Shown here one piece after another: positions 1 to 64,000 of a stretch of 64,000 nucleotides of DNA. The stretch is taken from positions 191,623-255,622 of the forward strand of contig JAFWSJ010000014.1 in NCBI GenBank assembly GCA_017524405.1, written 5' to 3'. This DNA comes from Candidatus Saccharimonadota bacterium. Lineage in GTDB: Bacteria; Patescibacteriota; Saccharimonadia; Saccharimonadales; Saccharimonadaceae. Both the position numbers and the translations under genes were made by a program. How positions within the stretch are numbered: the first letter of the stretch is position 1; each line of letters opens with the position of its first letter. The notes beneath the pieces were generated by a model. It was not told the DNA's origin and searched no databases. It saw only the letters and a program-made list of their open reading frames with translations.

Positions 1-282
1 GTTATCGGAAGGCTTACCTTCGCGCTTAATGAATTTGCTGCTGCTAATCTTGCCGGCAGCGTAGTATTTTTCTTCGTAATCAATGGAGAGTGGGAAGAAA
101 TCCTGCACTACTGGTTTGGTGCCGACTACGACGGAGCCGAGCACGACCGTATCGCCGTAAGTGACCAATACGGATGAAGTGGTACGAAAACCAACGCGAT
201 TGACTTCTAGGCCAAGTTTACGACCGCAAAAATCAGTCTCAAGCTTGAAGGTTTTCTTGCCGCTTGGGTTGATGATATCCAT
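1..282 (-). CDS. pnp: Polynucleotide phosphorylase, N-terminal part (cut by window edge)
   Basis: Ninety-four codons of a gene that runs off the left edge. The product degrades RNA 3'->5' with phosphate in the cytoplasm. The visible part is the first RNase PH domain: it starts [20 protein letters not shown] and contains the family signature around [12 protein letters not shown] followed by FIKREGKPS. The ATG follows a purine-rich GAGGAAAGG about 9 nt upstream, so this start is firm. It lies just downstream of rpsO on the same strand, the classical rpsO-pnp order, but a terminator and an own promoter separate the two. The leader can fold into a strong hairpin, which recalls the autoregulated pnp leader of Escherichia coli; regulation here is inferred only. 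Confidence 0.93.
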
Positions 283-333
283 CAAAAACTACCTTTCCTC
301 GAGAAAATAATAAGTATTCTATCGCAAGCGTTG

Positions 334-358
334 CGAGAAAATATCTATCATTTTCTCG
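334..358 (-). promoter_or_regulatory. Stem-loop in the pnp leader
   Basis: A perfect 9-bp stem (arms CGAGAAAAT and ATTTTCTCG) with a 7-nt loop lies in the roughly 90-nt untranslated leader of pnp. A second, overlapping hairpin (CGCAA/TTGCG, 323-335) could compete with it. No T-run follows, so it is not a terminator. In E. coli a pnp leader hairpin is cut by RNase III and PNPase for autoregulation; the same role here is a guess from position. Confidence 0.5.
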
Positions 359-376
359 ATATTTAATTATGCCTCT

Positions 377-405
377 ATTATAGCATAGATTGACATAATC
401 GGCAA
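377..405 (-). promoter_or_regulatory. Promoter of pnp
   Basis: On the minus strand a -35 box TTGCCG (400-405) and a -10 box TATAAT (377-382) are separated by 17 nt. Transcription should start near 370, leaving a leader of about 90 nt before the pnp ATG at 282. Confidence 0.7.
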
Positions 406-418
406 AGTGTGATATAAT
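390..418 (+). promoter_or_regulatory. Consensus sigma-70 promoter pointing at a terminator
   Basis: TTGACA (390-395), a 17-nt spacer and TATAAT (413-418), a full consensus match, with TGTGA before the -10 box. It overlaps the oppositely oriented pnp promoter. Downstream on this strand there is no gene, only the bidirectional hairpin at 442-472, so any transcript would be about 50 nt long. Confidence 0.6.
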
Positions 419-441
419 GAAGATATAAAGTGTTGGGCAGC

Positions 442-472
442 AAAAAAGACCCCTGCAAACGGGATCTTTTTT
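442..472. terminator. Bidirectional terminator after rpsO
   Basis: A-rich arm AAAAAAGACCCC and its near complement GGGATCTTTTTT form a stem with one bulge, U-run on both strands. It ends rpsO transcription on the minus strand and any transcript from the plus-strand promoter at 390-418. Confidence 0.8.
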
Positions 473-473
473 A

Positions 474-740
474 TTATTTGCGAAGACCAAGTTTGGCGAC
501 GGTTGCTTTGTAGGTCTCGAAATCGTTCTTCTCGAGGTACTTGAGCAACTTTTTGCGCTGACCGACCATCTGGATGAGGCCGCGCTTAGCCATAAAGTCG
601 TGCTTGTTTGCCTTGACATGCTCGGTAACTTCCTTGATGCGCTCAGTCAAAATAGCAACCTGAACCTCTGGAGAACCGACATCTTTGTCGCTGCGGGCAA
701 GCTTCTTAATAGCCTTGGCTTTGTTGTCTTTGGTAATCAT
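474..740 (-). CDS. rpsO: 30S ribosomal protein S15
   Basis: 88 residues, the normal length of S15, a primary 16S rRNA-binding protein of the 30S platform. It starts MITKDNKAKAIKKLARSDKD and carries the family motifs GSPEVQVAILTERI, KHDFMAKRGL and GQRKKLLKYLEKND. An in-frame upstream ATG would add twelve residues unlike S15, so the start at 740 is preferred; it lies only 10 nt after a good -10 box. No clear ribosome binding site is seen. It follows radA and precedes pnp on the same strand and is closed by a terminator at 442-472. Confidence 0.96.
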   Translation of the reverse strand: MITKDNKAKAIKKLARSDKDVGSPEVQVAILTERIKEVTEHVKANKHDFMAKRGLIQMVGQRKKLLKYLEKNDFETYKATVAKLGLRK

Positions 741-750
741 ACTGGGGCTT

Positions 751-779
751 ATTTTAACACAGATTAGAGACAGATGCAA
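751..779 (-). promoter_or_regulatory. Promoter of rpsO
   Basis: -35 TTGCAT (774-779), 17-nt spacer ending TGTG, -10 TAAAAT (751-756). The ATG of rpsO follows 10 nt after the -10 box, so the mRNA would have a leader of only about 3 nt. The -35 box touches the radA stop codon. Confidence 0.7.
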
Positions 780-2141
780 CTATTTGTTGTTCATATATTT
801 GATTAGCGCATCGCGGAGATCTTTGACCGGGAGGACAAATTTGTCCTTCACGGTCGCTGGGGCGATAGCATTCTTGAAACCAAGCTTCTTCGCCTCGGCG
901 ATGCGGCGATCTGGCGCGATGACGGAGCGGATTTCACCGCCGAGGCCAACCTCGCCGAAGACGACGAGATTATCGTCGAGCTTGCGGCCGGCCGCGGCCG
1001 ATGCAATTGCCATACAAATCGCGAGATCTGCCGCGGAATCGTTAAGCTTCATGCCGCCGACGACATTAATAAAAATATCTTTGTCCTGGAGTTTGAGCTT
1101 CGTGCGTTTTTCGAGTACGGCAATCAAGAGGTTAAGGCGATTAAGGTCGAAGCCAGACGCGGTGCGCTTCGGATAGCCAAAGCTTGTCGTATTAACGAGC
1201 GCCTGAATTTCGACAAGGAGCGGGCGCGTGCCCTCGATGGTCGCCATGATGATGCTACCATCGGTATTTTGACGTTCAGAAAGCAGCGCCTCGGACGGAT
1301 TTTTCACCTCGACGAGACCTTCCGTGGCCATCTCAAAAATCGCAACTTCATTGGTCGAACCAAAGCGGTTTTTGACCGCGCGAATCGTCTTAAATCCGCC
1401 GTAGCGATCACCTTCGAAATTCAAAACGACGTCCACGAGATGCTCGAGGACTTTTGGCCCAGCAAGCGTGCCTTCCTTCGTAACGTGGCCGACAATGATG
1501 ACGGCGGTGCCACTATTTTTCGCGGCGCGAATAATGAGGTTGCCGCAGTTGCTAACCTGGCTAACCGTACCGGGAGCCGAACTAATCTCTGCCATAGAAA
1601 GCGTCTGAATCGAGTCGACGATCACGAGGTCATAGCCATCTTCCTCAATGGTTTTAGCAATGTCGTTCGCGGAAGAAGAGCTTGCAAAATGGAGTTGGTC
1701 GGAGCTGGCGCCAAGACGCACTGCGCGAAGCTTCACCTGTCCGGCCGATTCCTCGCCAGAAACGTAGAGCACCTTGTGGCCGTCAGCGGAAACCTTAGCG
1801 CAAATTTGCATAAGAATCGTAGACTTGCCCATGCCCGGCTGACCGGCCAGAAGCGCCACGCCACCCAGCAAAATCCCGCCGCCGAGAACATTATCCAGTT
1901 CGGCAAACCCGGTCTTTAGACGGCTACCGGCGTCGGACGGCTCAATTTCATTAATTGAAACGGCGGCGAGTTTCTTGCCAGAAACTGCCCCGCGTGCGAG
2001 GGCGGATTTTGCCTCGGCTTCGGTCGGAACCTCTTGCTCGAGCAGCGTATTCCATTCGCCGCAATTCTCGCAGCGCCCTGCCCACTTGGCATAGCTCGTG
2101 CCACAATTTTGGCAAACAAATTTTGCTTTAGCTTTTGCCAT
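780..2141 (-). CDS. radA: DNA repair protein RadA (Sms)
   Basis: 453 residues, the usual length. RadA is a RecA-like hexameric helicase that helps branch migration during recombination. In order: an N-terminal zinc finger with two CxxC pairs (CQNC near residue 10, CENC near 24), a RecA-like ATPase core with Walker A GQPGMGKST near residue 105, the RadA-specific KNRFG motif (AVKNRFGSTNE), and a C-terminal Lon-protease-like domain. The ATG is preceded at 6 nt by GGAGGTG, one of the few clear Shine-Dalgarno sites in this block, which fits co-transcription from clpP located 27 nt upstream. Confidence 0.96.
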   Translation of the reverse strand: MAKAKAKFVCQNCGTSYAKWAGRCENCGEWNTLLEQEVPTEAEAKSALARGAVSGKKLAAVSINEIEPSDAGSRLKTGFAELDNVLGGGILLGGVALLAGQPGMGKSTILMQICAKVSADGHKVLYVSGEESAGQVKLRAVRLGASSDQLHFASSSSANDIAKTIEEDGYDLVIVDSIQTLSMAEISSAPGTVSQVSNCGNLIIRAAKNSGTAVIIVGHVTKEGTLAGPKVLEHLVDVVLNFEGDRYGGFKTIRAVKNRFGSTNEVAIFEMATEGLVEVKNPSEALLSERQNTDGSIIMATIEGTRPLLVEIQALVNTTSFGYPKRTASGFDLNRLNLLIAVLEKRTKLKLQDKDIFINVVGGMKLNDSAADLAICMAIASAAAGRKLDDNLVVFGEVGLGGEIRSVIAPDRRIAEAKKLGFKNAIAPATVKDKFVLPVKDLRDALIKYMNNK

Positions 2142-2168
2142 TATGGCACCTCCAATAATTATCTAGTT

Positions 2169-2750
2169 CTATTTTATCACTTCGTCGATGATGCCAAATT
2201 CTTTGGCTTCTTCGGCAGACATCCAGTAGTCGCGATCCATCGCTTTTTCGACTTCTTTGAGCGACTTGCCAGTGTTTTTCGCCATCATTTCAGCGAGCAC
2301 CTGCTTGAGATATACGCCCTCGCGGAGAGCGATTTCCTGGTCAGTAATCTTACCCTCGGTGCCAGAACTTGGCTGATGGATCATGATGCGGGCGTTCGGC
2401 AAACAAACACGCTTGCCCTTCGCGCCAGCGGACAGCAACATTGCACCCATCGAAGCCTGGAGGCCGATACCAATCGTCTGCACGTCCGGCTCAATATAGT
2501 TCATCGTGTCGATAATCGCGAGGCCATCGTAAACGGATCCACCCGGCGAGTTAATGTAGAGCTTGATGTCCTTTTTAGGATCTTCGTAGGCGAGATGCAG
2601 GAGCTGTGCGATCACAATATTCGCAGTCTCCGGCGTAACCTGATCGCCGAGGAACACTACGCGCTCCTTCAAAAGACGCGAGTAAATATCGTAGGCGCGC
2701 TCACCCTTATTACTTTCTTCAATAACTGTTGGAACTAAATAATTTTTCAT
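2169..2750 (-). CDS. clpP: ATP-dependent Clp protease proteolytic subunit
   Basis: 193 residues, normal for ClpP, the serine peptidase chamber that works with ClpC or ClpX. The triad is visible: Ser in [12 protein letters not shown], His in [10 protein letters not shown] and Asp in [12 protein letters not shown]. The start [13 protein letters not shown] is chosen because it lies exactly 6 nt after a -10 box; an upstream in-frame ATG would lie within the promoter. The promoter carries a CIRCE-like operator, so heat-shock control by HrcA is likely (HrcA itself is not in this window). radA follows 27 nt downstream. The partner ATPase gene clpC lies about 1 kb upstream, with one metallopeptidase-like gene between. 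Confidence 0.97.
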
Positions 2751-2756
2751 ATTTAT

Positions 2757-2786
2757 AGTATAGCACTCAAAGCCGAGGAGTGCCAA
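2757..2786 (-). promoter_or_regulatory. clpP promoter with CIRCE-like operator
   Basis: -35 TTGGCA (2781-2786), 18-nt spacer, -10 TATACT (2757-2762), ATG 6 nt later. The inverted repeat ATAGCACTC-N9-GAGTGCCAA (2760-2786) matches the CIRCE consensus TTAGCACTC-N9-GAGTGCTAA at 16 of 18 positions and covers both boxes, as expected for an HrcA repressor site. It directly abuts the stop codon of the upstream gene. Confidence 0.75.
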
Positions 2787-3797
2787 CTACTCGGTGTCGG
2801 CAGCAGGTTTTTTGGCGTGGCTGTTCATGACCTCGCCGTATTCTTTCGTGCGAAGAATGTTTGCATTATACTCGTTAATGGCCTTGTTTAGGTCGGTGAT
2901 GCGCTCGAGCAATTCATTATAGCGCGTCTGCATCTCCGCCTGGCGCGCCGTCAACTCCGCATAAGCCTGTTCTTGTTCTTCTTTGGTCTTGAAATAATTC
3001 GTCGCCGACGTAGCGCGCTCGTTGTAGTTGGCGATATCTTGGCTTAGTTTAGCATTGTCCGTTTCGTAGGCTTCCAAAAATTCTTCGTAGCTAGCCTGCT
3101 TTTCGGCAATAATTGCCTCGAGTTCTTCTAGGCGCGTGCGAATGGCCTTGAAACGATTATTATAGTCGGCAAAGAATGCATAAACCTTGCTCTGGTTCTC
3201 GAAATACTTCGCATAGTGGGCAGCGAGCACGGGCGACATTTGGGACCGGTCGACCTGGGTGCCTGCGATGGAGTGAAGCTCGTCATAGAACGATTGTTCG
3301 TCGTAAAGTTTGAGATGTGCGGCAATATCTTCGTTGCTCGCATAGAGCGCATCGAGACTCGACTTCAACTCGTCGCGTTCGCGATCAGACATTCTCGACC
3401 AAACGGCATGGAGAATTTCGTGCGCAAGCGTCGATTGACGAATGCCAGGAAGCTCTTTGTGTTTAATGTTGTAGATATAAATATGGTCGTTGCTATAGCA
3501 GCCAAGCACGTAATAATTACCGTCACCATCGGAACAATTTTTATTGAAAGCGTCAGCCTCTTGCAGCTCGGCGCGCGTTGCTTTAAAAATGCGCATACCC
3601 TTGTTGGTCAGGCGAAGATCGGCCACGAGTTCGTCCAGCTCCGAGCTCGGCTCGTAGCCAATCGCCGTGAACTCGTCAAAAATCGCAGAGTAATCAATTT
3701 GCGTAATCGCAACAAACGCACAGACCGCCAAAATGAAGCAACAAATCGCGCGAATGGCGTAATGAATGCGACGGACTTTGGCTGGGTTTTTATTCAT
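2787..3797 (-). CDS. Membrane-anchored HExxH protein with C-terminal coiled coil
   Basis: 336 residues; I do not recognise a named family. Visible: a membrane segment at about 13-33, a short region with two cysteines (C88, C100) in a CSDGDGNYYVLGCY context, a zincin-type motif HEILH at 126-130, a possible third metal ligand near 173-175 (ELH), and a long charged coiled coil from about 205 to 320. The same signature (LRLT.KG..IF.AT, the two cysteines, HE.LHAV) recurs in the protein at 38819-39832, so the two are paralogues. A membrane-tethered metallopeptidase is inferred from HExxH only. It sits between clpC and clpP, both with CIRCE sites, hinting at a quality-control role. Confidence 0.8.
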   Translation of the reverse strand: MNKNPAKVRRIHYAIRAICCFILAVCAFVAITQIDYSAIFDEFTAIGYEPSSELDELVADLRLTNKGMRIFKATRAELQEADAFNKNCSDGDGNYYVLGCYSNDHIYIYNIKHKELPGIRQSTLAHEILHAVWSRMSDRERDELKSSLDALYASNEDIAAHLKLYDEQSFYDELHSIAGTQVDRSQMSPVLAAHYAKYFENQSKVYAFFADYNNRFKAIRTRLEELEAIIAEKQASYEEFLEAYETDNAKLSQDIANYNERATSATNYFKTKEEQEQAYAELTARQAEMQTRYNELLERITDLNKAINEYNANILRTKEYGEVMNSHAKKPAADTE

Positions 3798-3801
3798 AAA
3801 T

Positions 3802-3838
3802 CGGTTATGCTAATTCTCTATTATTCTAGCATAAACCG
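3802..3838. promoter_or_regulatory. Inverted repeat between clpC and the HExxH gene
   Basis: Arms CGGTTATGCTA (3802-3812) and TAGCATAAACCG (3827-3838) pair over 11 bp with one bulged base around a 14-nt AT-rich centre. A minus-strand -10-like TAGAAT (3823-3828) overlaps one arm. No T-run follows, so an operator or an mRNA hairpin is more likely than a terminator. Confidence 0.5.
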
Positions 3839-3841
3839 GGA

Positions 3842-6316
3842 TTATTCTCGAGCTTTGACGAGCACGTACTCGCCCTTCTTGTAGTCGACTTTCGCGATGT
3901 CGCCCTTATCAAATTTGCCGGCGAGAATATTGTCGGCGAGTAAAGTCTCGACATTGTCTTCAATCGTGCGGCGAAGCGGACGAGCGCCATTCTTTGGATC
4001 GTAGCCGGTGGCGATGAGCTGTCTCTTCGCAGCAGGCGTTATTTCGAGGCCAATTGCTTTTTTAGACAGACGCTTTTTGAGATCAGCAATCATGTTATCA
4101 AAAATCTTTTCGACGTCTTTGTGGCTCAAGGCATTGAAGGTTACAATTGCGTCGAAGCGATTCACGAGTTCTGGGCGCATGAGTTTGCGAAGAGCCTTCA
4201 TCGCGGCTTCTTCGTTCGCGTCGTGCTCAGCTTTCAGAGCCTTGGCATCGCGCTTAGTCTTTACGGCGAAGCCCATTTCGGATTCGCGGTACATATCTTC
4301 CGCGCCGAGGTTTGACGTCAGGATAACGATCGAGTTATTGAACTTTACTTTCGTGCCCTGGCCGTCGGTCAACTCGCCATCTTCGAGGATTTGGAGCAAA
4401 ATATTAAAGACGTCCGGATGGGCCTTTTCGATTTCGTCGAAAAGCACCACAGAATATGGATGACGGCGAATCTGCTCAGTAAGTTTGCCGCCGTCTTCAT
4501 AGCCAACATAACCAGCCGGCGCACCGACGAGGCGCGAGACATTATGCTTCTCGCCAAATTCGGACATATCGATCTTGATCAGCGCATCGTCGCCGCCAAA
4601 AACCTCACGCGCGATAGTCTTCGCGAGCTCAGTCTTACCAACGCCAGTTGGTCCCATAAAAATGAACGAGCCGATTGGACGATGGAGATTTGAAATGCCA
4701 GAGCGGCCGCGGCGAATCGCTTTGCTCGTTGCGGCAATCGCTTCGTTCTGGCCGATGATTTCTTTTTGGAGATGCTTTTCGAGATTTAGTAAGAGTTCCT
4801 GTTCGGAGCCACGGACGCGGGTAACTGGAATGCCAGTCTTTAGACTAATCGCAGTGGCAAGGTTTTCGCTCGTAACGTCCGGCGTCTTGTCAACATCCTT
4901 GTTGTCCTTTTCAAGCTTCTTGATTTCTTCGTCGACCTGCGCGGCGCGAGTCTTGAACTCAGCAGCCTTCTCGTAATCTTCAGCCTCGGCAGCTTCTTCG
5001 ATTTTCTTATTCAAATCGTCGAGTTCGATTTTCAGTTTCTTATATGCGGAGCCGCCTTTTTTATCAAAGGCAACGCGCGCAATCGCGCTAGCTTCGTCAA
5101 TAACGTCGATGACTTTGTCTGGCATGAAACGATCGGAAATGTAGCGCTCGGAAAGATTAATTGCTTCTTCGAGAATTTCGTCAGAAATCGCAACTTGGTG
5201 ATGCTTTTCGTAGTGCTTTTTAATGCCCTTCAAAATGCGGAGCGTGATAGTTGGACTTGGCTCGTTCACGATCACGGTCTGGAAGCGGCGAGCGAGCGCT
5301 TTGTCTTTCTCGATGTTTTTGCGATATTCGTCGAGCGTAGTCGCGCCGATAAGCTTCAAGGAATTACGCGCGAGGGCTGGCTTTAGAATATTCGCCGCAT
5401 CCATGCTACCCTCGGAGCTACCGGCACCTGCGAGCAAATGCAACTCGTCGATAAATAGAATGACCGATTCGTCGCCGACGGCTTCATCGATAATACCCTT
5501 AATACGCTCCTCAAATTCGCCGCGGAATTTCGTACCAGCAACAACGGCGCTCAGATCAATCTGAAAAATGCGCTTGCCGATGAGGCTGCTCGGCACTTCG
5601 TTCTTCGCGATGCGCGTCGCGAGACCTTCGACGATGGCAGTCTTGCCGACGCCGGCTTCGCCAATGAGAACCGGGTTTGACTTGGTGCGGCGGCAAAGAA
5701 TCGTGACGACGCGCTCGATTTCTTGCTCGCGACCAATCACGGTGTCAAGTTTGCCCTGGCGAGCTTCTTCGGTAAGTTCGGTGCCATATTTTGTTAGATA
5801 ACGGAAAGTAGCGCGTTTGCCATTCTTGCGCTTCTCCGCCTCGATCTTTGCCTCTTCGGCTTGTCTCTCAATCAGCTCTTCGATATTATCGGCAACTTTT
5901 TCGATGTCGACTTTTAGCTGGCTTAGTAGGACGGTCGCACGGGAATTCGGCTGGCGAAGGAGCGCGTATAAAATATGCTCGGTACCAACAATTTCGAGAC
6001 CATTTTCTTTGACGAAATTCATTGCCATGCGAAGCGTCAGCACGGTCGCCTCTGAAAGCGACATCATCGCCATCGGCGAAGCAGGAACATCAGCCGCCTG
6101 CTTGTTTTGGGCACGCTCAATTTGATCAAGGTCAACATCTTCGGCGCTGAGCAATTTCGCACCGGTCGAAGTATCCTGCGCCATAATGCCCATCAGAAGA
6201 TGTTCAGTGCCCATGTAGCCCTGGTTGTAGCGTTTGGAATAATAGTCAGCTTTCTGCAACGCAAAGCGTGCATTTTCGCTGAGATGACTCATAATTTCAT
6301 TAAATTCATCAACCAT
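3842..6316 (-). CDS. clpC: ATP-dependent Clp protease ATP-binding subunit ClpC
   Basis: 824 residues, close to Bacillus ClpC. It unfolds substrates and feeds them to ClpP. In order: two Clp-N repeats (from [19 protein letters not shown]), first AAA+ module with Walker A GEAGVGKT, a UVR-like linker helix (about 410-450), second AAA+ module with [13 protein letters not shown] and [10 protein letters not shown], then the C-terminal D2-small domain. The start at MVDEFNEIM is chosen because its ATG lies 6 nt after a TACAAT -10 box; no ribosome binding site is spaced correctly. The promoter is covered by a perfect CIRCE element, so HrcA heat-shock control is strongly indicated. Confidence 0.97.
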
Positions 6317-6322
6317 ACCCCT

Positions 6323-9361
<3,039 letters not shown>

Positions 9362-9375
<14 letters not shown>

Positions 9376-10240
9376 TTTCGAGCCTTTCGATGCGCGCTTC
9401 TAGCGGCGGGTGAGTTGAGAATAATTTGCTGAGAATAGACTTTTTAAGCGGACCAGCGATAAAGAGTGCCTCGGCGGCGACATTTTGCTGGCGCATTGGG
9501 CGGTGATGGGCCTCGAGTTTACGGAGCGCATTTGCCATATCGTCTGGGCTAGTCATACTAGCCGACGAAGCATCGGCGAGATACTCGCGCTGGCGCGAAA
9601 CGGCAAGCTGAATGAGTGTCGCGACAATCGGCGCAAGAACGAGAGTAATGATTACGAAGAGGACGCCAACCGGCGAGTTTTCCTCGTCGTCGCGGCGACC
9701 CCAGAAAAGCATACGGAGACCAAGGTCGGAGATTAGGCCGACAACCGAAGCGAGGCCAAAGACGATCATACTGACGCGAATGTCATAATTCTTTACGTGG
9801 GACATCTCGTGGCCCATGACAGCTTTTAGCTCTTTATCATCCATAATTTCGACGAGACCAGTGGTTGCGGCGACGCAAGCATGCTTCGGATCGCGGCCGG
9901 TCGCAAAAGCATTCGGCGCTGGATCGTTCATGATATATACCTTCGGCATCGGGAGATTATTCTCCTCGGCGAGCTGCTGAACGACCTTGTAGAGACGCGG
10001 GCTCTCGTTCTGGTCGGTCTGCTTCGCACCGGTGCTCATGAGAGCGAGTTTATCTGCGAAGAAGTACTGAATCAATGCGTAAACTACAGAAATAATACCG
10101 GCCGTAATGAGGACGGTCGGGCTCTGGTAAATCCAAGAGAAAAGACCGGCGATTGCGCCGATAAATGCAACAAAAACTAGAATAGTAATAATAGTGTTAC
10201 GCTTGTTCTGCGCGATTTGTTTGCGCATAGTAGTCGCCAT
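9362..10240 (-). CDS. htpX: Membrane zinc metalloprotease HtpX
   Basis: 292 residues, the usual length. HtpX is an M48 protease that degrades damaged membrane proteins. It has two N-terminal membrane segments (about 18-38 and 40-60), the zinc motif HEMSH in VMGHEMSHVKNYD, two more hydrophobic segments after it, and a downstream EYLADASS segment giving the third zinc ligand. The start MATTMRKQIAQNKR is chosen over far-upstream ATGs because it matches the family N-terminus and lies 7 nt after a TACAAT -10 box. First gene of a unit with the membrane protein and ligA. Confidence 0.95.
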
Positions 10241-10247
10241 ATCTATT

Positions 10248-10253
10248 ATTGTA
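10248..10253 (-). promoter_or_regulatory. -10 box of htpX (leaderless)
   Basis: TACAAT preceded by TGTGA (extended -10), 7 nt before the htpX ATG. The -35 region is weak. Confidence 0.55.
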
Positions 10254-10284
10254 TCACAATTCCCTGTCGGGCGCGAAGGCGCTA

Positions 10285-10312
10285 TTGCTTTTTGGGCTTT
10301 TTGTGGTATAAT
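10285..10312 (+). promoter_or_regulatory. Promoter of the small gene at 10341
   Basis: -35 TTGCTT (10285-10290), 16-nt spacer ending TGTGG, -10 TATAAT (10307-10312). The leader is about 22 nt and contains a very long Shine-Dalgarno sequence. Confidence 0.7.
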
Positions 10313-10340
10313 AGAGGGACCTGGAGGGAGGTGATCTTTA

Positions 10341-10784
10341 ATGACTGAGGAAGAACTGTTGAAGACGTTAAAGGCCAATTTGGCCGCCGCGAAACGTAGG
10401 GCCAACAAGATGTTGAGCAACAAAGAAATCGAGGGAGTAGTACTGATATTTCAGCACTTCGACATCTCGAATGTAGACTTTTCGAAAGGCAATAGGGACG
10501 ATATTTGCTACGATGCAATCTATACGCGTCACGTACAGGTCGGCAACTACCCCAGTGTCGGGTTCCGTAAGCACTTATTTAAAAGCATGAACAAGGAGCA
10601 CAAGCGCGACGCAAATTCGCATACGGTCGCACACTACGGTTCAAAACCGATACGCGAGACGACTAAGCGAGTCGTTATACCTGGCAACGACGGCAAATTC
10701 GACGTTTCACTTATCGCTTGCGGATACGCAAGCCAGGCACAGACCATCGAGTTGGTCGATATCCTCATGAAAGACATTAAATAA
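10341..10784 (+). CDS. Small soluble protein of unknown function (147 aa)
   Basis: I do not recognise the family. The protein has no signal peptide or membrane segment, begins with a helical, Lys-rich stretch (EEELLKTLKANLAAAKRRAN) and continues as a mixed alpha/beta-looking domain. Its ribosome binding site, GGAGGTGATC 5 nt before the ATG, complements ten bases of a typical 16S rRNA 3' end, far stronger than for its neighbours. It is a single-gene unit on the plus strand with its own promoter and terminator between two minus-strand operons. The same organisation is seen for the small genes at 14190 and 23589. Confidence 0.85.
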   Translation: MTEEELLKTLKANLAAAKRRANKMLSNKEIEGVVLIFQHFDISNVDFSKGNRDDICYDAIYTRHVQVGNYPSVGFRKHLFKSMNKEHKRDANSHTVAHYGSKPIRETTKRVVIPGNDGKFDVSLIACGYASQAQTIELVDILMKDIK

Positions 10785-10810
10785 TCCCGGCTCCGCCGGG
10801 ATTAAATTTT
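10783..10810 (+). terminator. Terminator of the gene at 10341
   Basis: Perfect 9-bp stem AATCCCGGC/GCCGGGATT with a 3-nt loop, followed by AAATTTTTG. The left arm overlaps the stop codon. Confidence 0.85.
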
Positions 10811-10821
10811 TGCGCATTGAA

Positions 10822-10846
10822 ATACCGGCCATTATCGGGCCGGTAT
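10822..10846. terminator. Second GC-rich hairpin, possibly bidirectional terminator
   Basis: Perfect 9-bp stem ATACCGGCC/GGCCGGTAT with a 7-nt loop, followed by CGTTTTAGTTTTA on the plus strand and only a short T-run on the minus strand. It may back up the first terminator or end the minus-strand remnant at 10857. Confidence 0.6.
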
Positions 10847-10856
10847 CGTTTTAGTT

Positions 10857-10982
10857 TTAGGGTAGTTGATAGAAATAGTCGGCAAGTCCCGAATATGTCC
10901 TTGGTTCGGCATCTTTGAATAGCTCTATGGTCTCCGCGATTGCCTTATCTACGTCTCCGTATCGACGGTAATAGTATGCCAT
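10857..10982 (-). pseudogene. Short reading frame, probably a gene remnant
   Basis: A 41-codon frame from an ATG (MAYYYRRYGDVDKAIAETIE...) to TAA. The frame stays open upstream for about 20 more codons that look equally protein-like (GYFCAHAYSWSSDY), running back into the terminator of tRNA-Gly without any start codon. No ribosome binding site is seen. The composition suggests a real protein, perhaps TPR-like, that has lost its 5' end; a functional small protein is the alternative. The rest of 10785-11056 holds only the hairpins listed here. Confidence 0.35.
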
Positions 10983-11025
10983 CGCTATCGAAATATAGTC
11001 ACTACTCCAAGAATAAGCATGAGCA

Positions 11026-11047
11026 CAAAAATAACCCCTGTTCGGGG
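11026..11047 (-). terminator. Terminator of tRNA-Gly
   Basis: On the minus strand CCCC-GAACA-GGGG (extendable by a G-U pair) is followed by TTATTTTTG, about 10 nt after the CCA end of the tRNA. Confidence 0.7.
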
Positions 11048-11056
11048 CATAAAAAA

Positions 11057-11133
11057 TGGTGCGGGTTAAGAGACTCTAACTCTCGACCTCTTCCTTGGCA
11101 AGGAAGCGCTCTAAACAACTGAGCTAAACCCGC
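11057..11133 (-). tRNA. tRNA-Gly (anticodon GCC)
   Basis: Full cloverleaf with encoded CCA: acceptor GCGGGTT/AACCCGC, D-arm GCTC/GAGC, anticodon stem CTTCC/GGAAG with loop TTGCCAA, and T-arm GAGAG/CTCTT. The T-loop reads TTAGAGT, so position 56 is A instead of C, and the D-loop reads AGTTGTTTA, so position 19 is T instead of G. The near-universal G19-C56 tertiary pair is therefore replaced by U19-A56. It lies 37 nt after znuB on the same strand and has its own terminator. Confidence 0.95.
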
Positions 11134-11170
11134 AACTGGAATAGATTATAGCACACGGATACGATAAATG

Positions 11171-11977
11171 CTAGCTCTTTCGCGTTTTTTCAAGCAAAAG
11201 CGACAAAATGAAGGCGGCGAGGTTGACGAGTACGACCGTGGCGCCGGTTGGCGTGGCAAGCATGTACGACAAAGCAAGACCAATTAGGAAGGCGACGATC
11301 GAAATGAGAACCGAAGCGAAGACGACGCCTTTGAAGTTTTTCGCGAGACGCATAGCAGTGAGGGTTGGGAAAATGATGAGACTCGAGATAAGAAGCGAGC
11401 CGAGGAGACGCATACCAAGCACGACCGTGCATGAGCAAATGGCGGCGAAGATTGCGTCATAGATGCTGGTTTTGACGCCGACCGACTTCGCAAATTCCTC
11501 GTCAAAGGTGATGGCAAAAATGCGGTGGTAAGCGAAGAGGTAGAGGCTAACGACGATGACTGCAAGGACGATGCTCATAACGACATCCGCCCAGCTGGCC
11601 GAGAGAATGCTGCCGAAGAGGTAACTATTTAGGTCAATATTCACGCCCTTCGAGACAGAAATCGCGAAGGTGCCGATAGCGAGACTGGAAGCCGAGAGTA
11701 CTGCGATAGCGGCGTCGCCATGAACTTTCTTGCTTTGGCTAAGGCGCAGCACGAAGAATGAGGCGATAATGACAACCGGCAAGGCGACATAGAGCGGCGC
11801 GAGACCGAGCACTGTCGCAAGCGCGAAGGCCGAGAAGGCGGTGTGGCTGAGGCCGTCGCCAATCATGGAATTTTTGCGAAGCACCAGTGAGACGCCGACG
11901 AGTGCGGCGCAAATTGCGACGCAGAGCCCGACGATGAGCGCGCGTTGCATGAAGGCATATTGGAACATTTCGATCAT
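11171..11977 (-). CDS. znuB: Zinc ABC transporter permease ZnuB-like
   Basis: 268 residues with about eight membrane segments, as in the ABC-3 permease family. It forms the membrane channel for zinc (or manganese) uptake with the ATPase and binding protein encoded just upstream. The family signature is seen around MIGDGLSHTAFSAFA near residues 37-50 and in the GMRLLGSLLISSLIIFPTLTA region. The ATG overlaps the stop of the ATPase gene (ATGA), so translation is coupled. Metal specificity is inferred from the Zur-like gene at the head of the operon. Confidence 0.92.
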   Translation of the reverse strand: MIEMFQYAFMQRALIVGLCVAICAALVGVSLVLRKNSMIGDGLSHTAFSAFALATVLGLAPLYVALPVVIIASFFVLRLSQSKKVHGDAAIAVLSASSLAIGTFAISVSKGVNIDLNSYLFGSILSASWADVVMSIVLAVIVVSLYLFAYHRIFAITFDEEFAKSVGVKTSIYDAIFAAICSCTVVLGMRLLGSLLISSLIIFPTLTAMRLAKNFKGVVFASVLISIVAFLIGLALSYMLATPTGATVVLVNLAAFILSLLLEKTRKS

Positions 11978-12651
11978 TTGTATTTCTCCAGATATTCTTC
12001 GGTTTTTGCGATGGTCGCCGCGCCGTTTTCGATTGCAATGACTTTATTACCAATGAGGTCGTCCGCGTCGAGGTCGTGGGTAATCATGATAATGGCGAGA
12101 TGTTGGTCTTTGTTTAGTTTCGCGAGAGTTTTATAGAAATCCTTACGCGATTTATAGTCGAGATTATTCGATGGCTCGTCGAGAATAAGAAGCTTCTTCG
12201 TCGCAGAAAGCGAGCGCGCGAGGAGAACCTTCTGGCGCTGACCGCCGGAGAGATTCGCGAAGCTATGCTTGGCAAGATTCTCGATGCCGAGCAACGCTAG
12301 GCTTTCCATGGCATGCTTTTTCTCATGATGGCAGTAGAATGGGCGCATCTTCATATGGCCGAGGCAGCCCGAGAGCACGATTTCTTCGACCGTGGCTGGG
12401 AAGTTTGCGTCTGGGCGAGTGTCCTGCGGGAGATAGCCGATTTTCGTTTGGTCGAGGCCTTCACCGAATTCAATTGCCCCGCTCGCCGGCTTAATGAGCC
12501 CGAGAATACCTTTTATCAGGGTGGATTTACCGGAGCCGTTCGCGCCAACCACGCAAGCAAAGTCCCCAGGCTCGAGCGTAAAGCTCGCGTCTTTTATGAT
12601 GATCTGCTCGCCGTATTTGAGGCGGAGTTTTTTGACGGAGAGGAGCGACAT
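11974..12651 (-). CDS. znuC: Zinc ABC transporter ATP-binding protein ZnuC-like
   Basis: 225 residues, one ABC domain: Walker A GANGSGKST near 37-45, Q-loop (YLPQDTRP), signature LSGGQRQKV, Walker B LLILDEPSNNLD and the switch His in MITHDLD. It energises the ZnuB permease. The start overlaps the stop codon of the binding-protein gene (TGATG) and its stop overlaps the permease start, so all three are translationally coupled. Confidence 0.94.
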   Translation of the reverse strand: MSLLSVKKLRLKYGEQIIIKDASFTLEPGDFACVVGANGSGKSTLIKGILGLIKPASGAIEFGEGLDQTKIGYLPQDTRPDANFPATVEEIVLSGCLGHMKMRPFYCHHEKKHAMESLALLGIENLAKHSFANLSGGQRQKVLLARSLSATKKLLILDEPSNNLDYKSRKDFYKTLAKLNKDQHLAIIMITHDLDADDLIGNKVIAIENGAATIAKTEEYLEKYK

Positions 12652-13589
12652 CAGTAGAGTGCCTCCTTGAGCGTGTCGACGTTTTTTTCCATAATGTCGG
12701 CATAGGTGACGCCCTTTTCGAAGTCTTCCTGCGAAATATTGTGCGCAGCGGAAAGCTCATAGACTTTTGCGCCAGATTCGTCGGCGATGGTCTGGGCAAG
12801 CTGGCCGTTTGTTAACTCAATCTTAAAGATGGCCTTCGCATTAGTCTCTTTCGCCTTGTCAACGAGAAAAGCGACCGTACTACTGCTAGCCTCGGTCTGG
12901 TCGGAACAGCCCGGAAAGGCCGCAAAATAGTCGAGGCCATATTCGTCGACAAAGTAACGGAATGGGAAGCGATCGCCAAAGATGAGGGTTTTACTTGGTG
13001 CCGCCATGACGACCGAGCGGAAATTCTCGTCAATATCCCTGATGCGCACAAGATAATTATTGGCATTCTCGACGTATTGCTCAGATTTGTCTGGTTCGAG
13101 ATCGGAGAGCTTGTCGCGAATCGCCTCGATAAGCCTTATCGCATTCTTTGGGCTAGTCCAGATGTGCTCGTCGTACTCCTCCTCTTCTTCCTCTTCTTCG
13201 CCTTCCATGCCCTCTTTTTCTTCCTCGGTTTTTAGCTCGACGAAGTCCATAAGGCGCAGAGTCTTGTCGCGCGAAATATTATTGTCTGCGAGAATTTTAT
13301 CCACCCAAGCATCCGATTCCCCGCCATTATAGATGAAGAGCTTCGCCTGCTGGATCGCAATAATGTCCTGCGGGGTCGGCTCGTAGTCGTGAGTTTCGGT
13401 CCCCGGCTTAATCAGCATTTTTACGCCATTGCCATCGCCCGTAACGGCGCGCGCAAAATCGTAACCGACGAAGTTCGAGGAGACGATTTTTGCATTTTCT
13501 GGATGAAATTTCGGCCAGAGGATGAAGAACGCGATGATGCCGACCAACGAAATCGCGAGCATAATAATGTTTTTAATCAGTTGTTTCAT
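12651..13589 (-). CDS. znuA: Zinc ABC transporter substrate-binding protein (ZnuA/cluster 9)
   Basis: 312 residues, membrane-anchored by an N-terminal hydrophobic segment (about 9-27). Cluster 9 features: GTETHDYEPTPQD with the first metal His, then an acidic insertion of eight consecutive Glu near residue 135 before EHIWTSPKNA with the second His, where other ZnuA proteins have a His-rich loop. The third ligand position reads GDRFPFRYF instead of a His, as in one known subgroup, and GCSDQTEAS follows. Shine-Dalgarno AAGGGTGG lies 4 nt before the ATG. It starts 12 nt after zur and captures zinc at the cell surface. Confidence 0.92.
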   Translation of the reverse strand: MKQLIKNIIMLAISLVGIIAFFILWPKFHPENAKIVSSNFVGYDFARAVTGDGNGVKMLIKPGTETHDYEPTPQDIIAIQQAKLFIYNGGESDAWVDKILADNNISRDKTLRLMDFVELKTEEEKEGMEGEEEEEEEEYDEHIWTSPKNAIRLIEAIRDKLSDLEPDKSEQYVENANNYLVRIRDIDENFRSVVMAAPSKTLIFGDRFPFRYFVDEYGLDYFAAFPGCSDQTEASSSTVAFLVDKAKETNAKAIFKIELTNGQLAQTIADESGAKVYELSAAHNISQEDFEKGVTYADIMEKNVDTLKEALY

Positions 13590-13601
13590 TTTTCCACCCT
13601 T

Positions 13602-13991
13602 TCACTTTGCGCAGCGCTTGCAAGTACCGCCAATAATAATATTCTTTTCGTCTGCCTGGAAGCCATGTTCGTCCGCGACGTGCTCCATGAGTTGTTTCAC
13701 GAGGCGGCAATCGGTATGCTCGAGACGGCCGCACTGGTCGCATTTCAGATAGCAGTGACCAGTATTATGACAATCCTCAAGATATTGAAAACGGACCGTA
13801 CCGTCAGCCGAGATGTTCTTACGCAAGTCCCCCGCCTCGATCATCTCGTCGGCGACGCGATAGATGGTAGTAAGCCCCACATCTTCGCCCAAGCGAACGA
13901 GCTCGTTATAGATATCTTTGACTGAAAATTCGCGGCTCTGGTCGGCGATGATTTTCTGAATTTTTACTTTTTGGCGGGTATTGTATGTCAT
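13602..13991 (-). CDS. zur: Fur-family metalloregulator, Zur-like
   Basis: 129 residues. It has an N-terminal winged helix (KIIADQSREFSVKDIYNEL...GLTTIYRVADEMIEAG) and a dimerisation domain with the zinc pairs CDQC (near 98-101) and CKRC at the C-terminus. It heads the znuA-znuC-znuB operon, so zinc is the likely ligand; Fur or PerR specificity is not excluded. The ATG lies 6 nt after a TATACT -10 box, and a perfect palindrome overlaps its -35 box, so it probably represses itself and the transporter. Confidence 0.9.
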   Translation of the reverse strand: MTYNTRQKVKIQKIIADQSREFSVKDIYNELVRLGEDVGLTTIYRVADEMIEAGDLRKNISADGTVRFQYLEDCHNTGHCYLKCDQCGRLEHTDCRLVKQLMEHVADEHGFQADEKNIIIGGTCKRCAK

Positions 13992-13997
13992 ACCTCT

Positions 13998-14026
13998 AGT
14001 ATACTACTATATCTAGAAATTGAAAA
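13998..14026 (-). promoter_or_regulatory. Promoter of the zur-znuACB operon
   Basis: -35-like TTTTCA (14021-14026), 17-nt spacer, -10 TATACT (13998-14003), ATG 6 nt later. The -35 box lies inside the Fur-family palindrome. Confidence 0.65.
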
Positions 14027-14042
14027 TGATTTTCATTTTCAA
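14020..14042. promoter_or_regulatory. Fur/Zur box
   Basis: Perfect inverted repeat with 10-bp arms TTGAAAATGA and TCATTTTCAA separated by 3 nt. It contains a 7-1-7 Fur-type core TGAAAAT-G-ATTTTCA. It overlaps the -35 box of zur and ends 27 nt before the -35 box of the divergent gene at 14190. Confidence 0.8.
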
Positions 14043-14069
14043 AATAATAGATACGCTTATGGTTATCTA

Positions 14070-14098
14070 TTGACTTTTTAGCGTAAGTGTGGTGTAAT
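14070..14098 (+). promoter_or_regulatory. Promoter of the small gene at 14190
   Basis: -35 TTGACT (14070-14075), 17-nt spacer containing AGCGTAAGTGTGG, -10 TGTAAT (14093-14098). The leader is about 85 nt. Confidence 0.7.
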
Positions 14099-14189
14099 GT
14101 AATTATACTAATCTCACAGGGAGGTTAGAAAAAATACACCGATCCCGAAGCGTATGCCAGGGATAGAAACTTCACAAGGAGGTATCTGT

Positions 14190-14546
14190 ATGGATATCAA
14201 AGTAACAGCCAGAACGTACAAGGTTTGCGGCGGCCCCGCAAAGGACACACTGTTTGACGCAGTAAAGTATGCCTATGACAATACTAATCGCGTAACAGTC
14301 AACTTCAGCGTAGTCTTCGACTACGAAGCTCCAGGCGGCACCTACCGCCCTCTCCATGTCAGCAATTTCAAGCTGATCGGCATTGCTCACGAGGATGGCT
14401 CCGGCCACAAGTTCAACATCGCGGGCTACTGCTATGTTCGATTCGCTCCGATGAATCCCGAGGCGTCACACTTCCATCAGAGACGCTTCACGATGTTCTA
14501 TGATGCGAAGAAGCGCGAAGGAAAAATCACTTTCCCCGAAAGCTAA
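14190..14546 (+). CDS. Small soluble protein of unknown function (118 aa)
   Basis: I do not recognise the family. The start MDIKVTARTYKV is set by AAGGAGG 7 nt upstream of the ATG; an upstream in-frame ATG lacks such a site. No signal peptide or membrane segment is seen; the protein looks beta-rich, with several aromatic residues (HFHQRRFTMFYDAKKREG near the C-terminus). It is a single-gene unit with its own promoter and a strong terminator and runs divergently from zur, with the Fur-type box between. Zinc control is possible but the box lies upstream of, not within, its promoter. Confidence 0.85.
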   Translation: MDIKVTARTYKVCGGPAKDTLFDAVKYAYDNTNRVTVNFSVVFDYEAPGGTYRPLHVSNFKLIGIAHEDGSGHKFNIAGYCYVRFAPMNPEASHFHQRRFTMFYDAKKREGKITFPES

Positions 14547-14553
14547 AACCTCC

Positions 14554-14588
14554 AATACCCAGGCAGCCAGCCTGGGTATTATTTTTTG
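14554..14588 (+). terminator. Terminator of the gene at 14190
   Basis: Perfect 11-bp stem AATACCCAGGC/GCCTGGGTATT with a 5-nt loop, followed by ATTTTTTG. Confidence 0.92.
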
Positions 14589-14590
14589 GC

Positions 14591-14612
14591 AAAAAAATAA
14601 TCCCTCTCGGGA
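14591..14612 (-). terminator. Terminator of the tRNA-Cys/tRNA-Leu unit
   Basis: Minus-strand TCCC-GAGA-GGGA followed by TTATTTTTTT, 10 nt after the CCA end of tRNA-Leu. Confidence 0.75.
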
Positions 14613-14621
14613 ATCAAAAGT

Positions 14622-14708
14622 TGGTGGGCGAGATGGGACTCGAACCCATAATCCGGTAAAGGAAGCAGATTTTAAGTCTGCCGCGTATACCAATTCCGCC
14701 ACTCGCCC
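14622..14708 (-). tRNA. tRNA-Leu (anticodon TAA)
   Basis: 87 nt with encoded CCA, acceptor GGGCGAG/CTCGCCC, anticodon stem GCAGA/TCTGC with loop CTTAAAA, a long variable arm (class II) and a normal T-loop TTCGAGT with a normal GG in the D-loop. It lies 23 nt after tRNA-Cys. Confidence 0.95.
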
Positions 14709-14731
14709 CTAGGAGACCTAAATAATCTATA

Positions 14732-14805
14732 TGGAGGTGCGTACCAGAGTTGCACTGGTCTACGAGGTTTTGCAGACCTCTGCGTAACTGCTCCGCCAAC
14801 GCACC
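14732..14805 (-). tRNA. tRNA-Cys (anticodon GCA)
   Basis: 74 nt with encoded CCA and discriminator T: acceptor GGTGCGT/ACGCACC, anticodon stem GAGGT/ACCTC with loop CTGCAAA, T-arm ACCAG/CTGGT. The T-loop is TGCAACT, so position 55 is G instead of U. The D-loop reads AGCAGTTA, so position 18 is A instead of G. Both partners of the conserved 18-55 contact are changed. A TAAAAT -10 box about 7 nt upstream gives it its own promoter. Confidence 0.93.
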
Positions 14806-14831
14806 ATGGCTCTATTTTAGCAAAGGTCGGG

Positions 14832-14912
14832 CAAAAAAATAAGTCCCTTTCGCATGAGACTCATTTCTAATTGTCCGGGTCAACTCTCAGTGATCCCGAC
14901 AAACACCTCTTG
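14832..14912 (-). ncRNA. Small RNA of about 80 nt, family unknown
   Basis: A minus-strand unit with a near-consensus promoter and an intrinsic terminator but no open frame. From the predicted start near 14912 the RNA holds one hairpin (TTGTC-GGG pairing with CCC-GGACAA, one bulge, around 14869-14900) and then the terminator: a 9-bp stem (14839-14864, two G-U pairs) with 8-nt loop and seven U residues. Downstream lies only tRNA-Cys, which has its own promoter, so a riboswitch controlling a gene is unlikely. It resembles no RNA family that I can name. Confidence 0.65.
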
Positions 14913-14918
14913 CTTATT

Positions 14919-14947
14919 ATTTTAGACGCAAGCATTTTATTAGTCAA
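14919..14947 (-). promoter_or_regulatory. Promoter of the small RNA at 14832-14912
   Basis: -35 TTGACT (14942-14947), 17-nt spacer, -10 TAAAAT (14919-14924). It is back to back with a plus-strand promoter whose -35 starts at 14950. Confidence 0.75.
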
Positions 14948-14949
14948 CA

Positions 14950-14979
14950 TTGACTTTTTCGTGTTTTATTGTGTTATAT
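14950..14979 (+). promoter_or_regulatory. Distal promoter upstream of superoxide reductase
   Basis: -35 TTGACT (14950-14955), 18-nt spacer ending TGTG, -10 TTATAT (14974-14979). The transcript would have a leader of about 115 nt holding a 14-codon frame (15002-15046). Confidence 0.55.
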
Positions 14980-15001
14980 ACTCATGAATTAACAGGGGTA
15001 G

Positions 15002-15046
15002 ATGGATGAAAATCTATTTACTATTTGCGGAAATGTTGCGGAATAA
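15002..15046 (+). other. Possible 14-residue upstream peptide
   Basis: ATG to TAA, MDENLFTICGNVAE, with AGGGG a few nt upstream. It lies between the distal promoter and the proximal promoter of the superoxide reductase gene. No attenuator hairpin is seen, so a leader peptide is only a possibility. Confidence 0.2.
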
Positions 15047-15050
15047 TATA

Positions 15051-15080
15051 TTGATAAAAGCACGAGAAATAAGGTAAAAT
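15051..15080 (+). promoter_or_regulatory. Proximal promoter of superoxide reductase
   Basis: TTGATA (15051-15056), 18-nt spacer, TAAAAT (15075-15080), followed by the Shine-Dalgarno AAAGGAGG before the ATG at 15101. Confidence 0.6.
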
Positions 15081-15100
15081 AGAAGCAATAAAGGAGGTTT

Positions 15101-15496
15101 ATGGGAGAAAAACGAGAAGGCTTGAAGTTTTATCGCTGCAATACTTGCGGTAATCTGTTCTTCGTCATGATTGATCCAGATGTACGCCCTTCTTGCTGCG
15201 GCAATGAAATGGAAGTTATCGATACGATTCATGGTACCGAAGGTAGTGAAAAACATGCGCCAATTATTGAGCTAAATCAGAACGATACAGAGGTCCAGGT
15301 CGGCCTACAGCTTCACGCTATGGAGCCTGAGCATCGCATCGAATGGGTGGCTCTAACAGATGGCGAACGCGTCGAAATTCAGAAACTTGGTCTTTCTACC
15401 CCACCAGTCGTGAAGTTCTCAAAGATGAACGGCGCCGGCAAGGTTCGCGCCTATGCGTTCTGTAATATTCACGGCCTATGGGAATCCGAAAAGTAG
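15101..15496 (+). CDS. dfx: Desulfoferrodoxin-type superoxide reductase (2Fe-SOR)
   Basis: 131 residues, full two-domain form. It reduces superoxide to hydrogen peroxide without making oxygen. The N-terminal desulforedoxin domain has C13, C16, C32 and C33 for the FeS4 centre. The catalytic domain has the E50-K51-H52 loop, H72 and H78 (HAMEPEH) and C121/H124 (FCNIHGLW) for the active Fe centre. Strong Shine-Dalgarno AAAGGAGG. It heads a unit with a CPSC membrane protein (19-nt overlap) and a membrane DsbA-like protein, so oxygen defence and thiol chemistry seem linked. The natural electron donor is not seen in the window. Confidence 0.95.
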   Translation: MGEKREGLKFYRCNTCGNLFFVMIDPDVRPSCCGNEMEVIDTIHGTEGSEKHAPIIELNQNDTEVQVGLQLHAMEPEHRIEWVALTDGERVEIQKLGLSTPPVVKFSKMNGAGKVRAYAFCNIHGLWESEK

Positions 15497-16089
15497 CTGA
15501 GACGATCTTTGATCGGGCGAAGCTTGGTTTGTTCGGTTTTGGCAAAGTTTTTTCGCGTCCAAAATATGCGATTTTTGGTATATTCTGCATAATTTTGATC
15601 GCTTATATCTTGAGTTTTTGGCAAAATGGCAACGGAAATTGGCAGTTAATATGCTCTGGACTGCCGCTCGGCGATAAGCTCGGCGTCCTGGGACGCGTCT
15701 TCCTAAATATCGGCGAGAACTTTACGTCGCTCTGGGGCATCAGCATCATCCTGCTCGCTATTCTACAGGGCATCGTGATTGCGCAGCTCGTCTTTACTTG
15801 GCGCCACCGCGAGAAAAATGCCGCTCTAGACGGAGCAAGCACTGGTGGAATTGGAGCCATACTCGGCTTCATCGCCCTGGGCTGCCCAAGCTGCGGAATC
15901 GGCCTGCTTACCCCTATTCTCTCAGCAATCGCCGGAGCAAGCGCAGTCGCTATGGCAGAGACGATTGGTAAAATTTTCACAATTCTCGCCTTTAGCCTAC
16001 TTATCTTTACTATCCTCGGACTCGGTTATATCGACTATGTCCTAGCAAGCGTTAATAACAGAAAGGAAAAGCATGCAAAAAGCAATTAG
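15478..16089 (+). CDS. Membrane protein with CPSC motif
   Basis: 203 residues with about four membrane segments (27-48, 84-106, 122-155, 164-188). Cysteines at 37, 59 and a pair in ALGCPSCGIG (136/139) near the start of the third segment. I do not recognise a named family. The gene overlaps the superoxide reductase stop by 19 nt and the DsbA-like start by 17 nt, so the three are translated together. A membrane redox partner that reoxidises or reduces the DsbA-like protein, in the manner of DsbB, VKOR or CcdA, is a plausible inference from the CxxC pair and the neighbours, not shown by homology. Confidence 0.8.
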   Translation: MGIRKVAETIFDRAKLGLFGFGKVFSRPKYAIFGIFCIILIAYILSFWQNGNGNWQLICSGLPLGDKLGVLGRVFLNIGENFTSLWGISIILLAILQGIVIAQLVFTWRHREKNAALDGASTGGIGAILGFIALGCPSCGIGLLTPILSAIAGASAVAMAETIGKIFTILAFSLLIFTILGLGYIDYVLASVNNRKEKHAKSN

Positions 16090-16792
16090 AATTGGCGCAT
16101 TGGTTGCCGTAATTGGACTTCTTGTGGGGCTCGTGGTATATAACATACTCAACCCGCCAGCGCCAGATAATAGCGTCTGGAACGCCGCAATGAGCAAGGG
16201 CGACACCGAAACCGCGAAGCACCACTTCGTCATGTACACGGATATCTTCTGCCCATATTGCGACAAATTCTCGAATGCAATCGCCGCAAACCTCGATAAG
16301 TGGGAGAAGGACTATATTGAGCGCGAAAACGTCCTCTTTGAAATTCGCGTCACGGACATAAACTATAGAAACGGCCATTCGAACAACAGCCGCCCAGCTG
16401 GCATCGCCGCGTATTGTGCCGCCAGACAGAATAAGTTCTGGGATTACTACTACGCATTGCTCGCCCAGATGTTCGAAGATTACCACTCGAAAGGCATCGG
16501 TGTCGATCCGTATAGCCAGCATATCCCAGACCTCCCAAATAGCTACTTCACCGACGTCGCAAAGGACATCGAGTTCGATCAAGACAGCTTCAAGCAATGC
16601 GTCGACAACCAGGAAACCCTGAGCGAACTCAACAAAAATACCGCCAAGGCCGAAAAGAACCTCAATGGCAGCGGTATCCCGCACTTCGTCTTCGATAAGT
16701 TCGTCTACGACGGCTTCGCTGGCAACTGGGACACGACTCACGATTACGAGCAAGTCAAAACGCTCATGAACGCGGGCCTATCTACGAAGTAA
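16073..16792 (+). CDS. Membrane-anchored DsbA-like thiol oxidoreductase
   Basis: 239 residues. An N-terminal signal anchor (about 5-24) is followed by a thioredoxin fold with active site FCPYC (HHFVMYTDIFCPYCDKF, near residues 50-66), a helical insertion, and the cis-proline loop SGIPHF near residue 203. It probably acts outside the membrane on disulfides of secreted proteins; several exported proteins in the window have paired cysteines. It overlaps the CPSC membrane gene by 17 nt. A following -10-like TATAAT (16799-16804) separates it from the stomatin gene. Confidence 0.88.
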   Translation: MQKAIRIGALVAVIGLLVGLVVYNILNPPAPDNSVWNAAMSKGDTETAKHHFVMYTDIFCPYCDKFSNAIAANLDKWEKDYIERENVLFEIRVTDINYRNGHSNNSRPAGIAAYCAARQNKFWDYYYALLAQMFEDYHSKGIGVDPYSQHIPDLPNSYFTDVAKDIEFDQDSFKQCVDNQETLSELNKNTAKAEKNLNGSGIPHFVFDKFVYDGFAGNWDTTHDYEQVKTLMNAGLSTK

Positions 16793-16828
16793 ATATTGTA
16801 TAATTAATAAAAATAAAAGGAGATTATT

Positions 16829-17575
16829 ATGGAACTCGCTGGTGTTTTCTTCGGCGTATTCATCCTAGTATTACTATTTATCATCTTGCCGGGTTGCCGC
16901 GTTGTGCGCCAATTCGAACGCGGTGTCATATTTACGCTCGGTAAGTATAGCGGCATCAAGGGGCCAGGCCTTCGCCTGATTTTCCCTTACTTCCAGACCA
17001 TGCAGCGTGTCGACGTGCGCTCCACGCCAATCGACGTGCCGAAACAGGAGGTGATTACGAAGGATAACGTCACGGTCGGCGTCGATGCTATCGTGTATTT
17101 CCGCGTGCTCGATCCAGCCAAGGCTTTGCTCGAGACGACGAATTACATCTACGCGACGACCAACTTCGCGCAGGCCGCTCTCCGCGATATTACCGGCAAC
17201 TTCGAGCTCGATGAGCTTCTTTCTAAGCGCGATGAGATTTCCGCACAGATCAAGGAAATCGTCGATAAAGAAACTGACAAATGGGGTATCGACATCGAGA
17301 ACGTGAAGCTCCAGAACATCGAGCTCCCAGGCGATATGAAACGCGCTATGGCAAAGCAGGCTGAGGCTGAGCGTGAACGCCGCGCCGCCATCATCGTGGC
17401 TGAAGGTGAAAAATCTGCCGCAAAGTCCGTGGCCGATGCCGCTTCTTTGCTCGCTCGTACCCCAGGCGGTATTCAGATTCGTACCCTTCAGACGCTCGAG
17501 AAGATTTCCTCAGATCCTTCCCAGAAGACCGTCATCGTACTCCCGAACGATATCAAGGATTTCTTGAAAAAATAA
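16829..17575 (+). CDS. SPFH/stomatin-like membrane protein
   Basis: 248 residues: an N-terminal membrane segment (4-22) and the SPFH domain (VVRQFERGVIFTLGKYSGI...PGLRLIFP...DVRSTPIDVPKQEVITKDN), then a helical stretch ending in GGIQIRTLQTLEKI. Stomatins form oligomeric membrane scaffolds and often pair with an NfeD partner, which is not present here. Shine-Dalgarno AAAAGGAG, and a -10-like TATAAT 24 nt upstream of the ATG. It follows the redox genes and ends in a strong terminator. Confidence 0.92.
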   Translation: MELAGVFFGVFILVLLFIILPGCRVVRQFERGVIFTLGKYSGIKGPGLRLIFPYFQTMQRVDVRSTPIDVPKQEVITKDNVTVGVDAIVYFRVLDPAKALLETTNYIYATTNFAQAALRDITGNFELDELLSKRDEISAQIKEIVDKETDKWGIDIENVKLQNIELPGDMKRAMAKQAEAERERRAAIIVAEGEKSAAKSVADAASLLARTPGGIQIRTLQTLEKISSDPSQKTVIVLPNDIKDFLKK

Positions 17576-17582
17576 GGCATGT

Positions 17583-17615
17583 AAAAACCACCGCATGGGG
17601 GAGCGGTGGTTTTTT
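17583..17615. terminator. Bidirectional terminator after the stomatin gene
   Basis: Stem of AAAACCACCGC with GCGGTGGTTTT and an 8-nt loop; T-run on the plus strand, A-run (T-run on minus) on the other. It serves the stomatin gene and the convergent hypothetical gene at 17624. Confidence 0.9.
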
Positions 17616-17623
17616 GAAGGTTT

Positions 17624-18118
17624 TTAGCTAGAGTGCGAAATGAGCTGACCGTAGTCGTCGCAGCTGGGCGTGCGCCTTATCTTATTAACAAACCGGCGAA
17701 GCCATAACTGGATACGCTCTCCGAGCGACCTCTTGTTGTATTCGTCGCAACGACGACGTTCATACTCGCGCCTGTAGGCCGGATTACTAAAGTAATCTTC
17801 CCTCGAAGCCTCTTCTTTAGCCTGCAGCTCCGGGTCCGAAGCAACAATTTTCTCGTAAGATTCCTGTCTCGCTACACGGCATTCATCAAGCATAGGATTT
17901 CTCTTTTCGGGCTGAAATTCAAACCCCGAGCTATCCTGAACGACGATTCTTTCCTGAAATTGCTCGCTAAAGGTCAGCTTATTCTCGCTGGCCTCCCCCG
18001 CTTTTAACCTAGCAATCTCCTCATCCTTCGCTTCGACAGCGAGCTGCAATTTATCGATGATGCCCTGGAGTTCTTTTTTCGTTGTACGCGAATTATACAA
18101 CTTCGTATTATTATCCAT
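17624..18118 (-). CDS. Hypothetical charged protein (164 aa)
   Basis: I do not recognise the family. It begins with a polar stretch and a helix with coiled-coil character (about 15-42, KELQGIIDKLQLAVEAKDEE), has a Glu/Arg-rich middle with many Tyr and Arg (YRREYERRRCDEYNKR) and a basic C-terminus. No signal peptide is seen. AAAGGAG lies about 11 nt before the ATG. Single-gene unit, convergent with the stomatin gene and divergent from the Nudix gene. Confidence 0.75.
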   Translation of the reverse strand: MDNNTKLYNSRTTKKELQGIIDKLQLAVEAKDEEIARLKAGEASENKLTFSEQFQERIVVQDSSGFEFQPEKRNPMLDECRVARQESYEKIVASDPELQAKEEASREDYFSNPAYRREYERRRCDEYNKRSLGERIQLWLRRFVNKIRRTPSCDDYGQLISHSS

Positions 18119-18241
18119 ACTAGTACCTTCTCCTTTCTAAAGAACTATTTTGGATGCACAAAAAATGTGCTTCGCAATTCATCGCTTCCATTATATCACA
18201 AAAACGGCAAAAAGTCAATCACTACCCCTGGTAGTTTGTGG

Positions 18242-18247
18242 TATGAT
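18242..18247 (+). promoter_or_regulatory. -10 box of the double-Nudix gene (leaderless)
   Basis: TATGAT preceded by TTTGTGG (extended -10), 6 nt before the ATG. The intervening AGGAG is too close to the ATG to act as a normal ribosome binding site. Confidence 0.55.
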
Positions 18248-18253
18248 AGGAGT

Positions 18254-19252
18254 ATGGTTAGGTATTTAGCACAGATGTTTTTGAAGCGCGACGGCAAGAT
18301 TTTGCTTGGGCTTAAAAAGCGCGGTTTCGGCAAAGGCAAACTAGTATCCCCTGGCGGCAAAGTCGACCCGGGCGAGACAGTTATGCAGGCCGCGATTCGC
18401 GAATGCGAGGAAGAATCTGGTGTAAAAGTTCATTCTTGCACCGAAGTGGCGCTAGTGGTTTTCCGCGACCTTTATTATAAAGGCGAGCCGGAAACGGATA
18501 TCATGTATGCTTTTGTTTCTGATGATTTTGAGGGCGAGCCGGTCGAGACCGATGAGCTTATTCCTGAATGGCACCCAATCGATGAGCTCCCCTTCGAGCG
18601 CATGTGGAAGGATGCTCAATATTGGATGCCGGACGCAATGCGCGGCAAAAAAGTCGACAGCTATTTCCGCTACAACGAAAAAGACGAGCTGGTCGAGCAC
18701 GAGGTAGATATCGTGCCAGACCAGTGCATTATCCGACTACGCGACAAGGATTTCGGCCTGCCGGAAGACGGCGACGAGTCTAGCTTCGTCACGCGCACCG
18801 CATCGCGCGCCGTGCTTATCGACAAGGATTACCGCGTAGCGCTCGTTGACGCTACGTCGCACGGTTATTATAAGCTGCCAGGTGGCGGCATCGACGAGGG
18901 CGAGCTAATCAGCGAGGCTCTGCACCGCGAAGTGCGCGAAGAGGCCGGCTACACGATCGAACCGCTAGCCACGCTCGGCTACGTCCATGAGACTCGCCAC
19001 AAATTCGAGCAATTCAATATTTCGTACGCGTTCCTTGCACGAGCAAAAGAGTTCGTCGGGACGGATCTAATGGAAGACGAGATCGAGGATGGCTTCGAAC
19101 TGAAGTGGTTCGACAATATTGACGAGGCAATTAAGGCCGTCGAGGCAGTCGATACTTCGAAGATGGTTTACCAAGCAAAATTCTTTACCGCACGCGAGCT
19201 CGCGATCCTACGCGCTGCGCGTAAAGTTCTGAAGGAAAAATATGGACAATAG
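18254..19252 (+). CDS. Tandem Nudix hydrolase, MTH1-like N-terminal half
   Basis: 332 residues with two Nudix boxes. The first (G35 to V57, GGKVDPGETVMQ...RECEEESGV) sits in an MTH1-like context, with LLGLKKRGFGKGKLVSPGGK, which suggests hydrolysis of oxidised dNTPs such as 8-oxo-dGTP. The second, around residues 210-235 (GGGIDEGELISEALHREVREE), is a general Nudix domain. A long upstream open frame is ignored because the ATG at 18254 lies at a promoter and begins the domain exactly. The next gene, rarA, overlaps it by 11 nt, joining nucleotide-pool cleaning with replication-fork repair. Confidence 0.92.
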   Translation: MVRYLAQMFLKRDGKILLGLKKRGFGKGKLVSPGGKVDPGETVMQAAIRECEEESGVKVHSCTEVALVVFRDLYYKGEPETDIMYAFVSDDFEGEPVETDELIPEWHPIDELPFERMWKDAQYWMPDAMRGKKVDSYFRYNEKDELVEHEVDIVPDQCIIRLRDKDFGLPEDGDESSFVTRTASRAVLIDKDYRVALVDATSHGYYKLPGGGIDEGELISEALHREVREEAGYTIEPLATLGYVHETRHKFEQFNISYAFLARAKEFVGTDLMEDEIEDGFELKWFDNIDEAIKAVEAVDTSKMVYQAKFFTARELAILRAARKVLKEKYGQ

Positions 19253-20417
19253 AATCCCGCTTGCCGAACGCATGCGACCAAAGTCGCTCGACGAGGTGGT
19301 GGGGCAGGAAGACATTATTGGTGACGGCAAGATTTTGACCGAAATCGTGCGCAAGCAGGAGCCGGTGAACATTATTTTCTGGGGCCCTCCTGGTACCGGC
19401 AAAACGACGCTCGCGCGCATTATCGCGAAGGAATTCAAGGCGGATTTCGTTGAGATTTCCGCCGTGACGGCCGGCAAAAAAGACGTCGAGAAAGTCGTTG
19501 AGCAGGCGCGCCGCAACTGGAATCTCAAGCAGCGCACCGTGCTATTCGTGGATGAAATCCACCGTTTCAACAAGGCGCAGCAGGATGCCTTTTTGCCGCA
19601 CGTCGAATCCGGTCTGATTACTCTCATTGGCGCAACGACCGAGAACCCGAGCTTCGAAGTGATTTCCCCGCTCCTTTCTCGCAGCCGCGTCGTGATCGTG
19701 AAGCATCTCAGCAAAGACGATATCATCACGGTTCTCAAGCGCGCGATTAAGGCCGAAAAAGCCACGAAGCGCGTCTCTGCTGCAGCGATAGATTACCTCG
19801 CAGAATTATCTGGTGGTGATGCTCGCTCTGCACTTGGCGATCTCGAACTTGCGCTCAGCCTCTCGCAAAAAGTCGGCGTCGAGCAAGTGCTTGAAGCGGC
19901 CGGTCGCAAAGTGCCGGGCTACGACAAAAAGGGCGACAATCATTACGATAATATTTCTGCGTTTATCAAGTCGATGCGCGGCGGCGATGCCGATGCGGCG
20001 CTGTATTATCTCGCACGCATGCTGAATGCCGGCGAAGACCCAAAGTTCGTCGCGCGCCGCATGGTGATTTTTGCTTCCGAAGATATTGGCCTCGCTGGCA
20101 ACGGTGCGCTCGATCTCGCGCTCAATGCCTTCATGGCGGTCGAGCGAATTGGCATGCCGGAAAGCGGCCTCATTCTCGCACATGTCACGACTGCGCTTGC
20201 GAAGGCAAAGAAGTCTCGCGAGACGACCGATGCTTGGTACAAGGCGCAAGATTTGGCGCGTCGCACGATGGGTCTACCGGTGCCGATTTGGCTCCGCAAT
20301 GCCCCGACCAAACTCATGAAAGATCTCGGCTTCGGCGAAGGCCAAAAATGGGAAGCCGGCTTCAAGCTCGACAAAAACTACCTGCCGGACGAAATTAAAG
20401 ACGAAAAAATCTTATAA
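19242..20417 (+). CDS. rarA: Replication-associated recombination protein RarA (MgsA)
   Basis: 391 residues. AAA+ ATPase related to clamp loaders that acts at stalled replication forks. It starts with the family's LAERMRPKSLDEVVGQ; Walker A GPPGTGKTTLARI, Walker B LFVDEIHRFNKAQQD, sensor 1 IGATTENPSFEV, then the C-terminal MgsA helical and tetramerisation domains (RGGDADAALYYLARMLNAGEDP, FASEDIGLA). It overlaps the double-Nudix gene by 11 nt and is followed by a perfect terminator. Confidence 0.96.
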   Translation: MDNRIPLAERMRPKSLDEVVGQEDIIGDGKILTEIVRKQEPVNIIFWGPPGTGKTTLARIIAKEFKADFVEISAVTAGKKDVEKVVEQARRNWNLKQRTVLFVDEIHRFNKAQQDAFLPHVESGLITLIGATTENPSFEVISPLLSRSRVVIVKHLSKDDIITVLKRAIKAEKATKRVSAAAIDYLAELSGGDARSALGDLELALSLSQKVGVEQVLEAAGRKVPGYDKKGDNHYDNISAFIKSMRGGDADAALYYLARMLNAGEDPKFVARRMVIFASEDIGLAGNGALDLALNAFMAVERIGMPESGLILAHVTTALAKAKKSRETTDAWYKAQDLARRTMGLPVPIWLRNAPTKLMKDLGFGEGQKWEAGFKLDKNYLPDEIKDEKIL

Positions 20418-20445
20418 AAATATCCCCGATAATTCGGGGATATTT
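20418..20445. terminator. Bidirectional terminator after rarA
   Basis: Perfect 12-bp stem AAATATCCCCGA/TCGGGGATATTT with a TAAT loop, shared by the convergent surface-protein gene. Confidence 0.92.
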
Positions 20446-20456
20446 CTTAATAACTA

Positions 20457-23420
20457 CTATTTCGCTACGCAGCGCACCAAATGGAGATCGCGTTTCGATA
20501 GACCCGTCATGCTAGGGCTAAACTCCCTAGTCAAATAGCCATAGTCACTACGATAATTTCTTATTCCATAATACGCCATAGAGTAATCCGAACTATTGCC
20601 GCTAGTCCTAGACCAGTAATTACCCTGACGATTACGCGAATAGGTTCCAGTATCGCCGGCACGACCAGCAACCGTGAAGTTAACTGGGAACCTGAACTCT
20701 TGCAGACTTCTGTTCGGTTCCGGTCTATTATATTGACCGATAGGGAAGCCGTTGCCACCGAGCGCCGAGTCTAGCACTGTAATGTCGCCCGTATACCAGT
20801 TGGAACCATTATTCGAGATGGATGGCAATTGCCAGCCGGTAGGACAGATATCACCCGTAACGTTCGTATATCCACCAGTATTATATGTGCCATTCCCAGC
20901 CGTCGCAACATACCAGTTATAATAAATGCCAGAAGAGAGCCATTTAGCATTATTTTCCGTAGGAGAAACCGTTGCGCCAGTCATGCCCGACGTTTCTACC
21001 GAATATGTATTAATACAAGATGCATTATAGTTATCTGTACAAGTAGACACTGAGGAGCTAGTACGATTCTTGGCTAGGTTAGTGAATGCCGTGGTCGGAT
21101 TATTAGTATTCGTATTATCAAGAGTCTTACCGGCGGGATCGAGGCGAAGGTTTTCAATCATCCACCATTTACCGTCTGCTAGCTTGGCGACGGCATAAGG
21201 TTGCCCGTCGCGAGTATCCTCTAATGCAGTAATAGTCTTGCCTGGATTCGTAATCTCGAAGGCTGACGCATTGAAGGTTTGCAGCGTATAGGCGGTTTCT
21301 TTTGGCACCCAAATTGCATACAAGACTATTTCTCCGTCATTCGTTGCTTTACTTACGAGGTCACCTTCGAAGAACAAGATTTCGTTTGGACCGTAAATGA
21401 TGGAACTGCCGTTTGGCTGCGCGTTTTTATCGATGCTCCAACCGATATAGCCATAGTCTGAGCGTAGATAGTTCGGAGCATACAAACTCGTTTCGTCTCC
21501 AGCATAACCATCGTTGCTCACCATGGCCATATCGCCTTCGCTGCTGCCGTTTCCGTCATAGGTGAGATGATATTTTTGCGTCCAAACTGCATACACGGTT
21601 TTAGTTTCACCATTATCGCCCGGTAAGTGAGCAAGCACTTCGTCGTAAGTCTCATACGTAGGCTCTTTTGCGTTAGAATCCTCAGACCACCCCTCAAGCC
21701 TATAATTACCGCTCGCTAAATCCATATATTCCCCCGAGAGTGTCGTGCGATTACAGAAGGACTTGTCCAAGGTAATCTCGTTACCATCTGCATCGTAGCC
21801 AATAATGGTTGCATAGAAACCATAGCCATTCATACCTTCATCGGTATAGAAAGCAAAGGTTGCCGTATCGCCTGGTATTTCGACGGTTCTAGTAGTAAAG
21901 CTATTGACCCAGCCGGAATATACCTGAACGTAGCCCGTCAAAGAGTCGGTCACCTCACCATCATAGACGCCACTGAAGACATAAAGCGGATCGCTGCCAG
22001 ATTCTGTTCCAAATTTAACGGTTGCAACAAGTTTGGAAGCTCCACTAATCGAAACAACATCCTTCGTGCGGAGGAAAGAATCGTATATCTGGAGTTTTTC
22101 ACCATTTTTATCCAAGTTACCAGAGCGCACTGTCTTCGTAATCGGAACTGGCTCTGTATGGCAGCTACTATCCAGCTTAATTGTATTGCGTTCAGAGTCG
22201 GTGTCGCCCATTTTGCGACCGTTGCCCATCATGTGGAGAGTGAGGTTTGGTCTTTCCCACTTAGCATAGAGAGTAACTGTACCGTTATTCTCGGAAGTAA
22301 GATTGCTAACCTCTGCGCCGTCTTCGTAGGCGACGTCGCCAGTCGGAGTAGTAGCCCAGCCAACAAAGTTATAGCCGGTCCACTCAAAGGCATTGCTCGT
22401 CAAAGTAATTGACGTGCCATACGTAGCATTCAGCGAATTCATTTCACCGGTTGCAGCGGTCTCGTTTTTATCAAAAACGATCGAATAGCGATTGGCGGTC
22501 GTCACGGCAACAATCTTTATATCTTCGGTAATCGGAGCGGTAGGATCAATCTCGTTGCCGTCCTCATCCTCCCAGCCCTCAAAGGTTAGACCGGTTGTAC
22601 TTGGCGCTTCGATTACATCAGCTTCCTCGAGCGTCTTGCCGTAGTCGATAATATAGTCATTATCGCCATAACTGACGACAACCTTGTCGTGGAGGCCATA
22701 GTTCGTAGTTAGAGTAAAGGAGTTTACTTCAGTAGCAATAGCGCTGACGCTCGTAGCGAGAACAGCCGCCGCAATAACAGTCGCTGCGACACCGAGAGCC
22801 TTAGTGGATTGCTTGTGATTCTTGATGAAAATAGCTGCGCAGACAATTAGGCCGAGCGAAGAAATAGAAAGAATAATGACGCTGCCCGTTATACCGTCGT
22901 GCGTATTTGGAGCGACGCTAATAGTCTCTGGCTCAGCGATGTCCGTAAACTGGATTGCGAACTCGACGCTTAGACTCTGAGCGCGCTTGCTCATGTCGGT
23001 CACGGACTTAACATATTTAGCCGTAAAGACAAAGTCGAATGTGCTGCCAGCCGTAATGGTTTCATCTGCGTGATTATCATAAGAATACGAGATGTTTTCG
23101 TTCGAATTATTATCGGAAATACCCTTAATGACATGGTCAACTGAGTCGGTATTCTCGAGCGTTACCTTGAAAGTTGCACTGTCGTTAAGCTTATAGAAAG
23201 ACACCTCGCTCGCGATCGTCGAATCGTCGAACCCGGTGATAGCACCAGTTGCGCCAGCCGACATTGTAGTAATTTCAGCTGCTTTAATTTTAAATTTTGC
23301 CGCTTCCGCAATGACGGAAGTAGTTGAAGCAAGAGACGCAATGAAACTGACCGCAAACACTAATACAGACAGCGCATAAGCTCTGCTTCGCCAAACGCTT
23401 TGGCGCTTCATTCTTTTCAT
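20457..23420 (-). CDS. Large surface protein with InlB-type repeats and a paralogous C-terminal domain
   Basis: 987 residues. A basic N-terminus and hydrophobic segment (about 13-40) serve for export. Residues 40-170 form a beta-rich domain; two further hydrophobic segments follow at about 178-198 and 206-230. Then come Listeria-Bacteroides (InlB B-type) repeats recognisable by FEGWEDEDGN, YNFVGWATTPTGDV, LYAKW and YGYIGWSID...LYAIW. The last 250 residues match the Fibrobacter major-paralogue type domain (KWWMIENLRLD, ICPTGWQLPS, GNYWSRTS). No LPXTG motif is seen. A role in contact with a host cell is a guess from the repeats. SD GTGGAG before the ATG; minus-strand -10-like TAAAAT upstream. 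Confidence 0.9.
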   Translation of the reverse strand: MKRMKRQSVWRSRAYALSVLVFAVSFIASLASTTSVIAEAAKFKIKAAEITTMSAGATGAITGFDDSTIASEVSFYKLNDSATFKVTLENTDSVDHVIKGISDNNSNENISYSYDNHADETITAGSTFDFVFTAKYVKSVTDMSKRAQSLSVEFAIQFTDIAEPETISVAPNTHDGITGSVIILSISSLGLIVCAAIFIKNHKQSTKALGVAATVIAAAVLATSVSAIATEVNSFTLTTNYGLHDKVVVSYGDNDYIIDYGKTLEEADVIEAPSTTGLTFEGWEDEDGNEIDPTAPITEDIKIVAVTTANRYSIVFDKNETAATGEMNSLNATYGTSITLTSNAFEWTGYNFVGWATTPTGDVAYEDGAEVSNLTSENNGTVTLYAKWERPNLTLHMMGNGRKMGDTDSERNTIKLDSSCHTEPVPITKTVRSGNLDKNGEKLQIYDSFLRTKDVVSISGASKLVATVKFGTESGSDPLYVFSGVYDGEVTDSLTGYVQVYSGWVNSFTTRTVEIPGDTATFAFYTDEGMNGYGFYATIIGYDADGNEITLDKSFCNRTTLSGEYMDLASGNYRLEGWSEDSNAKEPTYETYDEVLAHLPGDNGETKTVYAVWTQKYHLTYDGNGSSEGDMAMVSNDGYAGDETSLYAPNYLRSDYGYIGWSIDKNAQPNGSSIIYGPNEILFFEGDLVSKATNDGEIVLYAIWVPKETAYTLQTFNASAFEITNPGKTITALEDTRDGQPYAVAKLADGKWWMIENLRLDPAGKTLDNTNTNNPTTAFTNLAKNRTSSSVSTCTDNYNASCINTYSVETSGMTGATVSPTENNAKWLSSGIYYNWYVATAGNGTYNTGGYTNVTGDICPTGWQLPSISNNGSNWYTGDITVLDSALGGNGFPIGQYNRPEPNRSLQEFRFPVNFTVAGRAGDTGTYSRNRQGNYWSRTSGNSSDYSMAYYGIRNYRSDYGYLTREFSPSMTGLSKRDLHLVRCVAK

Positions 23421-23510
23421 TTTAACTCCACTTGTTTACCAAGTTTTATTTTATCATGCTTATGCTGAATAGCTACGTGTATTTTATACAACATTCGCAA
23501 TTTTGCGCGA

Positions 23511-23539
23511 TTGACCAACACGGCTTTCAATTATATAAT
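23511..23539 (+). promoter_or_regulatory. Promoter of the small gene at 23589
   Basis: -35 TTGACC (23511-23516), 17-nt spacer, -10 TATAAT (23534-23539), leader about 43 nt. Confidence 0.7.
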
Positions 23540-23588
23540 ATTTTTCAGCGGCTTAGCCGTGAATCTTCCTATAAAGGTGGTGATTTCT

Positions 23589-24029
23589 ATGAGAATGCAG
23601 GCGAGGGGTTACCCCGGTTGTACACGCATTCAGTATGGAGATGTGAGATTACTGCTCGGCAGTAACGCTGATCCTCCCGAAAATGTTAAACAACATATGG
23701 AAATTGTCGACGACCCTAAAATGGACGACAATGCTTTCACGCCGCTCATCGGCGGCGAGGTCGCGGAATGGATTCTGAAGCAAGATTACATCGTCAACCT
23801 GGACAAGTACCTCGGCGGATCCGTCAATCGCGTCAAGAAAGCAATTGGGGCCGTCGAGAAGGCTATGGGCAAAGAACGCGAGAAGTATTTGCTTAGCGAG
23901 ATCTACTATCAGGTCGAGCATCACAACGAATACTGTTGTAAAATGGCGCTCCTTCGTCACAAGTCGAAACAGCTCGAAGCAATCCAAAAACACAAGACGG
24001 GCAAAGAAGTCATTCCGATTCCCGCCTAA
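23589..24029 (+). CDS. Small soluble protein of unknown function (146 aa)
   Basis: I do not recognise the family. The start MRMQARGYPGCTRIQYGD is set by AAAGGTGGTGAT, a long Shine-Dalgarno match about 5 nt upstream; a longer in-frame start lies inside the promoter. The first third is beta-like, the rest helical and charged (about 70-135), with Cys-Cys near residue 117. No export signal. Like the genes at 10341 and 14190 it is an isolated plus-strand unit with a consensus-like promoter and a dedicated terminator. Confidence 0.83.
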   Translation: MRMQARGYPGCTRIQYGDVRLLLGSNADPPENVKQHMEIVDDPKMDDNAFTPLIGGEVAEWILKQDYIVNLDKYLGGSVNRVKKAIGAVEKAMGKEREKYLLSEIYYQVEHHNEYCCKMALLRHKSKQLEAIQKHKTGKEVIPIPA

Positions 24030-24032
24030 CTA

Positions 24033-24055
24033 AAACCCCGCCTAGTGCGGGGTTT
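24033..24055. terminator. Bidirectional terminator
   Basis: Perfect 9-bp stem AAACCCCGC/GCGGGGTTT, 5-nt loop, between the small gene at 23589 and the convergent phosphatase gene. Confidence 0.85.
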
Positions 24056-24597
24056 CAACCTTTTATGGACTTATACATTTCGTCGTCAACGACGAACATT
24101 TCAAGGTTTTTGGGCTGCTCAAACTCTTCCGTAACGAAGAGTCTTTTTAGGCTTCGCATAAAAGCGTTGTGGGTAACGATTAGAATTTTATCGTCTTTGC
24201 CATAACGACTAAACATATCGTCGACAAACGAACGGGCCCTTGCGCTAACTTCCTCTTGCGTCTCGGCATTCGGCGGCGTATATAACCCTTTTCTATATAG
24301 AGCGTCTTCTTCTTCCGGCAATTCACTCACGTGCTTGCCTTGCCAGTCACCAGGATAAACCTCGATTACGCGCTCGTCGATTATATAATCAACATCGCCG
24401 GCGATCGCCTTCATTGTCTGCTGCGCTCTTTTTAACGGAGAGCAATAGTAATAGTCGAAATGCACGTCCAAGTTTTTACCTAATTCCGTAGCGTCATCGA
24501 GGCCTTTCTGGGTTAGAACGGTATCGATTCTGCCCGCAATAATGCCCTGAATATTCGTCTCTGTTTGGCCGTGTCGAATGAAAAATAGTTTTGGCAT
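24055..24597 (-). CDS. Histidine phosphatase (phosphoglycerate mutase-like) family protein
   Basis: 180 residues. The catalytic motif RHGQTETN is at residues 8-15, the second His is in IVTHNAFMRS, and the helical cap is short. Family members are phosphatases or cofactor-dependent mutases; since a cofactor-independent mutase gene (gpmI) is nearby, a phosphatase role is more likely. It lies 3 nt after the DUF167 gene and is last in the gpmI-to-24055 gene run. Confidence 0.9.
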   Translation of the reverse strand: MPKLFFIRHGQTETNIQGIIAGRIDTVLTQKGLDDATELGKNLDVHFDYYYCSPLKRAQQTMKAIAGDVDYIIDERVIEVYPGDWQGKHVSELPEEEDALYRKGLYTPPNAETQEEVSARARSFVDDMFSRYGKDDKILIVTHNAFMRSLKRLFVTEEFEQPKNLEMFVVDDEMYKSIKG

Positions 24598-24600
24598 AAT

Positions 24601-24819
24601 TTATATCTCGATTATTTTGTCTCTAGATTTTGCGCCGGCAACGATAGCGATACCGGTTTTAGGAACGTTAAATTCGTCAGAAATTAATTCAAGCAAAGCC
24701 TTATTCGCTTCCCCATCATGTGCGCGAGCATGCAAAAAGGCAACGAAGCTACCGTCTGGTTGTTTTTCGAGACGCGCCAAGCCCTTAGTGCCGGGTTTGA
24801 CGCGGACTGAAATGCGCAT
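24601..24819 (-). CDS. DUF167 (YggU-like) family protein
   Basis: 72 residues. The pattern RISVRVKPGTK...FVAFLHARAHDGEANKALLELIS...IVAGAKSRDKIIEI matches DUF167, a small protein of unknown function often linked to RNA or stress genes. The start MRISVRV overlaps the stop of the galU-like gene (TAATG) and has GGAAG upstream within that gene. Confidence 0.88.
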   Translation of the reverse strand: MRISVRVKPGTKGLARLEKQPDGSFVAFLHARAHDGEANKALLELISDEFNVPKTGIAIVAGAKSRDKIIEI

Positions 24820-25658
24820 TATTTCTTCCCGCAAACTACGTTGTTTGCATGGAGCCAGCCGTCCATAGAGCCGCCATCGAGGTATTCACCCTTGATTGGC
24901 ATGACATAGATTGGCTCGCCAGCCTTGATGTGTTCAATAATCGGATCGGTAATGAGATATTCCTGGTCGCCTGGGCCGAAGTCGTTATCGTGGCAATACT
25001 TCACGATGCGCTGGAGGAAAGCCGGAGACATAATATATTTGCTAATGTTGATGAGGTTACTTGGAGCCTCTTCTTTCTTTGGCTTCTCGTAGATGCCAGA
25101 GAGTTTGCCGTCTTCGACTTTCAAAACACCATATTTTTCGACGTCATTTGGATCGATTTCGGTTGCAAGCATTGCGGAATCGGTAGGTTCCTTAATAAGT
25201 TCCATGAGGCGTGCGAGATCAGAAGAGCCATCGGCGTTATAGACGAGATCGTCGCCCATGAGGACTACGGTTGGTTCATCGATGCCGTATTCCTCGACAA
25301 CCTGAGCAACTGGGCAAGCAGAGCCATAGCGACTATCGACATCTTTCTGGGTAAAGAAGTGAATCGTAAGGCCTTCGCGGCTAGTGTCGGCGAGCTTCAA
25401 GCGGTCAGCTTTACCGCGAGCGATAAGGTAATTATTGAGCTTGGCATTATCTTCATAGTAAGCCTTAATCTGCGAGAAAGGTTTCTCGTCAATGACAATA
25501 TAAACATCTTCGATGCCAGCCTTGGCGCAATCCTCGACGACATAATCGACGAGCGGACGATTACCGATAGGAAGCATCGCTTTTTCGATAACCTTAGTAA
25601 TTGGCAGGCGGCGCGTACCCCAGCCCGCAACAGGAATGATAGCTTTCTTGATCTGCAT
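24819..25658 (-). CDS. galU: UTP--glucose-1-phosphate uridylyltransferase-like protein
   Basis: 279 residues, GalU size. It would form UDP-glucose from glucose-1-phosphate and UTP for envelope sugars. The nucleotide-binding signature AGWGTRRLPITKVIEKAMLP opens the protein; VVLMGDDLV contains the metal-binding Asp; GYE-like and LDGGSMDGWLHAN motifs follow at the C-terminus. The sequence departs in places from the canonical signature, so another NDP-sugar pyrophosphorylase is possible. Starts 12 nt after the membrane-protein gene. Confidence 0.85.
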   Translation of the reverse strand: MQIKKAIIPVAGWGTRRLPITKVIEKAMLPIGNRPLVDYVVEDCAKAGIEDVYIVIDEKPFSQIKAYYEDNAKLNNYLIARGKADRLKLADTSREGLTIHFFTQKDVDSRYGSACPVAQVVEEYGIDEPTVVLMGDDLVYNADGSSDLARLMELIKEPTDSAMLATEIDPNDVEKYGVLKVEDGKLSGIYEKPKKEEAPSNLINISKYIMSPAFLQRIVKYCHDNDFGPGDQEYLITDPIIEHIKAGEPIYVMPIKGEYLDGGSMDGWLHANNVVCGKK

Positions 25659-25670
25659 AATACCTATAGT

Positions 25671-26366
25671 TTAGCTTTTTCGGAGCGTTTTGACAATCTC
25701 TACCGCCTTGAAAACGGACCAGCATAAGAGATAGCCGAGCGCGACTGAGAGGAAGACGCCCATGAGCGAATAATAATCGCGAGCAAAGAGACAGACTAGG
25801 CTAGCTGCTACCGGAAATGCGATTAGCGTCATCGCTAGCGCGGCAATATTCTCGCCCCGCTTCAGGTGCGCATCCTGATAACGGCGGATGAGGCCAATTT
25901 TCTGATCTAGCATCAGCATCATGATGGCGCAAACCACCACAATTCCTGTGCCAATATTAAGCGCGAAGCTCACGCCGGCAACTGCCCCAGCAACTAAGCC
26001 CGAAATAAAGTCGAGACCGAAGAGCGCGGCGATCGAAAGCTTCGAAGCGCGACCAGATTTGCGAGATTTCGCGCGTTTTGGTATTAACAGACCGCGGCGC
26101 GTGATGTCAAATATGAAGCGCAGAAGACTAAATGCCAAGAGCGAAATGACGCCGACGAGAGCGACGTTCGGCATATCGATGAGCTCGAGCGCGTCGATAA
26201 GCATAAAATTAAAAACTGCGATTACGCCCAGCACGCAAGCAACGGCCGGACCGGCTTTAACAATTATGTTCGTAAACGAACTGCCGAGGTCGATAAGTTT
26301 TAGCCCACAAGCAATCACGAATACTGCGAGAATACTCGTGACGATTGCGATAATAAATGGGCTCAT
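25671..26366 (-). CDS. Multi-pass membrane protein of unknown function
   Basis: 231 residues with about six to seven hydrophobic segments (3-22, 33-58, 66-85, 110-130, 133-150, 175-195, 200-220) and a basic cytoplasmic loop near 92-108. No motif is recognised. Its ATG overlaps the gpmI stop codon (TAATG), with GGAG upstream inside gpmI, so the two are translationally coupled, followed 12 nt later by the galU-like gene. Confidence 0.8.
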   Translation of the reverse strand: MSPFIIAIVTSILAVFVIACGLKLIDLGSSFTNIIVKAGPAVACVLGVIAVFNFMLIDALELIDMPNVALVGVISLLAFSLLRFIFDITRRGLLIPKRAKSRKSGRASKLSIAALFGLDFISGLVAGAVAGVSFALNIGTGIVVVCAIMMLMLDQKIGLIRRYQDAHLKRGENIAALAMTLIAFPVAASLVCLFARDYYSLMGVFLSVALGYLLCWSVFKAVEIVKTLRKS

Positions 26367-27934
26367 TATTTCTCCTCGAGCATCGACGGAAGCCAGCCCT
26401 CGGCCGGTTCAACGCCAAGCAAATCCGCAACCGTCGCCGCAATATTCGCCAGGCCAAATTCATCTTTCTTGAACTGATGTTTTCCGTTTTCATCAATAAT
26501 AATGAATGGGACTTTGTTGGTGGTATGCGAAGTCTTTGGATTGCCCTTCTCGTCAATGAGCTCTTCCGCGTTGCCATGATCGGCAGTAATTATCGTAATA
26601 CCGCCCTTGGCATTCACGGCGTCAATGATGCGCTTCAAACAGATGTCGATAGATTCCATCGCCACGATTGTTGGTTCGAGTTCGCCGAAGTGGCCAACCA
26701 TATCGCCGCCCGGGTAGTTAATGCGCAGGAAATCATAATTATCGCTCTCAATTGCCGCCACGAGTTTGTCGGTAATTTCTGCCGACTTCATCCACGGTCG
26801 AGTATTGAACGGCTCCGTATAGGATGGGACTTCTTCCTCGACTTCGTTATTCGGGATATTATGCGAGTTGCCATTGAAATAATAAGTAATGTGGCCGAAC
26901 TTAACGGTCTCGGAAATTGCATACTGACGAATACCGGCATCGGCAAGATGGAAGGCGAGCGGACGCTTGAACGACGGCGTCGGAACGAGCGTATATTGCG
27001 GCACATGGAGGTCTTCGTTGTACTCCGTCATGCCAACAAATCTCACGTCCGGTCGGCGAATGCGATCAAAGAATGGAAAATCATTGTAAGTAAAGGCTTG
27101 GGTAATTTCGAGGGCGCGATCAGCGCGGAAATCAATATAGACTACCGCGTCGCCGTCGTTAATTGTGCCAATTGGCTGGCCGTTTTCTGCGATAACAAAT
27201 GCTGGCATATATTGGTCCTGAAGATCTGGCTGCTCTTTACGATAAGTTTCGACGGCCTCGGTCGCGTTCGCGAATTGGCGGCCTTCGCCGAGCACGTGTG
27301 TGTGCCAACCCTGCTCAACCATGCCCCAGTCGTTTTCATAACGATCGCAAGTTATAACCATACGTCCACCGCCGCTCGCAATACGATAATCCGGATCGCC
27401 TAAATCTTTGACAAATTTTTCGATGCGCTGTATATATCGCGGTTCGCTATTTGGCGCAACATCGCGGCCATCAATCAAGATATGTAGGCGAACGCGCTTG
27501 ACATTTGCGCGATGCGCTTCCTCGAGCATTTTCTCGAGGTGGGCAATATTTGAATGGACATTGCCGTCACTAAAAATTCCCATAAAATGCAGCGTCGAGC
27601 TGCGACTATTCACGTGATTTACCGTATCCTGCCAGACTGGCTCCGAGAAGGCTTTGCCGCCCATAATCGCATCGTCGACAGCGGCGCTGCGCTGGAGCAC
27701 GATCTCGCCGGTGCCGATGGCGTTGTGGCCAACTTCGCTGTTGCCCATGTCACCTTTCGGAATGCCGACCCATTCGCCGCTTGCGTTAATAGCAATATTC
27801 GGGCAGTTCTCGAGCAGATTATTATAGGTAGAAAGATGAGCCTTCTTGACAGCATTAAAACTGAAATTCTCGCGAATCCCGACTCCGTCTAGTACGACTA
27901 ATACTACTGGCCGCTTGCCCATCCTATTATCCAT
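26366..27934 (-). CDS. gpmI: 2,3-bisphosphoglycerate-independent phosphoglycerate mutase
   Basis: 522 residues, normal length. A two-manganese enzyme that interconverts 3- and 2-phosphoglycerate in glycolysis. Seen: VVLVVLDGVGIRE with the first metal ligand, the phosphoserine loop GDMGNSEVGHNAIG, HIHVDGRDV-type segment (LHILIDGRDVAPNS), and ITADHGNAEELID with metal ligands. The start MDNRMGKRPVV is chosen because its ATG is 7 nt after a TATAAT box. A run of genes on the same strand follows (membrane protein, galU-like, DUF167, phosphatase). Confidence 0.95.
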   Translation of the reverse strand: MDNRMGKRPVVLVVLDGVGIRENFSFNAVKKAHLSTYNNLLENCPNIAINASGEWVGIPKGDMGNSEVGHNAIGTGEIVLQRSAAVDDAIMGGKAFSEPVWQDTVNHVNSRSSTLHFMGIFSDGNVHSNIAHLEKMLEEAHRANVKRVRLHILIDGRDVAPNSEPRYIQRIEKFVKDLGDPDYRIASGGGRMVITCDRYENDWGMVEQGWHTHVLGEGRQFANATEAVETYRKEQPDLQDQYMPAFVIAENGQPIGTINDGDAVVYIDFRADRALEITQAFTYNDFPFFDRIRRPDVRFVGMTEYNEDLHVPQYTLVPTPSFKRPLAFHLADAGIRQYAISETVKFGHITYYFNGNSHNIPNNEVEEEVPSYTEPFNTRPWMKSAEITDKLVAAIESDNYDFLRINYPGGDMVGHFGELEPTIVAMESIDICLKRIIDAVNAKGGITIITADHGNAEELIDEKGNPKTSHTTNKVPFIIIDENGKHQFKKDEFGLANIAATVADLLGVEPAEGWLPSMLEEK

Positions 27935-27941
27935 AAGCATT

Positions 27942-27947
27942 ATTATA
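27942..27947 (-). promoter_or_regulatory. -10 box of gpmI (leaderless)
   Basis: TATAAT preceded by AGTG, 7 nt before the gpmI ATG. No good -35 box is seen. Confidence 0.55.
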
Positions 27948-27971
27948 CACTAGTAGCGCCACCCTTGTAAA

Positions 27972-28000
27972 TTGACTTTTATAGCGTTTTGTGGTATAAT
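27972..28000 (+). promoter_or_regulatory. Promoter of the Sua5-like gene (leaderless)
   Basis: TTGACT (27972-27977), 17-nt spacer ending TTGTGG, TATAAT (27995-28000); the ATG follows after 8 nt. Confidence 0.75.
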
Positions 28001-28008
28001 GATAAGAT

Positions 28009-28596
28009 ATGAAGTTGATTGGGCGGACAGATATAAAAGCAGCAAAAACCACCTTGGAAAACGGTGGTATTTTGGCTGTTCCGACCGAAACCGTAATGGG
28101 GCTCGCCGTCAGCGTCAAGAGCGAAGAGGCGATCAACAAACTCCTCGAGCTCAAGAAGCGCGCCATCGGCAGCGGCAAAGTCCTCACAATCATGGTAGCT
28201 AGCGTCGATGAAATATCTAAATACGCCTTCTTATCTAGCGAGCAGCTAACTTTTGCGCGCCACTATTTTCCTGGAGAATTAACCCTGATCTTAGAGAAGA
28301 ATCCTAGCTTCAACCATCCATATTTCGACCACTTCAGCACGATCGGTATTCGCATTCCAGCTCATAGCTATATGTTGAAGTTACTAAAGAAAACCGGCCC
28401 GCTACTCGTGACGAGTGCGAACCCGCGCGGCGAGAAGCCTTGCATGAACGACGAAGAGGTTAAGCAGCGCTTGCCGGAAATTAAAGCCTGCGTAAAGGGC
28501 CGCGCCGGCGGTAGCCTACCGAGCACGATTATTGACTGGAGTGGCTCGATGCCGCGCCAAGTCCGCGCCGGCGGTTTATTAATTGTCCACTACTAG
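28009..28596 (+). CDS. tsaC: Sua5/YciO/YrdC-type threonylcarbamoyl-AMP synthase
   Basis: 195 residues. It makes threonylcarbamoyl-AMP from threonine, bicarbonate and ATP for the t6A37 modification of ANN-decoding tRNAs. The family start GGILAVPTETVMGLAVSV, the KKRAIGSGKVLTIM segment, ELTLILEKN, TIGIRIPAH, and LLVTSANPRGEKP are all present. Single-gene unit with a leaderless promoter and a terminator. The terminator is shared with the convergent noncoding RNA. Confidence 0.93.
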   Translation: MKLIGRTDIKAAKTTLENGGILAVPTETVMGLAVSVKSEEAINKLLELKKRAIGSGKVLTIMVASVDEISKYAFLSSEQLTFARHYFPGELTLILEKNPSFNHPYFDHFSTIGIRIPAHSYMLKLLKKTGPLLVTSANPRGEKPCMNDEEVKQRLPEIKACVKGRAGGSLPSTIIDWSGSMPRQVRAGGLLIVHY

Positions 28597-28601
28597 AAAA
28601 G

Positions 28602-28630
28602 ACCGACCCTATAAAAGAGTCGGTTTTTTC
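28602..28630. terminator. Terminator after tsaC (bidirectional)
   Basis: ACCGAC/GTCGGT stem followed by six T on the plus strand. On the minus strand a longer pairing (ACCGACTC with GGGTCGGT) is followed by CTTTTC, a weaker U-run. Confidence 0.75.
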
Positions 28631-28749
28631 TTAAGCTGCTACGCGCCCACCCAGGGGCACAAAGCATGTTTGTTTTAATCCGCTGTTTATTTTTGTTTCT
28701 AGTCTCCACACTGTCCACGTCAGTGGAACCCCGTGAAGCGTACCAGCTT
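28605..28749 (-). ncRNA. Structured noncoding RNA candidate, about 125-145 nt
   Basis: The 170-nt gap between obgE and tsaC has no frame but a minus-strand promoter and shared terminator. From the predicted start at 28749 the RNA begins AAGCTGGTACGC, which pairs over 12 bp (one mismatch) with GCGTAGCAGCTT near its end. Inside are GGGG/CCCC pairing, a hairpin (TCCACTG with CAGTGTGGA, two bulged bases), an A-rich single strand, and a small ACAAA/TTTGT hairpin. A terminal closing stem starting at +1 is like 6S RNA in outline, but the size and sequence do not prove it. I see no SRP RNA, tmRNA or RNase P signatures. Confidence 0.6.
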
Positions 28750-28755
28750 ATGCTT

Positions 28756-28784
28756 AATTTATCACGTTTACGCTAATTCGTCAA
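28756..28784 (-). promoter_or_regulatory. Promoter of the noncoding RNA at 28605-28749
   Basis: -35 TTGACG (28779-28784), 17-nt spacer AATTAGCGTAAACGTGA, -10 TAAATT (28756-28761). It overlaps the 3' end of obgE. Confidence 0.7.
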
Positions 28785-29934
28785 GGTCTTCGTCGCTATA
28801 ATCCGTCTGAGGATCGAGCTGCTGAATTGAATTGCGGTCACCAAGCTGATATTTCTGGTGATGCGCGCGGCGCTTTTGCTCTTTGACTTCGAGCGTAATG
28901 ACTGGAATATCCGATTCTTCTTCGACGGATTCAACTGGTTTTTCGTCAACCTTGCTTGCGTCGATGACCTTCCAGAGCTCGCGAAGAACTTCGGTCAAAC
29001 CCTGATGAGCTGAGCTAGAAATAGCAAAAATCTTTGCATCAGAATTCTCCTTCAAAATGGCCGCCATTTGCATCTTCACGATTTCTTCGTCGAGGCCTTC
29101 GCACTTCGTGAGGGCTACAATTTCTGGGCGAGTGGCGAGCTCGGCAGAGTACTTTTCAAGTTCCCCGCGGATGTCGCGGTAAGCCTTGCCGGCGTCCTCA
29201 GAATAGACATCGATGAGATGGAGCAAAACTTTCGTACGCTCAACGTGGCGAAGGAAGCGGTCGCCGAGGCCTTTGCCATCGGATGCGCCTTCGATAAGAC
29301 CCGGAATATCTGCGATAAGGATACTATGGTCGTCGACCTTTGCAACGCCAAGATTTGGCGTGATGGTCGTGAATGGATAATCTGCGATTTCTGGCGTGGC
29401 GTTCGATACAACCGAGAGGAAGGTGGACTTCCCTGCGTTTGGAAAACCAACGAGACCGACGTCGGCGAGAAGCTTTAGCTCTAGTTCAGCGTCATAAGAT
29501 TCGCCCGGATTGCCAAGCTCGGCGATTTTTGGCGTCTGGCGCGTAGAACTGCGGAAATGCCAGTTGCCATAGCCGCCGTCGCCACCATGCGCGACGATTT
29601 GGCGATCGCCATCAAAAGTAAGGTCGGCCACAATCTCGCCATCGCGCTTCACGACGGTGCCGATTGGGACTTCAACAATCAGATCTTTGCCAGATTTACC
29701 GCTGGATTTCTGGCCGGAGCCGGCTTTGCCATCCTCGGCGATAAGTTTTGGCTGGAAACGGAAGTCGATCAAGGTGTCGCAATCTTTACTGGCAACAAAA
29801 ACCACGTCGCCACCTTTGCCGCCATCACCACCATCTGGACCACCCTTCGGGATGTAGATTTCGTGACGGAAAGAAATTGCGCCGTTGCCGCCTTTGCCGG
29901 CCTTGATATAGACTTTCGCGGTATCAACAAACAT
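28768..29934 (-). CDS. obgE: GTPase ObgE
   Basis: 388 residues. Obg is an essential GTPase bound to the 50S subunit and active in stress and ribosome assembly. The Gly-rich Obg fold (GGNGAISFRHEIYIPKGGPDGGDGGKGGDV) occupies 1-157, followed by the G domain with GFPNAGKSTFLS (G1), DIPGLIEGASDGKGLG (G3), TKCE (G4, instead of TKxD) and SSAHQG (G5). A short charged C-terminal tail replaces the OCT domain. The ATG is 6 nt after a TAAAAT -10 box. Confidence 0.96.
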   Translation of the reverse strand: MFVDTAKVYIKAGKGGNGAISFRHEIYIPKGGPDGGDGGKGGDVVFVASKDCDTLIDFRFQPKLIAEDGKAGSGQKSSGKSGKDLIVEVPIGTVVKRDGEIVADLTFDGDRQIVAHGGDGGYGNWHFRSSTRQTPKIAELGNPGESYDAELELKLLADVGLVGFPNAGKSTFLSVVSNATPEIADYPFTTITPNLGVAKVDDHSILIADIPGLIEGASDGKGLGDRFLRHVERTKVLLHLIDVYSEDAGKAYRDIRGELEKYSAELATRPEIVALTKCEGLDEEIVKMQMAAILKENSDAKIFAISSSAHQGLTEVLRELWKVIDASKVDEKPVESVEEESDIPVITLEVKEQKRRAHHQKYQLGDRNSIQQLDPQTDYSDEDLDELA

Positions 29935-29940
29935 ATTTAT

Positions 29941-29946
29941 ATTTTA
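29941..29946 (-). promoter_or_regulatory. -10 box of obgE (leaderless)
   Basis: TAAAAT ending 6 nt before the obgE ATG; the -35 region is AT-rich and unclear. Confidence 0.5.
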
Positions 29947-29978
29947 ACATATTTTCGCTACTCGCGCTAGCACGAGAA

Positions 29979-31157
29979 TTAACGGCGAGCGTGGATGTAG
30001 TTGAAACCGAGGGCATGCCCCCAGTCGATGTTCGACTGGTAGACGACGTTGAGCTTGCCGTTCGGACCGCCGAAGTTCATTTCCTGAATCGTAATGCTCT
30101 GGCCCTGGTTGACACCAACAACCACACCGACGTGGCCATAGCCGCTAGTCGAAGTCTGGACGACGGCGCCATAGGCCGGAGTCTTATTCACGACGAAGCC
30201 GCGGGCCGCCATAGCGCTAGCCCAGCTACGAGCGTTACCAATCGCGCCAGTAGGAAGCCAGTAGTTGCTTGGCATATTTGCGCGACGCCAGTACCATGCA
30301 AACCAAGTACAGTTACCGAAGGCGCCTGGGTTATTCCAGCTCTTGGTTGCGTAATACATATTGCGCCAGTAGGCATAGTTCTGAACTTGGAAGAGGCCAC
30401 TGCGTGCGCCATAGTTCGAGACGACCGTGTAGCGGTTGCCGCCTGGGTTGTAGGTCGGGACGACTGGGCGTGGCGCGACATAGTCCGGAGATTCCTTTTC
30501 TGGCAATTTGCCACCAGGAAGCAGGAGAACCATACCGCCCTTACATTCAACGCCCTCAAGGTCGTTCAAAAGGATCATTTCGTCGTAATTCGACTGGTAC
30601 TTTTCGGCAATGCCATGGTAATTGTCGCCATCCTTAACCGTATAGACGATACCAGATTTGGTCGGAAGATAAAGTTTCTGGCCAACAGAAAGCGAGGCAT
30701 TTTTCTTTAAATTATTACTATGGCGAACCTGCTCCTCGGTAACGCCGGTAATCTTATTCTTTGCGAGAATATCCTGGATGGATTCGCCGCTAACTTCAAC
30801 AGTATAGACCACCACACCGCGCTTAATATCGATATCGATAATGAACGGCTTATCAATCACGGTGCCGGTCGTGCTAGTCGTACCAGTGCTTTCGTAAATC
30901 GCATTTACCGTGACGTAGTTTTCTGAAATCGTAGCCATGGATGGGAGCGAAACGGTGTTTGCGATATTCGCAACGGTATAAGTTTCGGAAATCTGGTCAG
31001 CAGTCACCGAGAAGGTCTCGTCGCTAAGAACTGATGCGATTGGAGTCTTCGCGCTAAGCTGATCGTGGCGTGAGCCAAAAAGCATGACGACAAAAATCAA
31101 GGCAAAAACGCCCAAATACGGTAACACTTGCTTAATAATGAGTTCGAATCTTTTCAT
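29979..31157 (-). CDS. Exported LysM/CHAP peptidoglycan hydrolase
   Basis: 392 residues. A signal anchor (about 10-28) precedes an unknown N-terminal domain, a G5-like/LysM region (VVYTVEVSGESIQDIL...), a clear LysM (IVYTVKDGDNYHGIAEKY...LLLPGG, about 168-215) and a C-terminal CHAP amidase/endopeptidase domain. The CHAP catalytic Cys is in GNCTWFAWYW and the His in GYGHVGVVVG. It should cleave peptidoglycan at the cell surface. Upstream are a -10 TATAAT (31198-31203) and a short leader with an inverted repeat (ATAAGC/GCTTAT, 31166-31185). Confidence 0.92.
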   Translation of the reverse strand: MKRFELIIKQVLPYLGVFALIFVVMLFGSRHDQLSAKTPIASVLSDETFSVTADQISETYTVANIANTVSLPSMATISENYVTVNAIYESTGTTSTTGTVIDKPFIIDIDIKRGVVVYTVEVSGESIQDILAKNKITGVTEEQVRHSNNLKKNASLSVGQKLYLPTKSGIVYTVKDGDNYHGIAEKYQSNYDEMILLNDLEGVECKGGMVLLLPGGKLPEKESPDYVAPRPVVPTYNPGGNRYTVVSNYGARSGLFQVQNYAYWRNMYYATKSWNNPGAFGNCTWFAWYWRRANMPSNYWLPTGAIGNARSWASAMAARGFVVNKTPAYGAVVQTSTSGYGHVGVVVGVNQGQSITIQEMNFGGPNGKLNVVYQSNIDWGHALGFNYIHARR

Positions 31158-31217
31158 AATAATTTATAAGCGCCCACCGGCTTATCCCCCTCTTATTATT
31201 ATATCATAAACGGCATG

Positions 31218-32279
31218 CTAGAGGACTTTGCAGAGCTCTTTGCAGTAGTTCTTAATATTGGCGTTGTGGCCGGCTTCGGTCGTAGCGTAGTACATCTTGC
31301 CGTCGTCGCCAGTCAAGAAGTAGAGATCCTCCGTATCGGTCGGTTCAGAAACCGCTTTCATCGCGGCGAGACTTGGCGTTGAAATCGGAGTTGGCGGGAG
31401 GCCGGCGCAGCGGCGTGAATTCCACGGACAGCCGATGGTATTCAAATACGACATGTCGTTCTTGTTGCGGTCCGGATTAATTTGGTCGGCTTGGTAAGCA
31501 ATAATCGCGTCAGAGCCAAGCACGATGCCGCGCTTCAAGCGGGTCAGGAAGACCTGCGCGACGTGACGGCGCGATTCATAATCACCGGTCGATTCGCGCT
31601 GAACAATCGAAGCAAGCGTAATGCCCTGATGAAGCGTGAAGCCTTGGGCTTGATACTTCTCGACTAGCCCCTCTTTCTTGATGGCATTCCACATTTCGTC
31701 GAAGACCTTCGTCAGCACTTCGTCGAGCGTTGCGGTCTGATAGAACTCGTAAGTATCGCCCCAAATGTAGCCTTCGAGCGAAGCGTCATCCGGCTTACTT
31801 TCGAGCAATTTGTGAGTGTATTTCTTCGCGAAGGCAGCCTCAATATCTTCGGCGCTATAGCCTACCGCAATGAGTTTTTTCTTCGACGCAGCAATCGTCT
31901 CGCCCGGAAGGAAGGTAATGCGGAAGACCTTTGCCGCCACGCCTTCATAGAGCGATTGGACGATGGTTCTGACGTCCATATCTTTTGCGAACTGATAAGT
32001 GCCCGGCATCATTGCCTTGTTGCCGGCAAACATCGAATGATAAATCTTGAATGCAAACGCGGACTTGATGAAGCCCTGTTTTTCGAGGTTAGCCGCAATC
32101 TTTGACGCGCCTTCACCCTCTGCAACTACGAATTCTTCGGTCGGGCAGATGCCGTCACATTTTTTGACCGGCATGAGACTAACTTGATACCAAATCACGG
32201 CGGAAGCGCCAGCGATGATTATAAGTAGTAATGCAATTGCACCGCCAAATAGTAGTTTGCGCTTCAAGTTTTTAGCCAT
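31218..32279 (-). CDS. mltG: Endolytic transglycosylase MltG
   Basis: 353 residues. MltG cuts nascent glycan strands and sets their length. One membrane segment (about 9-30), a LysM-like region (EEFVVAEGEGASKIAANLEKQGFI), then the YceG domain with the catalytic Glu in LASIVQREST and the signature YNT-like NTIGCPWNSRRCAGLPPTPI. The last motif has two extra cysteines, possibly a disulfide for the external domain. It overlaps ruvX by 8 nt, a gene order common in Gram-positive bacteria. Confidence 0.95.
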   Translation of the reverse strand: MAKNLKRKLLFGGAIALLLIIIAGASAVIWYQVSLMPVKKCDGICPTEEFVVAEGEGASKIAANLEKQGFIKSAFAFKIYHSMFAGNKAMMPGTYQFAKDMDVRTIVQSLYEGVAAKVFRITFLPGETIAASKKKLIAVGYSAEDIEAAFAKKYTHKLLESKPDDASLEGYIWGDTYEFYQTATLDEVLTKVFDEMWNAIKKEGLVEKYQAQGFTLHQGITLASIVQRESTGDYESRRHVAQVFLTRLKRGIVLGSDAIIAYQADQINPDRNKNDMSYLNTIGCPWNSRRCAGLPPTPISTPSLAAMKAVSEPTDTEDLYFLTGDDGKMYYATTEAGHNANIKNYCKELCKVL

Positions 32280-32721
32280 TCGTTAACTCCTCTTCAATTT
32301 TTGCTAGATCTGGACGTTCAAGGAAATCCTGTAGAATAATCGTCGCAGCCTCGGCGTCAACAGCACCCGCTTTGCGCTCGGCACGATTCGGCTTGAGCAG
32401 TTCTTCGGCCGCAATCGAGGTATAGGATTCGTCCTGGAAATAGACGGCCGGTTCGAACCCTTCGTACTCTATAAAATATGCTTTGAGGGTGTCGATAAAT
32501 TCGTGGACCGAAGCAGTCTGACGAGTCTCCTCACCGCTGTTATTTCGCGGCGAACCGGACACGATGCAATCGGCGCGCTCGAGGCGATAATTCTTCGCAA
32601 TGTTCGCGAGCTCGTTGCCATCAACCAGTACCATGCCGCGCGGCACGGCAATGCGAACTGCCGTGTCAGCAAAAGCTAGACCGATTCTTTTCGTTCCTAC
32701 ATCAAGCGCTAAAATTCGCAT
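32272..32721 (-). CDS. ruvX: RuvX/YqgF Holliday-junction resolvase-like nuclease
   Basis: 149 residues. RNase H-fold protein implicated in 16S rRNA maturation and possibly junction cleavage. Motifs: LALDVGTKRIGLAFAD with the first acidic residue, IVSGSPRNNSGEE, FQDESYTSIAAEE and DAEAATIILQDFLE. It overlaps mltG downstream by 8 nt, and its first base coincides with the last base of the upstream gene's stop. Confidence 0.94.
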   Translation of the reverse strand: MRILALDVGTKRIGLAFADTAVRIAVPRGMVLVDGNELANIAKNYRLERADCIVSGSPRNNSGEETRQTASVHEFIDTLKAYFIEYEGFEPAVYFQDESYTSIAAEELLKPNRAERKAGAVDAEAATIILQDFLERPDLAKIEEELTNG

Positions 32722-34475
32722 TATTGTTCAACCGTGACTTTGATCTGAACTTTGTTCGGATCGCTTGGCACGCTCGTGACCCAGAAGTAATTCGGATTCA
32801 CGGAAACGCTAGAGACGCCATTAATTGACTGCAAGAGGTGCTTGACTTCACCGACCTTCTTGCCCAAGGATTTGTCAGCAACCATTTGCTCGGTAACTTT
32901 CGGACCAGTGATGACGGAAGTCTTCAACCTTGCAGTGCTTTCGTCGGTGGTGTTCTGGAATTTCTCGAAGAATGCTTCGTTTTCGCCGGCGCTGTAGATA
33001 GTCTGAGTTTTGTCGCCGCTAGCGTTTTCTTTGAGCTTCTTCGTAATGAAGGTTTTTACCGATTCCTTCTTCACGGCAAACATCTTAAAGACGACTTCGC
33101 GAACAACTTTTGGCTTCACATTTTCACCAACTTCTTCGTCAACATTTGGCGTGACGGTGTCTTTTGGTTCGCCCTGCTCCATGTTGCCAAGGAGAATATA
33201 TTCGTCGCCGAATTGTTCCTTTAACTCGCTCTGGGCTTCCTTTGCGCTAGCCGCAGTGAGACCGCTTGTCGCAGCCTTCACGTCTTCCTCGGAAACAATC
33301 TTGACGATCTTGCTGGAACCGCCAGTCATAGCGGTGCTCGAAACAGAATACTTCTTCGTAGTATTGATGCCGAGAGTAATGCCGGAAGTCGTGGCGGCAA
33401 TATTATAACTATCGCCAACTTCTTTAGCGACGACTTTGATTGGGCTAGAATAAATCGTTTTCTTGAGACAGTTTTTTGGAGCAAAGAAGCTACCGCCGCA
33501 CTGTTTTAGATATTCATTATCCGCTTTCGCATTGACCGAACCGCCTTCGGCGACAACAAATTCTTTATCGCCGATTTTGACAATCGTATTCGCAGGGATC
33601 GAGAACACCAAATCTGCTTCGGAAGAAATGACGTCATTTTCTGGCCGGCTTACAGTAATCGTGCCGCTTGCTTTAGTGCCCTTATCGAGCTCGCCGGTTG
33701 CGTCAAATTCAGCCTCAGCTTTCTTCGTGACGGTCTTTTCTTCGAGGAAGAAAATGCCATCCTTCGGGTTCGCTTTGTCTTCGTGGTCCACAAAAGTGAC
33801 TTTTTCGGCAAAGTTGGATTTCGAAGTATGAACAGTGACGACAATTTCGGCAGCAGGCGCAATCGCGGTCGCCCACACAGTAAAGCCGATTAATACGATA
33901 AGAACTGCCATGCCAGCAATAATGAACTTGCGGTACTTGGCAAAGTTCGGGATCTTTGCACTCTTCATCTTCGCAACGGCCTTCGCGGCCTTCGAAGAGT
34001 TTTCTTTCTCTTCCGGCTCAGGCTCACCTTCAATCACTTCTTCTTTCGCAGGCTTTTTCGCAAGCACTGGTTCGGCTTTCTTCGGAGCGGTCTTGACTGG
34101 GACTTTTTCTTCCTCAGCGGCCTTCTCTTCTTCGGCCGGTTTTTCATCATCTTCGATAACGTCATCATCGGCATCATCAGTCGCTTCTTCATCGTTGAGG
34201 TTCGGGATCTGAGGCTTGCTCTGGAGACTCTTCGCGACTGGCATCTTCACAGTCGAAGCGAGGCGCTGGAGCGATTCGTCGGTAGTAATCAAAACAACGG
34301 TTTTTTCGTGCTGACGAGCGGTCTTTGCGATGAGCTTGAAATTCACTGCACTACGCAGTACGCCAGCTTTTTTCGGAGGCACAAGCGCGATAATCTTGTG
34401 CTTCGCGGCCTTCACATTGGACAAAATATCAGTGATGTCCTGCTCGGGCTCAATATAAATGACGTCTTTATTCAT
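32721..34475 (-). CDS. Large membrane protein with CPR-type N-terminal domain (baseplate J-like)
   Basis: 584 residues. The N-terminal 100 residues (MNKDVIYIEPEQDITDILSN..., KHKIIALVPPKKAGVLRSAVN) form a Rossmann-like cytoplasmic domain that I recognise as recurrent in Saccharibacteria proteins of unknown role. It is followed by an acidic, Pro/Lys/Glu-rich linker (about 100-170), one membrane segment (about 183-205) and a large beta-rich external part of 375 residues with a Cys pair (CGGSFFAPKNC). Databases often call such proteins baseplate J-like; I treat that as weak. The start is chosen at an ATG 7 nt after a TATAAT box. Confidence 0.8.
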   Translation of the reverse strand: MNKDVIYIEPEQDITDILSNVKAAKHKIIALVPPKKAGVLRSAVNFKLIAKTARQHEKTVVLITTDESLQRLASTVKMPVAKSLQSKPQIPNLNDEEATDDADDDVIEDDEKPAEEEKAAEEEKVPVKTAPKKAEPVLAKKPAKEEVIEGEPEPEEKENSSKAAKAVAKMKSAKIPNFAKYRKFIIAGMAVLIVLIGFTVWATAIAPAAEIVVTVHTSKSNFAEKVTFVDHEDKANPKDGIFFLEEKTVTKKAEAEFDATGELDKGTKASGTITVSRPENDVISSEADLVFSIPANTIVKIGDKEFVVAEGGSVNAKADNEYLKQCGGSFFAPKNCLKKTIYSSPIKVVAKEVGDSYNIAATTSGITLGINTTKKYSVSSTAMTGGSSKIVKIVSEEDVKAATSGLTAASAKEAQSELKEQFGDEYILLGNMEQGEPKDTVTPNVDEEVGENVKPKVVREVVFKMFAVKKESVKTFITKKLKENASGDKTQTIYSAGENEAFFEKFQNTTDESTARLKTSVITGPKVTEQMVADKSLGKKVGEVKHLLQSINGVSSVSVNPNYFWVTSVPSDPNKVQIKVTVEQ

Positions 34476-34482
34476 AAGAAAT

Positions 34483-34488
34483 ATTATA
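34483..34488 (-). promoter_or_regulatory. -10 box of the large membrane protein (leaderless)
   Basis: TATAAT ending 7 nt before the ATG at 34475. It lies 20 nt from the divergent -10 box of the histidine kinase. Confidence 0.55.
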
Positions 34489-34508
34489 TCAGAGAATTGC
34501 GCTTGTGG

Positions 34509-34514
34509 TAAAAT
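34509..34514 (+). promoter_or_regulatory. -10 box of the histidine kinase (leaderless)
   Basis: TAAAAT preceded by CTTGTGG (extended -10), 7 nt before the ATG at 34522. Confidence 0.55.
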
Positions 34515-34521
34515 TGACTTA

Positions 34522-35934
34522 ATGGGCATCTTCAGAAAAAAAGAAACCGCTCCTCTAGTAACGCCTGGCGCACCAGTGGCTGCGCAGAATTTGAGTGAGC
34601 TCGTGATTCGCTCGATTCGCGAGGGCGTTTTGATTATTGATGCCAATGGAAATATCGCCCTAGCCAACCCGATGGCAAGCGTCATGATTGGCCGCAGCAT
34701 CGACGAATTGGTCGGCCTTAATTTCAATTCAAATATTATTCTTCAGAATGAAGCTGGTACTCGCATTGACGAGAATTCAAACCCGATTCTCGGCGCGATT
34801 CGCACGGGCGAAAATGTCGAGCGTCGCGATTTGACATTGGTAACCGTCGGCAGCAATAAAACTACTCCGATTTCCCTGATTGTTACGCCAACGAATGGCG
34901 CAAATTCGAGCGTCGTTGTGACATTCCGCGACATTGCGAAAGAGCTCAGCGAAGAGCGCGAGCGCATGGATTTCATTTCGACAGCAAGCCATGAGATGCG
35001 CACGCCAGTCGCAAGCATCGAAGGATATTTGGGGCTCGCGATGAATCCGGCAACCGCCACAATTGACGCACGCGCGATGCAATATCTCGATAAGGCGCAC
35101 GAATCTAGCCAGCACCTTGGACGTTTGTTCCAAGATTTGCTAGATACCACAAAGATGGACGATGGTCAAATTAAGGCCCACATGGAGCCGGTTGAACTCG
35201 TCAGTACCGTCAAACAATACGCCGAAACACAAATTCCAAACATCCAAGCCAAAGGCTTAACTTACCAGTTCGGCACAGACGGCATCGAGCAAGGCGGGCT
35301 CAGCATCCAGCAGCTAATTTATGCAAATATCGACCGCGATTTCTTACAAGAAATTCTTAATAATTTGATTGAAAACGCCATCAAATATACGAAAGCCGGC
35401 GGTATCACGGTCAACGTGAAGGCCGACGATCATAATGTTCAGATTATCGTGGCCGATACCGGCATTGGTATCCCGCGCGACGAGCTCGATCACATTTTCC
35501 AGAAGTTTTACCGCGTCGACAATAGCGACACGCGCGAAATCGGCGGCACCGGCCTCGGTCTAGCGCTCGTCAAACAACGTGTCGAACTGATGAACGGCAA
35601 GATTTGGGCCGAAAGCGAACAAGGCAAAGGCTCGCGCTTTATCGTCATGCTATCAAGGCTCAGCAAAGAAGCCTATGACCAACAACGCTTCCTCTTCGAA
35701 AACCAGCAAAGAATGCAAGTTAACGCCGCTCAGCACGAGCAAGCCGTGCAGGCCTTCGCGAGCGGCTCCGCTCCAGTAATGACGCAGGTCGCTCAGCCGC
35801 AAATTCCGGTCGCACCAGTTGCACCTGCCCCGGCACCTGCCGCTCCTGTCGCACCGGCTCCGGCCCCAACGCCTGTCGCCCCTGTTGCGCCAGCACCAGT
35901 TGCGCCTGTTCCACCAGTCGCTCCACAGGCTTAG
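34522..35934 (+). CDS. Cytoplasmic PAS histidine kinase with Pro/Ala tail
   Basis: 470 residues. No membrane segment. A PAS domain (about 25-138, VIRSIREGVLIIDANGNIAL) precedes a HisKA domain with the phospho-acceptor His157 in FISTASHEMRTPVASIEGY and a HATPase domain with N-box NLIENAIKYT, G1 ADTGIGIP and G2 GGTGLGLALV. The last ~45 residues are a Pro/Ala/Val tail (repeats of PVAPAPA). The response regulator gene follows 44 nt downstream and its product has a similar tail, so the tails may bring the pair together or to a common partner. The signal sensed is unknown. Confidence 0.93.
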   Translation: MGIFRKKETAPLVTPGAPVAAQNLSELVIRSIREGVLIIDANGNIALANPMASVMIGRSIDELVGLNFNSNIILQNEAGTRIDENSNPILGAIRTGENVERRDLTLVTVGSNKTTPISLIVTPTNGANSSVVVTFRDIAKELSEERERMDFISTASHEMRTPVASIEGYLGLAMNPATATIDARAMQYLDKAHESSQHLGRLFQDLLDTTKMDDGQIKAHMEPVELVSTVKQYAETQIPNIQAKGLTYQFGTDGIEQGGLSIQQLIYANIDRDFLQEILNNLIENAIKYTKAGGITVNVKADDHNVQIIVADTGIGIPRDELDHIFQKFYRVDNSDTREIGGTGLGLALVKQRVELMNGKIWAESEQGKGSRFIVMLSRLSKEAYDQQRFLFENQQRMQVNAAQHEQAVQAFASGSAPVMTQVAQPQIPVAPVAPAPAPAAPVAPAPAPTPVAPVAPAPVAPVPPVAPQA

Positions 35935-35978
35935 TTTTTATAGATTTTTTAGCATAAGTGTTATACACTTATATTAGT

Positions 35979-36866
35979 ATGGCCAAGATTATGTTAGTCG
36001 AGGACGACAAGTCCTTGCGAGAAATATACAGCATTAGGCTGGTCGCTGAGGGTTACAATATTGTAGCTGCCGGCGATGGTGAGGAGGCTCTCGCACTCGC
36101 CGTTCAAGAAAAACCTGATTTGATCATCTCCGACGTGATGATGCCAAAAATTTCCGGCTTCGACATGCTCGACATGCTACGCTCGACGCCAGAAACTAGC
36201 CAAGTAAAAGTAATTATGATGACCGCTCTTTCGAGCGAAGACCAGCGTATGCGCGGCGAGAATCTCGGCGCAGATCGCTATCTCGTGAAGTCCCAGGTAG
36301 GCATCGAAGACGTTATCAATACCGTCCACGAAGTGCTCGGCGATAAGCCGACCGCAAACGCTGCGGCAAATCTCGATATCGCTGCTTCTATTCAGGCGCC
36401 TGTTTCGCCAAACATTGCAGCTCCTGCCGCTGCGCCAGCTCCAGCCGCTCCGGCCGCACCGGCACCTGCTCCTGCACCTGCACCTACTCCGGCTCCAGCG
36501 CCAGCTCCAGCTCCAGCACCTGCTCCTGCTCCAGCTCCGGCACCTGCTCCGGCACCTGCTCCTGCTCCCGCAGAACCAATCATTCCTCAGAATCCACCAG
36601 TCGCTGCACCAGTTGCCCCAGCCGCACCGGCACCTGCTCCAGCACCTGCTCCAGCTCCAGCTCCGGCACCTGCTCCAGCTCCAGCGCCAGTTACTGAGGG
36701 TGGCGAACGCGTAATCCAGCCGATTAGCGATCCAAATAGCCCAGACAATGCCGAAGAAATGGCTCGCAAAATGGACGAGCTTTTGAATGATCCAGCCGCT
36801 GCGCCAGCACCAGCGCCAATGCCTGCCGCGCCAGAGGCCCCAATCGCACCGAATGCTCAGGCTTAA
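35979..36866 (+). CDS. Response regulator with receiver domain and long Pro/Ala tail
   Basis: 295 residues. Receiver domain at 1-120 with acidic pair D9/D10, phospho-acceptor D52 (LIISDVMMPKISG), Thr in IMMTALSS and Lys in YLVKSQVG. There is no DNA-binding domain. The remainder is a low-complexity Pro/Ala region (about 145-255, long runs of PA) and a short acidic helical end (MARKMDELLNDP). Output by protein contact rather than transcription is therefore likely. A nearby -10-like sequence (TATACA/TATATT) may give it its own promoter. The rluB-like gene overlaps its end by 14 nt. Confidence 0.92.
   Translation: MAKIMLVEDDKSLREIYSIRLVAEGYNIVAAGDGEEALALAVQEKPDLIISDVMMPKISGFDMLDMLRSTPETSQVKVIMMTALSSEDQRMRGENLGADRYLVKSQVGIEDVINTVHEVLGDKPTANAAANLDIAASIQAPVSPNIAAPAAAPAPAAPAAPAPAPAPAPTPAPAPAPAPAPAPAPAPAPAPAPAPAPAEPIIPQNPPVAAPVAPAAPAPAPAPAPAPAPAPAPAPAPVTEGGERVIQPISDPNSPDNAEEMARKMDELLNDPAAAPAPAPMPAAPEAPIAPNAQA
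36411..36699 (+). repeat. Degenerate Pro-Ala coding repeat
   Basis: Tandem GCT/GCA/GCC and CCA/CCT/CCG codons encode runs of Pro-Ala in the response regulator tail, interrupted once by an EPIIPQNPPV segment. Synonymous codons vary from unit to unit, so selection is on the peptide rather than recent slippage. Confidence 0.85.
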
Positions 36867-37530
36867 TAAATACATTGCTACGAATTTTGGCGTTTCGCGC
36901 CGAGAAGCGGACGAATTAATTGCTGCCGGCAAAGTCTTGGTCAATAATAAGCCGGCCATTATCGGAACCCGCGTCGAAGAAGGCGACGAAGTTGTTGTTG
37001 ATGGTAAAAAAATCAAGCAAGAACAGCTCATTTATCTTGCCCTTAATAAGCCAGTCGATTATGTTTGCAGCCGCAAGCGCCAGGGCGACACGCCAACGAT
37101 GTACGAGCTCTTGCCCGAAAAATATCAGGCGCTCAAAAGCGTCGGGCGTCTCGACAAGAATTCTTCCGGCCTAATTTTGCTCACGAACGACGGCGATTTC
37201 GCCTATCAAATGACGCACCCGAAATTCATAAAGACAAAAGTTTACGAAGTCTTGCTCGATCGCCCGCTTGAACCATTCCACCAGCAAATGGTCGGAGATT
37301 TCGGCATCGATTTGCCGGACGGCAGAAGCAAGCTTGGCCTCGAACGACTCGATGATGGGCGTGCATTTTGGCGCGTCACGATGAGCGAAGGCCGCAACCG
37401 ACAGATCCGCCGCACCTTCGAAGCGGTTGGTTACAAAGTGAAAAAATTGCACCGCACAGATTTTGGCCCATACCATTTGGACGGGCTAGAATCTGGGCAG
37501 TTTGTAGAAATTCGAAAAGTTAATTCTTAA
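36853..37530 (+). CDS. rluB: RluB/RsuA-family 23S/16S rRNA pseudouridine synthase
   Basis: 225 residues. An S4 domain (MLRLNKYIATNFGVSRREADELIAAGKVLVN) precedes the catalytic domain with the active Asp in GRLDKNSSGLILLTNDG and the motif EGRNRQIRRTFEAVGY. It converts a specific uridine of rRNA to pseudouridine; RluB versus RsuA or RluE cannot be decided here. The start overlaps the response regulator stop by 14 nt. It ends 11 nt inside the convergent ftsA-like gene. Confidence 0.93.
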   Translation: MLRLNKYIATNFGVSRREADELIAAGKVLVNNKPAIIGTRVEEGDEVVVDGKKIKQEQLIYLALNKPVDYVCSRKRQGDTPTMYELLPEKYQALKSVGRLDKNSSGLILLTNDGDFAYQMTHPKFIKTKVYEVLLDRPLEPFHQQMVGDFGIDLPDGRSKLGLERLDDGRAFWRVTMSEGRNRQIRRTFEAVGYKVKKLHRTDFGPYHLDGLESGQFVEIRKVNS

Positions 37531-38803
37531 GCAACTTCGATAGTTTGGCGCGGAAGCTGCTATTTTCTGGCACGCCGACGAGAGTGTCCATGCCGACACG
37601 AAGTAAGCCCATGGCAGTAATAAAGGTATGATCGAGTTCGCGATCGGTGGCATTTTCGATGCCCTCAATCGTGTCTGGATCAATGAGGTTCACGACTGGG
37701 CGGCGAGCAAACGGAAGCTCCTTATACCAATCGCCAGTAGCAAGAACGTCCTGAATTTCAGCAAGACCAGCGCCACCACCGCAGAGCAAAATCTGGCCCG
37801 GCAAGGTTTCGACTTGGTCAAATTCTTCGATTGCGAGTTCAACGCCAGACTGCCAGACTTCGAGGTTGCGCTTGATGGCGTCCTGATATTTTTTGTGAAG
37901 TTCTGGTTTCATGTTTGGCGATTCACTGAGGAGTTTTAATTTCTCGGCGTCTTCGAGGCTGAGGCCAAGACGCTGTGCAATTTGGCGCGTGAAGCTACGG
38001 CCGCCAAGCGAGAACATCTTCGTGCCCTCGACGCCGCCGTCATCGACAATCGCGACATCGGTCGTGCCGCCGCCGATATCCATCACGATACCGGAGAAAT
38101 TCGATTCAACATCATCGCCGAGACAAGCGCGGCAAACCGCGAACGGCTCGACGGCGACCGTTACGAGATCGAGTTCGAGCTCATCGCAAACGCGTTCGAT
38201 TGCAGAAATATGGACGAGTGGCGCGAAGGCAGTATAAATCTGAACCACCACTTCCTTGCCCTTGAAACCGATCGGGTTCGAAACTTTGTAGCCATCAATG
38301 CGAAGCGAAACAAGTGCGGAATTAATGAGGCGAACCTCGACGTCTTTGTTATTAGTCTCAAGCGCAACCTCGCGACGAGCACGCTCGCCGGCCTTCTGCT
38401 GAACCTGACGGATAATCTTTTCCATTTCGGCATCAGTAATCGGTTTTGATGCATCGGCGCGGCGGTATTTGATAGAGGCAGTATTACCCTTAATGAGCTC
38501 ACCGGCAATACCGACGACAACTTCGTTTGCGCGCACACCAGCCATGTCTTCGGCTTTCGCGACCGCTTCTTCGCAGGTCTGCGCGACGCCTTCGATATCG
38601 GCAATTGCGCCAGCATACATATTAGTCGGAAGCTCGTGGGCCTTGCCGACGCCAACAATCTTGATTGTATTCTTGCCCTTCTTTGCAATGAGGGCCTTCA
38701 CATACTCGGTACCAATATCTAGCGCCAAAAGATAATTAGCAGATTCTTTCGACTTCTTTTGGTTCTCAGAAATAAGGTCTTTTCCACGAGATAAAATGCT
38801 CAT
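37520..38803 (-). CDS. ftsA: Cell division protein FtsA-like ATPase
   Basis: 427 residues, actin fold. FtsA tethers FtsZ to the membrane. The first phosphate loop is in LLALDIGTEYVKALIAKKG, the SHS2 (1C) subdomain spans about 90-175, the second phosphate motif is VMDIGGGTTDVAIVDDG and the adenosine motif ILLCGGGAGLAEI. The C-terminal end FRAKLSKLLKN is a plausible amphipathic membrane helix. ftsZ is not adjacent in this window. The ATG is 6 nt after TATAAT. Related PilM/Hsp70-like ATPases are a weaker alternative. Confidence 0.9.
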   Translation of the reverse strand: MSILSRGKDLISENQKKSKESANYLLALDIGTEYVKALIAKKGKNTIKIVGVGKAHELPTNMYAGAIADIEGVAQTCEEAVAKAEDMAGVRANEVVVGIAGELIKGNTASIKYRRADASKPITDAEMEKIIRQVQQKAGERARREVALETNNKDVEVRLINSALVSLRIDGYKVSNPIGFKGKEVVVQIYTAFAPLVHISAIERVCDELELDLVTVAVEPFAVCRACLGDDVESNFSGIVMDIGGGTTDVAIVDDGGVEGTKMFSLGGRSFTRQIAQRLGLSLEDAEKLKLLSESPNMKPELHKKYQDAIKRNLEVWQSGVELAIEEFDQVETLPGQILLCGGGAGLAEIQDVLATGDWYKELPFARRPVVNLIDPDTIEGIENATDRELDHTFITAMGLLRVGMDTLVGVPENSSFRAKLSKLLKN

Positions 38804-38809
38804 GCTACT

Positions 38810-38815
38810 ATTATA
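38810..38815 (-). promoter_or_regulatory. -10 box of ftsA (leaderless)
   Basis: TATAAT preceded by AGTGC, ending 6 nt before the ATG at 38803. Confidence 0.55.
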
Positions 38816-38818
38816 GCA

Positions 38819-39832
38819 CTATAAGCTGGCAAGGCTAGAGCTCGTCTCGCTGTTCATGATGGCATGAATTTTTGCGTAGATAGAATAGTAGGATTTATAA
38901 ATAGCCAAATGGTCGTTATAGGTCTCGATCGCAGCATTCGCCGTGTAGTAACGCGCAAGGGTTGGATAGTAGTAATAACCATCAATCAACGCGAGCACAT
39001 ATTTTTTCTCAGCCGCAAGTGCGTCTGCCATTCTGGCGATGTGGAGTACGAGCGCAGTCTCGGTCACTTGATTCCTATAGTGCGCCTCGGCGAGTTCGTA
39101 GTTATATGAGAAGTATTTTTTGTAGTGCTCAGAAAGAATATCTGCGGCGAGTTTCGCCTTGTCGCTCACATCCTCGCGGGACGTAAAGGAAGTCTTATAT
39201 TTGTAGCCACTGAGCGAAATGATATATTCACTACCGATGCGCGCGTAAGCCTCCGAACAATACTGGTTTTTCGGATAAATCTCGAGGCTTTTCTTGAGAC
39301 TTGAGATTTCTTTTACGATGGTATGCGCGCTAGTACATGCGATGATTTTGTCTTTTTCACTGAGGCGATCGTAGACTGCGTGGAGCATTTCGTGGAGAGC
39401 GGTCGTGTTGCGCTCGGCGACGAAGTTATAGACGACATCGCGTTCGCGGAGCTCATTGACGCCAGTATTGTAGAGAGCGATGTGCTCCTTTTCGTCCTCG
39501 TCTTGGTCTTTCCAATAACAGCCAAGGGTATAGGTCCCCTCGCCGTCGCTGCCACAACCCATGTTAAAAGTTGCGTTCTTCTGAAGCTGCGGATGGGTCG
39601 CATAGAAAATCGACTTACCCTTACGTGTAAGGCGAAGATTATCTGTAATTTCGACGATACCATCAGATGGCGTGTAGTCGCCCGCTTTCATCTCGTCGGC
39701 GAGCATCTGCCAGTCAGTGCAGACACCAACAAGCGTGCCAAGAATAGCCAAAGTAATCGAAAAACAAGCTAGAATAGTAGCCCAAACTTTTGCCTTGGTA
39801 CTGAGACCAAGTATTAAAAATTTCTTTTTCAT
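38819..39832 (-). CDS. Membrane-anchored HExxH protein, paralogue of the gene next to clpP
   Basis: 337 residues from MKKKFLILGL. Membrane segment at about 17-38, conserved block LRLTRKGKSIFYATHPQLQKNATFN, cysteines C93 and C105 spaced like those of the paralogue at 2787-3797, and zinc motif HEMLH at 147-151; a Glu near 194 (EAYARIG) could be the third ligand. The C-terminal part is helical and Tyr-rich. A membrane-tethered metallopeptidase is inferred. The start is chosen after GGGAG; a start nine codons upstream would lie in a hairpin. It has its own promoter with an ~80-nt structured leader. Confidence 0.8.
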   Translation of the reverse strand: MKKKFLILGLSTKAKVWATILACFSITLAILGTLVGVCTDWQMLADEMKAGDYTPSDGIVEITDNLRLTRKGKSIFYATHPQLQKNATFNMGCGSDGEGTYTLGCYWKDQDEDEKEHIALYNTGVNELRERDVVYNFVAERNTTALHEMLHAVYDRLSEKDKIIACTSAHTIVKEISSLKKSLEIYPKNQYCSEAYARIGSEYIISLSGYKYKTSFTSREDVSDKAKLAADILSEHYKKYFSYNYELAEAHYRNQVTETALVLHIARMADALAAEKKYVLALIDGYYYYPTLARYYTANAAIETYNDHLAIYKSYYSIYAKIHAIMNSETSSSLASL

Positions 39833-39848
39833 AACTCCCACTTCTGAG

Positions 39849-39874
39849 AAGAAAAGCACTCCACCGCTTTTCTT
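39849..39874 (-). promoter_or_regulatory. Hairpin in the leader of the HExxH gene
   Basis: Perfect 9-bp stem AAGAAAAGC/GCTTTTCTT with an 8-nt loop, 16 nt before the ATG at 39832. It covers an alternative upstream ATG and could control initiation or act as an attenuator. Confidence 0.45.
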
Positions 39875-39919
39875 GACCTCTTAAACGATAGTTTTTGGCT
39901 ATGTTTGTGTAATACTTAT

Positions 39920-39948
39920 ATTATATCACACTTTCGTCAAAAAGTAAA
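39920..39948 (-). promoter_or_regulatory. Promoter of the HExxH gene at 38819
   Basis: TTTACT (39943-39948), 17-nt spacer with AAAGTGTGA, TATAAT (39920-39925). The leader is about 80 nt. Confidence 0.65.
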
Positions 39949-39983
39949 GTGTTTTAGGCTATTTCGTAGGAGTTGTCAATAAC

Positions 39984-40694
39984 TTAGGCTTCGTCGATTT
40001 CTTCGGGGAGTTCTTCGGTCTCTTTTGGGGTGTCAGACTTCATCGTCTTAACGATTTCTTTGCCATCTTCGAGCGTATCTTTGAGGGTCTTCGCATTCAA
40101 GCAGGAAATCACCTCGATAAGGCCCGCAACAGAGGTGATAATGCCCATAATGAGGTAGCTGCCGATATTGATCGATTCAGAGTTGATGAGGAAGAAGATA
40201 CCCCAACCAAGCTCAAACAATGTCAGAACGAGCATGAATTTCCAGCGGAAATCCTTGTTGTCGCGGCCCTTGAAGGCGCGGATGGCACCCATAACGCCGT
40301 TGAAGGTCGTAAAACCGCCCGCCATCAGGTTGAGAATGCGGTTCGTGAGGCTTTCGTTCATGAGGAGATATACGCCAAGAGCGGCGATGATAAGATATAA
40401 AATCGTCTCAAGCATTAGAAGGAAGAAATCCCTGCGCCAACCGCCGCGATCGTCTTCTTTGATTGGGCGATCGATCACGCACTTCGAATAACCGAGGCGG
40501 AAGAAGCCCCAGAACGAGAATACTGCGCCCGCTAAGAGAATCATGAGCGGAAGCGTCTTGGTGTCGTTGCCGTTGCCCTGGATGGCCGCAAAAGTCATCA
40601 TGAGACCCGGAATGAACATCATGAGCGATGCTGCGAGTTTATTTTTTAGAAAGATATTGTAGGCCTTGAGGCCGCGCTTGACGAGCTTATTCAT
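39984..40694 (-). CDS. HdeD/DUF308-like membrane protein
   Basis: 236 residues with about six hydrophobic segments (18-38, 46-66, 88-110, 117-138, 150-170, 174-196) and a Lys/Glu-rich cytoplasmic tail ending KETEELPEEIDEA. The repeated helical-pair pattern with GGFTTFNGVMGAIRAF resembles the DUF308/HdeD group, a weak match by eye. The ATG lies 6 nt after a TACGAT -10-like box. Single gene between the HExxH gene and the acetyltransferase. Confidence 0.75.
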   Translation of the reverse strand: MNKLVKRGLKAYNIFLKNKLAASLMMFIPGLMMTFAAIQGNGNDTKTLPLMILLAGAVFSFWGFFRLGYSKCVIDRPIKEDDRGGWRRDFFLLMLETILYLIIAALGVYLLMNESLTNRILNLMAGGFTTFNGVMGAIRAFKGRDNKDFRWKFMLVLTLFELGWGIFFLINSESINIGSYLIMGIITSVAGLIEVISCLNAKTLKDTLEDGKEIVKTMKSDTPKETEELPEEIDEA

Positions 40695-40700
40695 ACTTTA

Positions 40701-40706
40701 ATCGTA
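40701..40706 (-). promoter_or_regulatory. -10-like box of the DUF308-like gene (leaderless)
   Basis: TACGAT ending 6 nt before the ATG at 40694; weaker than the others. Confidence 0.35.
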
Positions 40707-40712
40707 GCACAT

Positions 40713-41219
40713 TTAGAGTTCGTAGATAAATCCTGCTTCGGGGTATTTATGGCCATTGAGGTCAAAATCTTTGCCTTGGTTTGCAAGCTTCCCGCCCATC
40801 GCCTCATAGAAAGCGCGCGACGGGTAATTATCTCTGAGACACCAAAGAATCATGCGCTTTTTGCCCTGTTTTCTAAACTCGTCTTTTACGTAGTTCATCA
40901 GGGCTTTGCCGATACCCTGGCGTTTGCAGTCTGGCTTGACATAGAGCGCCAAAAGCTCGCAATCGACGTCAAAATCCGGCGAAAACGAATTATTGTCGAC
41001 ATAGCGAGAAAAGCCAACGATTTCGCCATCATTTTCAGCGACGATATAAGTCATTGTCTGGATGCAATCACTATGGCGAGCGATACGTTCGGCGCGGCTT
41101 GCCTTCATTTTTTCGAGGTCTTCGTCGTTAATCATGCCGCGATAGGCCGCGAGCCACCCTCCAATCTGAATATCCGCGATGGCTGGAATGTCTTCAATTC
41201 GTGCCCGACGGATTATCAT
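40713..41219 (-). CDS. GNAT-family N-acetyltransferase
   Basis: 168 residues. Acetyl-CoA-dependent acyltransferase fold: IRRARIEDIPAIADIQ at the N-terminus, LLALYVKPDCKRQGIGKALMNY with the acetyl-CoA loop Q/RxxGxG/A near residues 95-102, and WCLRDNYPSRAFYEAMGG. The substrate is unknown. It begins 2 nt after the alaS stop, and GGAG within alaS serves as ribosome binding site, so it is the second gene of an alaS unit. Confidence 0.9.
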   Translation of the reverse strand: MIIRRARIEDIPAIADIQIGGWLAAYRGMINDEDLEKMKASRAERIARHSDCIQTMTYIVAENDGEIVGFSRYVDNNSFSPDFDVDCELLALYVKPDCKRQGIGKALMNYVKDEFRKQGKKRMILWCLRDNYPSRAFYEAMGGKLANQGKDFDLNGHKYPEAGFIYEL

Positions 41220-41221
41220 AT

Positions 41222-43096
41222 TTACTCCAAGATTGCCTTGATACGGCGGATGCCGGCCGCGGAGGCTTCTTCTTTCTTGATGACAAAGTGGCCAAGAACG
41301 CCAGTATGCTCAACGTGAGGACCGCCACAGACTTCGCGGGAAGTTGGCTTGTCCCAATCGCCAATCGTATAAACAGTAAGTTTCTCTGGATATTTATCCC
41401 AGAAGCTACCGTGAGCTTTCAAAGTATCGCGGGCGTAAGCCTTGTCGTATTCGTCATGGACGACTGGTAAGTCAGCCTGAATCCAGGCGTTGACCTGGTC
41501 TTCAAGTTTCTGAAGTTCGTCTTTCTCGAGTTTATGATCGCAATTAAAGTCGAGGCGCATACGCTCGGCGGTAATATTGCTGCCCTTCTGGCAAATGTCA
41601 GAGGAAATAAGCTGCTGCAAAGCGGCGAGCAAAAGGTGGGTTGCGGTGTGATACTTAGTCGACATTTCGCCATGATCCTCGAGACCGCCCTTGAACATGC
41701 CCTTCGAGGCAGTCTTACTGCGCTCGCGCTGTTCGCTCAAAGCGGCGTCAAATTCTTTCTGCCAATCTGCGCTGAGTTCGATACCCTCGCGCTTTGCTTC
41801 CTCGACAGAGAGTTCGAGTGGGAAGCCATAAGTATCCTGGAGCATGAATAATTCTTTGCCGGTGAGACCCTGGTCCTTGAGGCGGCTAAGCTCTTTCATG
41901 CCACGGCGAATCGTATGGCGGAAAGCCTGTTCCTCGCGGCTCAAGACATCAAGCACCTCGTCGCGATTGGTTAAAATGCTATCCGGGAGATCCTTGTAGT
42001 TCTCAGCAATCATCGGGAGAACGCCGGCGAGGAAATTATCCTCGATACCAAGGTTCAAAGCCTTCAAAATGGCGCGGCGGATGAGGCGGCGGAGTGCGTA
42101 ACCCTGCTGCTTGTTGCTTGGCTTGAGGCCTTGCGCAGTTAGGAGATAGGCGCCGCGGAGATGGTCCGCAATAATGCGCATTTCGCTCGTATAATCTTCG
42201 TATTTTTTGCCAGAAAGCTCGACGATGCGGTCGACAATTGGTTTTAGAAGCGAGATTTCGAAAACATCATAGGAATTAATCGCGGCAGCCGTGATACGCT
42301 CAAGGCCAGCACCGAAGTCAACGTTCTTGTGTTCGAGTTCCTCGAAAGTGCCGTCTTCTTTGCGGCGATACTGCATGAAGACCTGGTTGCCGATTTCCAT
42401 AAAGCGAGCACCGTCAGAGGCTGGGTGGCTCTGGCCGTATTTTTCAACGTCCTGCTTATCCTCGCCGAAGTCATAGAAGACCTCAGAGTCTGGGCCGCAT
42501 GGGTCACCAATTGGCGTGGATTCGATGCCGCCGCCACGGGACCACCAGTTTTCTTTGTCGTTGTAGAAGAAGATGCGCTCACCCTCGCGGACGCCACGCT
42601 TGTCGCCGTTCTCGGCAGTATTGATTTCGACGATCTTTGCCTCGATGCCGGCCTCTTTGAAAACCTGCTGCCAGATATGCGCAGCCTCGTCGTCGCGTGG
42701 GATGCCGTATTTTTCGTTGCCGATGAAACAAGTAACATAAAGCTTAGATGGGTCGACGCCAACTTCCTTCGTGAGGAAGGTGAAGAAGTTGCGAATCTGC
42801 CCTTCTTTGAAATAATCGCCGAGAGACCAGTTGCCAAGCATTTCGAAAACCGTCGTGTGGCGTGGGTCGCCGACATCCTCGATGTCCTGCAAGCGGAGAC
42901 ATGGCTGAGAGTCAGTAAGACGGGTGCCGTCTTTGTGCGGTTTACCCAAAAGATACGGGAGAAGCGGCTGCATGCCGGAGCCGGTAAATAAGGTCGTTGG
43001 ATCGTTTTCGAGCACGAGTGGCGCTGGCGCAATTTGCACGTGGCCTTTGCTCTTCATAAATTCTAGATATTTTTGACGGATTTCGCTTGCATTCAT
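41222..43096 (-). CDS. alaS: Alanyl-tRNA synthetase without C-terminal C-Ala domain
   Basis: 624 residues against about 875 in E. coli. The catalytic domain (EIRQKYLEFMKSKGH, TLFTGSGMQPL, GNWSLGDYFK) and the editing domain with zinc ligands HTATH and CGGPHVEHTG are intact. The protein stops right after the editing domain (IRRIKAILE), so the oligomerising C-Ala domain is absent, as seen in other reduced genomes. The start MNASEIRQKY lies 8 nt after a TAAAAT box; an earlier in-frame ATG in the gap is not used. The GNAT gene follows. Confidence 0.95.
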   Translation of the reverse strand: MNASEIRQKYLEFMKSKGHVQIAPAPLVLENDPTTLFTGSGMQPLLPYLLGKPHKDGTRLTDSQPCLRLQDIEDVGDPRHTTVFEMLGNWSLGDYFKEGQIRNFFTFLTKEVGVDPSKLYVTCFIGNEKYGIPRDDEAAHIWQQVFKEAGIEAKIVEINTAENGDKRGVREGERIFFYNDKENWWSRGGGIESTPIGDPCGPDSEVFYDFGEDKQDVEKYGQSHPASDGARFMEIGNQVFMQYRRKEDGTFEELEHKNVDFGAGLERITAAAINSYDVFEISLLKPIVDRIVELSGKKYEDYTSEMRIIADHLRGAYLLTAQGLKPSNKQQGYALRRLIRRAILKALNLGIEDNFLAGVLPMIAENYKDLPDSILTNRDEVLDVLSREEQAFRHTIRRGMKELSRLKDQGLTGKELFMLQDTYGFPLELSVEEAKREGIELSADWQKEFDAALSEQRERSKTASKGMFKGGLEDHGEMSTKYHTATHLLLAALQQLISSDICQKGSNITAERMRLDFNCDHKLEKDELQKLEDQVNAWIQADLPVVHDEYDKAYARDTLKAHGSFWDKYPEKLTVYTIGDWDKPTSREVCGGPHVEHTGVLGHFVIKKEEASAAGIRRIKAILE

Positions 43097-43104
43097 AAGG
43101 ATAT

Positions 43105-43110
43105 ATTTTA
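43105..43110 (-). promoter_or_regulatory. -10 box of alaS (leaderless)
   Basis: TAAAAT ending 8 nt before the ATG at 43096, divergent from the HAD-gene promoter 30 nt away. Confidence 0.5.
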
Positions 43111-43139
43111 CCATATTTAGATTATTTTCGAAATCATTG

Positions 43140-43145
43140 TATAAT
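43140..43145 (+). promoter_or_regulatory. -10 box of the HAD gene (leaderless)
   Basis: TATAAT preceded by CATTG, 7 nt before the ATG at 43153; a TTTAGA 18 nt upstream may be the -35 box. Confidence 0.55.
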
Positions 43146-43152
43146 ATTTTAT

Positions 43153-43887
43153 ATGATAATTTTCTCTGATTTTGATGGGACTCTTTTCTTTCGTCATGAT
43201 GAAGAAAAAACGAACCGGAACGTCGAGGCACTGAAAAGATGGAGAGCGGCCGGCAATCAGTTTTGTGTAATAACCGGGCGCGGCTACGCTTCCGTAATGA
43301 GACAAATGCCAGAGATTGCGGACCTTTGCGACTATTATATTCTCAATAATGGATCCGTCGTGCTGGACGGGAACGGCAACCTGCTGACTAGCTTTCCTTT
43401 CGAACCAGAAATCGTCTCAAAACTCGAGCAATATGCAGAAACTCTTGCAGAAAAACCGGTGCTTTTCTACTTTACGCCAAATTATGAAGGCTTCGAGCCG
43501 ACTAGGGACGGCACCACGATGGTGCGTTTCTGGTTCAAGGATGCGAGCTTATGCGCGGGCGTCGCGAAACAGATTACCGAGCTATTTGGAACCCCTGCGT
43601 TCGTGCAAGCCAATGCAGTATCAGACCGCAAAGAGCTCGTCGGCAGGACTGGCTTCGTCGAAATCATTTCTAGCAATTCCGATAAAAGTGCCGCAATACA
43701 TTCTCTAGAAGAATCGGGTCACATTAGTCGATCGGATATTATTACCGTTGGCGACGGGCTAAATGACCGCTTGATGGTGGTTGACTATGACGGGTTCGCA
43801 ATCGAAGGCTCTGAGCTTTCGGCTATGGCTCCCGAACTCAGAACAACTTCTTCTATAGCCTCCATCGTCGACGAGACAAATCGGTAA
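43153..43887 (+). CDS. Cof-type HAD phosphatase
   Basis: 244 residues. HAD fold with motif I DFDGTLFF (first Asp is the nucleophile), motif II ITGRGYAS, a C2-type cap domain in the middle and motif IV GDGLNDRLMV. Such enzymes dephosphorylate sugar phosphates or flavin mononucleotide; the substrate is not predictable. Lies divergently from alaS, 21 nt before mnmA, which has its own -10 box. Confidence 0.9.
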   Translation: MIIFSDFDGTLFFRHDEEKTNRNVEALKRWRAAGNQFCVITGRGYASVMRQMPEIADLCDYYILNNGSVVLDGNGNLLTSFPFEPEIVSKLEQYAETLAEKPVLFYFTPNYEGFEPTRDGTTMVRFWFKDASLCAGVAKQITELFGTPAFVQANAVSDRKELVGRTGFVEIISSNSDKSAAIHSLEESGHISRSDIITVGDGLNDRLMVVDYDGFAIEGSELSAMAPELRTTSSIASIVDETNR

Positions 43888-43895
43888 TTTTATTG

Positions 43896-43901
43896 TATAA
43901 T
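43896..43901 (+). promoter_or_regulatory. -10 box of mnmA (leaderless)
   Basis: TATAAT ending 7 nt before the ATG at 43909; it overlaps the stop region of the HAD gene. Confidence 0.55.
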
Positions 43902-43908
43902 ATATAAA

Positions 43909-44934
43909 ATGAAAGTCTTCTTAGGCATGTCTGGTGGCGTCGATTCGGCCGTTTCGGCCTATCTTTTGCAGCAGCAAGGCTACGAGGTCATCGGCGTCTA
44001 CATGAAGAACTGGTCCAAGAATCTCCCCGGTATGAAGTGTCCGTGGGCCGAGGATCTTGCCGACGCCAAGCGCGTTGCGGTGAAGCTCGGCATCGATTTC
44101 CGCGTGTTCGATTTCGAAAAAGAGTATAAGCAAAAAGTTGTCGACTATATGCTCGCGGAATATAAAAAAGGCAACACGCCGAACCCGGATATCATGTGCA
44201 ACCAGGAGATTAAATTCAAGCTCTTCGCCGAGACGGCGTTTGAGCAAGGTGCAGATAGAATTGCGACTGGCCACTACGCCCAAACGGACGGCAAAAATCT
44301 ATTGAAGGCGATCGACGAGAACAAAGACCAAACTTATTTCCTATATCGCATCACAGAAGATGCCATTTCTAAAACGTTTTTCCCGGTAGGCGGCATGATG
44401 AAGACTGAGGTCAAGGCGCTAGCCAAAAAACTCGGGCTCTCCGTCGCTCATAAAAAGGAGTCGATGGGCGTTTGCTTCGTCGGTGAAGCGAATATGCGCG
44501 ATTTTCTCTCTGAATTTATCGAAACTAAACCGGGCGAAATACGCGAACTCGAAACCGACAAAGTTCTCGGCACGCACGATGGCGCGATTTTCTACACACT
44601 TGGCCAGCGCCACGGCCTTAACCTAAAAGACGGCCTTCCATACTATGTTGTAAGGAAGAATATGAAAACGAATACCATTTTCGTTTCTCGAAATCTCAAG
44701 GCTCTTTCGCTCTGGAAAAAAGAAATCGAGTTAAAGGACGTCATTCTCCGTGGCGGCGACGATGGGCATAATATTGAGGCCCGCATTCGCCATCGCGCCC
44801 CACTCGTAAAGGCCGACTATGACGCCAAAACTCACAAATTAACGTTCGCCGAAGAACAAAAATCGCTCACCCCAGGACAATCCGTGGTATTTTATCGCGA
44901 AAATGTCTGTCTTGGCGGCGGCATTATATGCTAA
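43909..44934 (+). CDS. mnmA: tRNA-specific 2-thiouridylase MnmA
   Basis: 341 residues. It thiolates U34 in tRNAs for Lys, Glu and Gln. The PP-loop SGGVDSAVSAYLL is at the start, the catalytic cysteines are in MCNQEIKFK and GVCFVGEANM, and the C-terminal barrel ends with LTPGQSVVFY. The sulfur donor would come from the cysteine desulfurase encoded at 50698-51858. The next gene begins 31 nt downstream with its own ribosome binding site. Confidence 0.96.
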   Translation: MKVFLGMSGGVDSAVSAYLLQQQGYEVIGVYMKNWSKNLPGMKCPWAEDLADAKRVAVKLGIDFRVFDFEKEYKQKVVDYMLAEYKKGNTPNPDIMCNQEIKFKLFAETAFEQGADRIATGHYAQTDGKNLLKAIDENKDQTYFLYRITEDAISKTFFPVGGMMKTEVKALAKKLGLSVAHKKESMGVCFVGEANMRDFLSEFIETKPGEIRELETDKVLGTHDGAIFYTLGQRHGLNLKDGLPYYVVRKNMKTNTIFVSRNLKALSLWKKEIELKDVILRGGDDGHNIEARIRHRAPLVKADYDAKTHKLTFAEEQKSLTPGQSVVFYRENVCLGGGIIC

Positions 44935-44965
44935 AATATACATAAGTAATTTAGCGGAGGTGGAC

Positions 44966-45625
44966 GTGTTCTATCCTAGCCGACAGGCTTTAGGAGATCA
45001 GTTGGCTTTGAAACTAAATCAGTACAAGGATACTGATACGATTATTTTTTGCCTCAAGAAAAGTTCCCTTCTTTCTTGTATTGAATTAGCCGCGCATCTG
45101 CACGCCTACATCTATGTTCTTCAATACGCCGAAGTTCCAGATCCATTTGATATCACTCGCAGCCTCGGCGCGGTGACCGAAAAAGGCGAGTTCGTCGTGA
45201 ACCCAGACATTAGCCAAGGCGAATACGAATACATTTCTACCGACTTCATGAGCCTAATTGAGGAGCGCAAACGCGAAGCATTCTCTGAAATTAACGGCGA
45301 AAGAAATCCGAATCCGACTTTTAACCTTGCCGCCTTCAATAACCGCAACGTCATTTTATTCGCAGACATTCTTCAGACTTCATTCCAGATCGAGGTTGCA
45401 CTCGAAATTCTCAAAGCTTATTCGCCGGCCGTTATTAGTGGCGCCGTCGGGAACATTTCCAGCCAGGTTTCCGACAAGTTCCTAATTGAAACCGATGGCT
45501 GTACTTACATGGATATCTTGCAGAATAATTTTTTCGACGATTCGCATTATTTCGATCAGCCGGACAATTATACCGAGGAAGATAAAATTAATATGGCAAA
45601 TAACATAAGTTTGTATTGGGCATAA
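44966..45625 (+). CDS. COG1926-like phosphoribosyltransferase-fold protein, loop degenerate
   Basis: 219 residues. The start is a GTG with GGAGG 5 nt upstream; upstream in-frame ATGs lie inside mnmA. The opening FYPSRQALGDQLALKLNQ and the segment SLGAVTEKGEFVVNPDIS follow the pattern of COG1926 predicted phosphoribosyltransferases. However, where the PRPP loop (a DDG-ATG type sequence) is expected, the protein reads ILFADILQTS, so catalysis is doubtful. It lies 13 nt before the MoxR gene and may be the first gene of that operon. Confidence 0.7.
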   Translation: MFYPSRQALGDQLALKLNQYKDTDTIIFCLKKSSLLSCIELAAHLHAYIYVLQYAEVPDPFDITRSLGAVTEKGEFVVNPDISQGEYEYISTDFMSLIEERKREAFSEINGERNPNPTFNLAAFNNRNVILFADILQTSFQIEVALEILKAYSPAVISGAVGNISSQVSDKFLIETDGCTYMDILQNNFFDDSHYFDQPDNYTEEDKINMANNISLYWA

Positions 45626-45638
45626 GAGAGGAGAAAAA

Positions 45639-46637
45639 ATGGACCAAAACAACAGATTAACCGAAAGTGAGCTCGCCGACGCATCGCGCATCATCGGCAA
45701 GCTAGAAGTCGCCTACAGCAAGAAGGTCGTAGGCCAGCAAGAGCTATGTCTCGCAATGCAAGTCGCATTGATTGCGGGCGGCCACGTCTTGCTCGAGTCC
45801 CTACCGGGTCTCGCAAAAACTTTGGCAGCAAAGACAATTGCCGAAGCATCGAATGGTAGCTTCAGCCGCATCCAGTGTACGCCGGACTTGCTCCCGAGCG
45901 ACATCATTGGCACCCAGATTTATAACTATAACAGCGGCAACTTCGAAACGAAGATTGGCCCAGTGCACGCGAATTTCGTACTCCTCGATGAAATTAACCG
46001 CTCTAGCGCCAAGACTCAATCCGCCATGCTCGAAGCGATGCAGGAACGCCAGGTTTCCGTCGGCGGCGTCGTCTACAAGATGCCAGAGCCGTTCGTCGTT
46101 CTCGCTACGCAGAACCCAATCGAACAGGAAGGCACTTATGAGCTCCCAGAAGCTCAGCTCGACCGCTTCCTCCTAAAGGAAGTTATCAACTACCCAAGCC
46201 GCGACGAAGAAATGCAGATTTTGAACTACAGCCTCGCCGGTTTCACTACTACCGCCCTCAGCGACACTGAGCGCCTTACGACCGACGCAATCAAGCAGCT
46301 TCAGTCTTACGCGAAGCGCGTCGTCGTCGACGATTCGATTAAGAACTACATCGTGAACATCGTCACGGCAACTCGCAACCCACGTGCTGTGATTGATAGC
46401 AATCTTGCTCGTTACGTCGAATACGGCGTCAGCCCACGCGGTAGCATTGCTCTCCTCCAAGTCGCCCAGGCTCTCGCCCTCATTGATGGCCGTGCTTATG
46501 TCACGCCTGATGACGTCAAGCGTCTCCGCCACGCCGCGCTCCGCCACCGCATTATCCTTAACTTCGAAGCAGCCGCTGACGACGTTCATACTGAAGCAAT
46601 CATTGACGCAATCTTTAATAGGATCCAGACTCCATAA
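45639..46637 (+). CDS. MoxR-family AAA+ ATPase
   Basis: 332 residues. MoxR ATPases act as chaperones for VWA-domain partners. Walker A is the family variant ESLPGLAKT (53-61), Walker B FVLLDEINR (113-121), sensor motif VLATQNPIEQEGTYELPEAQLDRF, and a C-terminal lid domain (VSPRGSIALLQVAQALA). GAGAGGAG precedes the ATG. It heads the operon with DUF58, a DUF4381-like gene, two VWA proteins and a TPR-like protein, the standard order of this system. Confidence 0.95.
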   Translation: MDQNNRLTESELADASRIIGKLEVAYSKKVVGQQELCLAMQVALIAGGHVLLESLPGLAKTLAAKTIAEASNGSFSRIQCTPDLLPSDIIGTQIYNYNSGNFETKIGPVHANFVLLDEINRSSAKTQSAMLEAMQERQVSVGGVVYKMPEPFVVLATQNPIEQEGTYELPEAQLDRFLLKEVINYPSRDEEMQILNYSLAGFTTTALSDTERLTTDAIKQLQSYAKRVVVDDSIKNYIVNIVTATRNPRAVIDSNLARYVEYGVSPRGSIALLQVAQALALIDGRAYVTPDDVKRLRHAALRHRIILNFEAAADDVHTEAIIDAIFNRIQTP

Positions 46638-46640
46638 CAA

Positions 46641-47528
46641 ATGGCCGGCTATCTCGTAAAAGTTCGTAAGAAGATGAACATCATCACGCAGCGACGCGTG
46701 AGAAATGTTCTGACCGGTAACTACGGTTCTGTCTTTAAAGGCCGCAGTATCGATTTTGACGATTTACGAGAATACGTCTATGGCGACGACATTAAAGATA
46801 TCGACTGGAAGGCCTCTGCGCGTTCCCGCTCGATTATGATTCGCCGCTATGTTGCAGTACGTAAGCACAACATTCTTCTCGTGGCCGATAACGGCAACAC
46901 GATGGCGACGCTCGCGCCAAGTGGCGAAAGCAAACAGGAGATTGCGACTTTCTGCGCCGGCGTCATGAGTTATATCGCGATTCATCATGGCGATTATATC
47001 GGCATCGTTTACGGCAACAAAGCCGAAAACAAACGTTTCGCACTAAAAGAAGACGCCGCTTATGCCGAAAATTTCCTCGGCAAGTACGCGAAGTCAATGC
47101 AACTCGAAGGCGCGCCGAGCGACCTGAATTCCCTGCTCAGCTACGTGTCAAAGACCTACCGCGAACGCTGTTTCTTAATGCTTATCACGGATGCGGACGG
47201 CATTAGCCGCGTCGAGCCAGATTTACTCAGAAGATTACATGCCCGCAACGAAATCATGGTCATCGTGGTCGAAGATTCCCCGCTCACGAACCAATTACTT
47301 GTCTCGAGCGACACAGTCGAAATCGAGGGCAAGCTTCGCCTTTCGCAGTATCTTCGTAAAAACAAGCGCCTAAGCAAAGCCGAGAAAGCCTATCGCGACG
47401 CTCAGCGCGTCGGTGTGCGCAAAAGCCTGCGCCGCATGGGGATTGTTTGCTGTTTTGTCGATAGCGTCGATCATGCTATTCCGAGAATCGTAACTATGCT
47501 GGAGGAGCAAAAACATGTCCGGAAGTAG
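46641..47528 (+). CDS. DUF58 protein with altered MIDAS motif
   Basis: 295 residues. The DUF58 core is clear: GRSIDFDDLREYVYGDDIKDIDWKASARS (35-63) followed by LLVADNGNTMATL. In typical members this last segment carries a DxSxS metal site; here it is D83-N-G-N-T, so metal binding may be weak. The gene starts 3 nt after MoxR and is cytoplasmic; the DUF4381-like gene overlaps its end by 14 nt. Presumed to act with MoxR and the VWA proteins at the membrane. Confidence 0.92.
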   Translation: MAGYLVKVRKKMNIITQRRVRNVLTGNYGSVFKGRSIDFDDLREYVYGDDIKDIDWKASARSRSIMIRRYVAVRKHNILLVADNGNTMATLAPSGESKQEIATFCAGVMSYIAIHHGDYIGIVYGNKAENKRFALKEDAAYAENFLGKYAKSMQLEGAPSDLNSLLSYVSKTYRERCFLMLITDADGISRVEPDLLRRLHARNEIMVIVVEDSPLTNQLLVSSDTVEIEGKLRLSQYLRKNKRLSKAEKAYRDAQRVGVRKSLRRMGIVCCFVDSVDHAIPRIVTMLEEQKHVRK

Positions 47529-47991
47529 TTTCTATTACGGCCAGATTAGTTATTCACCGCTCTGGCTAACGATTGGTCTCGGCCTCATTATTATTGCGGC
47601 TTCGGTTATCCTCGTCATCTTCCGTATCACGCGCCGCCGCAACATCAAGACACTCAGCACGCTGCGCATTCAGGCGCCAAAAGTCATCAATATGAATGTG
47701 CTGCGCAATAAATACATCAAGCTTATCAATCAAACTGAGGACCGCTTTATCCGCCGTCAAATCAAGGCCTCAGTCGCGCATCAGCAGCTAAGCTTGCTCG
47801 TACGCCTCTTCTACTATGAAGGTATGGGCTTCCACGCAGACGTGATGACGCTCGACGATCTCAAAAAATCGAATTACAAACGTCTCGTCAAGCTCGTCGA
47901 TCAGTATTATCCATCCGAGTTCGATAAGCTCGAGAATGGTGCGGTTTCACAGTCCGCCCAGCGCGCTCGAGAGATTGTGAGGGACGAATAA
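47515..47991 (+). CDS. DUF4381-like single-pass membrane protein
   Basis: 158 residues: one membrane segment (about 16-38) close to the N-terminus and a basic then helical cytoplasmic part. The size, topology and place between DUF58 and the first VWA gene match the DUF4381 partner in MoxR operons, a position-based call. GGAGGAG inside the DUF58 gene is the ribosome binding site. Confidence 0.75.
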   Translation: MSGSSFYYGQISYSPLWLTIGLGLIIIAASVILVIFRITRRRNIKTLSTLRIQAPKVINMNVLRNKYIKLINQTEDRFIRRQIKASVAHQQLSLLVRLFYYEGMGFHADVMTLDDLKKSNYKRLVKLVDQYYPSEFDKLENGAVSQSAQRAREIVRDE

Positions 47992-47992
47992 T

Positions 47993-48970
47993 ATGCGTTA
48001 CTTCTGGATGCTTTTCTTGACGCCACTCGCAATCGGCATTATTGCAACGGTTTTCATTTATATTCAAAAAACGCGCAAAAAATCGCGCGACATTAGCAAG
48101 ATGGCCGTGATTGCGCACACGAAAGTCATTAAGGAGCTCCCGGCATATAAGGCCGCTGAGCGGCACTACCACATCCTTCTGGCTCTAGCGATTGTCTGCC
48201 TCATTACGGCGCTATTCTCGACAACCGTTTTGGCTTCCCGCCCACTCAAGGGCGAGCTCGGCAAGTCGCGCAATAAGTCCCGCGACATAATCTTGTGTAT
48301 GGACGTAAGTGGCTCACTCGAGAGTTACCAAAAAGCAATTCTCGGGTATTACAAGTCAATCATTAAGCAGCTCGAGGGCGAACGAATCGGCATCACGGTC
48401 TTCGATGGCAGACCAGCTAATATCATTCCGCTCAGTGACGACTACGACACGCTTTACGACATGATCGATGACCTAGAAAATAGCAATCTCAAAGATTATA
48501 TTGCGACGCTCAACGCAGGCGGGCTCACATCGCAAATCGGCACTGGCCTGATCGGCTGCGTAAATAGCTTCGACAATCTCACGAGCGACAACCGCCCGCA
48601 AAGCATCATTTTGTCGACGGACAATATTTCTACCAATACGGACGTCAATCTTCTCCAAGCCGCAAACTACGCAAAGAGTTACGGCGTCAGAGTATATGGC
48701 ATTCTTGTGAACGAAGAGAGTCATGAAAGCGCCGTCGCTTCATTCCATTCCTCGATCGCCGCAACTGGAGGAATTTACGACGAGCTTAAACGCAGCAATG
48801 GTCTCGATGGCGAAGCAAAACGAATCGTTGAGGCCATCAACACTCAGGAAAAAGAAATTCATGAAGGCGCAAGCGAATATACATATAGCGATTCTCCAGA
48901 AATCTGGATGTTCATCGCCGCCGCAAGCGCTATCGCTTTCCTAATCGTAGTCTGGAGGTTGCGCCTATGA
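47993..48970 (+). CDS. VWA-domain membrane protein (BatA/BatB-like), first copy
   Basis: 325 residues. Two N-terminal membrane segments (about 4-24 and 60-82), an external or cytoplasmic VWA domain with the intact metal site IILCMDVSGSLESY and a Thr in GGLTSQIGTG, and a C-terminal membrane segment (about 303-322). It probably binds a partner through the metal site under control of MoxR. GAGGG precedes the ATG; the next gene overlaps its stop (ATGA). Confidence 0.92.
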   Translation: MRYFWMLFLTPLAIGIIATVFIYIQKTRKKSRDISKMAVIAHTKVIKELPAYKAAERHYHILLALAIVCLITALFSTTVLASRPLKGELGKSRNKSRDIILCMDVSGSLESYQKAILGYYKSIIKQLEGERIGITVFDGRPANIIPLSDDYDTLYDMIDDLENSNLKDYIATLNAGGLTSQIGTGLIGCVNSFDNLTSDNRPQSIILSTDNISTNTDVNLLQAANYAKSYGVRVYGILVNEESHESAVASFHSSIAATGGIYDELKRSNGLDGEAKRIVEAINTQEKEIHEGASEYTYSDSPEIWMFIAAASAIAFLIVVWRLRL

Positions 48971-49953
48971 TTTTCCGACCAATTGTTCCAATCGCCTGGA
49001 TCCTAATCGCTGCTGTATTACTCCTTGGGTTCACAGTATTCTGCATCGTAAAAAAGTCTATGCGTCACGGCCACATCTTCCGCCGCATCGCAATCGTTGC
49101 CCTCATCCTCCTCGCTTTCTCAAGACCGATGGCTGGCAGCGAGAATATCGAGCGCATCGTCAGTGATCTCAATCTTTTCTTCGTCGTCGACAATAGCGGC
49201 AGCATGGTGACGAAGGACATGGAAGGCGGCGAGCGCTATCGCTACGAAGTGGCCAAGGCGGACATAAAGAAAATCATCAAAACCTTCCCGGGCGCCAGAT
49301 ATAGCATGGTTGTGCTAGACTACGACATCTACCAGTCGCTCCCACTGACGAGCGACGCATCAATGGCGATGTCCGCCGCTGACGCCCTGCGCCCACGCAA
49401 GAGCAACGCGACTGCCGGTACTGACCTCGCAGACTTGCTAGACTTCGCCGCAAAGCGAATCGAAAAATATAACAAGCGGAACCCAGATCGACGCAGCATC
49501 CTCTTCCTTCTGACGGACGGCGAGGAGTCTAGCGAGAAGCCGACCGAATTACCAGAAAACCTTTCTGGCGAATTGTCGGGTGGCGTCGTTATCGGTTACG
49601 GCACGGAAGAAGGCGGCAGAGTAAACCGCATTTCGAACGAAAACCAAGTCCTCGAGAATGAGTTCATCCGCGAAAATACTATGAGCGACGAATACCATAT
49701 TTCAAAACTCAATGCAGAGAATCTAAAAAGGATTTCCGAAAAGTTAAACGCGCGCTACGTGCGACGTGACGATACGGGCGAACTGCCAAAAGACCTCGAC
49801 GATTACTTCTGGAGCAACACAAGAAATACCGAGAGTACGACCGGAAAAATCGATCTGTACTGGATAATTGCAGTCGCCATTATCGGCCTGTTGCTCTGGG
49901 ACGCAACCGTTATCGCGCATAAGTTAGCACTCGAAAGGAAGGCGGTGAAATGA
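48967..49953 (+). CDS. VWA-domain membrane protein (BatA/BatB-like), second copy
   Basis: 328 residues. N-terminal membrane segments (about 7-27 and 38-55), VWA domain with metal site LFFVVDNSGSMVTKD, Thr in TAGTDLADLL and Asp in LLTDGEES, and a C-terminal membrane segment (about 297-316). More canonical than the first copy. Its ATG overlaps the preceding stop, with GGAGG upstream, and its stop overlaps the next ATG. Confidence 0.93.
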   Translation: MIFRPIVPIAWILIAAVLLLGFTVFCIVKKSMRHGHIFRRIAIVALILLAFSRPMAGSENIERIVSDLNLFFVVDNSGSMVTKDMEGGERYRYEVAKADIKKIIKTFPGARYSMVVLDYDIYQSLPLTSDASMAMSAADALRPRKSNATAGTDLADLLDFAAKRIEKYNKRNPDRRSILFLLTDGEESSEKPTELPENLSGELSGGVVIGYGTEEGGRVNRISNENQVLENEFIRENTMSDEYHISKLNAENLKRISEKLNARYVRRDDTGELPKDLDDYFWSNTRNTESTTGKIDLYWIIAVAIIGLLLWDATVIAHKLALERKAVK

Positions 49954-50717
49954 TAGATCTCGATCCAGCAATTGTCGACCAAGAAACCCTGCGCAAGAAG
50001 CGTCGCAAAAAGCTCTTGCTCATTAGCTTGGGCCCAGAAATCGTCCTCGTTATAGCAGGCATTTTCTTCCTCCGCCCAGTCTGCGCCGACATTCTTTACC
50101 GCATGAATTTCGACAGCCAAAGTGGCGGCGCTATTGCAATCGCGAAGATGCAGCAATTCGCAAACTTACTCGAGCCGTATATCGCATATTACAATGCGGG
50201 CACTGCGAATATTCAGCAAAACAACGCAAAGGAAGCGGAAAAGGAGTTGCGCCAAAGCCTAGCTAACAATCCGCCTCAGCACAAAGTCTGCCACGTCCGC
50301 GTCAACCTTTCATATAGTATCGAAATGCAAGCCGATGACGCACGAGCGAACGAGCGTCTCGATGAAGCGCTAGCCCTTCTTAGCAAGGCCGAGGGCGTGC
50401 TTTATGAAAACGGCTGTGCGTCAAAAGACAACGCAAAAGAACCGTCGAAGGACAGCCATGCCGAAGAGGCCAAAAAGCGCATCAACGGCAAACGCAATCA
50501 AGTCATTTCATCGATCGACAGCAACTACGACGAAGAAAGTAGCGGCAATGAAAACAAGAGCGGATCGGATCTAGACTCGCAAAAAGTCGAAACGATTCGT
50601 AATATGATCGAAAGCGGCCCAGAAATCCGCAACATGCTTCGCGACAACTCATTCTATGGCGCCGGCAATATGGGTGGCGGAGACAGCAATTACAATACTA
50701 TGCCTGACCGCTGGTAA
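49950..50717 (+). CDS. BatC-like membrane protein with TPR-type repeats
   Basis: 255 residues: a membrane segment at about 22-50, then a helical domain with TPR character (YNAGTANIQQNNAKEAEKELRQSLANNPP, DEALALLSKAEG) and a low-complexity Ser/Asn/Gly end. BatC proteins of Bat operons have this layout. ATGA coupling to the second VWA gene. The end overlaps the convergent cysteine desulfurase gene by 20 nt. Confidence 0.85.
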   Translation: MIDLDPAIVDQETLRKKRRKKLLLISLGPEIVLVIAGIFFLRPVCADILYRMNFDSQSGGAIAIAKMQQFANLLEPYIAYYNAGTANIQQNNAKEAEKELRQSLANNPPQHKVCHVRVNLSYSIEMQADDARANERLDEALALLSKAEGVLYENGCASKDNAKEPSKDSHAEEAKKRINGKRNQVISSIDSNYDEESSGNENKSGSDLDSQKVETIRNMIESGPEIRNMLRDNSFYGAGNMGGGDSNYNTMPDRW

Positions 50718-51858
50718 GACGTTTTTGCTCAGCTTTAACAACTTCAATGATGCTTTTTGCGGCTTCTTCTAAGTCCTGCTCGGAAGTTGGTGCACCGAGA
50801 GTAATGCGCAAAGAACCGGCAATCGCTTTATCGTCTAGGCCAATTGCGGTCAGTGTCGCAGACTTTTCGCCCTTGCTCGCGGCGCAAGCCGCACCGGTCG
50901 AAACGTAGACGCCGCGCATTTCGAGCGCAAAAATCAAACGCTCAGCATCGAGGCCAGGAAGGCTAATCGGCATGAAATTCGGAAGACGAGTTTTGTCTTT
51001 GCCGAGAAATACAATATCATCACCGAGTTCATCTGATAGTAGCTTGCGGAATTTTGCTACGAGATTTTGAAGGCGTTTGCGTTCGCCGTTTAGATGTTTC
51101 TCTGCTTCGAGAATTGCAGTCGCAAAAGCAATCGTGGCCGGAACGTTTTCCGTACCGCTGCGAAGCCCCATCTCCTGTCCGCCGCCATAAAGCTGCGGTG
51201 AGAGACGAACTTGATGGCCGACATAGAGCGCGGCGATGCCCTTCGGGCCGTAGACTTTTGCGGCATTAATCGTCAGAAGATCAACGCCAAGGCGAGCGAC
51301 TTTTACTTCCATGAGTCCTAGCCCCTGCGAGGCGTCACTATGAAAATACAAAGGCGTTTTTTCGCCGGCAATTGCACGACGCGTGCGCTCTTCGGCGATA
51401 AGTCGCGAAATGTCCGAGAGCGGCTGAATCGTTCCGAGCTCACTACTAGCAAGACAAACCGACACGAGCTGAGTTTTCGAACTGAGCTTCTTTTTAAAAT
51501 CCTCGAGATCGACGCGACCATTCTGATCAACGGAAATAATTTGGCATTTTTTGCGAGACGCATTGGCGCGAATCGATGGATGCTCGACGGCGGAGATTAA
51601 CACCTCAGCATCGTCCGGCACTGCCGCGAAAACGAGACTATTTGCTTCCGTCGCGCCAGAAGTCATTACGAGATCAACGCCCTTAGCACCAATCACGTGA
51701 GCGATACTGTCTTTCGCGGCCTCATAATCGTGACGTGTTTCGACGGCCGGAAGATAAGCGGCGGACGGATTGAAAAATTTCTCATCAAAATACGGGAGCA
51801 TTGCTTCTTTGGCCTTTTTTGAGACCGGCGTTGCTGCCGCATAATCGAGATAAATCAT
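50698..51858 (-). CDS. iscS: Cysteine desulfurase (NifS/IscS family)
   Basis: 386 residues, PLP enzyme that takes sulfur from cysteine for tRNA thiolation and Fe-S clusters. Motifs: MIYLDYAAATPVSKKAKEAM, MTSGATEANSLVFA, SAVEHPSIR with the PLP-stacking His, SDASQGLG, the PLP lysine in NAAKVYGPKGIAA, and the active Cys in TGAACAASKGE. The ATG is 7 nt after TATAAT. Single-gene unit divergent from the MFS gene; likely sulfur donor for MnmA. Confidence 0.95.
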   Translation of the reverse strand: MIYLDYAAATPVSKKAKEAMLPYFDEKFFNPSAAYLPAVETRHDYEAAKDSIAHVIGAKGVDLVMTSGATEANSLVFAAVPDDAEVLISAVEHPSIRANASRKKCQIISVDQNGRVDLEDFKKKLSSKTQLVSVCLASSELGTIQPLSDISRLIAEERTRRAIAGEKTPLYFHSDASQGLGLMEVKVARLGVDLLTINAAKVYGPKGIAALYVGHQVRLSPQLYGGGQEMGLRSGTENVPATIAFATAILEAEKHLNGERKRLQNLVAKFRKLLSDELGDDIVFLGKDKTRLPNFMPISLPGLDAERLIFALEMRGVYVSTGAACAASKGEKSATLTAIGLDDKAIAGSLRITLGAPTSEQDLEEAAKSIIEVVKAEQKRLTSGQA

Positions 51859-51865
51859 GCCCTAT

Positions 51866-51871
51866 ATTATA
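51866..51871 (-). promoter_or_regulatory. -10 box of iscS (leaderless)
   Basis: TATAAT preceded by ATTG, 7 nt before the ATG at 51858. Confidence 0.55.
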
Positions 51872-51905
51872 CAATAATCGCCCCAGATAGAAAGCTTAAG
51901 CGTGT

Positions 51906-51911
51906 TATAAT
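51906..51911 (+). promoter_or_regulatory. -10 box of the MFS gene (leaderless)
   Basis: TATAAT preceded by AAGCGTGT, 6 nt before the ATG at 51918. Confidence 0.55.
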
Positions 51912-51917
51912 TATTGC

Positions 51918-53138
51918 ATGCAGAAGCGCGAGCGTCTGAATGAAAAAATTCTGATCGCTATGGATGCCCTTCATAACAGCAAGGGCTCTTTCATGGGCAT
52001 TTTTTTGATGGCATTCATGATCGGCGTGTCGCTCAAGGAATCGCCGACTGGATATATCTGCTACTGTATGACCGCGTATGCGTTTTACGGTATCTTGAGC
52101 ACCCTGTTCATGCACGTACTCGCCGCCCATCCGCTCGCTTCATGGCGCATCGGCATCTTTTCTAGCATCATTAATATTCTCGCGGTTATTCTCGTTGATC
52201 CAAACTGGCCGTTCTTCCCGCTCCTGATTGGTCTACTCACGGCCGTAGAGTCGCAACTTTTTCATCGCCCTCGCGAATTTCTCCAGGTACGCGAGATTTC
52301 GAGTGACAGACGGACGAAGTTCACGAGCGCCCGCAATATCTGCGCCCAAATCGCCAAGATCGTCATGCCATTCGTACTCGGCATCGTGATTAGCGAGACA
52401 AGCTTTGAACGCACCGCAATTATCGTATTAGCAATTTCGACCGTGCAACTTGTCTTATCATTCATGTTAAAACCACACTCGGAAATCAAGGTCAAAACTC
52501 ATACGCGGCGCGAAGTGTTAAAGTACGCCGTCGGACACACCGAAATCAGGCATGCACTCTGGGTTTTGCTCGCCTGCGGGATTGCGCTGAGTGGCTGCGC
52601 ATACGATATTGTCACGCAGCTCAATATTTACAACGCGGATAGCTCCAGCGTAAGCCTCGGCAGTATCCAATCCATTTCGTCCATCGCCGCAATTATTATC
52701 ATTCTGGTCTACCGCCATCTTCGAACCAAAAAGAAAACCGGCCGCGATGCGCTCGTATACGCACTGCTGCCAGCCTCGATTCTGTTGCCGATCACGGCAA
52801 TCCTGTTCCCCGGCAATTTCATTATCGCCGCGGTGCTCTTCGTTTATTTCCGCGCCGTCATGAGCGCGCTTTTCTGCAATACAATTTTCGATATTTACTA
52901 CGAAAACGCACTCCAAAAGTCTATCCATGACGACGCCTACCGAATGGAAATCAATATCCTCGGCGAGCTATGGCTTTGTATCGGGCGCGTGCTCAGCACG
53001 GCACCACTGCTATTCCTGCTACTCATCGGGCGCGACGACCTGACGCTGCCGCTTATCGCGATTCAGTCGCTCGCAGTTCCTGCAATGATAATTTCTATTC
53101 GTAAATACGAGACTTCACGAGCGCGAGGTAAGCTTTAG
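51918..53138 (+). CDS. MFS-like multi-pass membrane transporter
   Basis: 406 residues with about 11-12 hydrophobic segments and a basic central loop (KPHSEIKVKTHTRREVLKYA, near 185-205), the two-halves layout of major facilitator proteins. No specific substrate motif is seen. Single-gene unit with a leaderless promoter; its last 44 nt overlap a convergent small gene. Confidence 0.8.
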   Translation: MQKRERLNEKILIAMDALHNSKGSFMGIFLMAFMIGVSLKESPTGYICYCMTAYAFYGILSTLFMHVLAAHPLASWRIGIFSSIINILAVILVDPNWPFFPLLIGLLTAVESQLFHRPREFLQVREISSDRRTKFTSARNICAQIAKIVMPFVLGIVISETSFERTAIIVLAISTVQLVLSFMLKPHSEIKVKTHTRREVLKYAVGHTEIRHALWVLLACGIALSGCAYDIVTQLNIYNADSSSVSLGSIQSISSIAAIIIILVYRHLRTKKKTGRDALVYALLPASILLPITAILFPGNFIIAAVLFVYFRAVMSALFCNTIFDIYYENALQKSIHDDAYRMEINILGELWLCIGRVLSTAPLLFLLLIGRDDLTLPLIAIQSLAVPAMIISIRKYETSRARGKL

Positions 53139-53448
53139 CCGCTGCGCGGAAATGCTCTAGCTCGACGCCGGTGATTTTATGATAGACGCCGTCGTCGACT
53201 TTTTTGAAGACGCCATTTGTACGAACTTCATAGCGAATCGTCATGCCGTCTTCGTGCCAAATCCAAACGTTCTTTTTGTGCATGAAAAACTCACGGCGAT
53301 GGCCCGGCTCGACATTACCGAAAAGTGTCCGCCCAAGAGCGGATTCGGCATTAATTAAGTCCTTCTCGACGGAAGCGCGGCGCGCTTCGGCGTTCGGCTG
53401 CTTGCGTAGGACGCCTAGGAGATTTTTTCTAAGACGTGGTTTCGACAC
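53095..53448 (-). CDS. Hypothetical protein (117 aa), GTG start
   Basis: No family recognised. The start is GTG with GAGGAGGT 6 nt upstream, a very strong site that lies inside the preceding small gene. The N-terminus is basic (SKPRLRKNLLGVLRKQPN), the middle looks like a beta hairpin domain with aromatic residues (NVWIWHEDGMTIRYEVR) and the end is helical. It overlaps the upstream gene by 34 nt and the convergent MFS gene by 44 nt. It could be a substrate-binding or partner protein of its neighbour; nothing more can be said. Confidence 0.7.
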   Translation of the reverse strand: MSKPRLRKNLLGVLRKQPNAEARRASVEKDLINAESALGRTLFGNVEPGHRREFFMHKKNVWIWHEDGMTIRYEVRTNGVFKKVDDGVYHKITGVELEHFRAAAKAYLALVKSRIYE

Positions 53449-53615
53449 GAAATAACCTCCTCAGAAATGGCATCCAATTCATTAAAGAGGTCTTTGTCGC
53501 TAATCTTGTCTTCTTTGCGCGAAAAAGAATCACTGTAGCTTATCTGCTCAACTGGAGCAATCGCCGGCGCAATATTCGTCGGCAAATGGAATACTGATTT
53601 TTCTTCTTCGTTCAT
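53415..53615 (-). CDS. Hypothetical small acidic protein (66 aa)
   Basis: Starts MNEEEKSVFHLPTNIAPA, with GAGGT 9 nt upstream. Acidic, mostly helical in the second half (KDLFNELDAISEEVISC). No signal peptide. It begins 14 nt after tatD and overlaps the next gene by 34 nt with a strong internal ribosome binding site, so the two small genes are coupled. Toxin-antitoxin pairs can look like this, but no toxin family is recognised. Confidence 0.6.
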   Translation of the reverse strand: MNEEEKSVFHLPTNIAPAIAPVEQISYSDSFSRKEDKISDKDLFNELDAISEEVISCRNHVLEKIS

Positions 53616-53629
53616 ATTAGTTATACCTC

Positions 53630-54394
53630 TCAAATCTTATAGATGGACTCCGCGTTTTTGGTGGTAATTTTCTCCACCTCCGCGATACTCACCTTATAAT
53701 ATTCGGATGCCCATTCGGCTATGTTCCTCACATAACCTGGCTTATTCATTTTACCACGAAATGGCGCCGGTGTCAAGTAGGGAGCGTCCGTTTCGAGCAC
53801 AATCCTCTCGAGAGGAGCATGCACAATGTCCGCGAAGGTCGCTAGGCCGTTAACGCCGATATAGAGGTCTTTTTCGAGGGCGATTTTGAGGTTTTTCTTG
53901 CTGTCGGAGTAAGAATGGAGAACAGAGGTCGGCAGATGGAAATTATCAAAAATGGGCCAAAAATCGTCAAAGGCCTCTCTGATATGAAAGGATACTGGTT
54001 TTTTCTGATCTTGGGCAATCTGCAAAAGCTCTAGGAGCAATTCTCGTTGTCTCTCGCGGTCGAATCCATCAAAATGGTAATCCAGTCCAATTTCGCCTAT
54101 ACCGACGTTCTGGGGGCTCTCAAGGGCCTTTAAGGCCATATTTAGGTCGTTTGTCAAGGTTTCGCGGAATTTTTCCTCATACATATTAGGGTGATAGCCC
54201 CAAGTCCAGTAGATTTTTTCGCCTTTTTTTGCCCATTCTTCGGCAAATTGGCGGGCTTTTTCGGAATCTTCGGGGCTAGTGCCGATAGTAATTATCTTCT
54301 CTACCCCATTTTCGTGAGCGTGCGCAAAAACCTCTTCGGGAGTGCCATCCCGGTCAAAACCTTCATGAATATGAGTATGAGTGTCGACTAGCAT
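53630..54394 (-). CDS. tatD: TatD-family metal-dependent deoxyribonuclease
   Basis: 254 residues. Metal-dependent hydrolase with the first site in LVDTHTHIHEGF, Glu in GIGEIGLDYH, His in VSFHIREAFDD, His in LHSYSDS and the last Asp in LETDAPYLTP. Members are 3'-5' DNA/RNA exonucleases involved in repair. One base separates it from the DUF4868 gene upstream. Confidence 0.93.
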   Translation of the reverse strand: MLVDTHTHIHEGFDRDGTPEEVFAHAHENGVEKIITIGTSPEDSEKARQFAEEWAKKGEKIYWTWGYHPNMYEEKFRETLTNDLNMALKALESPQNVGIGEIGLDYHFDGFDRERQRELLLELLQIAQDQKKPVSFHIREAFDDFWPIFDNFHLPTSVLHSYSDSKKNLKIALEKDLYIGVNGLATFADIVHAPLERIVLETDAPYLTPAPFRGKMNKPGYVRNIAEWASEYYKVSIAEVEKITTKNAESIYKI

Positions 54395-54395
54395 A

Positions 54396-55379
54396 TTAGC
54401 CGCGTGGCGGTTCGCCTTCTGGCTCGTCGAGGAGTTTCTTGCTCTTAATCTCGTAGCGGCGGCCGTTTACTGGAGAAACGAAGTAATCTTCGCTGAGGAG
54501 ATTTACGAACATATGGAGGTCTTTGTCGTCCATGATGATGATCTTATTCTGGTCGTCAGTCATGAGCTCGAGCTGCATTTCGTCGGCGTAATCGAGGAGC
54601 TGTTCCTGAGTCATTTCGCCAATCTCGACACTCTGAAGCTTCTTGACGAGTGGCTTCTTATCCTCAAGGAGAGCATTAAGCGTCAAGCCCTCTGGGAAGC
54701 TAAGCTTGTAGGTCTCTTCGAGCTCCTTTGCCTTCTGCTCAGAAATGAGCTGTTGCTTGTAGTCAAACTGGAAGAGTTTTTCAAACTTGCTCTGGTTAAA
54801 GATAACAATCGTGCCGTCGACAATCGCGGTTTCATTGCCTTCTGGGACCTTGATAGCGAGGTCGGCCGTGAGCGGCTCGAAGCTTTCGCCGTTGAGCTCC
54901 CAGCTGAGCTTGCCCTTCAATGCGGCGCTAGCGGCAAGGTTCTTTGCGATATAGAAAGTCTTCTGGCCATCATCACCAGGGTAGCTGAACTTCGCGATAA
55001 TGCCCTTAATGCGCTTAAACTCGTGCTCCTGGTCAGTGAAGTAATCAATGTCCTTGTATTCGTGCTCGATGAGATGGATGAGCGTTTCGGCGCGGCCGAC
55101 TTTTTCGAGATCGATGCGATAAATAACTTTATCCTCGCCATCGGAGAGCTCGTATTCGCGGCATTCGAGGCCTTTGTCGGCTTCCTTCGTGATGTACTCG
55201 ACCGCCTCGAGCATAAACATACTGCGGATGGCCTGCATCAGGACATCGGAATAGCGCACCTTGTACGGGGTGTAGTTTTTGTTGAATAGAAATAGTTCTA
55301 CTGAAACGTTATTTTTGATTTCGTCGACACTGTTTGCCCACTTGAACACGTCGAAGCTTGGTTGAGCTTGTTGCTCCAT
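54396..55379 (-). CDS. DUF4868 (KwaB-like) protein
   Basis: 327 residues, cytoplasmic. The layout fits DUF4868, the family of the Kiwa anti-phage protein KwaB: an N-terminal region (VSVELFLFNKNYTPYKVR), a middle segment IVDGTIVIFNQSKFEKLFQFDYKQQ and a C-terminal block LSEDYFVSPVNGRRYEIKSKKLL. I base this on remembered family patterns, so it is moderate. No KwaA membrane partner is adjacent; the neighbours are tatD (1 nt) and ctpA (26 nt). It may be a stand-alone defence or housekeeping member. Confidence 0.6.
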   Translation of the reverse strand: MEQQAQPSFDVFKWANSVDEIKNNVSVELFLFNKNYTPYKVRYSDVLMQAIRSMFMLEAVEYITKEADKGLECREYELSDGEDKVIYRIDLEKVGRAETLIHLIEHEYKDIDYFTDQEHEFKRIKGIIAKFSYPGDDGQKTFYIAKNLAASAALKGKLSWELNGESFEPLTADLAIKVPEGNETAIVDGTIVIFNQSKFEKLFQFDYKQQLISEQKAKELEETYKLSFPEGLTLNALLEDKKPLVKKLQSVEIGEMTQEQLLDYADEMQLELMTDDQNKIIIMDDKDLHMFVNLLSEDYFVSPVNGRRYEIKSKKLLDEPEGEPPRG

Positions 55380-55405
55380 GACTCCTCCTGTTTTAATTTA
55401 GTTTA

Positions 55406-56662
55406 TCACTCATTCAATGCGGCGTCGAGCTGGGGATCTTCTTCTTTATTGATCTGCTCGAAGGTCCGTTCGACAACCTTGTCCGGCTCAATGCCCTCTT
55501 TGTCGATATTCTTGCCGTTCGGCGTATACCACTTGGCGATTGTCACGCGCAGCATTTCGCCGGTCAAGAACGACTCGAGCGACTGAACGCTGCCCTTGCC
55601 ATAGGTCTTCTCGCCAATGATCGTTGCGAGATTATAATCCTTCAATGCGCCGGCCACGATTTCGCTCGCGCTCGCCGTCGAACCATTCACGAGAACAATT
55701 GTTTTCTTCCCCGCGAGGATCGCATCGCCGCGCGTAGCGTAGGTTTTTTCGTTGTAGATACCATTGGCGGAACGCTGTTCGACGACAACTTTACCGTCGA
55801 TCCAAATCGATGCGACATCTCTAGCCGAAGTGACGTAGCCGCCGCCGTTGCCGCGAAGATCGAGAATGAACTTATCGCAGCCCTTATCGAGCGCTTCGCG
55901 CGCAAGTTTGCGCGTCAGGGTGCCAGTATCTTTGTCGAAGCGAGTAAGCGTAATAATTGCGGTCTTGCCGCGGTAATCAATGTAAGCCGAAACGTTGTTA
56001 ATCGTGGCGCGGGTTAAATCGAAGCTAATCTCTTTATTGTCGCGAACGACCGTGAGTTTAACTTGGGTACCTTCGGCGCCACGAAGCTTCTTCGCAACCT
56101 CATCAACCGATAATCCAGAGATGTCTTCGTCGTCAGCCTTGTAGATAATGTCGCCTGCGAGCACACCGGCAGCACGGGCCGGATTGTCCGGCATTGTGCG
56201 AAGGACTTTCACGAAGCCATCGCGGCTGCCAATTTCGACGCCAATACCGGCACCGACGTCGCCGCTTAGGTCCTTTTCGAAGTCGCTTGCTTCGGTCTCG
56301 TTCATGTAGTAGGTATAATCGTCGCCAGCCGCCTCTACCATGCCACGCTTAGCGCCTTCGATAAGTTTGCTCTTCTCGAGGTTGCCATCAAAATTCTCGG
56401 CTAGGCTCTGATAAATCGTATTTAGAGACGAAAAGTCTATGGTGTCGGCAGTATTTTTGCCACCGAGATAACGCCCAAGCGAGGAGCTAATCGGCGTCCA
56501 GTTGAGGCCGACAATGAGGCCGGCCGCCAAAGCAATTGCGCCAACAATAATTGCTGTAGTGAGGTTTACTTTTCTTTCGACTGCTGGGCTCTGATAGTAT
56601 AGTCGCCTGGTCGCATTAGAAGTTGAGTCTTTAGTAGATTTCGCAGTTTTTTTATTAGGCAT
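55406..56662 (-). CDS. ctpA: S41 C-terminal processing protease (CtpA/CtpB)
   Basis: 418 residues. One membrane segment (about 35-55), a PDZ domain (GAGIGVEIGSRDGFVKVLRTMPDNPA..., about 135-220) and the S41 protease core with catalytic Ser in VNGSTASASEIVAGAL and Lys in TYGKGSVQS. It processes exported proteins at the cell surface. It lies 16 nt after the PcsB-like gene, but has its own TATAAT 6 nt before the ATG. Confidence 0.95.
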   Translation of the reverse strand: MPNKKTAKSTKDSTSNATRRLYYQSPAVERKVNLTTAIIVGAIALAAGLIVGLNWTPISSSLGRYLGGKNTADTIDFSSLNTIYQSLAENFDGNLEKSKLIEGAKRGMVEAAGDDYTYYMNETEASDFEKDLSGDVGAGIGVEIGSRDGFVKVLRTMPDNPARAAGVLAGDIIYKADDEDISGLSVDEVAKKLRGAEGTQVKLTVVRDNKEISFDLTRATINNVSAYIDYRGKTAIITLTRFDKDTGTLTRKLAREALDKGCDKFILDLRGNGGGYVTSARDVASIWIDGKVVVEQRSANGIYNEKTYATRGDAILAGKKTIVLVNGSTASASEIVAGALKDYNLATIIGEKTYGKGSVQSLESFLTGEMLRVTIAKWYTPNGKNIDKEGIEPDKVVERTFEQINKEEDPQLDAALNE

Positions 56663-56668
56663 AAGAAT

Positions 56669-56674
56669 ATTATA
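56669..56674 (-). promoter_or_regulatory. -10 box of ctpA (leaderless)
   Basis: TATAAT preceded by AGTGA, 6 nt before the ATG at 56662. It lies in the 16-nt gap and overlaps the start of the end of the upstream gene. Confidence 0.5.
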
Positions 56675-56678
56675 TCAC

Positions 56679-57827
56679 TTAGCGGAAGTAGATATATTGG
56701 TACATGCCCTGGTCAACCCATTGCTCGGAATATTCGCCCTTGCGATAACCAGTCGCGGCGTTTGCGGAGTTGTACTGAGAGATATAGACACGATTACCAG
56801 AGACGGCTTCAACCCAAACGGCGTGGCCATAGGCACCACCCATCGAAATACCAACTGAGCCCGGCTTCGGAGTACTCGAAACTACGTAGCCAGCAGCACG
56901 AGCGTTGGCTGGCCACTGCTTGGCGTTACCATGGCCACCCCAGTATGGCATATAGCCGTAGGCGGCGTAAACTCTCCATGCCGTATAGGAGACACATTCA
57001 CAGATATACATACCCCACTGGTCGGCGAAAGCATCCTTCTGCTGAGGGCAGCGGTTGCTGTATGGGTAGCCACCCTTATTCGGGTCGCCCGCGGTGATGC
57101 CACTAGCATGCCAACGGCTCGCCAAATCAGCGAGAATCTTCTGCTGCTCTTCTTCGAGCGCCGCCTTTTGGTCGGCCGCGTCGTTCTGCATTTGACGATA
57201 GCTCGCTTCGTTTTCGCGAGTCTGAGCGAGGAGCGAGGCCTGCTCATTTTCGAGCACAACGAGGCGCGCCTTCTGACCTTCGAGATCCTGGATCATAAGC
57301 TCGGCATTTTTCTTCTTAACTTCGAGGTCGGCTTTGAGGTTTTTGTTCTCTTCGACAATACCAGCCAAAGTGTCAGTCAGACTAGAAAGACGCATTTCCT
57401 CGTCAATATAGCTCGAGAACGACTCGGAAGAAGCCATACGCTCAATCGTCGAAACTTCGCTACTGTAATAGAACTGAGCAATAACATAACCAATCGTCTC
57501 GGAGTTTTCCTCGATGCGTTTTTCGGTGGCTTCGATTTCAGCTGCAAGCTGTTCGCGCTCGGCCTCTTTCAGCTCGATCTGAGCGCGGAGGCTATCCTGC
57601 TGCGCGCGGAGCGAGTTGATTTTGCCCTGGATAGAATTGGCCTCGGCAGCAAAAGCGCTCGCCTGGTCTTCGTATTGCTTCATGCGAGAGCGAATCTCGG
57701 AAATCTTCGAATTGATATTATTGAGGTCCTGCTGGGTGTAGGCTCTAGCCTTCGGAGCAGGCAAAGAATTTGCTAACAAAAGCGCAGACGCGAGGACGAG
57801 ACAGAAAATGTTGCGCTTGATTTTCAT
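56679..57827 (-). CDS. PcsB-like exported coiled-coil CHAP hydrolase
   Basis: 382 residues. Signal peptide to about residue 29 (LLLANSLPAPKARA), a long coiled coil (30-230) like the FtsX-binding part of PcsB, then a CHAP domain with the catalytic Cys in CECVSYTAWRVY and His in AYGHAVWVEA. By analogy with streptococcal PcsB it should be held by FtsX and switched on by FtsE during septum splitting. ftsX and ftsE lie directly upstream. The start at MKIKRNIF is 6 nt after TATGAT. Confidence 0.92.
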   Translation of the reverse strand: MKIKRNIFCLVLASALLLANSLPAPKARAYTQQDLNNINSKISEIRSRMKQYEDQASAFAAEANSIQGKINSLRAQQDSLRAQIELKEAEREQLAAEIEATEKRIEENSETIGYVIAQFYYSSEVSTIERMASSESFSSYIDEEMRLSSLTDTLAGIVEENKNLKADLEVKKKNAELMIQDLEGQKARLVVLENEQASLLAQTRENEASYRQMQNDAADQKAALEEEQQKILADLASRWHASGITAGDPNKGGYPYSNRCPQQKDAFADQWGMYICECVSYTAWRVYAAYGYMPYWGGHGNAKQWPANARAAGYVVSSTPKPGSVGISMGGAYGHAVWVEAVSGNRVYISQYNSANAATGYRKGEYSEQWVDQGMYQYIYFR

Positions 57828-57833
57828 ATTTTT

Positions 57834-57862
57834 ATCATAGCATAAGCGGAGTGGTTTTTCAA
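57834..57862 (-). promoter_or_regulatory. Promoter of the PcsB-like gene (leaderless)
   Basis: TTGAAA (57857-57862), 17-nt spacer, TATGAT (57834-57839), ATG 6 nt later. Confidence 0.7.
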
Positions 57863-57894
57863 GGCCACCCACTGATGCTGTTCCTTTCTTTTGA

Positions 57895-58920
57895 TTACTT
57901 TTGGCGGAGGTATTTGCGCGTTGCGAGCAAGGACGAAACGACGCCAATCAGGATGCCCGCGAGAATGAGCGCCGAGAAGGTTAGATACCAATAATTCTTC
58001 ATGATATCGATGGTCGGATCGAGTGTCGAAACGAAGCTAGAGCGCAAGGCAAAGGTGCCCGCGTAGACAGCTGCGCCGGTAAAGAGAGCAGCGATAATGC
58101 CATAGAAGGCAGCCTCGATCACAAATGGACCGACGATAAACCAGCGGCTGGCACCGACGAGGCGCATCATATAAATCTCTTCTTTGCGGTTGAAAATGGT
58201 CATACGAATCGTATTGAACACAACCAGGATTGCGATGAGCGCAAAGACGCCAGCGGCAATGAGACCGATGAGCTCAATACGGCGCATCATGGCGGCGATA
58301 TGGTCAATCGTCTCGCGACGGCTGGTTGCATAGCTAGGTGGGCGGTTTTCGTCAAGAAGCCCCTCCATCGATTCGTCGTTATCGACAAAATTCTCTAGCT
58401 CGGACGTATCGTCGAGGTTGATGAGCTTAACGTTGAGCACCCAGGACATCTTGTTTGGGGCTTCATAGAGGCTATTTATATACTCTTCGTCTTTAATCTT
58501 CGCAGTCTCGATAAGACGCTTAATCGCGGCATTATTCTGCTCTTCTGGCGAAGACGACTTTACGTCGATGACGGTCTTTAGCTGAGTCATACGGCCGATG
58601 ACGCGGTCAACCTGGTCAGACGAAGTGCTCTGCTTGAGATAAATCGACATGTCGATCTGCTGCTCGATCTTGTCGATAGTTGTGCTGAGCGCATGAGTGG
58701 CAATCATCGTGACGGAAAGCACAATGAGGGTGACAGCCATAATGGCAATTGCGGCGATGCTAAGCCAAGTATTGCGCGCAAAACTCTTGGCGCCATACTT
58801 CATGACGCGAGCGTTAGTGCGCAAATAGTGGTGGCGAGTCTTCGAAATACGGCGAAGACGCTCGCGGCTCACTGCTGCGGCAGCTTTTTTCTCTTCTTTC
58901 GTCAAAGGTTTCTTTGCCAT
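57895..58920 (-). CDS. ftsX: Cell division protein FtsX
   Basis: 341 residues, long for FtsX because of a basic N-terminal extension of about 40 residues. Four membrane segments (about 50-72, 208-230, 262-285, 308-330) with a large external loop between the first two, which would hold the hydrolase. Loop motifs such as RRIELIGLIAAGVFA and FNRKEEIYMMRLVGAS are typical of the family. It starts one base after the ftsE stop. Confidence 0.94.
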   Translation of the reverse strand: MAKKPLTKEEKKAAAAVSRERLRRISKTRHHYLRTNARVMKYGAKSFARNTWLSIAAIAIMAVTLIVLSVTMIATHALSTTIDKIEQQIDMSIYLKQSTSSDQVDRVIGRMTQLKTVIDVKSSSPEEQNNAAIKRLIETAKIKDEEYINSLYEAPNKMSWVLNVKLINLDDTSELENFVDNDESMEGLLDENRPPSYATSRRETIDHIAAMMRRIELIGLIAAGVFALIAILVVFNTIRMTIFNRKEEIYMMRLVGASRWFIVGPFVIEAAFYGIIAALFTGAAVYAGTFALRSSFVSTLDPTIDIMKNYWYLTFSALILAGILIGVVSSLLATRKYLRQK

Positions 58921-58921
58921 A

Positions 58922-59842
58922 TTAGTGGATAAACTTTCTCCGTTTCGCTACGGGCTTCGCATCTTCTTCGGCTTTAGCTTTGCGCATCTTCTCGATGACC
59001 TCTTCGCCAGAAGTTTTCTTCTTTTCTGGCTTCGGCTCAGCTGGAGCAACAGGCGCTTGCGGCTGAGCAACTTCTGGAGCCGGGGCAGCAGGTGCTGCTG
59101 GAGCCGGGGCCGGAGTGCCGCCGAGGGAACGCTTCTGGATCTTGATATTCGTGCCGTCGAGGTCATAATGACCGCTGTCTTTTTGGTCGCCAATAATCTT
59201 ACCGTCTTGGAGAGTAATAACGCGCTTCTTCAAAAGGTTCACCACCTTTTCATCATGAGTCGTCACGAGAATCGTAGTACCAAAGTTGTTAATTTCTTCG
59301 AGAAGTTTAATAATGCCCCAGGAATTCTCTGGATCGAGGTTGCCGGTAGGCTCATCGGCGATGAGAATCTTTGGCTGGCGCGCCATAGAACGCGCAATTG
59401 CAACACGCTGGCGCTGACCGCCAGACAATTCGCCTGGGAATTTCTTTTCCGTGCCGGACAAACCGACGAGGTCGAGCACCTTCGGAACGGTGCGCTTGAT
59501 CTCGGCATTTGATACGCCGACAATTTCTAGTGCGAAAGCAACATTTTCATAAACAGTGCGATTCGGAAGAAGCTTGAAGTCCTGGAAAACGACACCAATG
59601 CGACGGCGAAGATGTGGAATCTGGCGCTTCTTCATGAAATCATAATCAATACCGCCAACCATGATCTTGCCATAGTCCGGTTTCTCTTCTCGAGTAAGCA
59701 TCTTGATGAGAGTCGACTTGCCCGCGCCGGATTTGCCGACTAAGAAAACGAATTCTTTTGGGGCAATGTGCAAAGAGACCTCGTCTAGTGCGGGGACTTT
59801 GTCATGAGGATAGTACTTCGAAACTTTTTCGAGAAGTATCAT
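58922..59842 (-). CDS. ftsE: Cell division ATP-binding protein FtsE with Pro/Ala/Lys tail
   Basis: 306 residues; the ABC domain occupies the first 225: Walker A VGKSGAGKSTLIK, signature LSGGQRQRVAIAR, Walker B ILIADEPTGNLDPE, switch His in VTTHDEK. It is followed by an 80-residue tail rich in Pro/Ala (GGTPAPAPAAPAAPAPEV) then Lys/Arg, not found in normal FtsE. It hydrolyses ATP to control FtsX and the PcsB-like hydrolase. Its ATG is 7 nt after TATCAT; prfB lies just upstream, a gene order also seen in Firmicutes. Confidence 0.95.
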   Translation of the reverse strand: MILLEKVSKYYPHDKVPALDEVSLHIAPKEFVFLVGKSGAGKSTLIKMLTREEKPDYGKIMVGGIDYDFMKKRQIPHLRRRIGVVFQDFKLLPNRTVYENVAFALEIVGVSNAEIKRTVPKVLDLVGLSGTEKKFPGELSGGQRQRVAIARSMARQPKILIADEPTGNLDPENSWGIIKLLEEINNFGTTILVTTHDEKVVNLLKKRVITLQDGKIIGDQKDSGHYDLDGTNIKIQKRSLGGTPAPAPAAPAAPAPEVAQPQAPVAPAEPKPEKKKTSGEEVIEKMRKAKAEEDAKPVAKRRKFIH

Positions 59843-59849
59843 AAATATT

Positions 59850-59855
59850 ATGATA
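59850..59855 (-). promoter_or_regulatory. -10 box of ftsE (leaderless)
   Basis: TATCAT preceded by TTATGG, 7 nt before the ATG at 59842; TTAGAC 18 nt upstream may be the -35 box. Confidence 0.5.
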
Positions 59856-59867
59856 CCATAAGCGCAA

Positions 59868-60938
59868 TTAATTGTCTAAGAAGCTCATAATGAAGCCGTC
59901 GAGCTTGCCATCGAGAACGGCTTCGGCGTCGCTTTCTTCATACTTTGTACGCGTATCCTTGACGAGTTTGTATGGGTGGAGGACGTAGTTACGAATTTGC
60001 TGACCCCAGCTAGCAGATTCTCCGGCACGAAGCTTGTCGACAGACTCGGCGTTTTGCTCCTGCATCATTTGCTGGAGTTTACCGCGCAAAATTTCCATTG
60101 CCTTCTCTTTATTTTGGAGCTGACTGCGTTCATTCTGGATCGCAACGACAATGTTGGTCGGAATGTGAGTAATACGAACGGCGGAATTCGTCGTATTGAC
60201 CGACTGACCACCATGGCCGCCGGAATGGTAGACGTCAATGCGGAGATCCTTCGGATCGATTTGAACTTCGTCATCGTTTTCAATAATCGGGAGAACTTCG
60301 ACGAGCGCAAATGAAGTTTGACGGAGATGGTCGGCATTGAATGGGCTGAGGCGAACTAGGCGATGCGTGCCATGCTCGGATTTGAGCTGGCCATAAACAT
60401 TCGCGCCAGTCATTTCGATCACACTAGTTTTAATGCCTGCTTCCTCGCCTTCGATGCGGTCGAGAATTTGCGTCTTGACGTTGTGCTGTTCCGCCCAACG
60501 CAAATACATACGCTCTAGCATGCCAGACCAGTCCATGGCCTCGGTGCCGCCGGCGCCAGCAGTGATACGAAGAATTGCGCCATTATGGTCAAATTTACCC
60601 GTAAAGCGAAGCTCCTGGCGGAGCTTTTCGAGAGTTTGCTCCATTGCGTCGAGCTGTTCGCCAAATTCGTCCTTTAGGCTTTCGTCGCCAAGTTCCATCA
60701 GCTCTGCGAGATCGTGAATCTGACTTTTCAAGAGCGTCCATGGGTCAAGCTCATCATGAAGCTGTGCGAGTTTAGTTGTTTTTTCGCGCGCTTCGTCGGG
60801 ATTATTCCAAATTTCCGGAACAGCTACCTCTTTTTCGAGCGCATCCAAAATCTCAAGTCGATGGCTCACATTTAGTTTTTGCCAAATCGACTCAAAAACT
60901 TCCTTCAATTCGCTAAGACGCTTCTGCAGTTCAAACAT
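59868..60938 (-). CDS. prfB: Peptide chain release factor 2
   Basis: 356 residues, RF2 size. The stop-codon recognition tripeptide is SPF (RLVRLSPFNADHLRQTS), so UGA/UAA are read, and the hydrolysis motif GGQ lies in HSGGHGGQSVNTT. The frame is continuous from the ATG: there is no in-frame TGA near codon 25, so the programmed frameshift of many prfB genes is absent. Presence of RF2 shows that UGA is a stop in this organism. The ATG is 7 nt after TATAAT. Confidence 0.96.
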   Translation of the reverse strand: MFELQKRLSELKEVFESIWQKLNVSHRLEILDALEKEVAVPEIWNNPDEAREKTTKLAQLHDELDPWTLLKSQIHDLAELMELGDESLKDEFGEQLDAMEQTLEKLRQELRFTGKFDHNGAILRITAGAGGTEAMDWSGMLERMYLRWAEQHNVKTQILDRIEGEEAGIKTSVIEMTGANVYGQLKSEHGTHRLVRLSPFNADHLRQTSFALVEVLPIIENDDEVQIDPKDLRIDVYHSGGHGGQSVNTTNSAVRITHIPTNIVVAIQNERSQLQNKEKAMEILRGKLQQMMQEQNAESVDKLRAGESASWGQQIRNYVLHPYKLVKDTRTKYEESDAEAVLDGKLDGFIMSFLDN

Positions 60939-60945
60939 ATCTATT

Positions 60946-60951
60946 ATTATA
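60946..60951 (-). promoter_or_regulatory. -10 box of prfB (leaderless)
   Basis: TATAAT ending 7 nt before the ATG at 60938, next to the truB stop. Confidence 0.5.
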
Positions 60952-60953
60952 CC

Positions 60954-61601
60954 TTATTCGGGAAGCTCAAAAAGTGGTAGTTCGGCGATGTCGTAGTCGG
61001 CAATCTTCGTGCGGCGGAGCGCCGAGCAATACGCGCCACAACCGAGCGCCCTGCCAATGTCTTCGGCGAGCGTACGAATATAAGTGCCGCTACTGACATG
61101 GGTGCGAATCTTTAATTCCGGTTCATTATATTCAACGAGGTCGAGCTCGTAGATTTCGACTTGGCGAGTCGGGATCTCGAAATCTTTGCCGGCACGAGCA
61201 AGTTTGTAGGCGCGCTGGCCGTTAATCTTGATTGCCGAAAAAGCCGGCGGACGTTGCTCAATTTTACCAGTGAATCGTTTTAGTGTTTCCTGAATCTGCT
61301 CAACAGTCGGAAGCTCAGCGCCAGTCTTCGTAATTTCGCCTTCCGGATCGCCAGTAGTTGATGTCTCGCCGAGACGAATCGTCGCTTCGTAAACTTTATC
61401 TTTCTTTGTAAGTTCTGGGGCCTTTTTTGTAGCTTTGCCGGCAAGCAAAATGAGGAGCCCAGTCGCGAACGGGTCGAGCGTACCAGTGTGGCCAACTTTG
61501 ACCTTATGGCCTTCTTGCTGCGACAAAATCCTGCGAACGCGGGCGACCGCACCAAAACTACTCATGCCAGACGGCTTGTCGACAAAAATGATTGCTTCCA
61601 T
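60954..61601 (-). CDS. truB: tRNA pseudouridine-55 synthase TruB
   Basis: 215 residues; the catalytic Asp is in GHTGTLDPFATGLL near residue 43, with FVDKPSGMSSFG at the start and SSGTYIRTLAEDIG later. The C-terminal PUA domain is lacking, giving a short form. It modifies U55 in the T-loop; the tRNA-Cys in this window has G at position 55 and cannot be its substrate. It lies 22 nt after the Cys-rich membrane gene and 15 nt before prfB. Confidence 0.95.
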   Translation of the reverse strand: MEAIIFVDKPSGMSSFGAVARVRRILSQQEGHKVKVGHTGTLDPFATGLLILLAGKATKKAPELTKKDKVYEATIRLGETSTTGDPEGEITKTGAELPTVEQIQETLKRFTGKIEQRPPAFSAIKINGQRAYKLARAGKDFEIPTRQVEIYELDLVEYNEPELKIRTHVSSGTYIRTLAEDIGRALGCGAYCSALRRTKIADYDIAELPLFELPE

Positions 61602-61623
61602 CTTATCTAATATTATGCCAGAA

Positions 61624-62223
61624 CTATTCAGCTTTGGCGTATTTTTGCATGAAGATATCGAGATCGGCTGCTTCTTTCACGTCATCGAGACGATCGAAGA
61701 CAGTGCCGCCCTTGACGTGGATGAAGGCTGGGGTTTCATCGCAACCACCGAGGCGCTCCTGAATATTCAAGTCATCGCTGCTTGGTTCGGCCGGGATAGT
61801 ATAACGATAAATTGGAGTCGTGGCATCATATGCCGCTACGCGACGAGCAAAGGCATCGCAGGTAATGCAGTTCTCTTCGCCAACAATCAGGAGACCAGTC
61901 TTCTGGGAGTTGAGCATATCAATAACGGCACCTGCGCCAACGAGCGTAAAGCCGTTTTCGTCGAGCACATTGCTGTTAACGGCTTTCTCAAACATACCAT
62001 TATAGGCATAGGTGCTAGGCTTGAAGATGTCGCGAACGGACTTATTAAAACTGAGCGAGATGATGAGTACGGTCATTACGACAACGAGAGACGCAATGAG
62101 CACATAAAAGGCAACTTGGTTGCCAGTGCCGCCGCAGCTGCACTTATCGCACTTGCATTTCTCTTCGCATTTTTTGCATTTTTCCGTTTTTGGTTTGGCT
62201 GACGTTTTCTTTGCTGTTGCCAT
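61624..62223 (-). CDS. Membrane protein with cytoplasmic Cys cluster and external CxxC domain
   Basis: 199 residues; no named family. A cytoplasmic N-terminus of about 35 residues carries six cysteines (C16, C19, C23, C25, C28, C30) among Lys/Glu, a possible metal site. A membrane segment follows (about 36-58), then an external part with thioredoxin-like features: LLIVGEENCITCDAF (CxxC near 116-119) and a later ETPAFIHV segment that may be the cis-Pro loop. GGAGATT precedes the ATG. A thiol oxidoreductase with a metal-binding tail is the inference. Confidence 0.75.
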   Translation of the reverse strand: MATAKKTSAKPKTEKCKKCEEKCKCDKCSCGGTGNQVAFYVLIASLVVVMTVLIISLSFNKSVRDIFKPSTYAYNGMFEKAVNSNVLDENGFTLVGAGAVIDMLNSQKTGLLIVGEENCITCDAFARRVAAYDATTPIYRYTIPAEPSSDDLNIQERLGGCDETPAFIHVKGGTVFDRLDDVKEAADLDIFMQKYAKAE

Positions 62224-62284
62224 TGATAATCTCCAAGTTGAATATTGCAATTATTATATCACGCTTATGCTTATTTGTCTCCGC

Positions 62285-62313
62285 TTGACACCCTCTTTTA
62301 TTTTGCTTATTCT
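62285..62313 (+). promoter_or_regulatory. Promoter of the TasA-like gene (leaderless)
   Basis: TTGACA (62285-62290), 17-nt spacer, TATTCT (62308-62313), ATG 6 nt later. Confidence 0.7.
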
Positions 62314-62319
62314 AAAATC

Positions 62320-62862
62320 ATGAAGAATAAGAGAGCTTTGGTTGGAATTGTCATGCTAGCACTAGTTGTGCTCATCGGCGGTACTTTTGCATATTTTCGT
62401 ATGACATGGGAGAAGGAAAACGAGTTCAAGCTAGGTGGCTTCGAATCTAAAGTTTCCGAGACCTTTACTAGCCCGAGCGATTGGACTCCGTGCACCGAGA
62501 CGCCAAAGGTCGTGAACGTCGTAAATGCCGGCAATATCGCAATCGCAGCCCGCATTAAAATTCAGGAACAGCGCTGGGATAAGCTCGACGAAGATCGCGC
62601 TGCTGTCGTCGACACATTGCCGCTCACCGCTAACGGCCAAGACATGGCCGTGCTCGGTCTCGTGAATACAAGCGACTGGGCACTAAATAGCGATGGCTAT
62701 TACTATTACCGATCCGACATCGCGCCAGGCGAAGCTTCTTCGAACTTTATCGAGAAAGTTACATTCAACTGCACCGCGGGTAACGATTACTCGTCTGCGC
62801 GCTACCATCTCATCCTCCAAGTCGAGACCATCCAGGCCGACGCGAAGGATAATTGGAATTAG
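62320..62862 (+). CDS. SipW-dependent/TasA-CalY-like exported protein
   Basis: 180 residues. The signal segment (MKNKRALVGIVMLALVVLIGGTFAYFR) and the following FKLGGFESKVSETF pattern match the group of secreted proteins processed by SipW-type signal peptidases, which includes TasA fibre protein and BsaA. The rest is beta-rich (NVVNAGNIAIAARIKIQEQRW) with two cysteines (near 66 and 152). A surface fibre or matrix role is inferred from the family. The processing enzyme is not in this window. Single-gene unit with terminator. Confidence 0.75.
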   Translation: MKNKRALVGIVMLALVVLIGGTFAYFRMTWEKENEFKLGGFESKVSETFTSPSDWTPCTETPKVVNVVNAGNIAIAARIKIQEQRWDKLDEDRAAVVDTLPLTANGQDMAVLGLVNTSDWALNSDGYYYYRSDIAPGEASSNFIEKVTFNCTAGNDYSSARYHLILQVETIQADAKDNWN

Positions 62863-62884
62863 CCATTGACCGCCTTTCGGCAAG

Positions 62885-62912
62885 AAAAAGCTCCCCGTTC
62901 GGGGAGTTTTTT
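62885..62912. terminator. Bidirectional terminator
   Basis: Stem around CTCCCC-GTTC-GGGGAG flanked by A-run and T-run, between the TasA-like gene and the convergent RNase J gene. Confidence 0.9.
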
Positions 62913-64000
62913 CTAGACTTTATTAATGACTGGAATCACGATTGGTGTATGGCCGGTAGCGTCATAGAGAATGTGCGTGACGTCTTCCTTGACGCTTTCT
63001 TTGAGCGCCTTCACGTCGTCGTCACTCGCAACCGTATGGTCGGTCTTCGCGCGGAGGTAATGGCGAATCTTGCCAATGAGCTCCTCGGAATTATCTAGGT
63101 AGATAAAGGCGCGAGAAACAATGTCCGGAGTCTTGATGAGGCGGCCAGTCTTCTTGCTAATGGTCAAAATCACGACAAAGATACCCTCACGGGAAATATG
63201 AATGCGGTCTTTCACGACGGCTTCGTTCACCTGCTGGTCGGCATCATCATAGAGCTTATTGCCAACTGGTATGCGGCCATTCTTGCGAATAGTCTTGTTC
63301 GGAAGAAGTTCGACGATATCGCCGTCGTCCGCTACGATAATACGATCGCGCGGAATACCAACGACATTCTCTGCCATCTCGGCGTTATGCTCGAGCATGT
63401 AGAATTCGCCGTGATATGGCATGTAATTCATCGGATGGAGATCAGTGACAAACTTAACGTGGTCTTCATAGTATGCGTGACCAGAAAGATGAAGCGGACC
63501 GATATTCGTGAGGTGAGTTTTGTTGTGCTGGATAACCTGCGCACCCTCGCGAAGGAGGCCGTCGACCGTGCCCATGATCTTCGGTTCATTACCAGGAATC
63601 GGACTAGAGCAGAAGACGATAGTATCAGTAGCCTTGACCTTAATGTGGCGGTGAGCGCCAGTAACCATGCGGTTCAAGACGGCGTTCATTTCACCCTGGG
63701 AACCAGTACAAACAATCGTAACTTTGTCGTCTGGAAGTTTCACGATGTCTTCCATCTTCATAATGACGTCTTTTGGCACCTTGATGGACTTGGCGCGGAG
63801 GGCGACCTCAACGTTGTTAATCATCGAGAAGCCGGCGAAGGCGACCTTGCGACCGCGTTCCGCAGCCTCGCGGAGTACGCATTCGATGCGCTTCACCTGA
63901 GACGAGAAACAGCTAATGATGATGCGACCAGTAGCGTAATTGTCCATGACTTTGCCGATGTTGTCGCCGACATCATATTCGCTGTGAGGGTGAGTGCCCG
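62913..64000 (-). CDS. rnj: Ribonuclease J, C-terminal part (cut by window edge)
   Basis: About 362 codons of a gene that continues beyond the right edge. RNase J is a 5' exo- and endonuclease of the metallo-beta-lactamase/beta-CASP group. The visible part includes the beta-CASP segment (GRIIISCFSSQVKRIE), IVCTGSQGEMNAVLNRM, the motif HLSGHAYYED, LHPMNYMPYHGEFYMLE and the C-terminal domain. Only RNase J proteins combine these. With PNPase at the other end of the window it indicates the main mRNA-decay enzymes of this genome. Confidence 0.95.
   Translation of the reverse strand, partial: GTHPHSEYDVGDNIGKVMDNYATGRIIISCFSSQVKRIECVLREAAERGRKVAFAGFSMINNVEVALRAKSIKVPKDVIMKMEDIVKLPDDKVTIVCTGSQGEMNAVLNRMVTGAHRHIKVKATDTIVFCSSPIPGNEPKIMGTVDGLLREGAQVIQHNKTHLTNIGPLHLSGHAYYEDHVKFVTDLHPMNYMPYHGEFYMLEHNAEMAENVVGIPRDRIIVADDGDIVELLPNKTIRKNGRIPVGNKLYDDADQQVNEAVVKDRIHISREGIFVVILTISKKTGRLIKTPDIVSRAFIYLDNSEELIGKIRHYLRAKTDHTVASDDDVKALKESVKEDVTHILYDATGHTPIVIPVINKV

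Follow-up and report, generated by a model that had tools for sequence, protein, structure and literature searches.

Position 19 is G and position 56 is C in nearly all tRNAs. Few features of tRNA are as strongly conserved as the 19-56 and 18-55 contacts, to which the ribosome, RNase P, and modification enzymes all bind. A tRNA-Gly(GCC) gene in a 64,000-nucleotide stretch of DNA from a Candidatus Saccharimonadota bacterium (hereafter, the window) carries U19 and A56 instead, which raises the question of whether it encodes a working tRNA with a rebuilt elbow or is the product of sequencing error or decay. The original prediction favored a functional, co-evolved elbow, and this view is supported by the sole copy of the gene, its identical relatives, and the covariation described below. 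We estimate a probability of roughly 90% that the gene specifies an elongator tRNA-Gly(GCC) that is both functional and essential, and whose U19-A56 Watson-Crick pair would replace G19-C56 and cap the elbow in the same manner.

Table 1. Location of the tRNA and truB features in the window
Feature	Position	Strand	Evidence
tRNA-Gly(GCC), 77 nt including encoded CCA	11057..11133	-	ARAGORN, Rfam, whole-genome tRNA census
U19, D loop	11115	-	sequence; U or A here class-wide
A56, T loop, partner of U19	11077	-	sequence; class-wide Watson-Crick partner of 19
Encoded 3′ CCA	11057..11059	-	sequence
tRNA-Cys(GCA), A18 and G55 replacing G18 and U55	14732..14805	-	ARAGORN; Rfam 48.6 bits
truB, tRNA pseudouridine-55 synthase	60957..61676	-	motif scan; NCBIfam TIGR00431 equivalog, 240.5 bits

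Structural Integrity and Gene Context

The gene is called tRNA-Gly(gcc) by ARAGORN and reads, from 5′ to 3′, GCGGGUU-UA-GCUC-AGUUGUUUA-GAGC-G-CUUCC-UUGCCAA-GGAAG-AGGUC-GAGAG-UUAGAGU-CUCUU-AACCCGC-A-CCA. It matches RF00005 in Infernal with 69.0 bits (E 2.3e-14) in an alignment without a broken pair; all four stems of the cloverleaf are standard-paired, as had been predicted, and the GCC anticodon lies inside the seven-nucleotide loop UUGCCAA. The D loop consists of A14, G15, U16, U17, G18, U19, U20, U20a, and A21, and the T loop of U54, U55, A56, G57, A58, G59, and U60, so that G18, U54, U55, A58, and G53-C61 of the elbow are all present. The letters of G19-C56 are replaced by U19-A56, as read from the sequence, and pairing of the two bases is supported by covariation. 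The gene remains a tRNA despite this exchange because G19-C56 represents consensus letters rather than a requirement of the family. The tRNAs listed from this genome all end in CCA. The cloverleaf is not recovered when the bare sequence is folded to minimum energy; unmodified tRNAs often behave in this way, and the outcome carried no weight in the assessment. According to Pfam annotation, the operon upstream of the tRNA gene is a zinc-uptake ABC operon with a Fur-family member.

The host genome (898 kb in 18 contigs, 99% complete) contains 42 tRNA loci according to Infernal and 44 according to ARAGORN, with one gene each for Gly(GCC), Gly(UCC), and Gly(CCC). The original prediction had proposed a search for a second Gly(GCC) gene, and none was found among the 44 tRNA genes of this nearly complete genome. 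In long open frames, GGC and GGT make up 14,197 of the 16,952 Gly codons (84%). The sole Gly(GCC) gene is therefore no dispensable relic, which excludes decay; as the only reader of GGC and GGU, its product presumably carries glycine and takes part in ribosomal translation. A first search for relatives returned a 100% identical tRNA-Gly(GCC) in 12 genomes including the window's own, and among the matches listed from named genomes, homologous tRNA genes belonged mostly to Candidatus Saccharibacteria, several being identical over the compared stretch. The identical gene in 12 genomes, together with class-wide covariation, rules out chance or a sequencing error as the origin of U19-A56.

Covariation of Positions 19 and 56 within the Class

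A pattern in which positions 19 and 56 were left free matched 95 of the 117 genomes of the class Saccharibacteria, each with either U19-A56 or A19-U56. Other, looser patterns recovered 11 more genomes, eight of them (seven plus G085) with a pattern excluding G19 and C56 and three with both positions free. The tRNA-Gly(GCC) was thus readable in 106 of the 117 genomes, of which 89 have U19-A56 and 17 have A19-U56; neither G19-C56 nor a mismatch occurs in these 106. Among the 11 genomes in which the gene was not read, five are at least 98% complete, and because every pattern holds the greater part of both the D arm and the T arm constant, unusual forms would be missed.

On an rpoB tree of 84 genomes, constructed by a quick method and containing some long branches, the pair switched between U-A and A-U at least eight times within the class, indicating that shared ancestry by itself does not account for the agreement between the two positions. 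In all seven independent pairs on supported branches, positions 19 and 56 change together. The covariation analysis that had been suggested at the outset thus came out in favor of a co-evolved elbow, with U-A or A-U in 106/106 genomes; relatives with G19-C56 together with a normal second copy in the genome, the combination originally associated with a decaying gene, were not seen inside the class. The paired change is real, but the description of it as a peculiarity of one gene had to be abandoned, since it is class-wide, exists in two interchangeable forms, and is also present in viruses and in further phyla. One relative (L225) has A19-U56 and one D-loop U fewer but is otherwise the same as the window gene over the compared stretch, and can be regarded as a natural double exchange of the two positions. 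Collectively, the U-A/A-U elbow of tRNA-Gly(GCC) is real, class-wide, and compensated, and all of the indirect tests that could be applied indicate that it is functional.

A shifted reading of the D loop, in which its single G would be G19, was also considered and rejected, as only the base following that G covaries with position 56. Two genomes, G445 (contig C97) and G134, each contain two non-canonical tRNA-Gly(GCC) copies with the same Watson-Crick pair in both. When the anticodon was left free in a pattern excluding G19 and C56, the class search returned Gly(GCC) from almost all genomes, together with a few scattered Ala matches and single cases of Val and Gly(CCC). The tRNA-Ala(UGC) of the window's own genome (L007, G000:C11:3147-3220) also shows A19-U56.

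Distribution outside the Class

A first pattern for the phylum, which matched 39 of 287 genomes, was too strict, and a T-side pattern took its place. In other Patescibacteria classes, tRNA-like matches have C56, and A19-U56 is found in three sampled genomes; on this basis, C56 is kept by most other Patescibacteria. Scanning the genome collection with only A or U allowed at both positions yielded at least 57 U-A and at least 23 A-U genes, and neither A-A nor U-U was present among the matches listed under this restriction. A search that did not specify the anticodon found 23 matches among the 79 Bdellovibrionia genomes, located in 22 of them and without exception Gly(GCC) with A19-U56. In Bacteroidia, 5 of 119 genomes yielded 13 matches, of which 12 were Gly (GCC or UCC) and the remaining one was Ala(UGC). 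Labilibaculum carries A19-U56 in each of its three Gly(GCC) copies. In the sampled bacteria, the exchange thus falls mostly on glycine tRNAs.

In viruses, 80 tRNAs from IMG/VR having neither G19 nor C56 comprised 71 A-U, 4 U-A, 2 C-G, and 3 mismatched cases, which means that 77/80 retain a Watson-Crick pair. The viral exchange is common in many isoacceptors, such as Thr, Val, Ile, and Pro, but hardly in Gly, showing that exchange at 19/56 is chemically general.

Compared to the canonical G19-C56 of RF00005, the window gene uses the same positions, Watson-Crick partners, and cloverleaf, and is likewise the sole decoder of its codons, whereas the U-A or A-U pair of Saccharibacteria is fixed through the whole class in one isoacceptor. 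The A19-U56 tRNA-Gly(GCC) of Bdellovibrionia, Labilibaculum, and other Bacteroidia shows the same exchange in the same isoacceptor, and in Labilibaculum, as in Saccharibacteria, all genome copies of this tRNA are altered. However, only A-U with U73 is seen in Bdellovibrionia and Bacteroidia, whereas U-A dominates with A73 in Saccharibacteria. The phage tRNAs show the same Watson-Crick exchange, but they serve many amino acids, include few Gly, and are probably accessory rather than sole decoders, unlike the Saccharibacteria gene. The tRNA-Gly with U-A or A-U represents a variant form of the known 19-56 contact. The discriminator of tRNA-Gly is A73 in Saccharibacteria (window position 11060) and U73 in Bdellovibrionia and Bacteroidota (L161, L168, and L172), so the elbow exchange occurs with either base.

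The strings "U19-A56" and "A19-U56" were not found in the literature searched, which covered few subscription papers; searches of the same scope for 19-56 covariation, or for Saccharibacteria with tRNA-Gly, returned nothing relevant. Work by Zagryadskaya and co-workers from 2004, cited in PMC7912444, reportedly dealt with the elements that are key to the L-shape of tRNA.

TruB and Pseudouridine 55

The TruB encoded in the window contains the catalytic motif. A58 is the most important base for recognition by TruB, which also reads U54 and C56 (PMC6850298); its minimal substrate is 53-GUUYRANYC-61 (PMC7912444). The U56 relatives have the pyrimidine at position 56 that this substrate demands, and the window gene has A56. 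Since A56 falls outside the consensus though TruB is encoded in the same window, the U19-A56 tRNA-Gly may be devoid of pseudouridine 55.

Possible Basis of the Exchange

Structures of elbow readers, namely the E-site 23S rRNA, RNase P, and T-box RNAs, show that they recognize the 19-56 pair mainly by stacking (PMC4810234). Because these known RNA readers stack on the flat face of the pair, U19-A56 would be expected to stack like G19-C56. A U-A or A-U pair could offer a similar flat face and thereby keep the flat stacking platform, so the simplest reading would be that the contact is conserved while its letters are free to vary. The common ancestor of these bacteria may have moved from G-C to a weaker pair with two hydrogen bonds, after which either orientation would have been acceptable. 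With less certainty, some particularity of tRNA-Gly may cause the exchange to be tolerated or favored, because Gly is affected repeatedly in three bacterial phyla. Counting against the explanation as a whole, only the GCC isoacceptor is altered here, although each of the three Gly isoacceptors has to be charged by GlyRS.

Several other explanations were weighed against this conserved contact with free letters. Decay of the gene, or of a duplicate under relaxed selection, could account for elbow letters that depart from the canonical ones, but not for the sole Gly(GCC) gene with intact stems, 69 bits, and encoded CCA, its identity in congeners, and the perfect compensation across the class; it was rejected on the basis of the single copy and class-wide covariation, and its probability is close to nil. 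The staphylococcal tRNA-Gly copies that feed cell-wall peptidoglycan bridges are extra, non-proteinogenic copies in which the elbow contact is lost, and an altered elbow in a tRNA-Gly could similarly mark a molecule set apart for non-ribosomal work. The window tRNA, however, is no extra copy but the sole reader of GGC/GGU, its 19-56 pair is kept rather than lost, and in Labilibaculum all three Gly(GCC) copies carry the exchange; such a role is hence very improbable. Loss of the T-loop enzyme TruB might have relaxed the elbow letters, in line with four of the 44 tRNAs of the genome having T-loop letters other than UUC (Gly(GCC) UUA, Ala(UGC) UUU, Cys UGC, and Gly(CCC) UCC). The truB gene with its catalytic motif in the same window leads to rejection of this cause here, provided that the enzyme is active, and leaves it similarly little chance.

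More weight can be given to selection on tRNA-Gly for a less stable elbow or a change in its modification, whereby A-U or U-A would balance the very strong codon-anticodon pairing of GCC and A56 would also switch off pseudouridine 55. It is in accordance with bacterial matches that are almost only Gly (GCC, UCC, and CCC) and Ala, readers of G/C-rich codons, and with an A56 that lies outside the consensus of a TruB that is present. On the other hand, G/C-rich Arg anticodons with the same D arm were unmatched in the anticodon-free class search, the viral exchange hardly falls on Gly, and the A19-U56 form fits the TruB consensus; this explanation is therefore considered unlikely, though far from negligible.

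The U19-A56 tRNA-Gly as a conserved contact implies that a highly conserved tRNA contact can be rebuilt with other bases provided that pairing stays. Its repeated exchange in single-copy essential tRNAs constitutes a natural experiment, in which selection would keep pairing and not letters.

A Second Elbow Exchange and Other Unusual tRNAs

The tRNA-Cys(GCA) of the window shows an exchange at the neighboring 18-55 contact. Matched class genomes comprise 35 with G18-U55, 17 with A18-G55, and none with a mixed state, and at least eight switches are found on the same rpoB tree. Of 82 viral tRNAs having neither G18 nor U55, 81 carry A18-G55, in isoacceptors including Gly GCC, Phe, Met, Ile, and Thr, and four further viral Cys-type tRNAs join this set (IMG/VR loci L583-L662 and L703-L706 for the viral tRNAs together). 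These counts point to A18-G55 as a general alternative elbow contact; neither the string nor a description of "A18-G55" was found in the literature searched, which covered few subscription papers. The G55 of tRNA-Cys cannot become pseudouridine.

Tentatively, and with a lesser chance of being right than of being wrong, tRNA-Gly could be a recurrent hotspot of elbow rebuilding in bacteria. In Saccharibacteria, the flip between A19-U56, which fits the TruB consensus, and U19-A56, which falls outside it, would then switch pseudouridine 55 on and off in the main glycine tRNA, and tRNA-Cys would pass from G18-pseudouridine 55 to A18-G55. If this were true, essential translation in the class would run with elbow chemistries that have been thought fixed. 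Matched pairs (G-C, A-U, and U-A; G18-U55 and A18-G55) are ready-made for asking what TruB, GlyRS, and the ribosome read, and the exchanges bear on how tRNA finders and designers of orthogonal tRNAs treat supposedly invariant positions.

Two more tRNAs depart from the usual letters. The tRNA-Gly(CCC) (L013, G000:C17) has the T loop UCCGACU with C55, so that G18 would face C55. In tRNA-Ala(GGC) (L063, G000:C11:48017-48089), U15 and G48 replace the Levitt pair G15-C48.

Follow-up and report, generated by a model that had tools for sequence, protein, structure and literature searches.

The window, meaning the whole 64,000-nucleotide stretch of DNA that was analysed, carries on its minus strand (14833-14947) a compact unit composed of a promoter, a predicted small RNA (sRNA) and an intrinsic terminator, as found by direct reading and by a promoter and terminator scan. 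Two tRNA genes lie downstream of it, and an operon of three genes diverges from it on the plus strand. The features are as follows.

14622..14708, minus strand: tRNA-Leu(taa), downstream neighbour after tRNA-Cys (tRNA search)
14732..14805, minus strand: tRNA-Cys(gca), downstream neighbour of the sRNA (tRNA search)
14833..14866, minus strand: intrinsic terminator, loop GCGA within UGCGAA, then U7 (T run 14833-14839; compensatory change)
14833..14912, minus strand: predicted sRNA of about 80 nt (the -10 box suggests its start and the T run its end)
14871..14902, minus strand: hairpin H1, lower stem UUGUC/GACAA, G.G mismatch, upper stem (compensatory change)
14883..14890, minus strand: apical loop of H1, CUGAGAGU; family consensus GUUGAGAG (alignments, loop counts)
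14919..14924, minus strand: -10 element TAAAAT of the sRNA promoter (reading, scan, 26-row alignment)
14927..14933, minus strand: conserved GCTTGCG between -35 and -10 (alignments)
14942..14947, minus strand: sRNA promoter, -35 box TTGACT (all 26 aligned rows keep TTGAC)
14944..14953, no strand assigned: palindrome-like TCAACATTGA over back-to-back -35 boxes, candidate operator (TCAA-TTGA counts)
14990..14999, plus strand: conserved TAACAGGGGT, CYCTGTTA on the sRNA strand (C[CT]CTGT counts in homologous loci)
15101..15496, plus strand: desulfoferrodoxin / superoxide-reductase-like gene, divergent from the sRNA (PF01880, E 1.5e-16)
15478..16089, plus strand: 203-aa membrane protein of the divergent operon (membrane nature judged from sequence)
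16073..16792, plus strand: DsbA-like thioredoxin-fold protein of the divergent operon (PF13462, E 1.8e-12)

The first gene of the divergent operon scored below the cut-off of TIGR00320, and the membrane protein encoded next to it has no significant match to a Pfam or NCBIfam family; the latter protein carries a GCPSCG motif, and its gene sits between the desulfoferrodoxin-like and DsbA-like genes. Elsewhere in the window, at 11171-13991, a Fur-family regulator adjoins a metal ABC transporter, which together we take to be, probably, a zinc uptake operon (Zur/ZnuABC).

Viewed in the window alone the unit is unconvincing, because its fold is moderate and promoter-like sites are common in shuffled sequence. 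The sRNA promoter, TTGACT-17-TAAAAT, agrees with the consensus at 10 of 12 positions across a 17-nt spacer; sites of equal quality arise 2.1 times per shuffled region, so that the promoter by itself does not exceed chance. The single-sequence fold has an energy of -25.4 kcal/mol and a modest z of -2.45, with 3 of 200 shuffles equally good. The terminator was missed by a rule-based terminator scan and picked up by a separate scan for terminator-like hairpins, and its loop, UGCGAA (14849-14854), occurs in one of the 71 such hairpins of the window, which rules it out as a general terminator habit. The same loop is retained in many same-genus relatives.

What places the unit beyond chance is the alignment of 26 homologous loci, together with compensatory change in both of its stems. 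A DNA search of 61 genomes returned sRNA homologues in the genus of the window, and the 26 aligned loci display the same promoter-hairpin layout, the promoter region being the best-conserved part at the DNA level. A covariance model of the promoter and hairpin (R1), built from nine hand-picked loci, matched 39 of 45 same-genus genomes (E <= 0.01). One of these 39 (G031) has a degenerate hairpin without the UUGAGAG loop in a locus of unchanged layout (L309), a natural loss of the putative seed, and a 40th genome (G068), missed by the first filter, carries the unit beside a DsbA-like gene. Three of the remaining five have no DsbA-like match, and in the other two the region is cut at a contig end or is represented by a gene fragment only. 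A second model (R2), which represents a sister genus and scores the window's own copy (recovered by R1) below its threshold, matched 184 of 394 family genomes, confined to 2 of 61 genera: 22 in the genus of the window and 162 in that one sister genus, the latter figure being a count of matches and not a fraction of the genus. Ten non-matching genomes were inspected. Within a sample of the phylum (379 genomes) R2 matched ten, seven in the same two genera and three weakly, and no convincing homologue was found in that sample outside the two genera; a weak match there (G078) consists of the promoter only, without the hairpin unit. An apparent second sRNA copy in another genome (G035) resembles the start of a coding sequence and was rejected. 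A scan of 84,980 species, with a pattern that contained UUGAGAG and a degenerate form of the GCTTGCG spacer motif, produced 79 loci, 77 of them titled Candidatus Saccharibacteria and derived, by their titles, mostly from ruminant or other gut samples; the other two (L086 and L101, Clostridiales and Bacillota bins) lack both the family hairpin and related neighbours, and were left out of later counts as chance matches. A distant DNA search with 14600-15100 (phage records) returned, among the best 20 matches, tRNA-Leu matches and one unannotated match.

Conservation of the stems in relatives, on which the original prediction had staked itself, is evident in two alignments. The first, made with MAFFT and not fitted to the structure, omits four of the 17 same-genus loci extracted, whose 3' parts were longer or different, and retains 13. 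Across these relatives standard pairs make up 93.4% of the cells in 19 pairs, and 13 pairs have changed on both sides (7 of 11 in H1 and 6 of 8 in the terminator stem); the count of 43 double-changed cells exceeds every one of 500 shuffles (15.8 +/- 3.2), and slid versions of the structure reach at most 7. The second draws on the 77 pattern loci, of which it takes 32, most of them sister-genus loci, and retains five rows misaligned by one base; in it H1 displays 53 double-changed cells against 18.2 +/- 3.6 shuffled (0 of 500), with compensatory change in 8 of 10 pairs. The number of varying pairs in these 32 loci is weakly above shuffles (45 of 500 as high), and further pair types are not above them (499 of 500 as high). 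To judge from these substitutions, both sRNA hairpins are under selection for base pairing. The sequence features of the original description (promoter, hairpin, and terminator with seven U) are confirmed by reading, conservation and compensatory change, and its interpretation as a complete unit for a noncoding RNA of ~80 nt is supported; it did not name the strand, which is minus, and it missed the operon of redox genes on the other side, the conservation of the loop and the palindrome around the -35 box.

The unit beside tRNA-Cys has a promoter and an intrinsic terminator of its own, both kept in relatives according to the consensus evidence, and is best explained as a stand-alone gene encoding a trans-acting regulatory RNA, a prediction from sequence to which a probability of about 0.6 is assigned. 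Its apical loop is nearly invariant as UUGAGAG while the stems vary, and is present in all 77 pattern loci, having been part of the scan pattern. The extended form GUUGAGAG is found in 50 of 50 sister-type loci versus 17 of 27 loci of the window's type, and the loops of the window and of two close relatives read CUGAGAG. A G.N mismatch is frequent in the H1 stem among homologues. In the sister genus the sRNA has additional length and further conserved motifs, of the GGGUGG/GGAGGU type in 43 of 50 loci and CUAGRAA in 44 of 50. The exposed UUGAGAG loop would act as a seed that pairs with target RNAs.

A candidate target is found upstream of rsmH (mraW). Among 31 genomes, the loop complement with a nearby ATG gave 46 matches against 13 for the reversed pattern, the ATG being incidental, and sites near rsmH recur in at least 17 loci. 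The structured RNA at that position lies outside the window (L199, about 1378-1800, minus strand; G000:C8 near 72,700-73,100), and the start of rsmH is apparently a few bases past a TATAAT. These elements are 221-287 nt in length, are closed by a long helix and have no Rfam match; in an alignment of 25 of 28 extracted elements, from 34 loci examined, 18 of 47 predicted pairs show compensatory change, and the modelled consensus fold leaves CACCUCCC and GUCUCUCAAC unpaired. The sequence CTCTCAAC, predicted to be unpaired, is present in 44 of 44 retrieved same-genus and sister-genus elements (39 genomes with a detected sRNA and 5 without). The site persists in G031 despite the loss of the sRNA loop there, 25 of the 26 outgroup genomes retain its core CTCTCA (10 of the 26 all eight bases), and a variant sRNA loop, GUUGAAAG in G129, is accompanied by no compensating change in the rsmH-upstream element. 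The longest complementary run between the two RNAs is the loop in 30 of 39 genome pairs, and the window's own loop, CUGAGAGU, matches the site over 6-7 nt only. Only 5 of the 39 genome pairs have a duplex energy that reaches the 5% level of shuffles or lies under it, and these energies, computed over the full length and no better than shuffles, were discarded as target evidence. Because the site persists without the sRNA loop, and because the duplex energies do not beat shuffles, the invariant single-stranded CUCUCAAC upstream of rsmH is a suggestive and weak candidate for the sRNA target, with the odds clearly against it. Two further candidates were rejected: the divergent mRNA, in which loop complements are not enriched (7 of 47, against about 9.8 expected), and start regions paired with the sister-genus motif CCUAGAAA, where the correspondence was weak (14 of 25 genomes).

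The weakness of the base-pairing tests, both for duplex energies and for the divergent mRNA, would also be expected if the sRNA worked by binding a protein (as a sequestering RNA or a scaffold) through its invariant UUGAGAG loop, and not by base pairing; a short and invariant loop that caps a covarying stem in which a G.N mismatch is frequent would be just as characteristic of a hairpin bound by a protein. No binding site of a known RNA-binding protein could be made out in the sRNA, however, and the CUAGRAA and GGGUGG/GGAGGU-type motifs of the sister genus are more like several pairing sites, so that protein binding is regarded as a possible, though rather unlikely, mode of action.

The conservation might alternatively reflect nothing other than a shared divergent promoter region, with incidental hairpins and a transcript that is a by-product. 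In favour of that reading, the promoter region is the part best conserved in DNA. In favour of a gene for a trans-acting RNA is the tight association of the unit with an operon of superoxide-reductase, membrane-protein and DsbA-like genes: this operon (at least one of its membrane-protein and DsbA-like genes detected) diverges from the sRNA in 58 of 79 pattern loci, with the desulfoferrodoxin-like gene first in 20 of those 58, and in 6 more of the 79 a DsbA-like gene lies directly upstream on the same strand. Of 26 genomes from other genera, only 3 gave a DsbA-like match, and beside the DsbA homologues of three outgroup genera no sRNA was detected. Within the window, the -35 boxes of two divergent promoters lie back to back in one palindrome (14944-14955), so one polymerase should exclude the other. 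TCAA immediately precedes TTGA in 48 of 57 homologous loci with the divergent operon and in 17 of 18 without it, and a C[CT]CTGT no more than 130 nt away accompanies 50 of the 57 but 8 of the 18; since the palindrome is kept where the divergent operon is missing and CYCTGT mostly is not, the former would serve control of the sRNA and the latter the divergent transcript, of which TAACAGGGGT is probably the 5' region. The spacer motif GCTTGCG reads GCCTATG in most sister-genus loci. That the conservation reflects the promoter region alone is improbable, because compensatory change in both hairpins is far above shuffles and because the unit persists in 18 loci where no divergent operon was detected.

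Downstream of the sRNA, relatives differ: tRNA-Cys follows on the sRNA strand in 15 of 79 loci, and uppS-like or other genes elsewhere. The presence of a hairpin and then a terminator ahead of tRNA-Cys and tRNA-Leu could be taken for a 5' leader or riboswitch-like attenuator of those genes, but the variation of the downstream gene, which implies that the sRNA stands alone, largely refutes that reading; with no constant gene downstream, no Rfam riboswitch match and no shared antiterminator evident by inspection, it is very improbable. The original prediction was correct that the next gene is a tRNA, and its further claim, that this tRNA has its own promoter, is plausible, a TAAAAT being placed 8 nt ahead of tRNA-Cys with no clear -35 element. 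That the unit encodes a small protein is scarcely credible and was rejected on frame variation, for although some homologues have frames of up to 77 codons, or of 100 codons running past the terminator, the longest frames across 77 loci run from 4 to 77 codons or beyond the terminator, no shared frame is evident, and the stems change in pairs.

If the unit is indeed a gene for a trans-acting RNA, a regulator bound at the TCAA-TR-TTGA palindrome would set the balance between the sRNA and the divergent operon, and the sRNA would thereby be produced in step with extracytoplasmic oxidation. The GUUGAGAG loop, together with the unpaired GUCUCUCAAC, might then couple the rsmH region, in the cell-division cluster, to such oxidation through the superoxide reductase / DsbA-like operon, a proposal that is considered doubtful and that, if true, would describe an RNA-to-RNA circuit that operates without Hfq in ultra-small, host-dependent bacteria. 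Hfq (PF17209) was not found in the source genome (G000, 99% complete), and was found in 5 of 14 control genomes.

As originally predicted, the RNA belongs to no known family: neither the window sRNA nor ten further homologue loci have an Rfam 15 match above the gathering cut-off, and tRNAs are the only features of the window, or of six homologue loci, that score above it. A literature search, with a coverage that leaves subscription journals and preprints mostly outside, found nothing on sRNAs or on a conserved regulatory RNA family of Saccharibacteria, and a term search of PMC8040213 gave no mention of Saccharibacteria sRNAs. The mraW RNA motif (RF01746) is listed for Actinomycetales (PMC2864571). 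It resembles the proposed partner of the sRNA as a structured RNA upstream of mraW/rsmH, and differs in that neither the sRNA nor the Saccharibacteria rsmH-upstream RNA matches any Rfam family. OxyS, a short structured stress sRNA that works with Hfq, is transcribed divergently from oxyR, a regulator gene. The RNA described here differs from an sRNA of that type in its divergent genes (a superoxide-reductase-like / DsbA-like operon), in that Hfq was not found, and in having no Rfam match, and is like it in being short and structured, in having a promoter and a terminator to itself, and in diverging from a locus related to oxidative stress. The kind, a stand-alone bacterial sRNA, is therefore well known, and the family, as far as these tools show, is new; if expressed, it would provide a concrete starting point for testing how reduced, host-dependent genomes exert post-transcriptional control, apparently with no Hfq, and would tie such control to a redox / disulfide operon.
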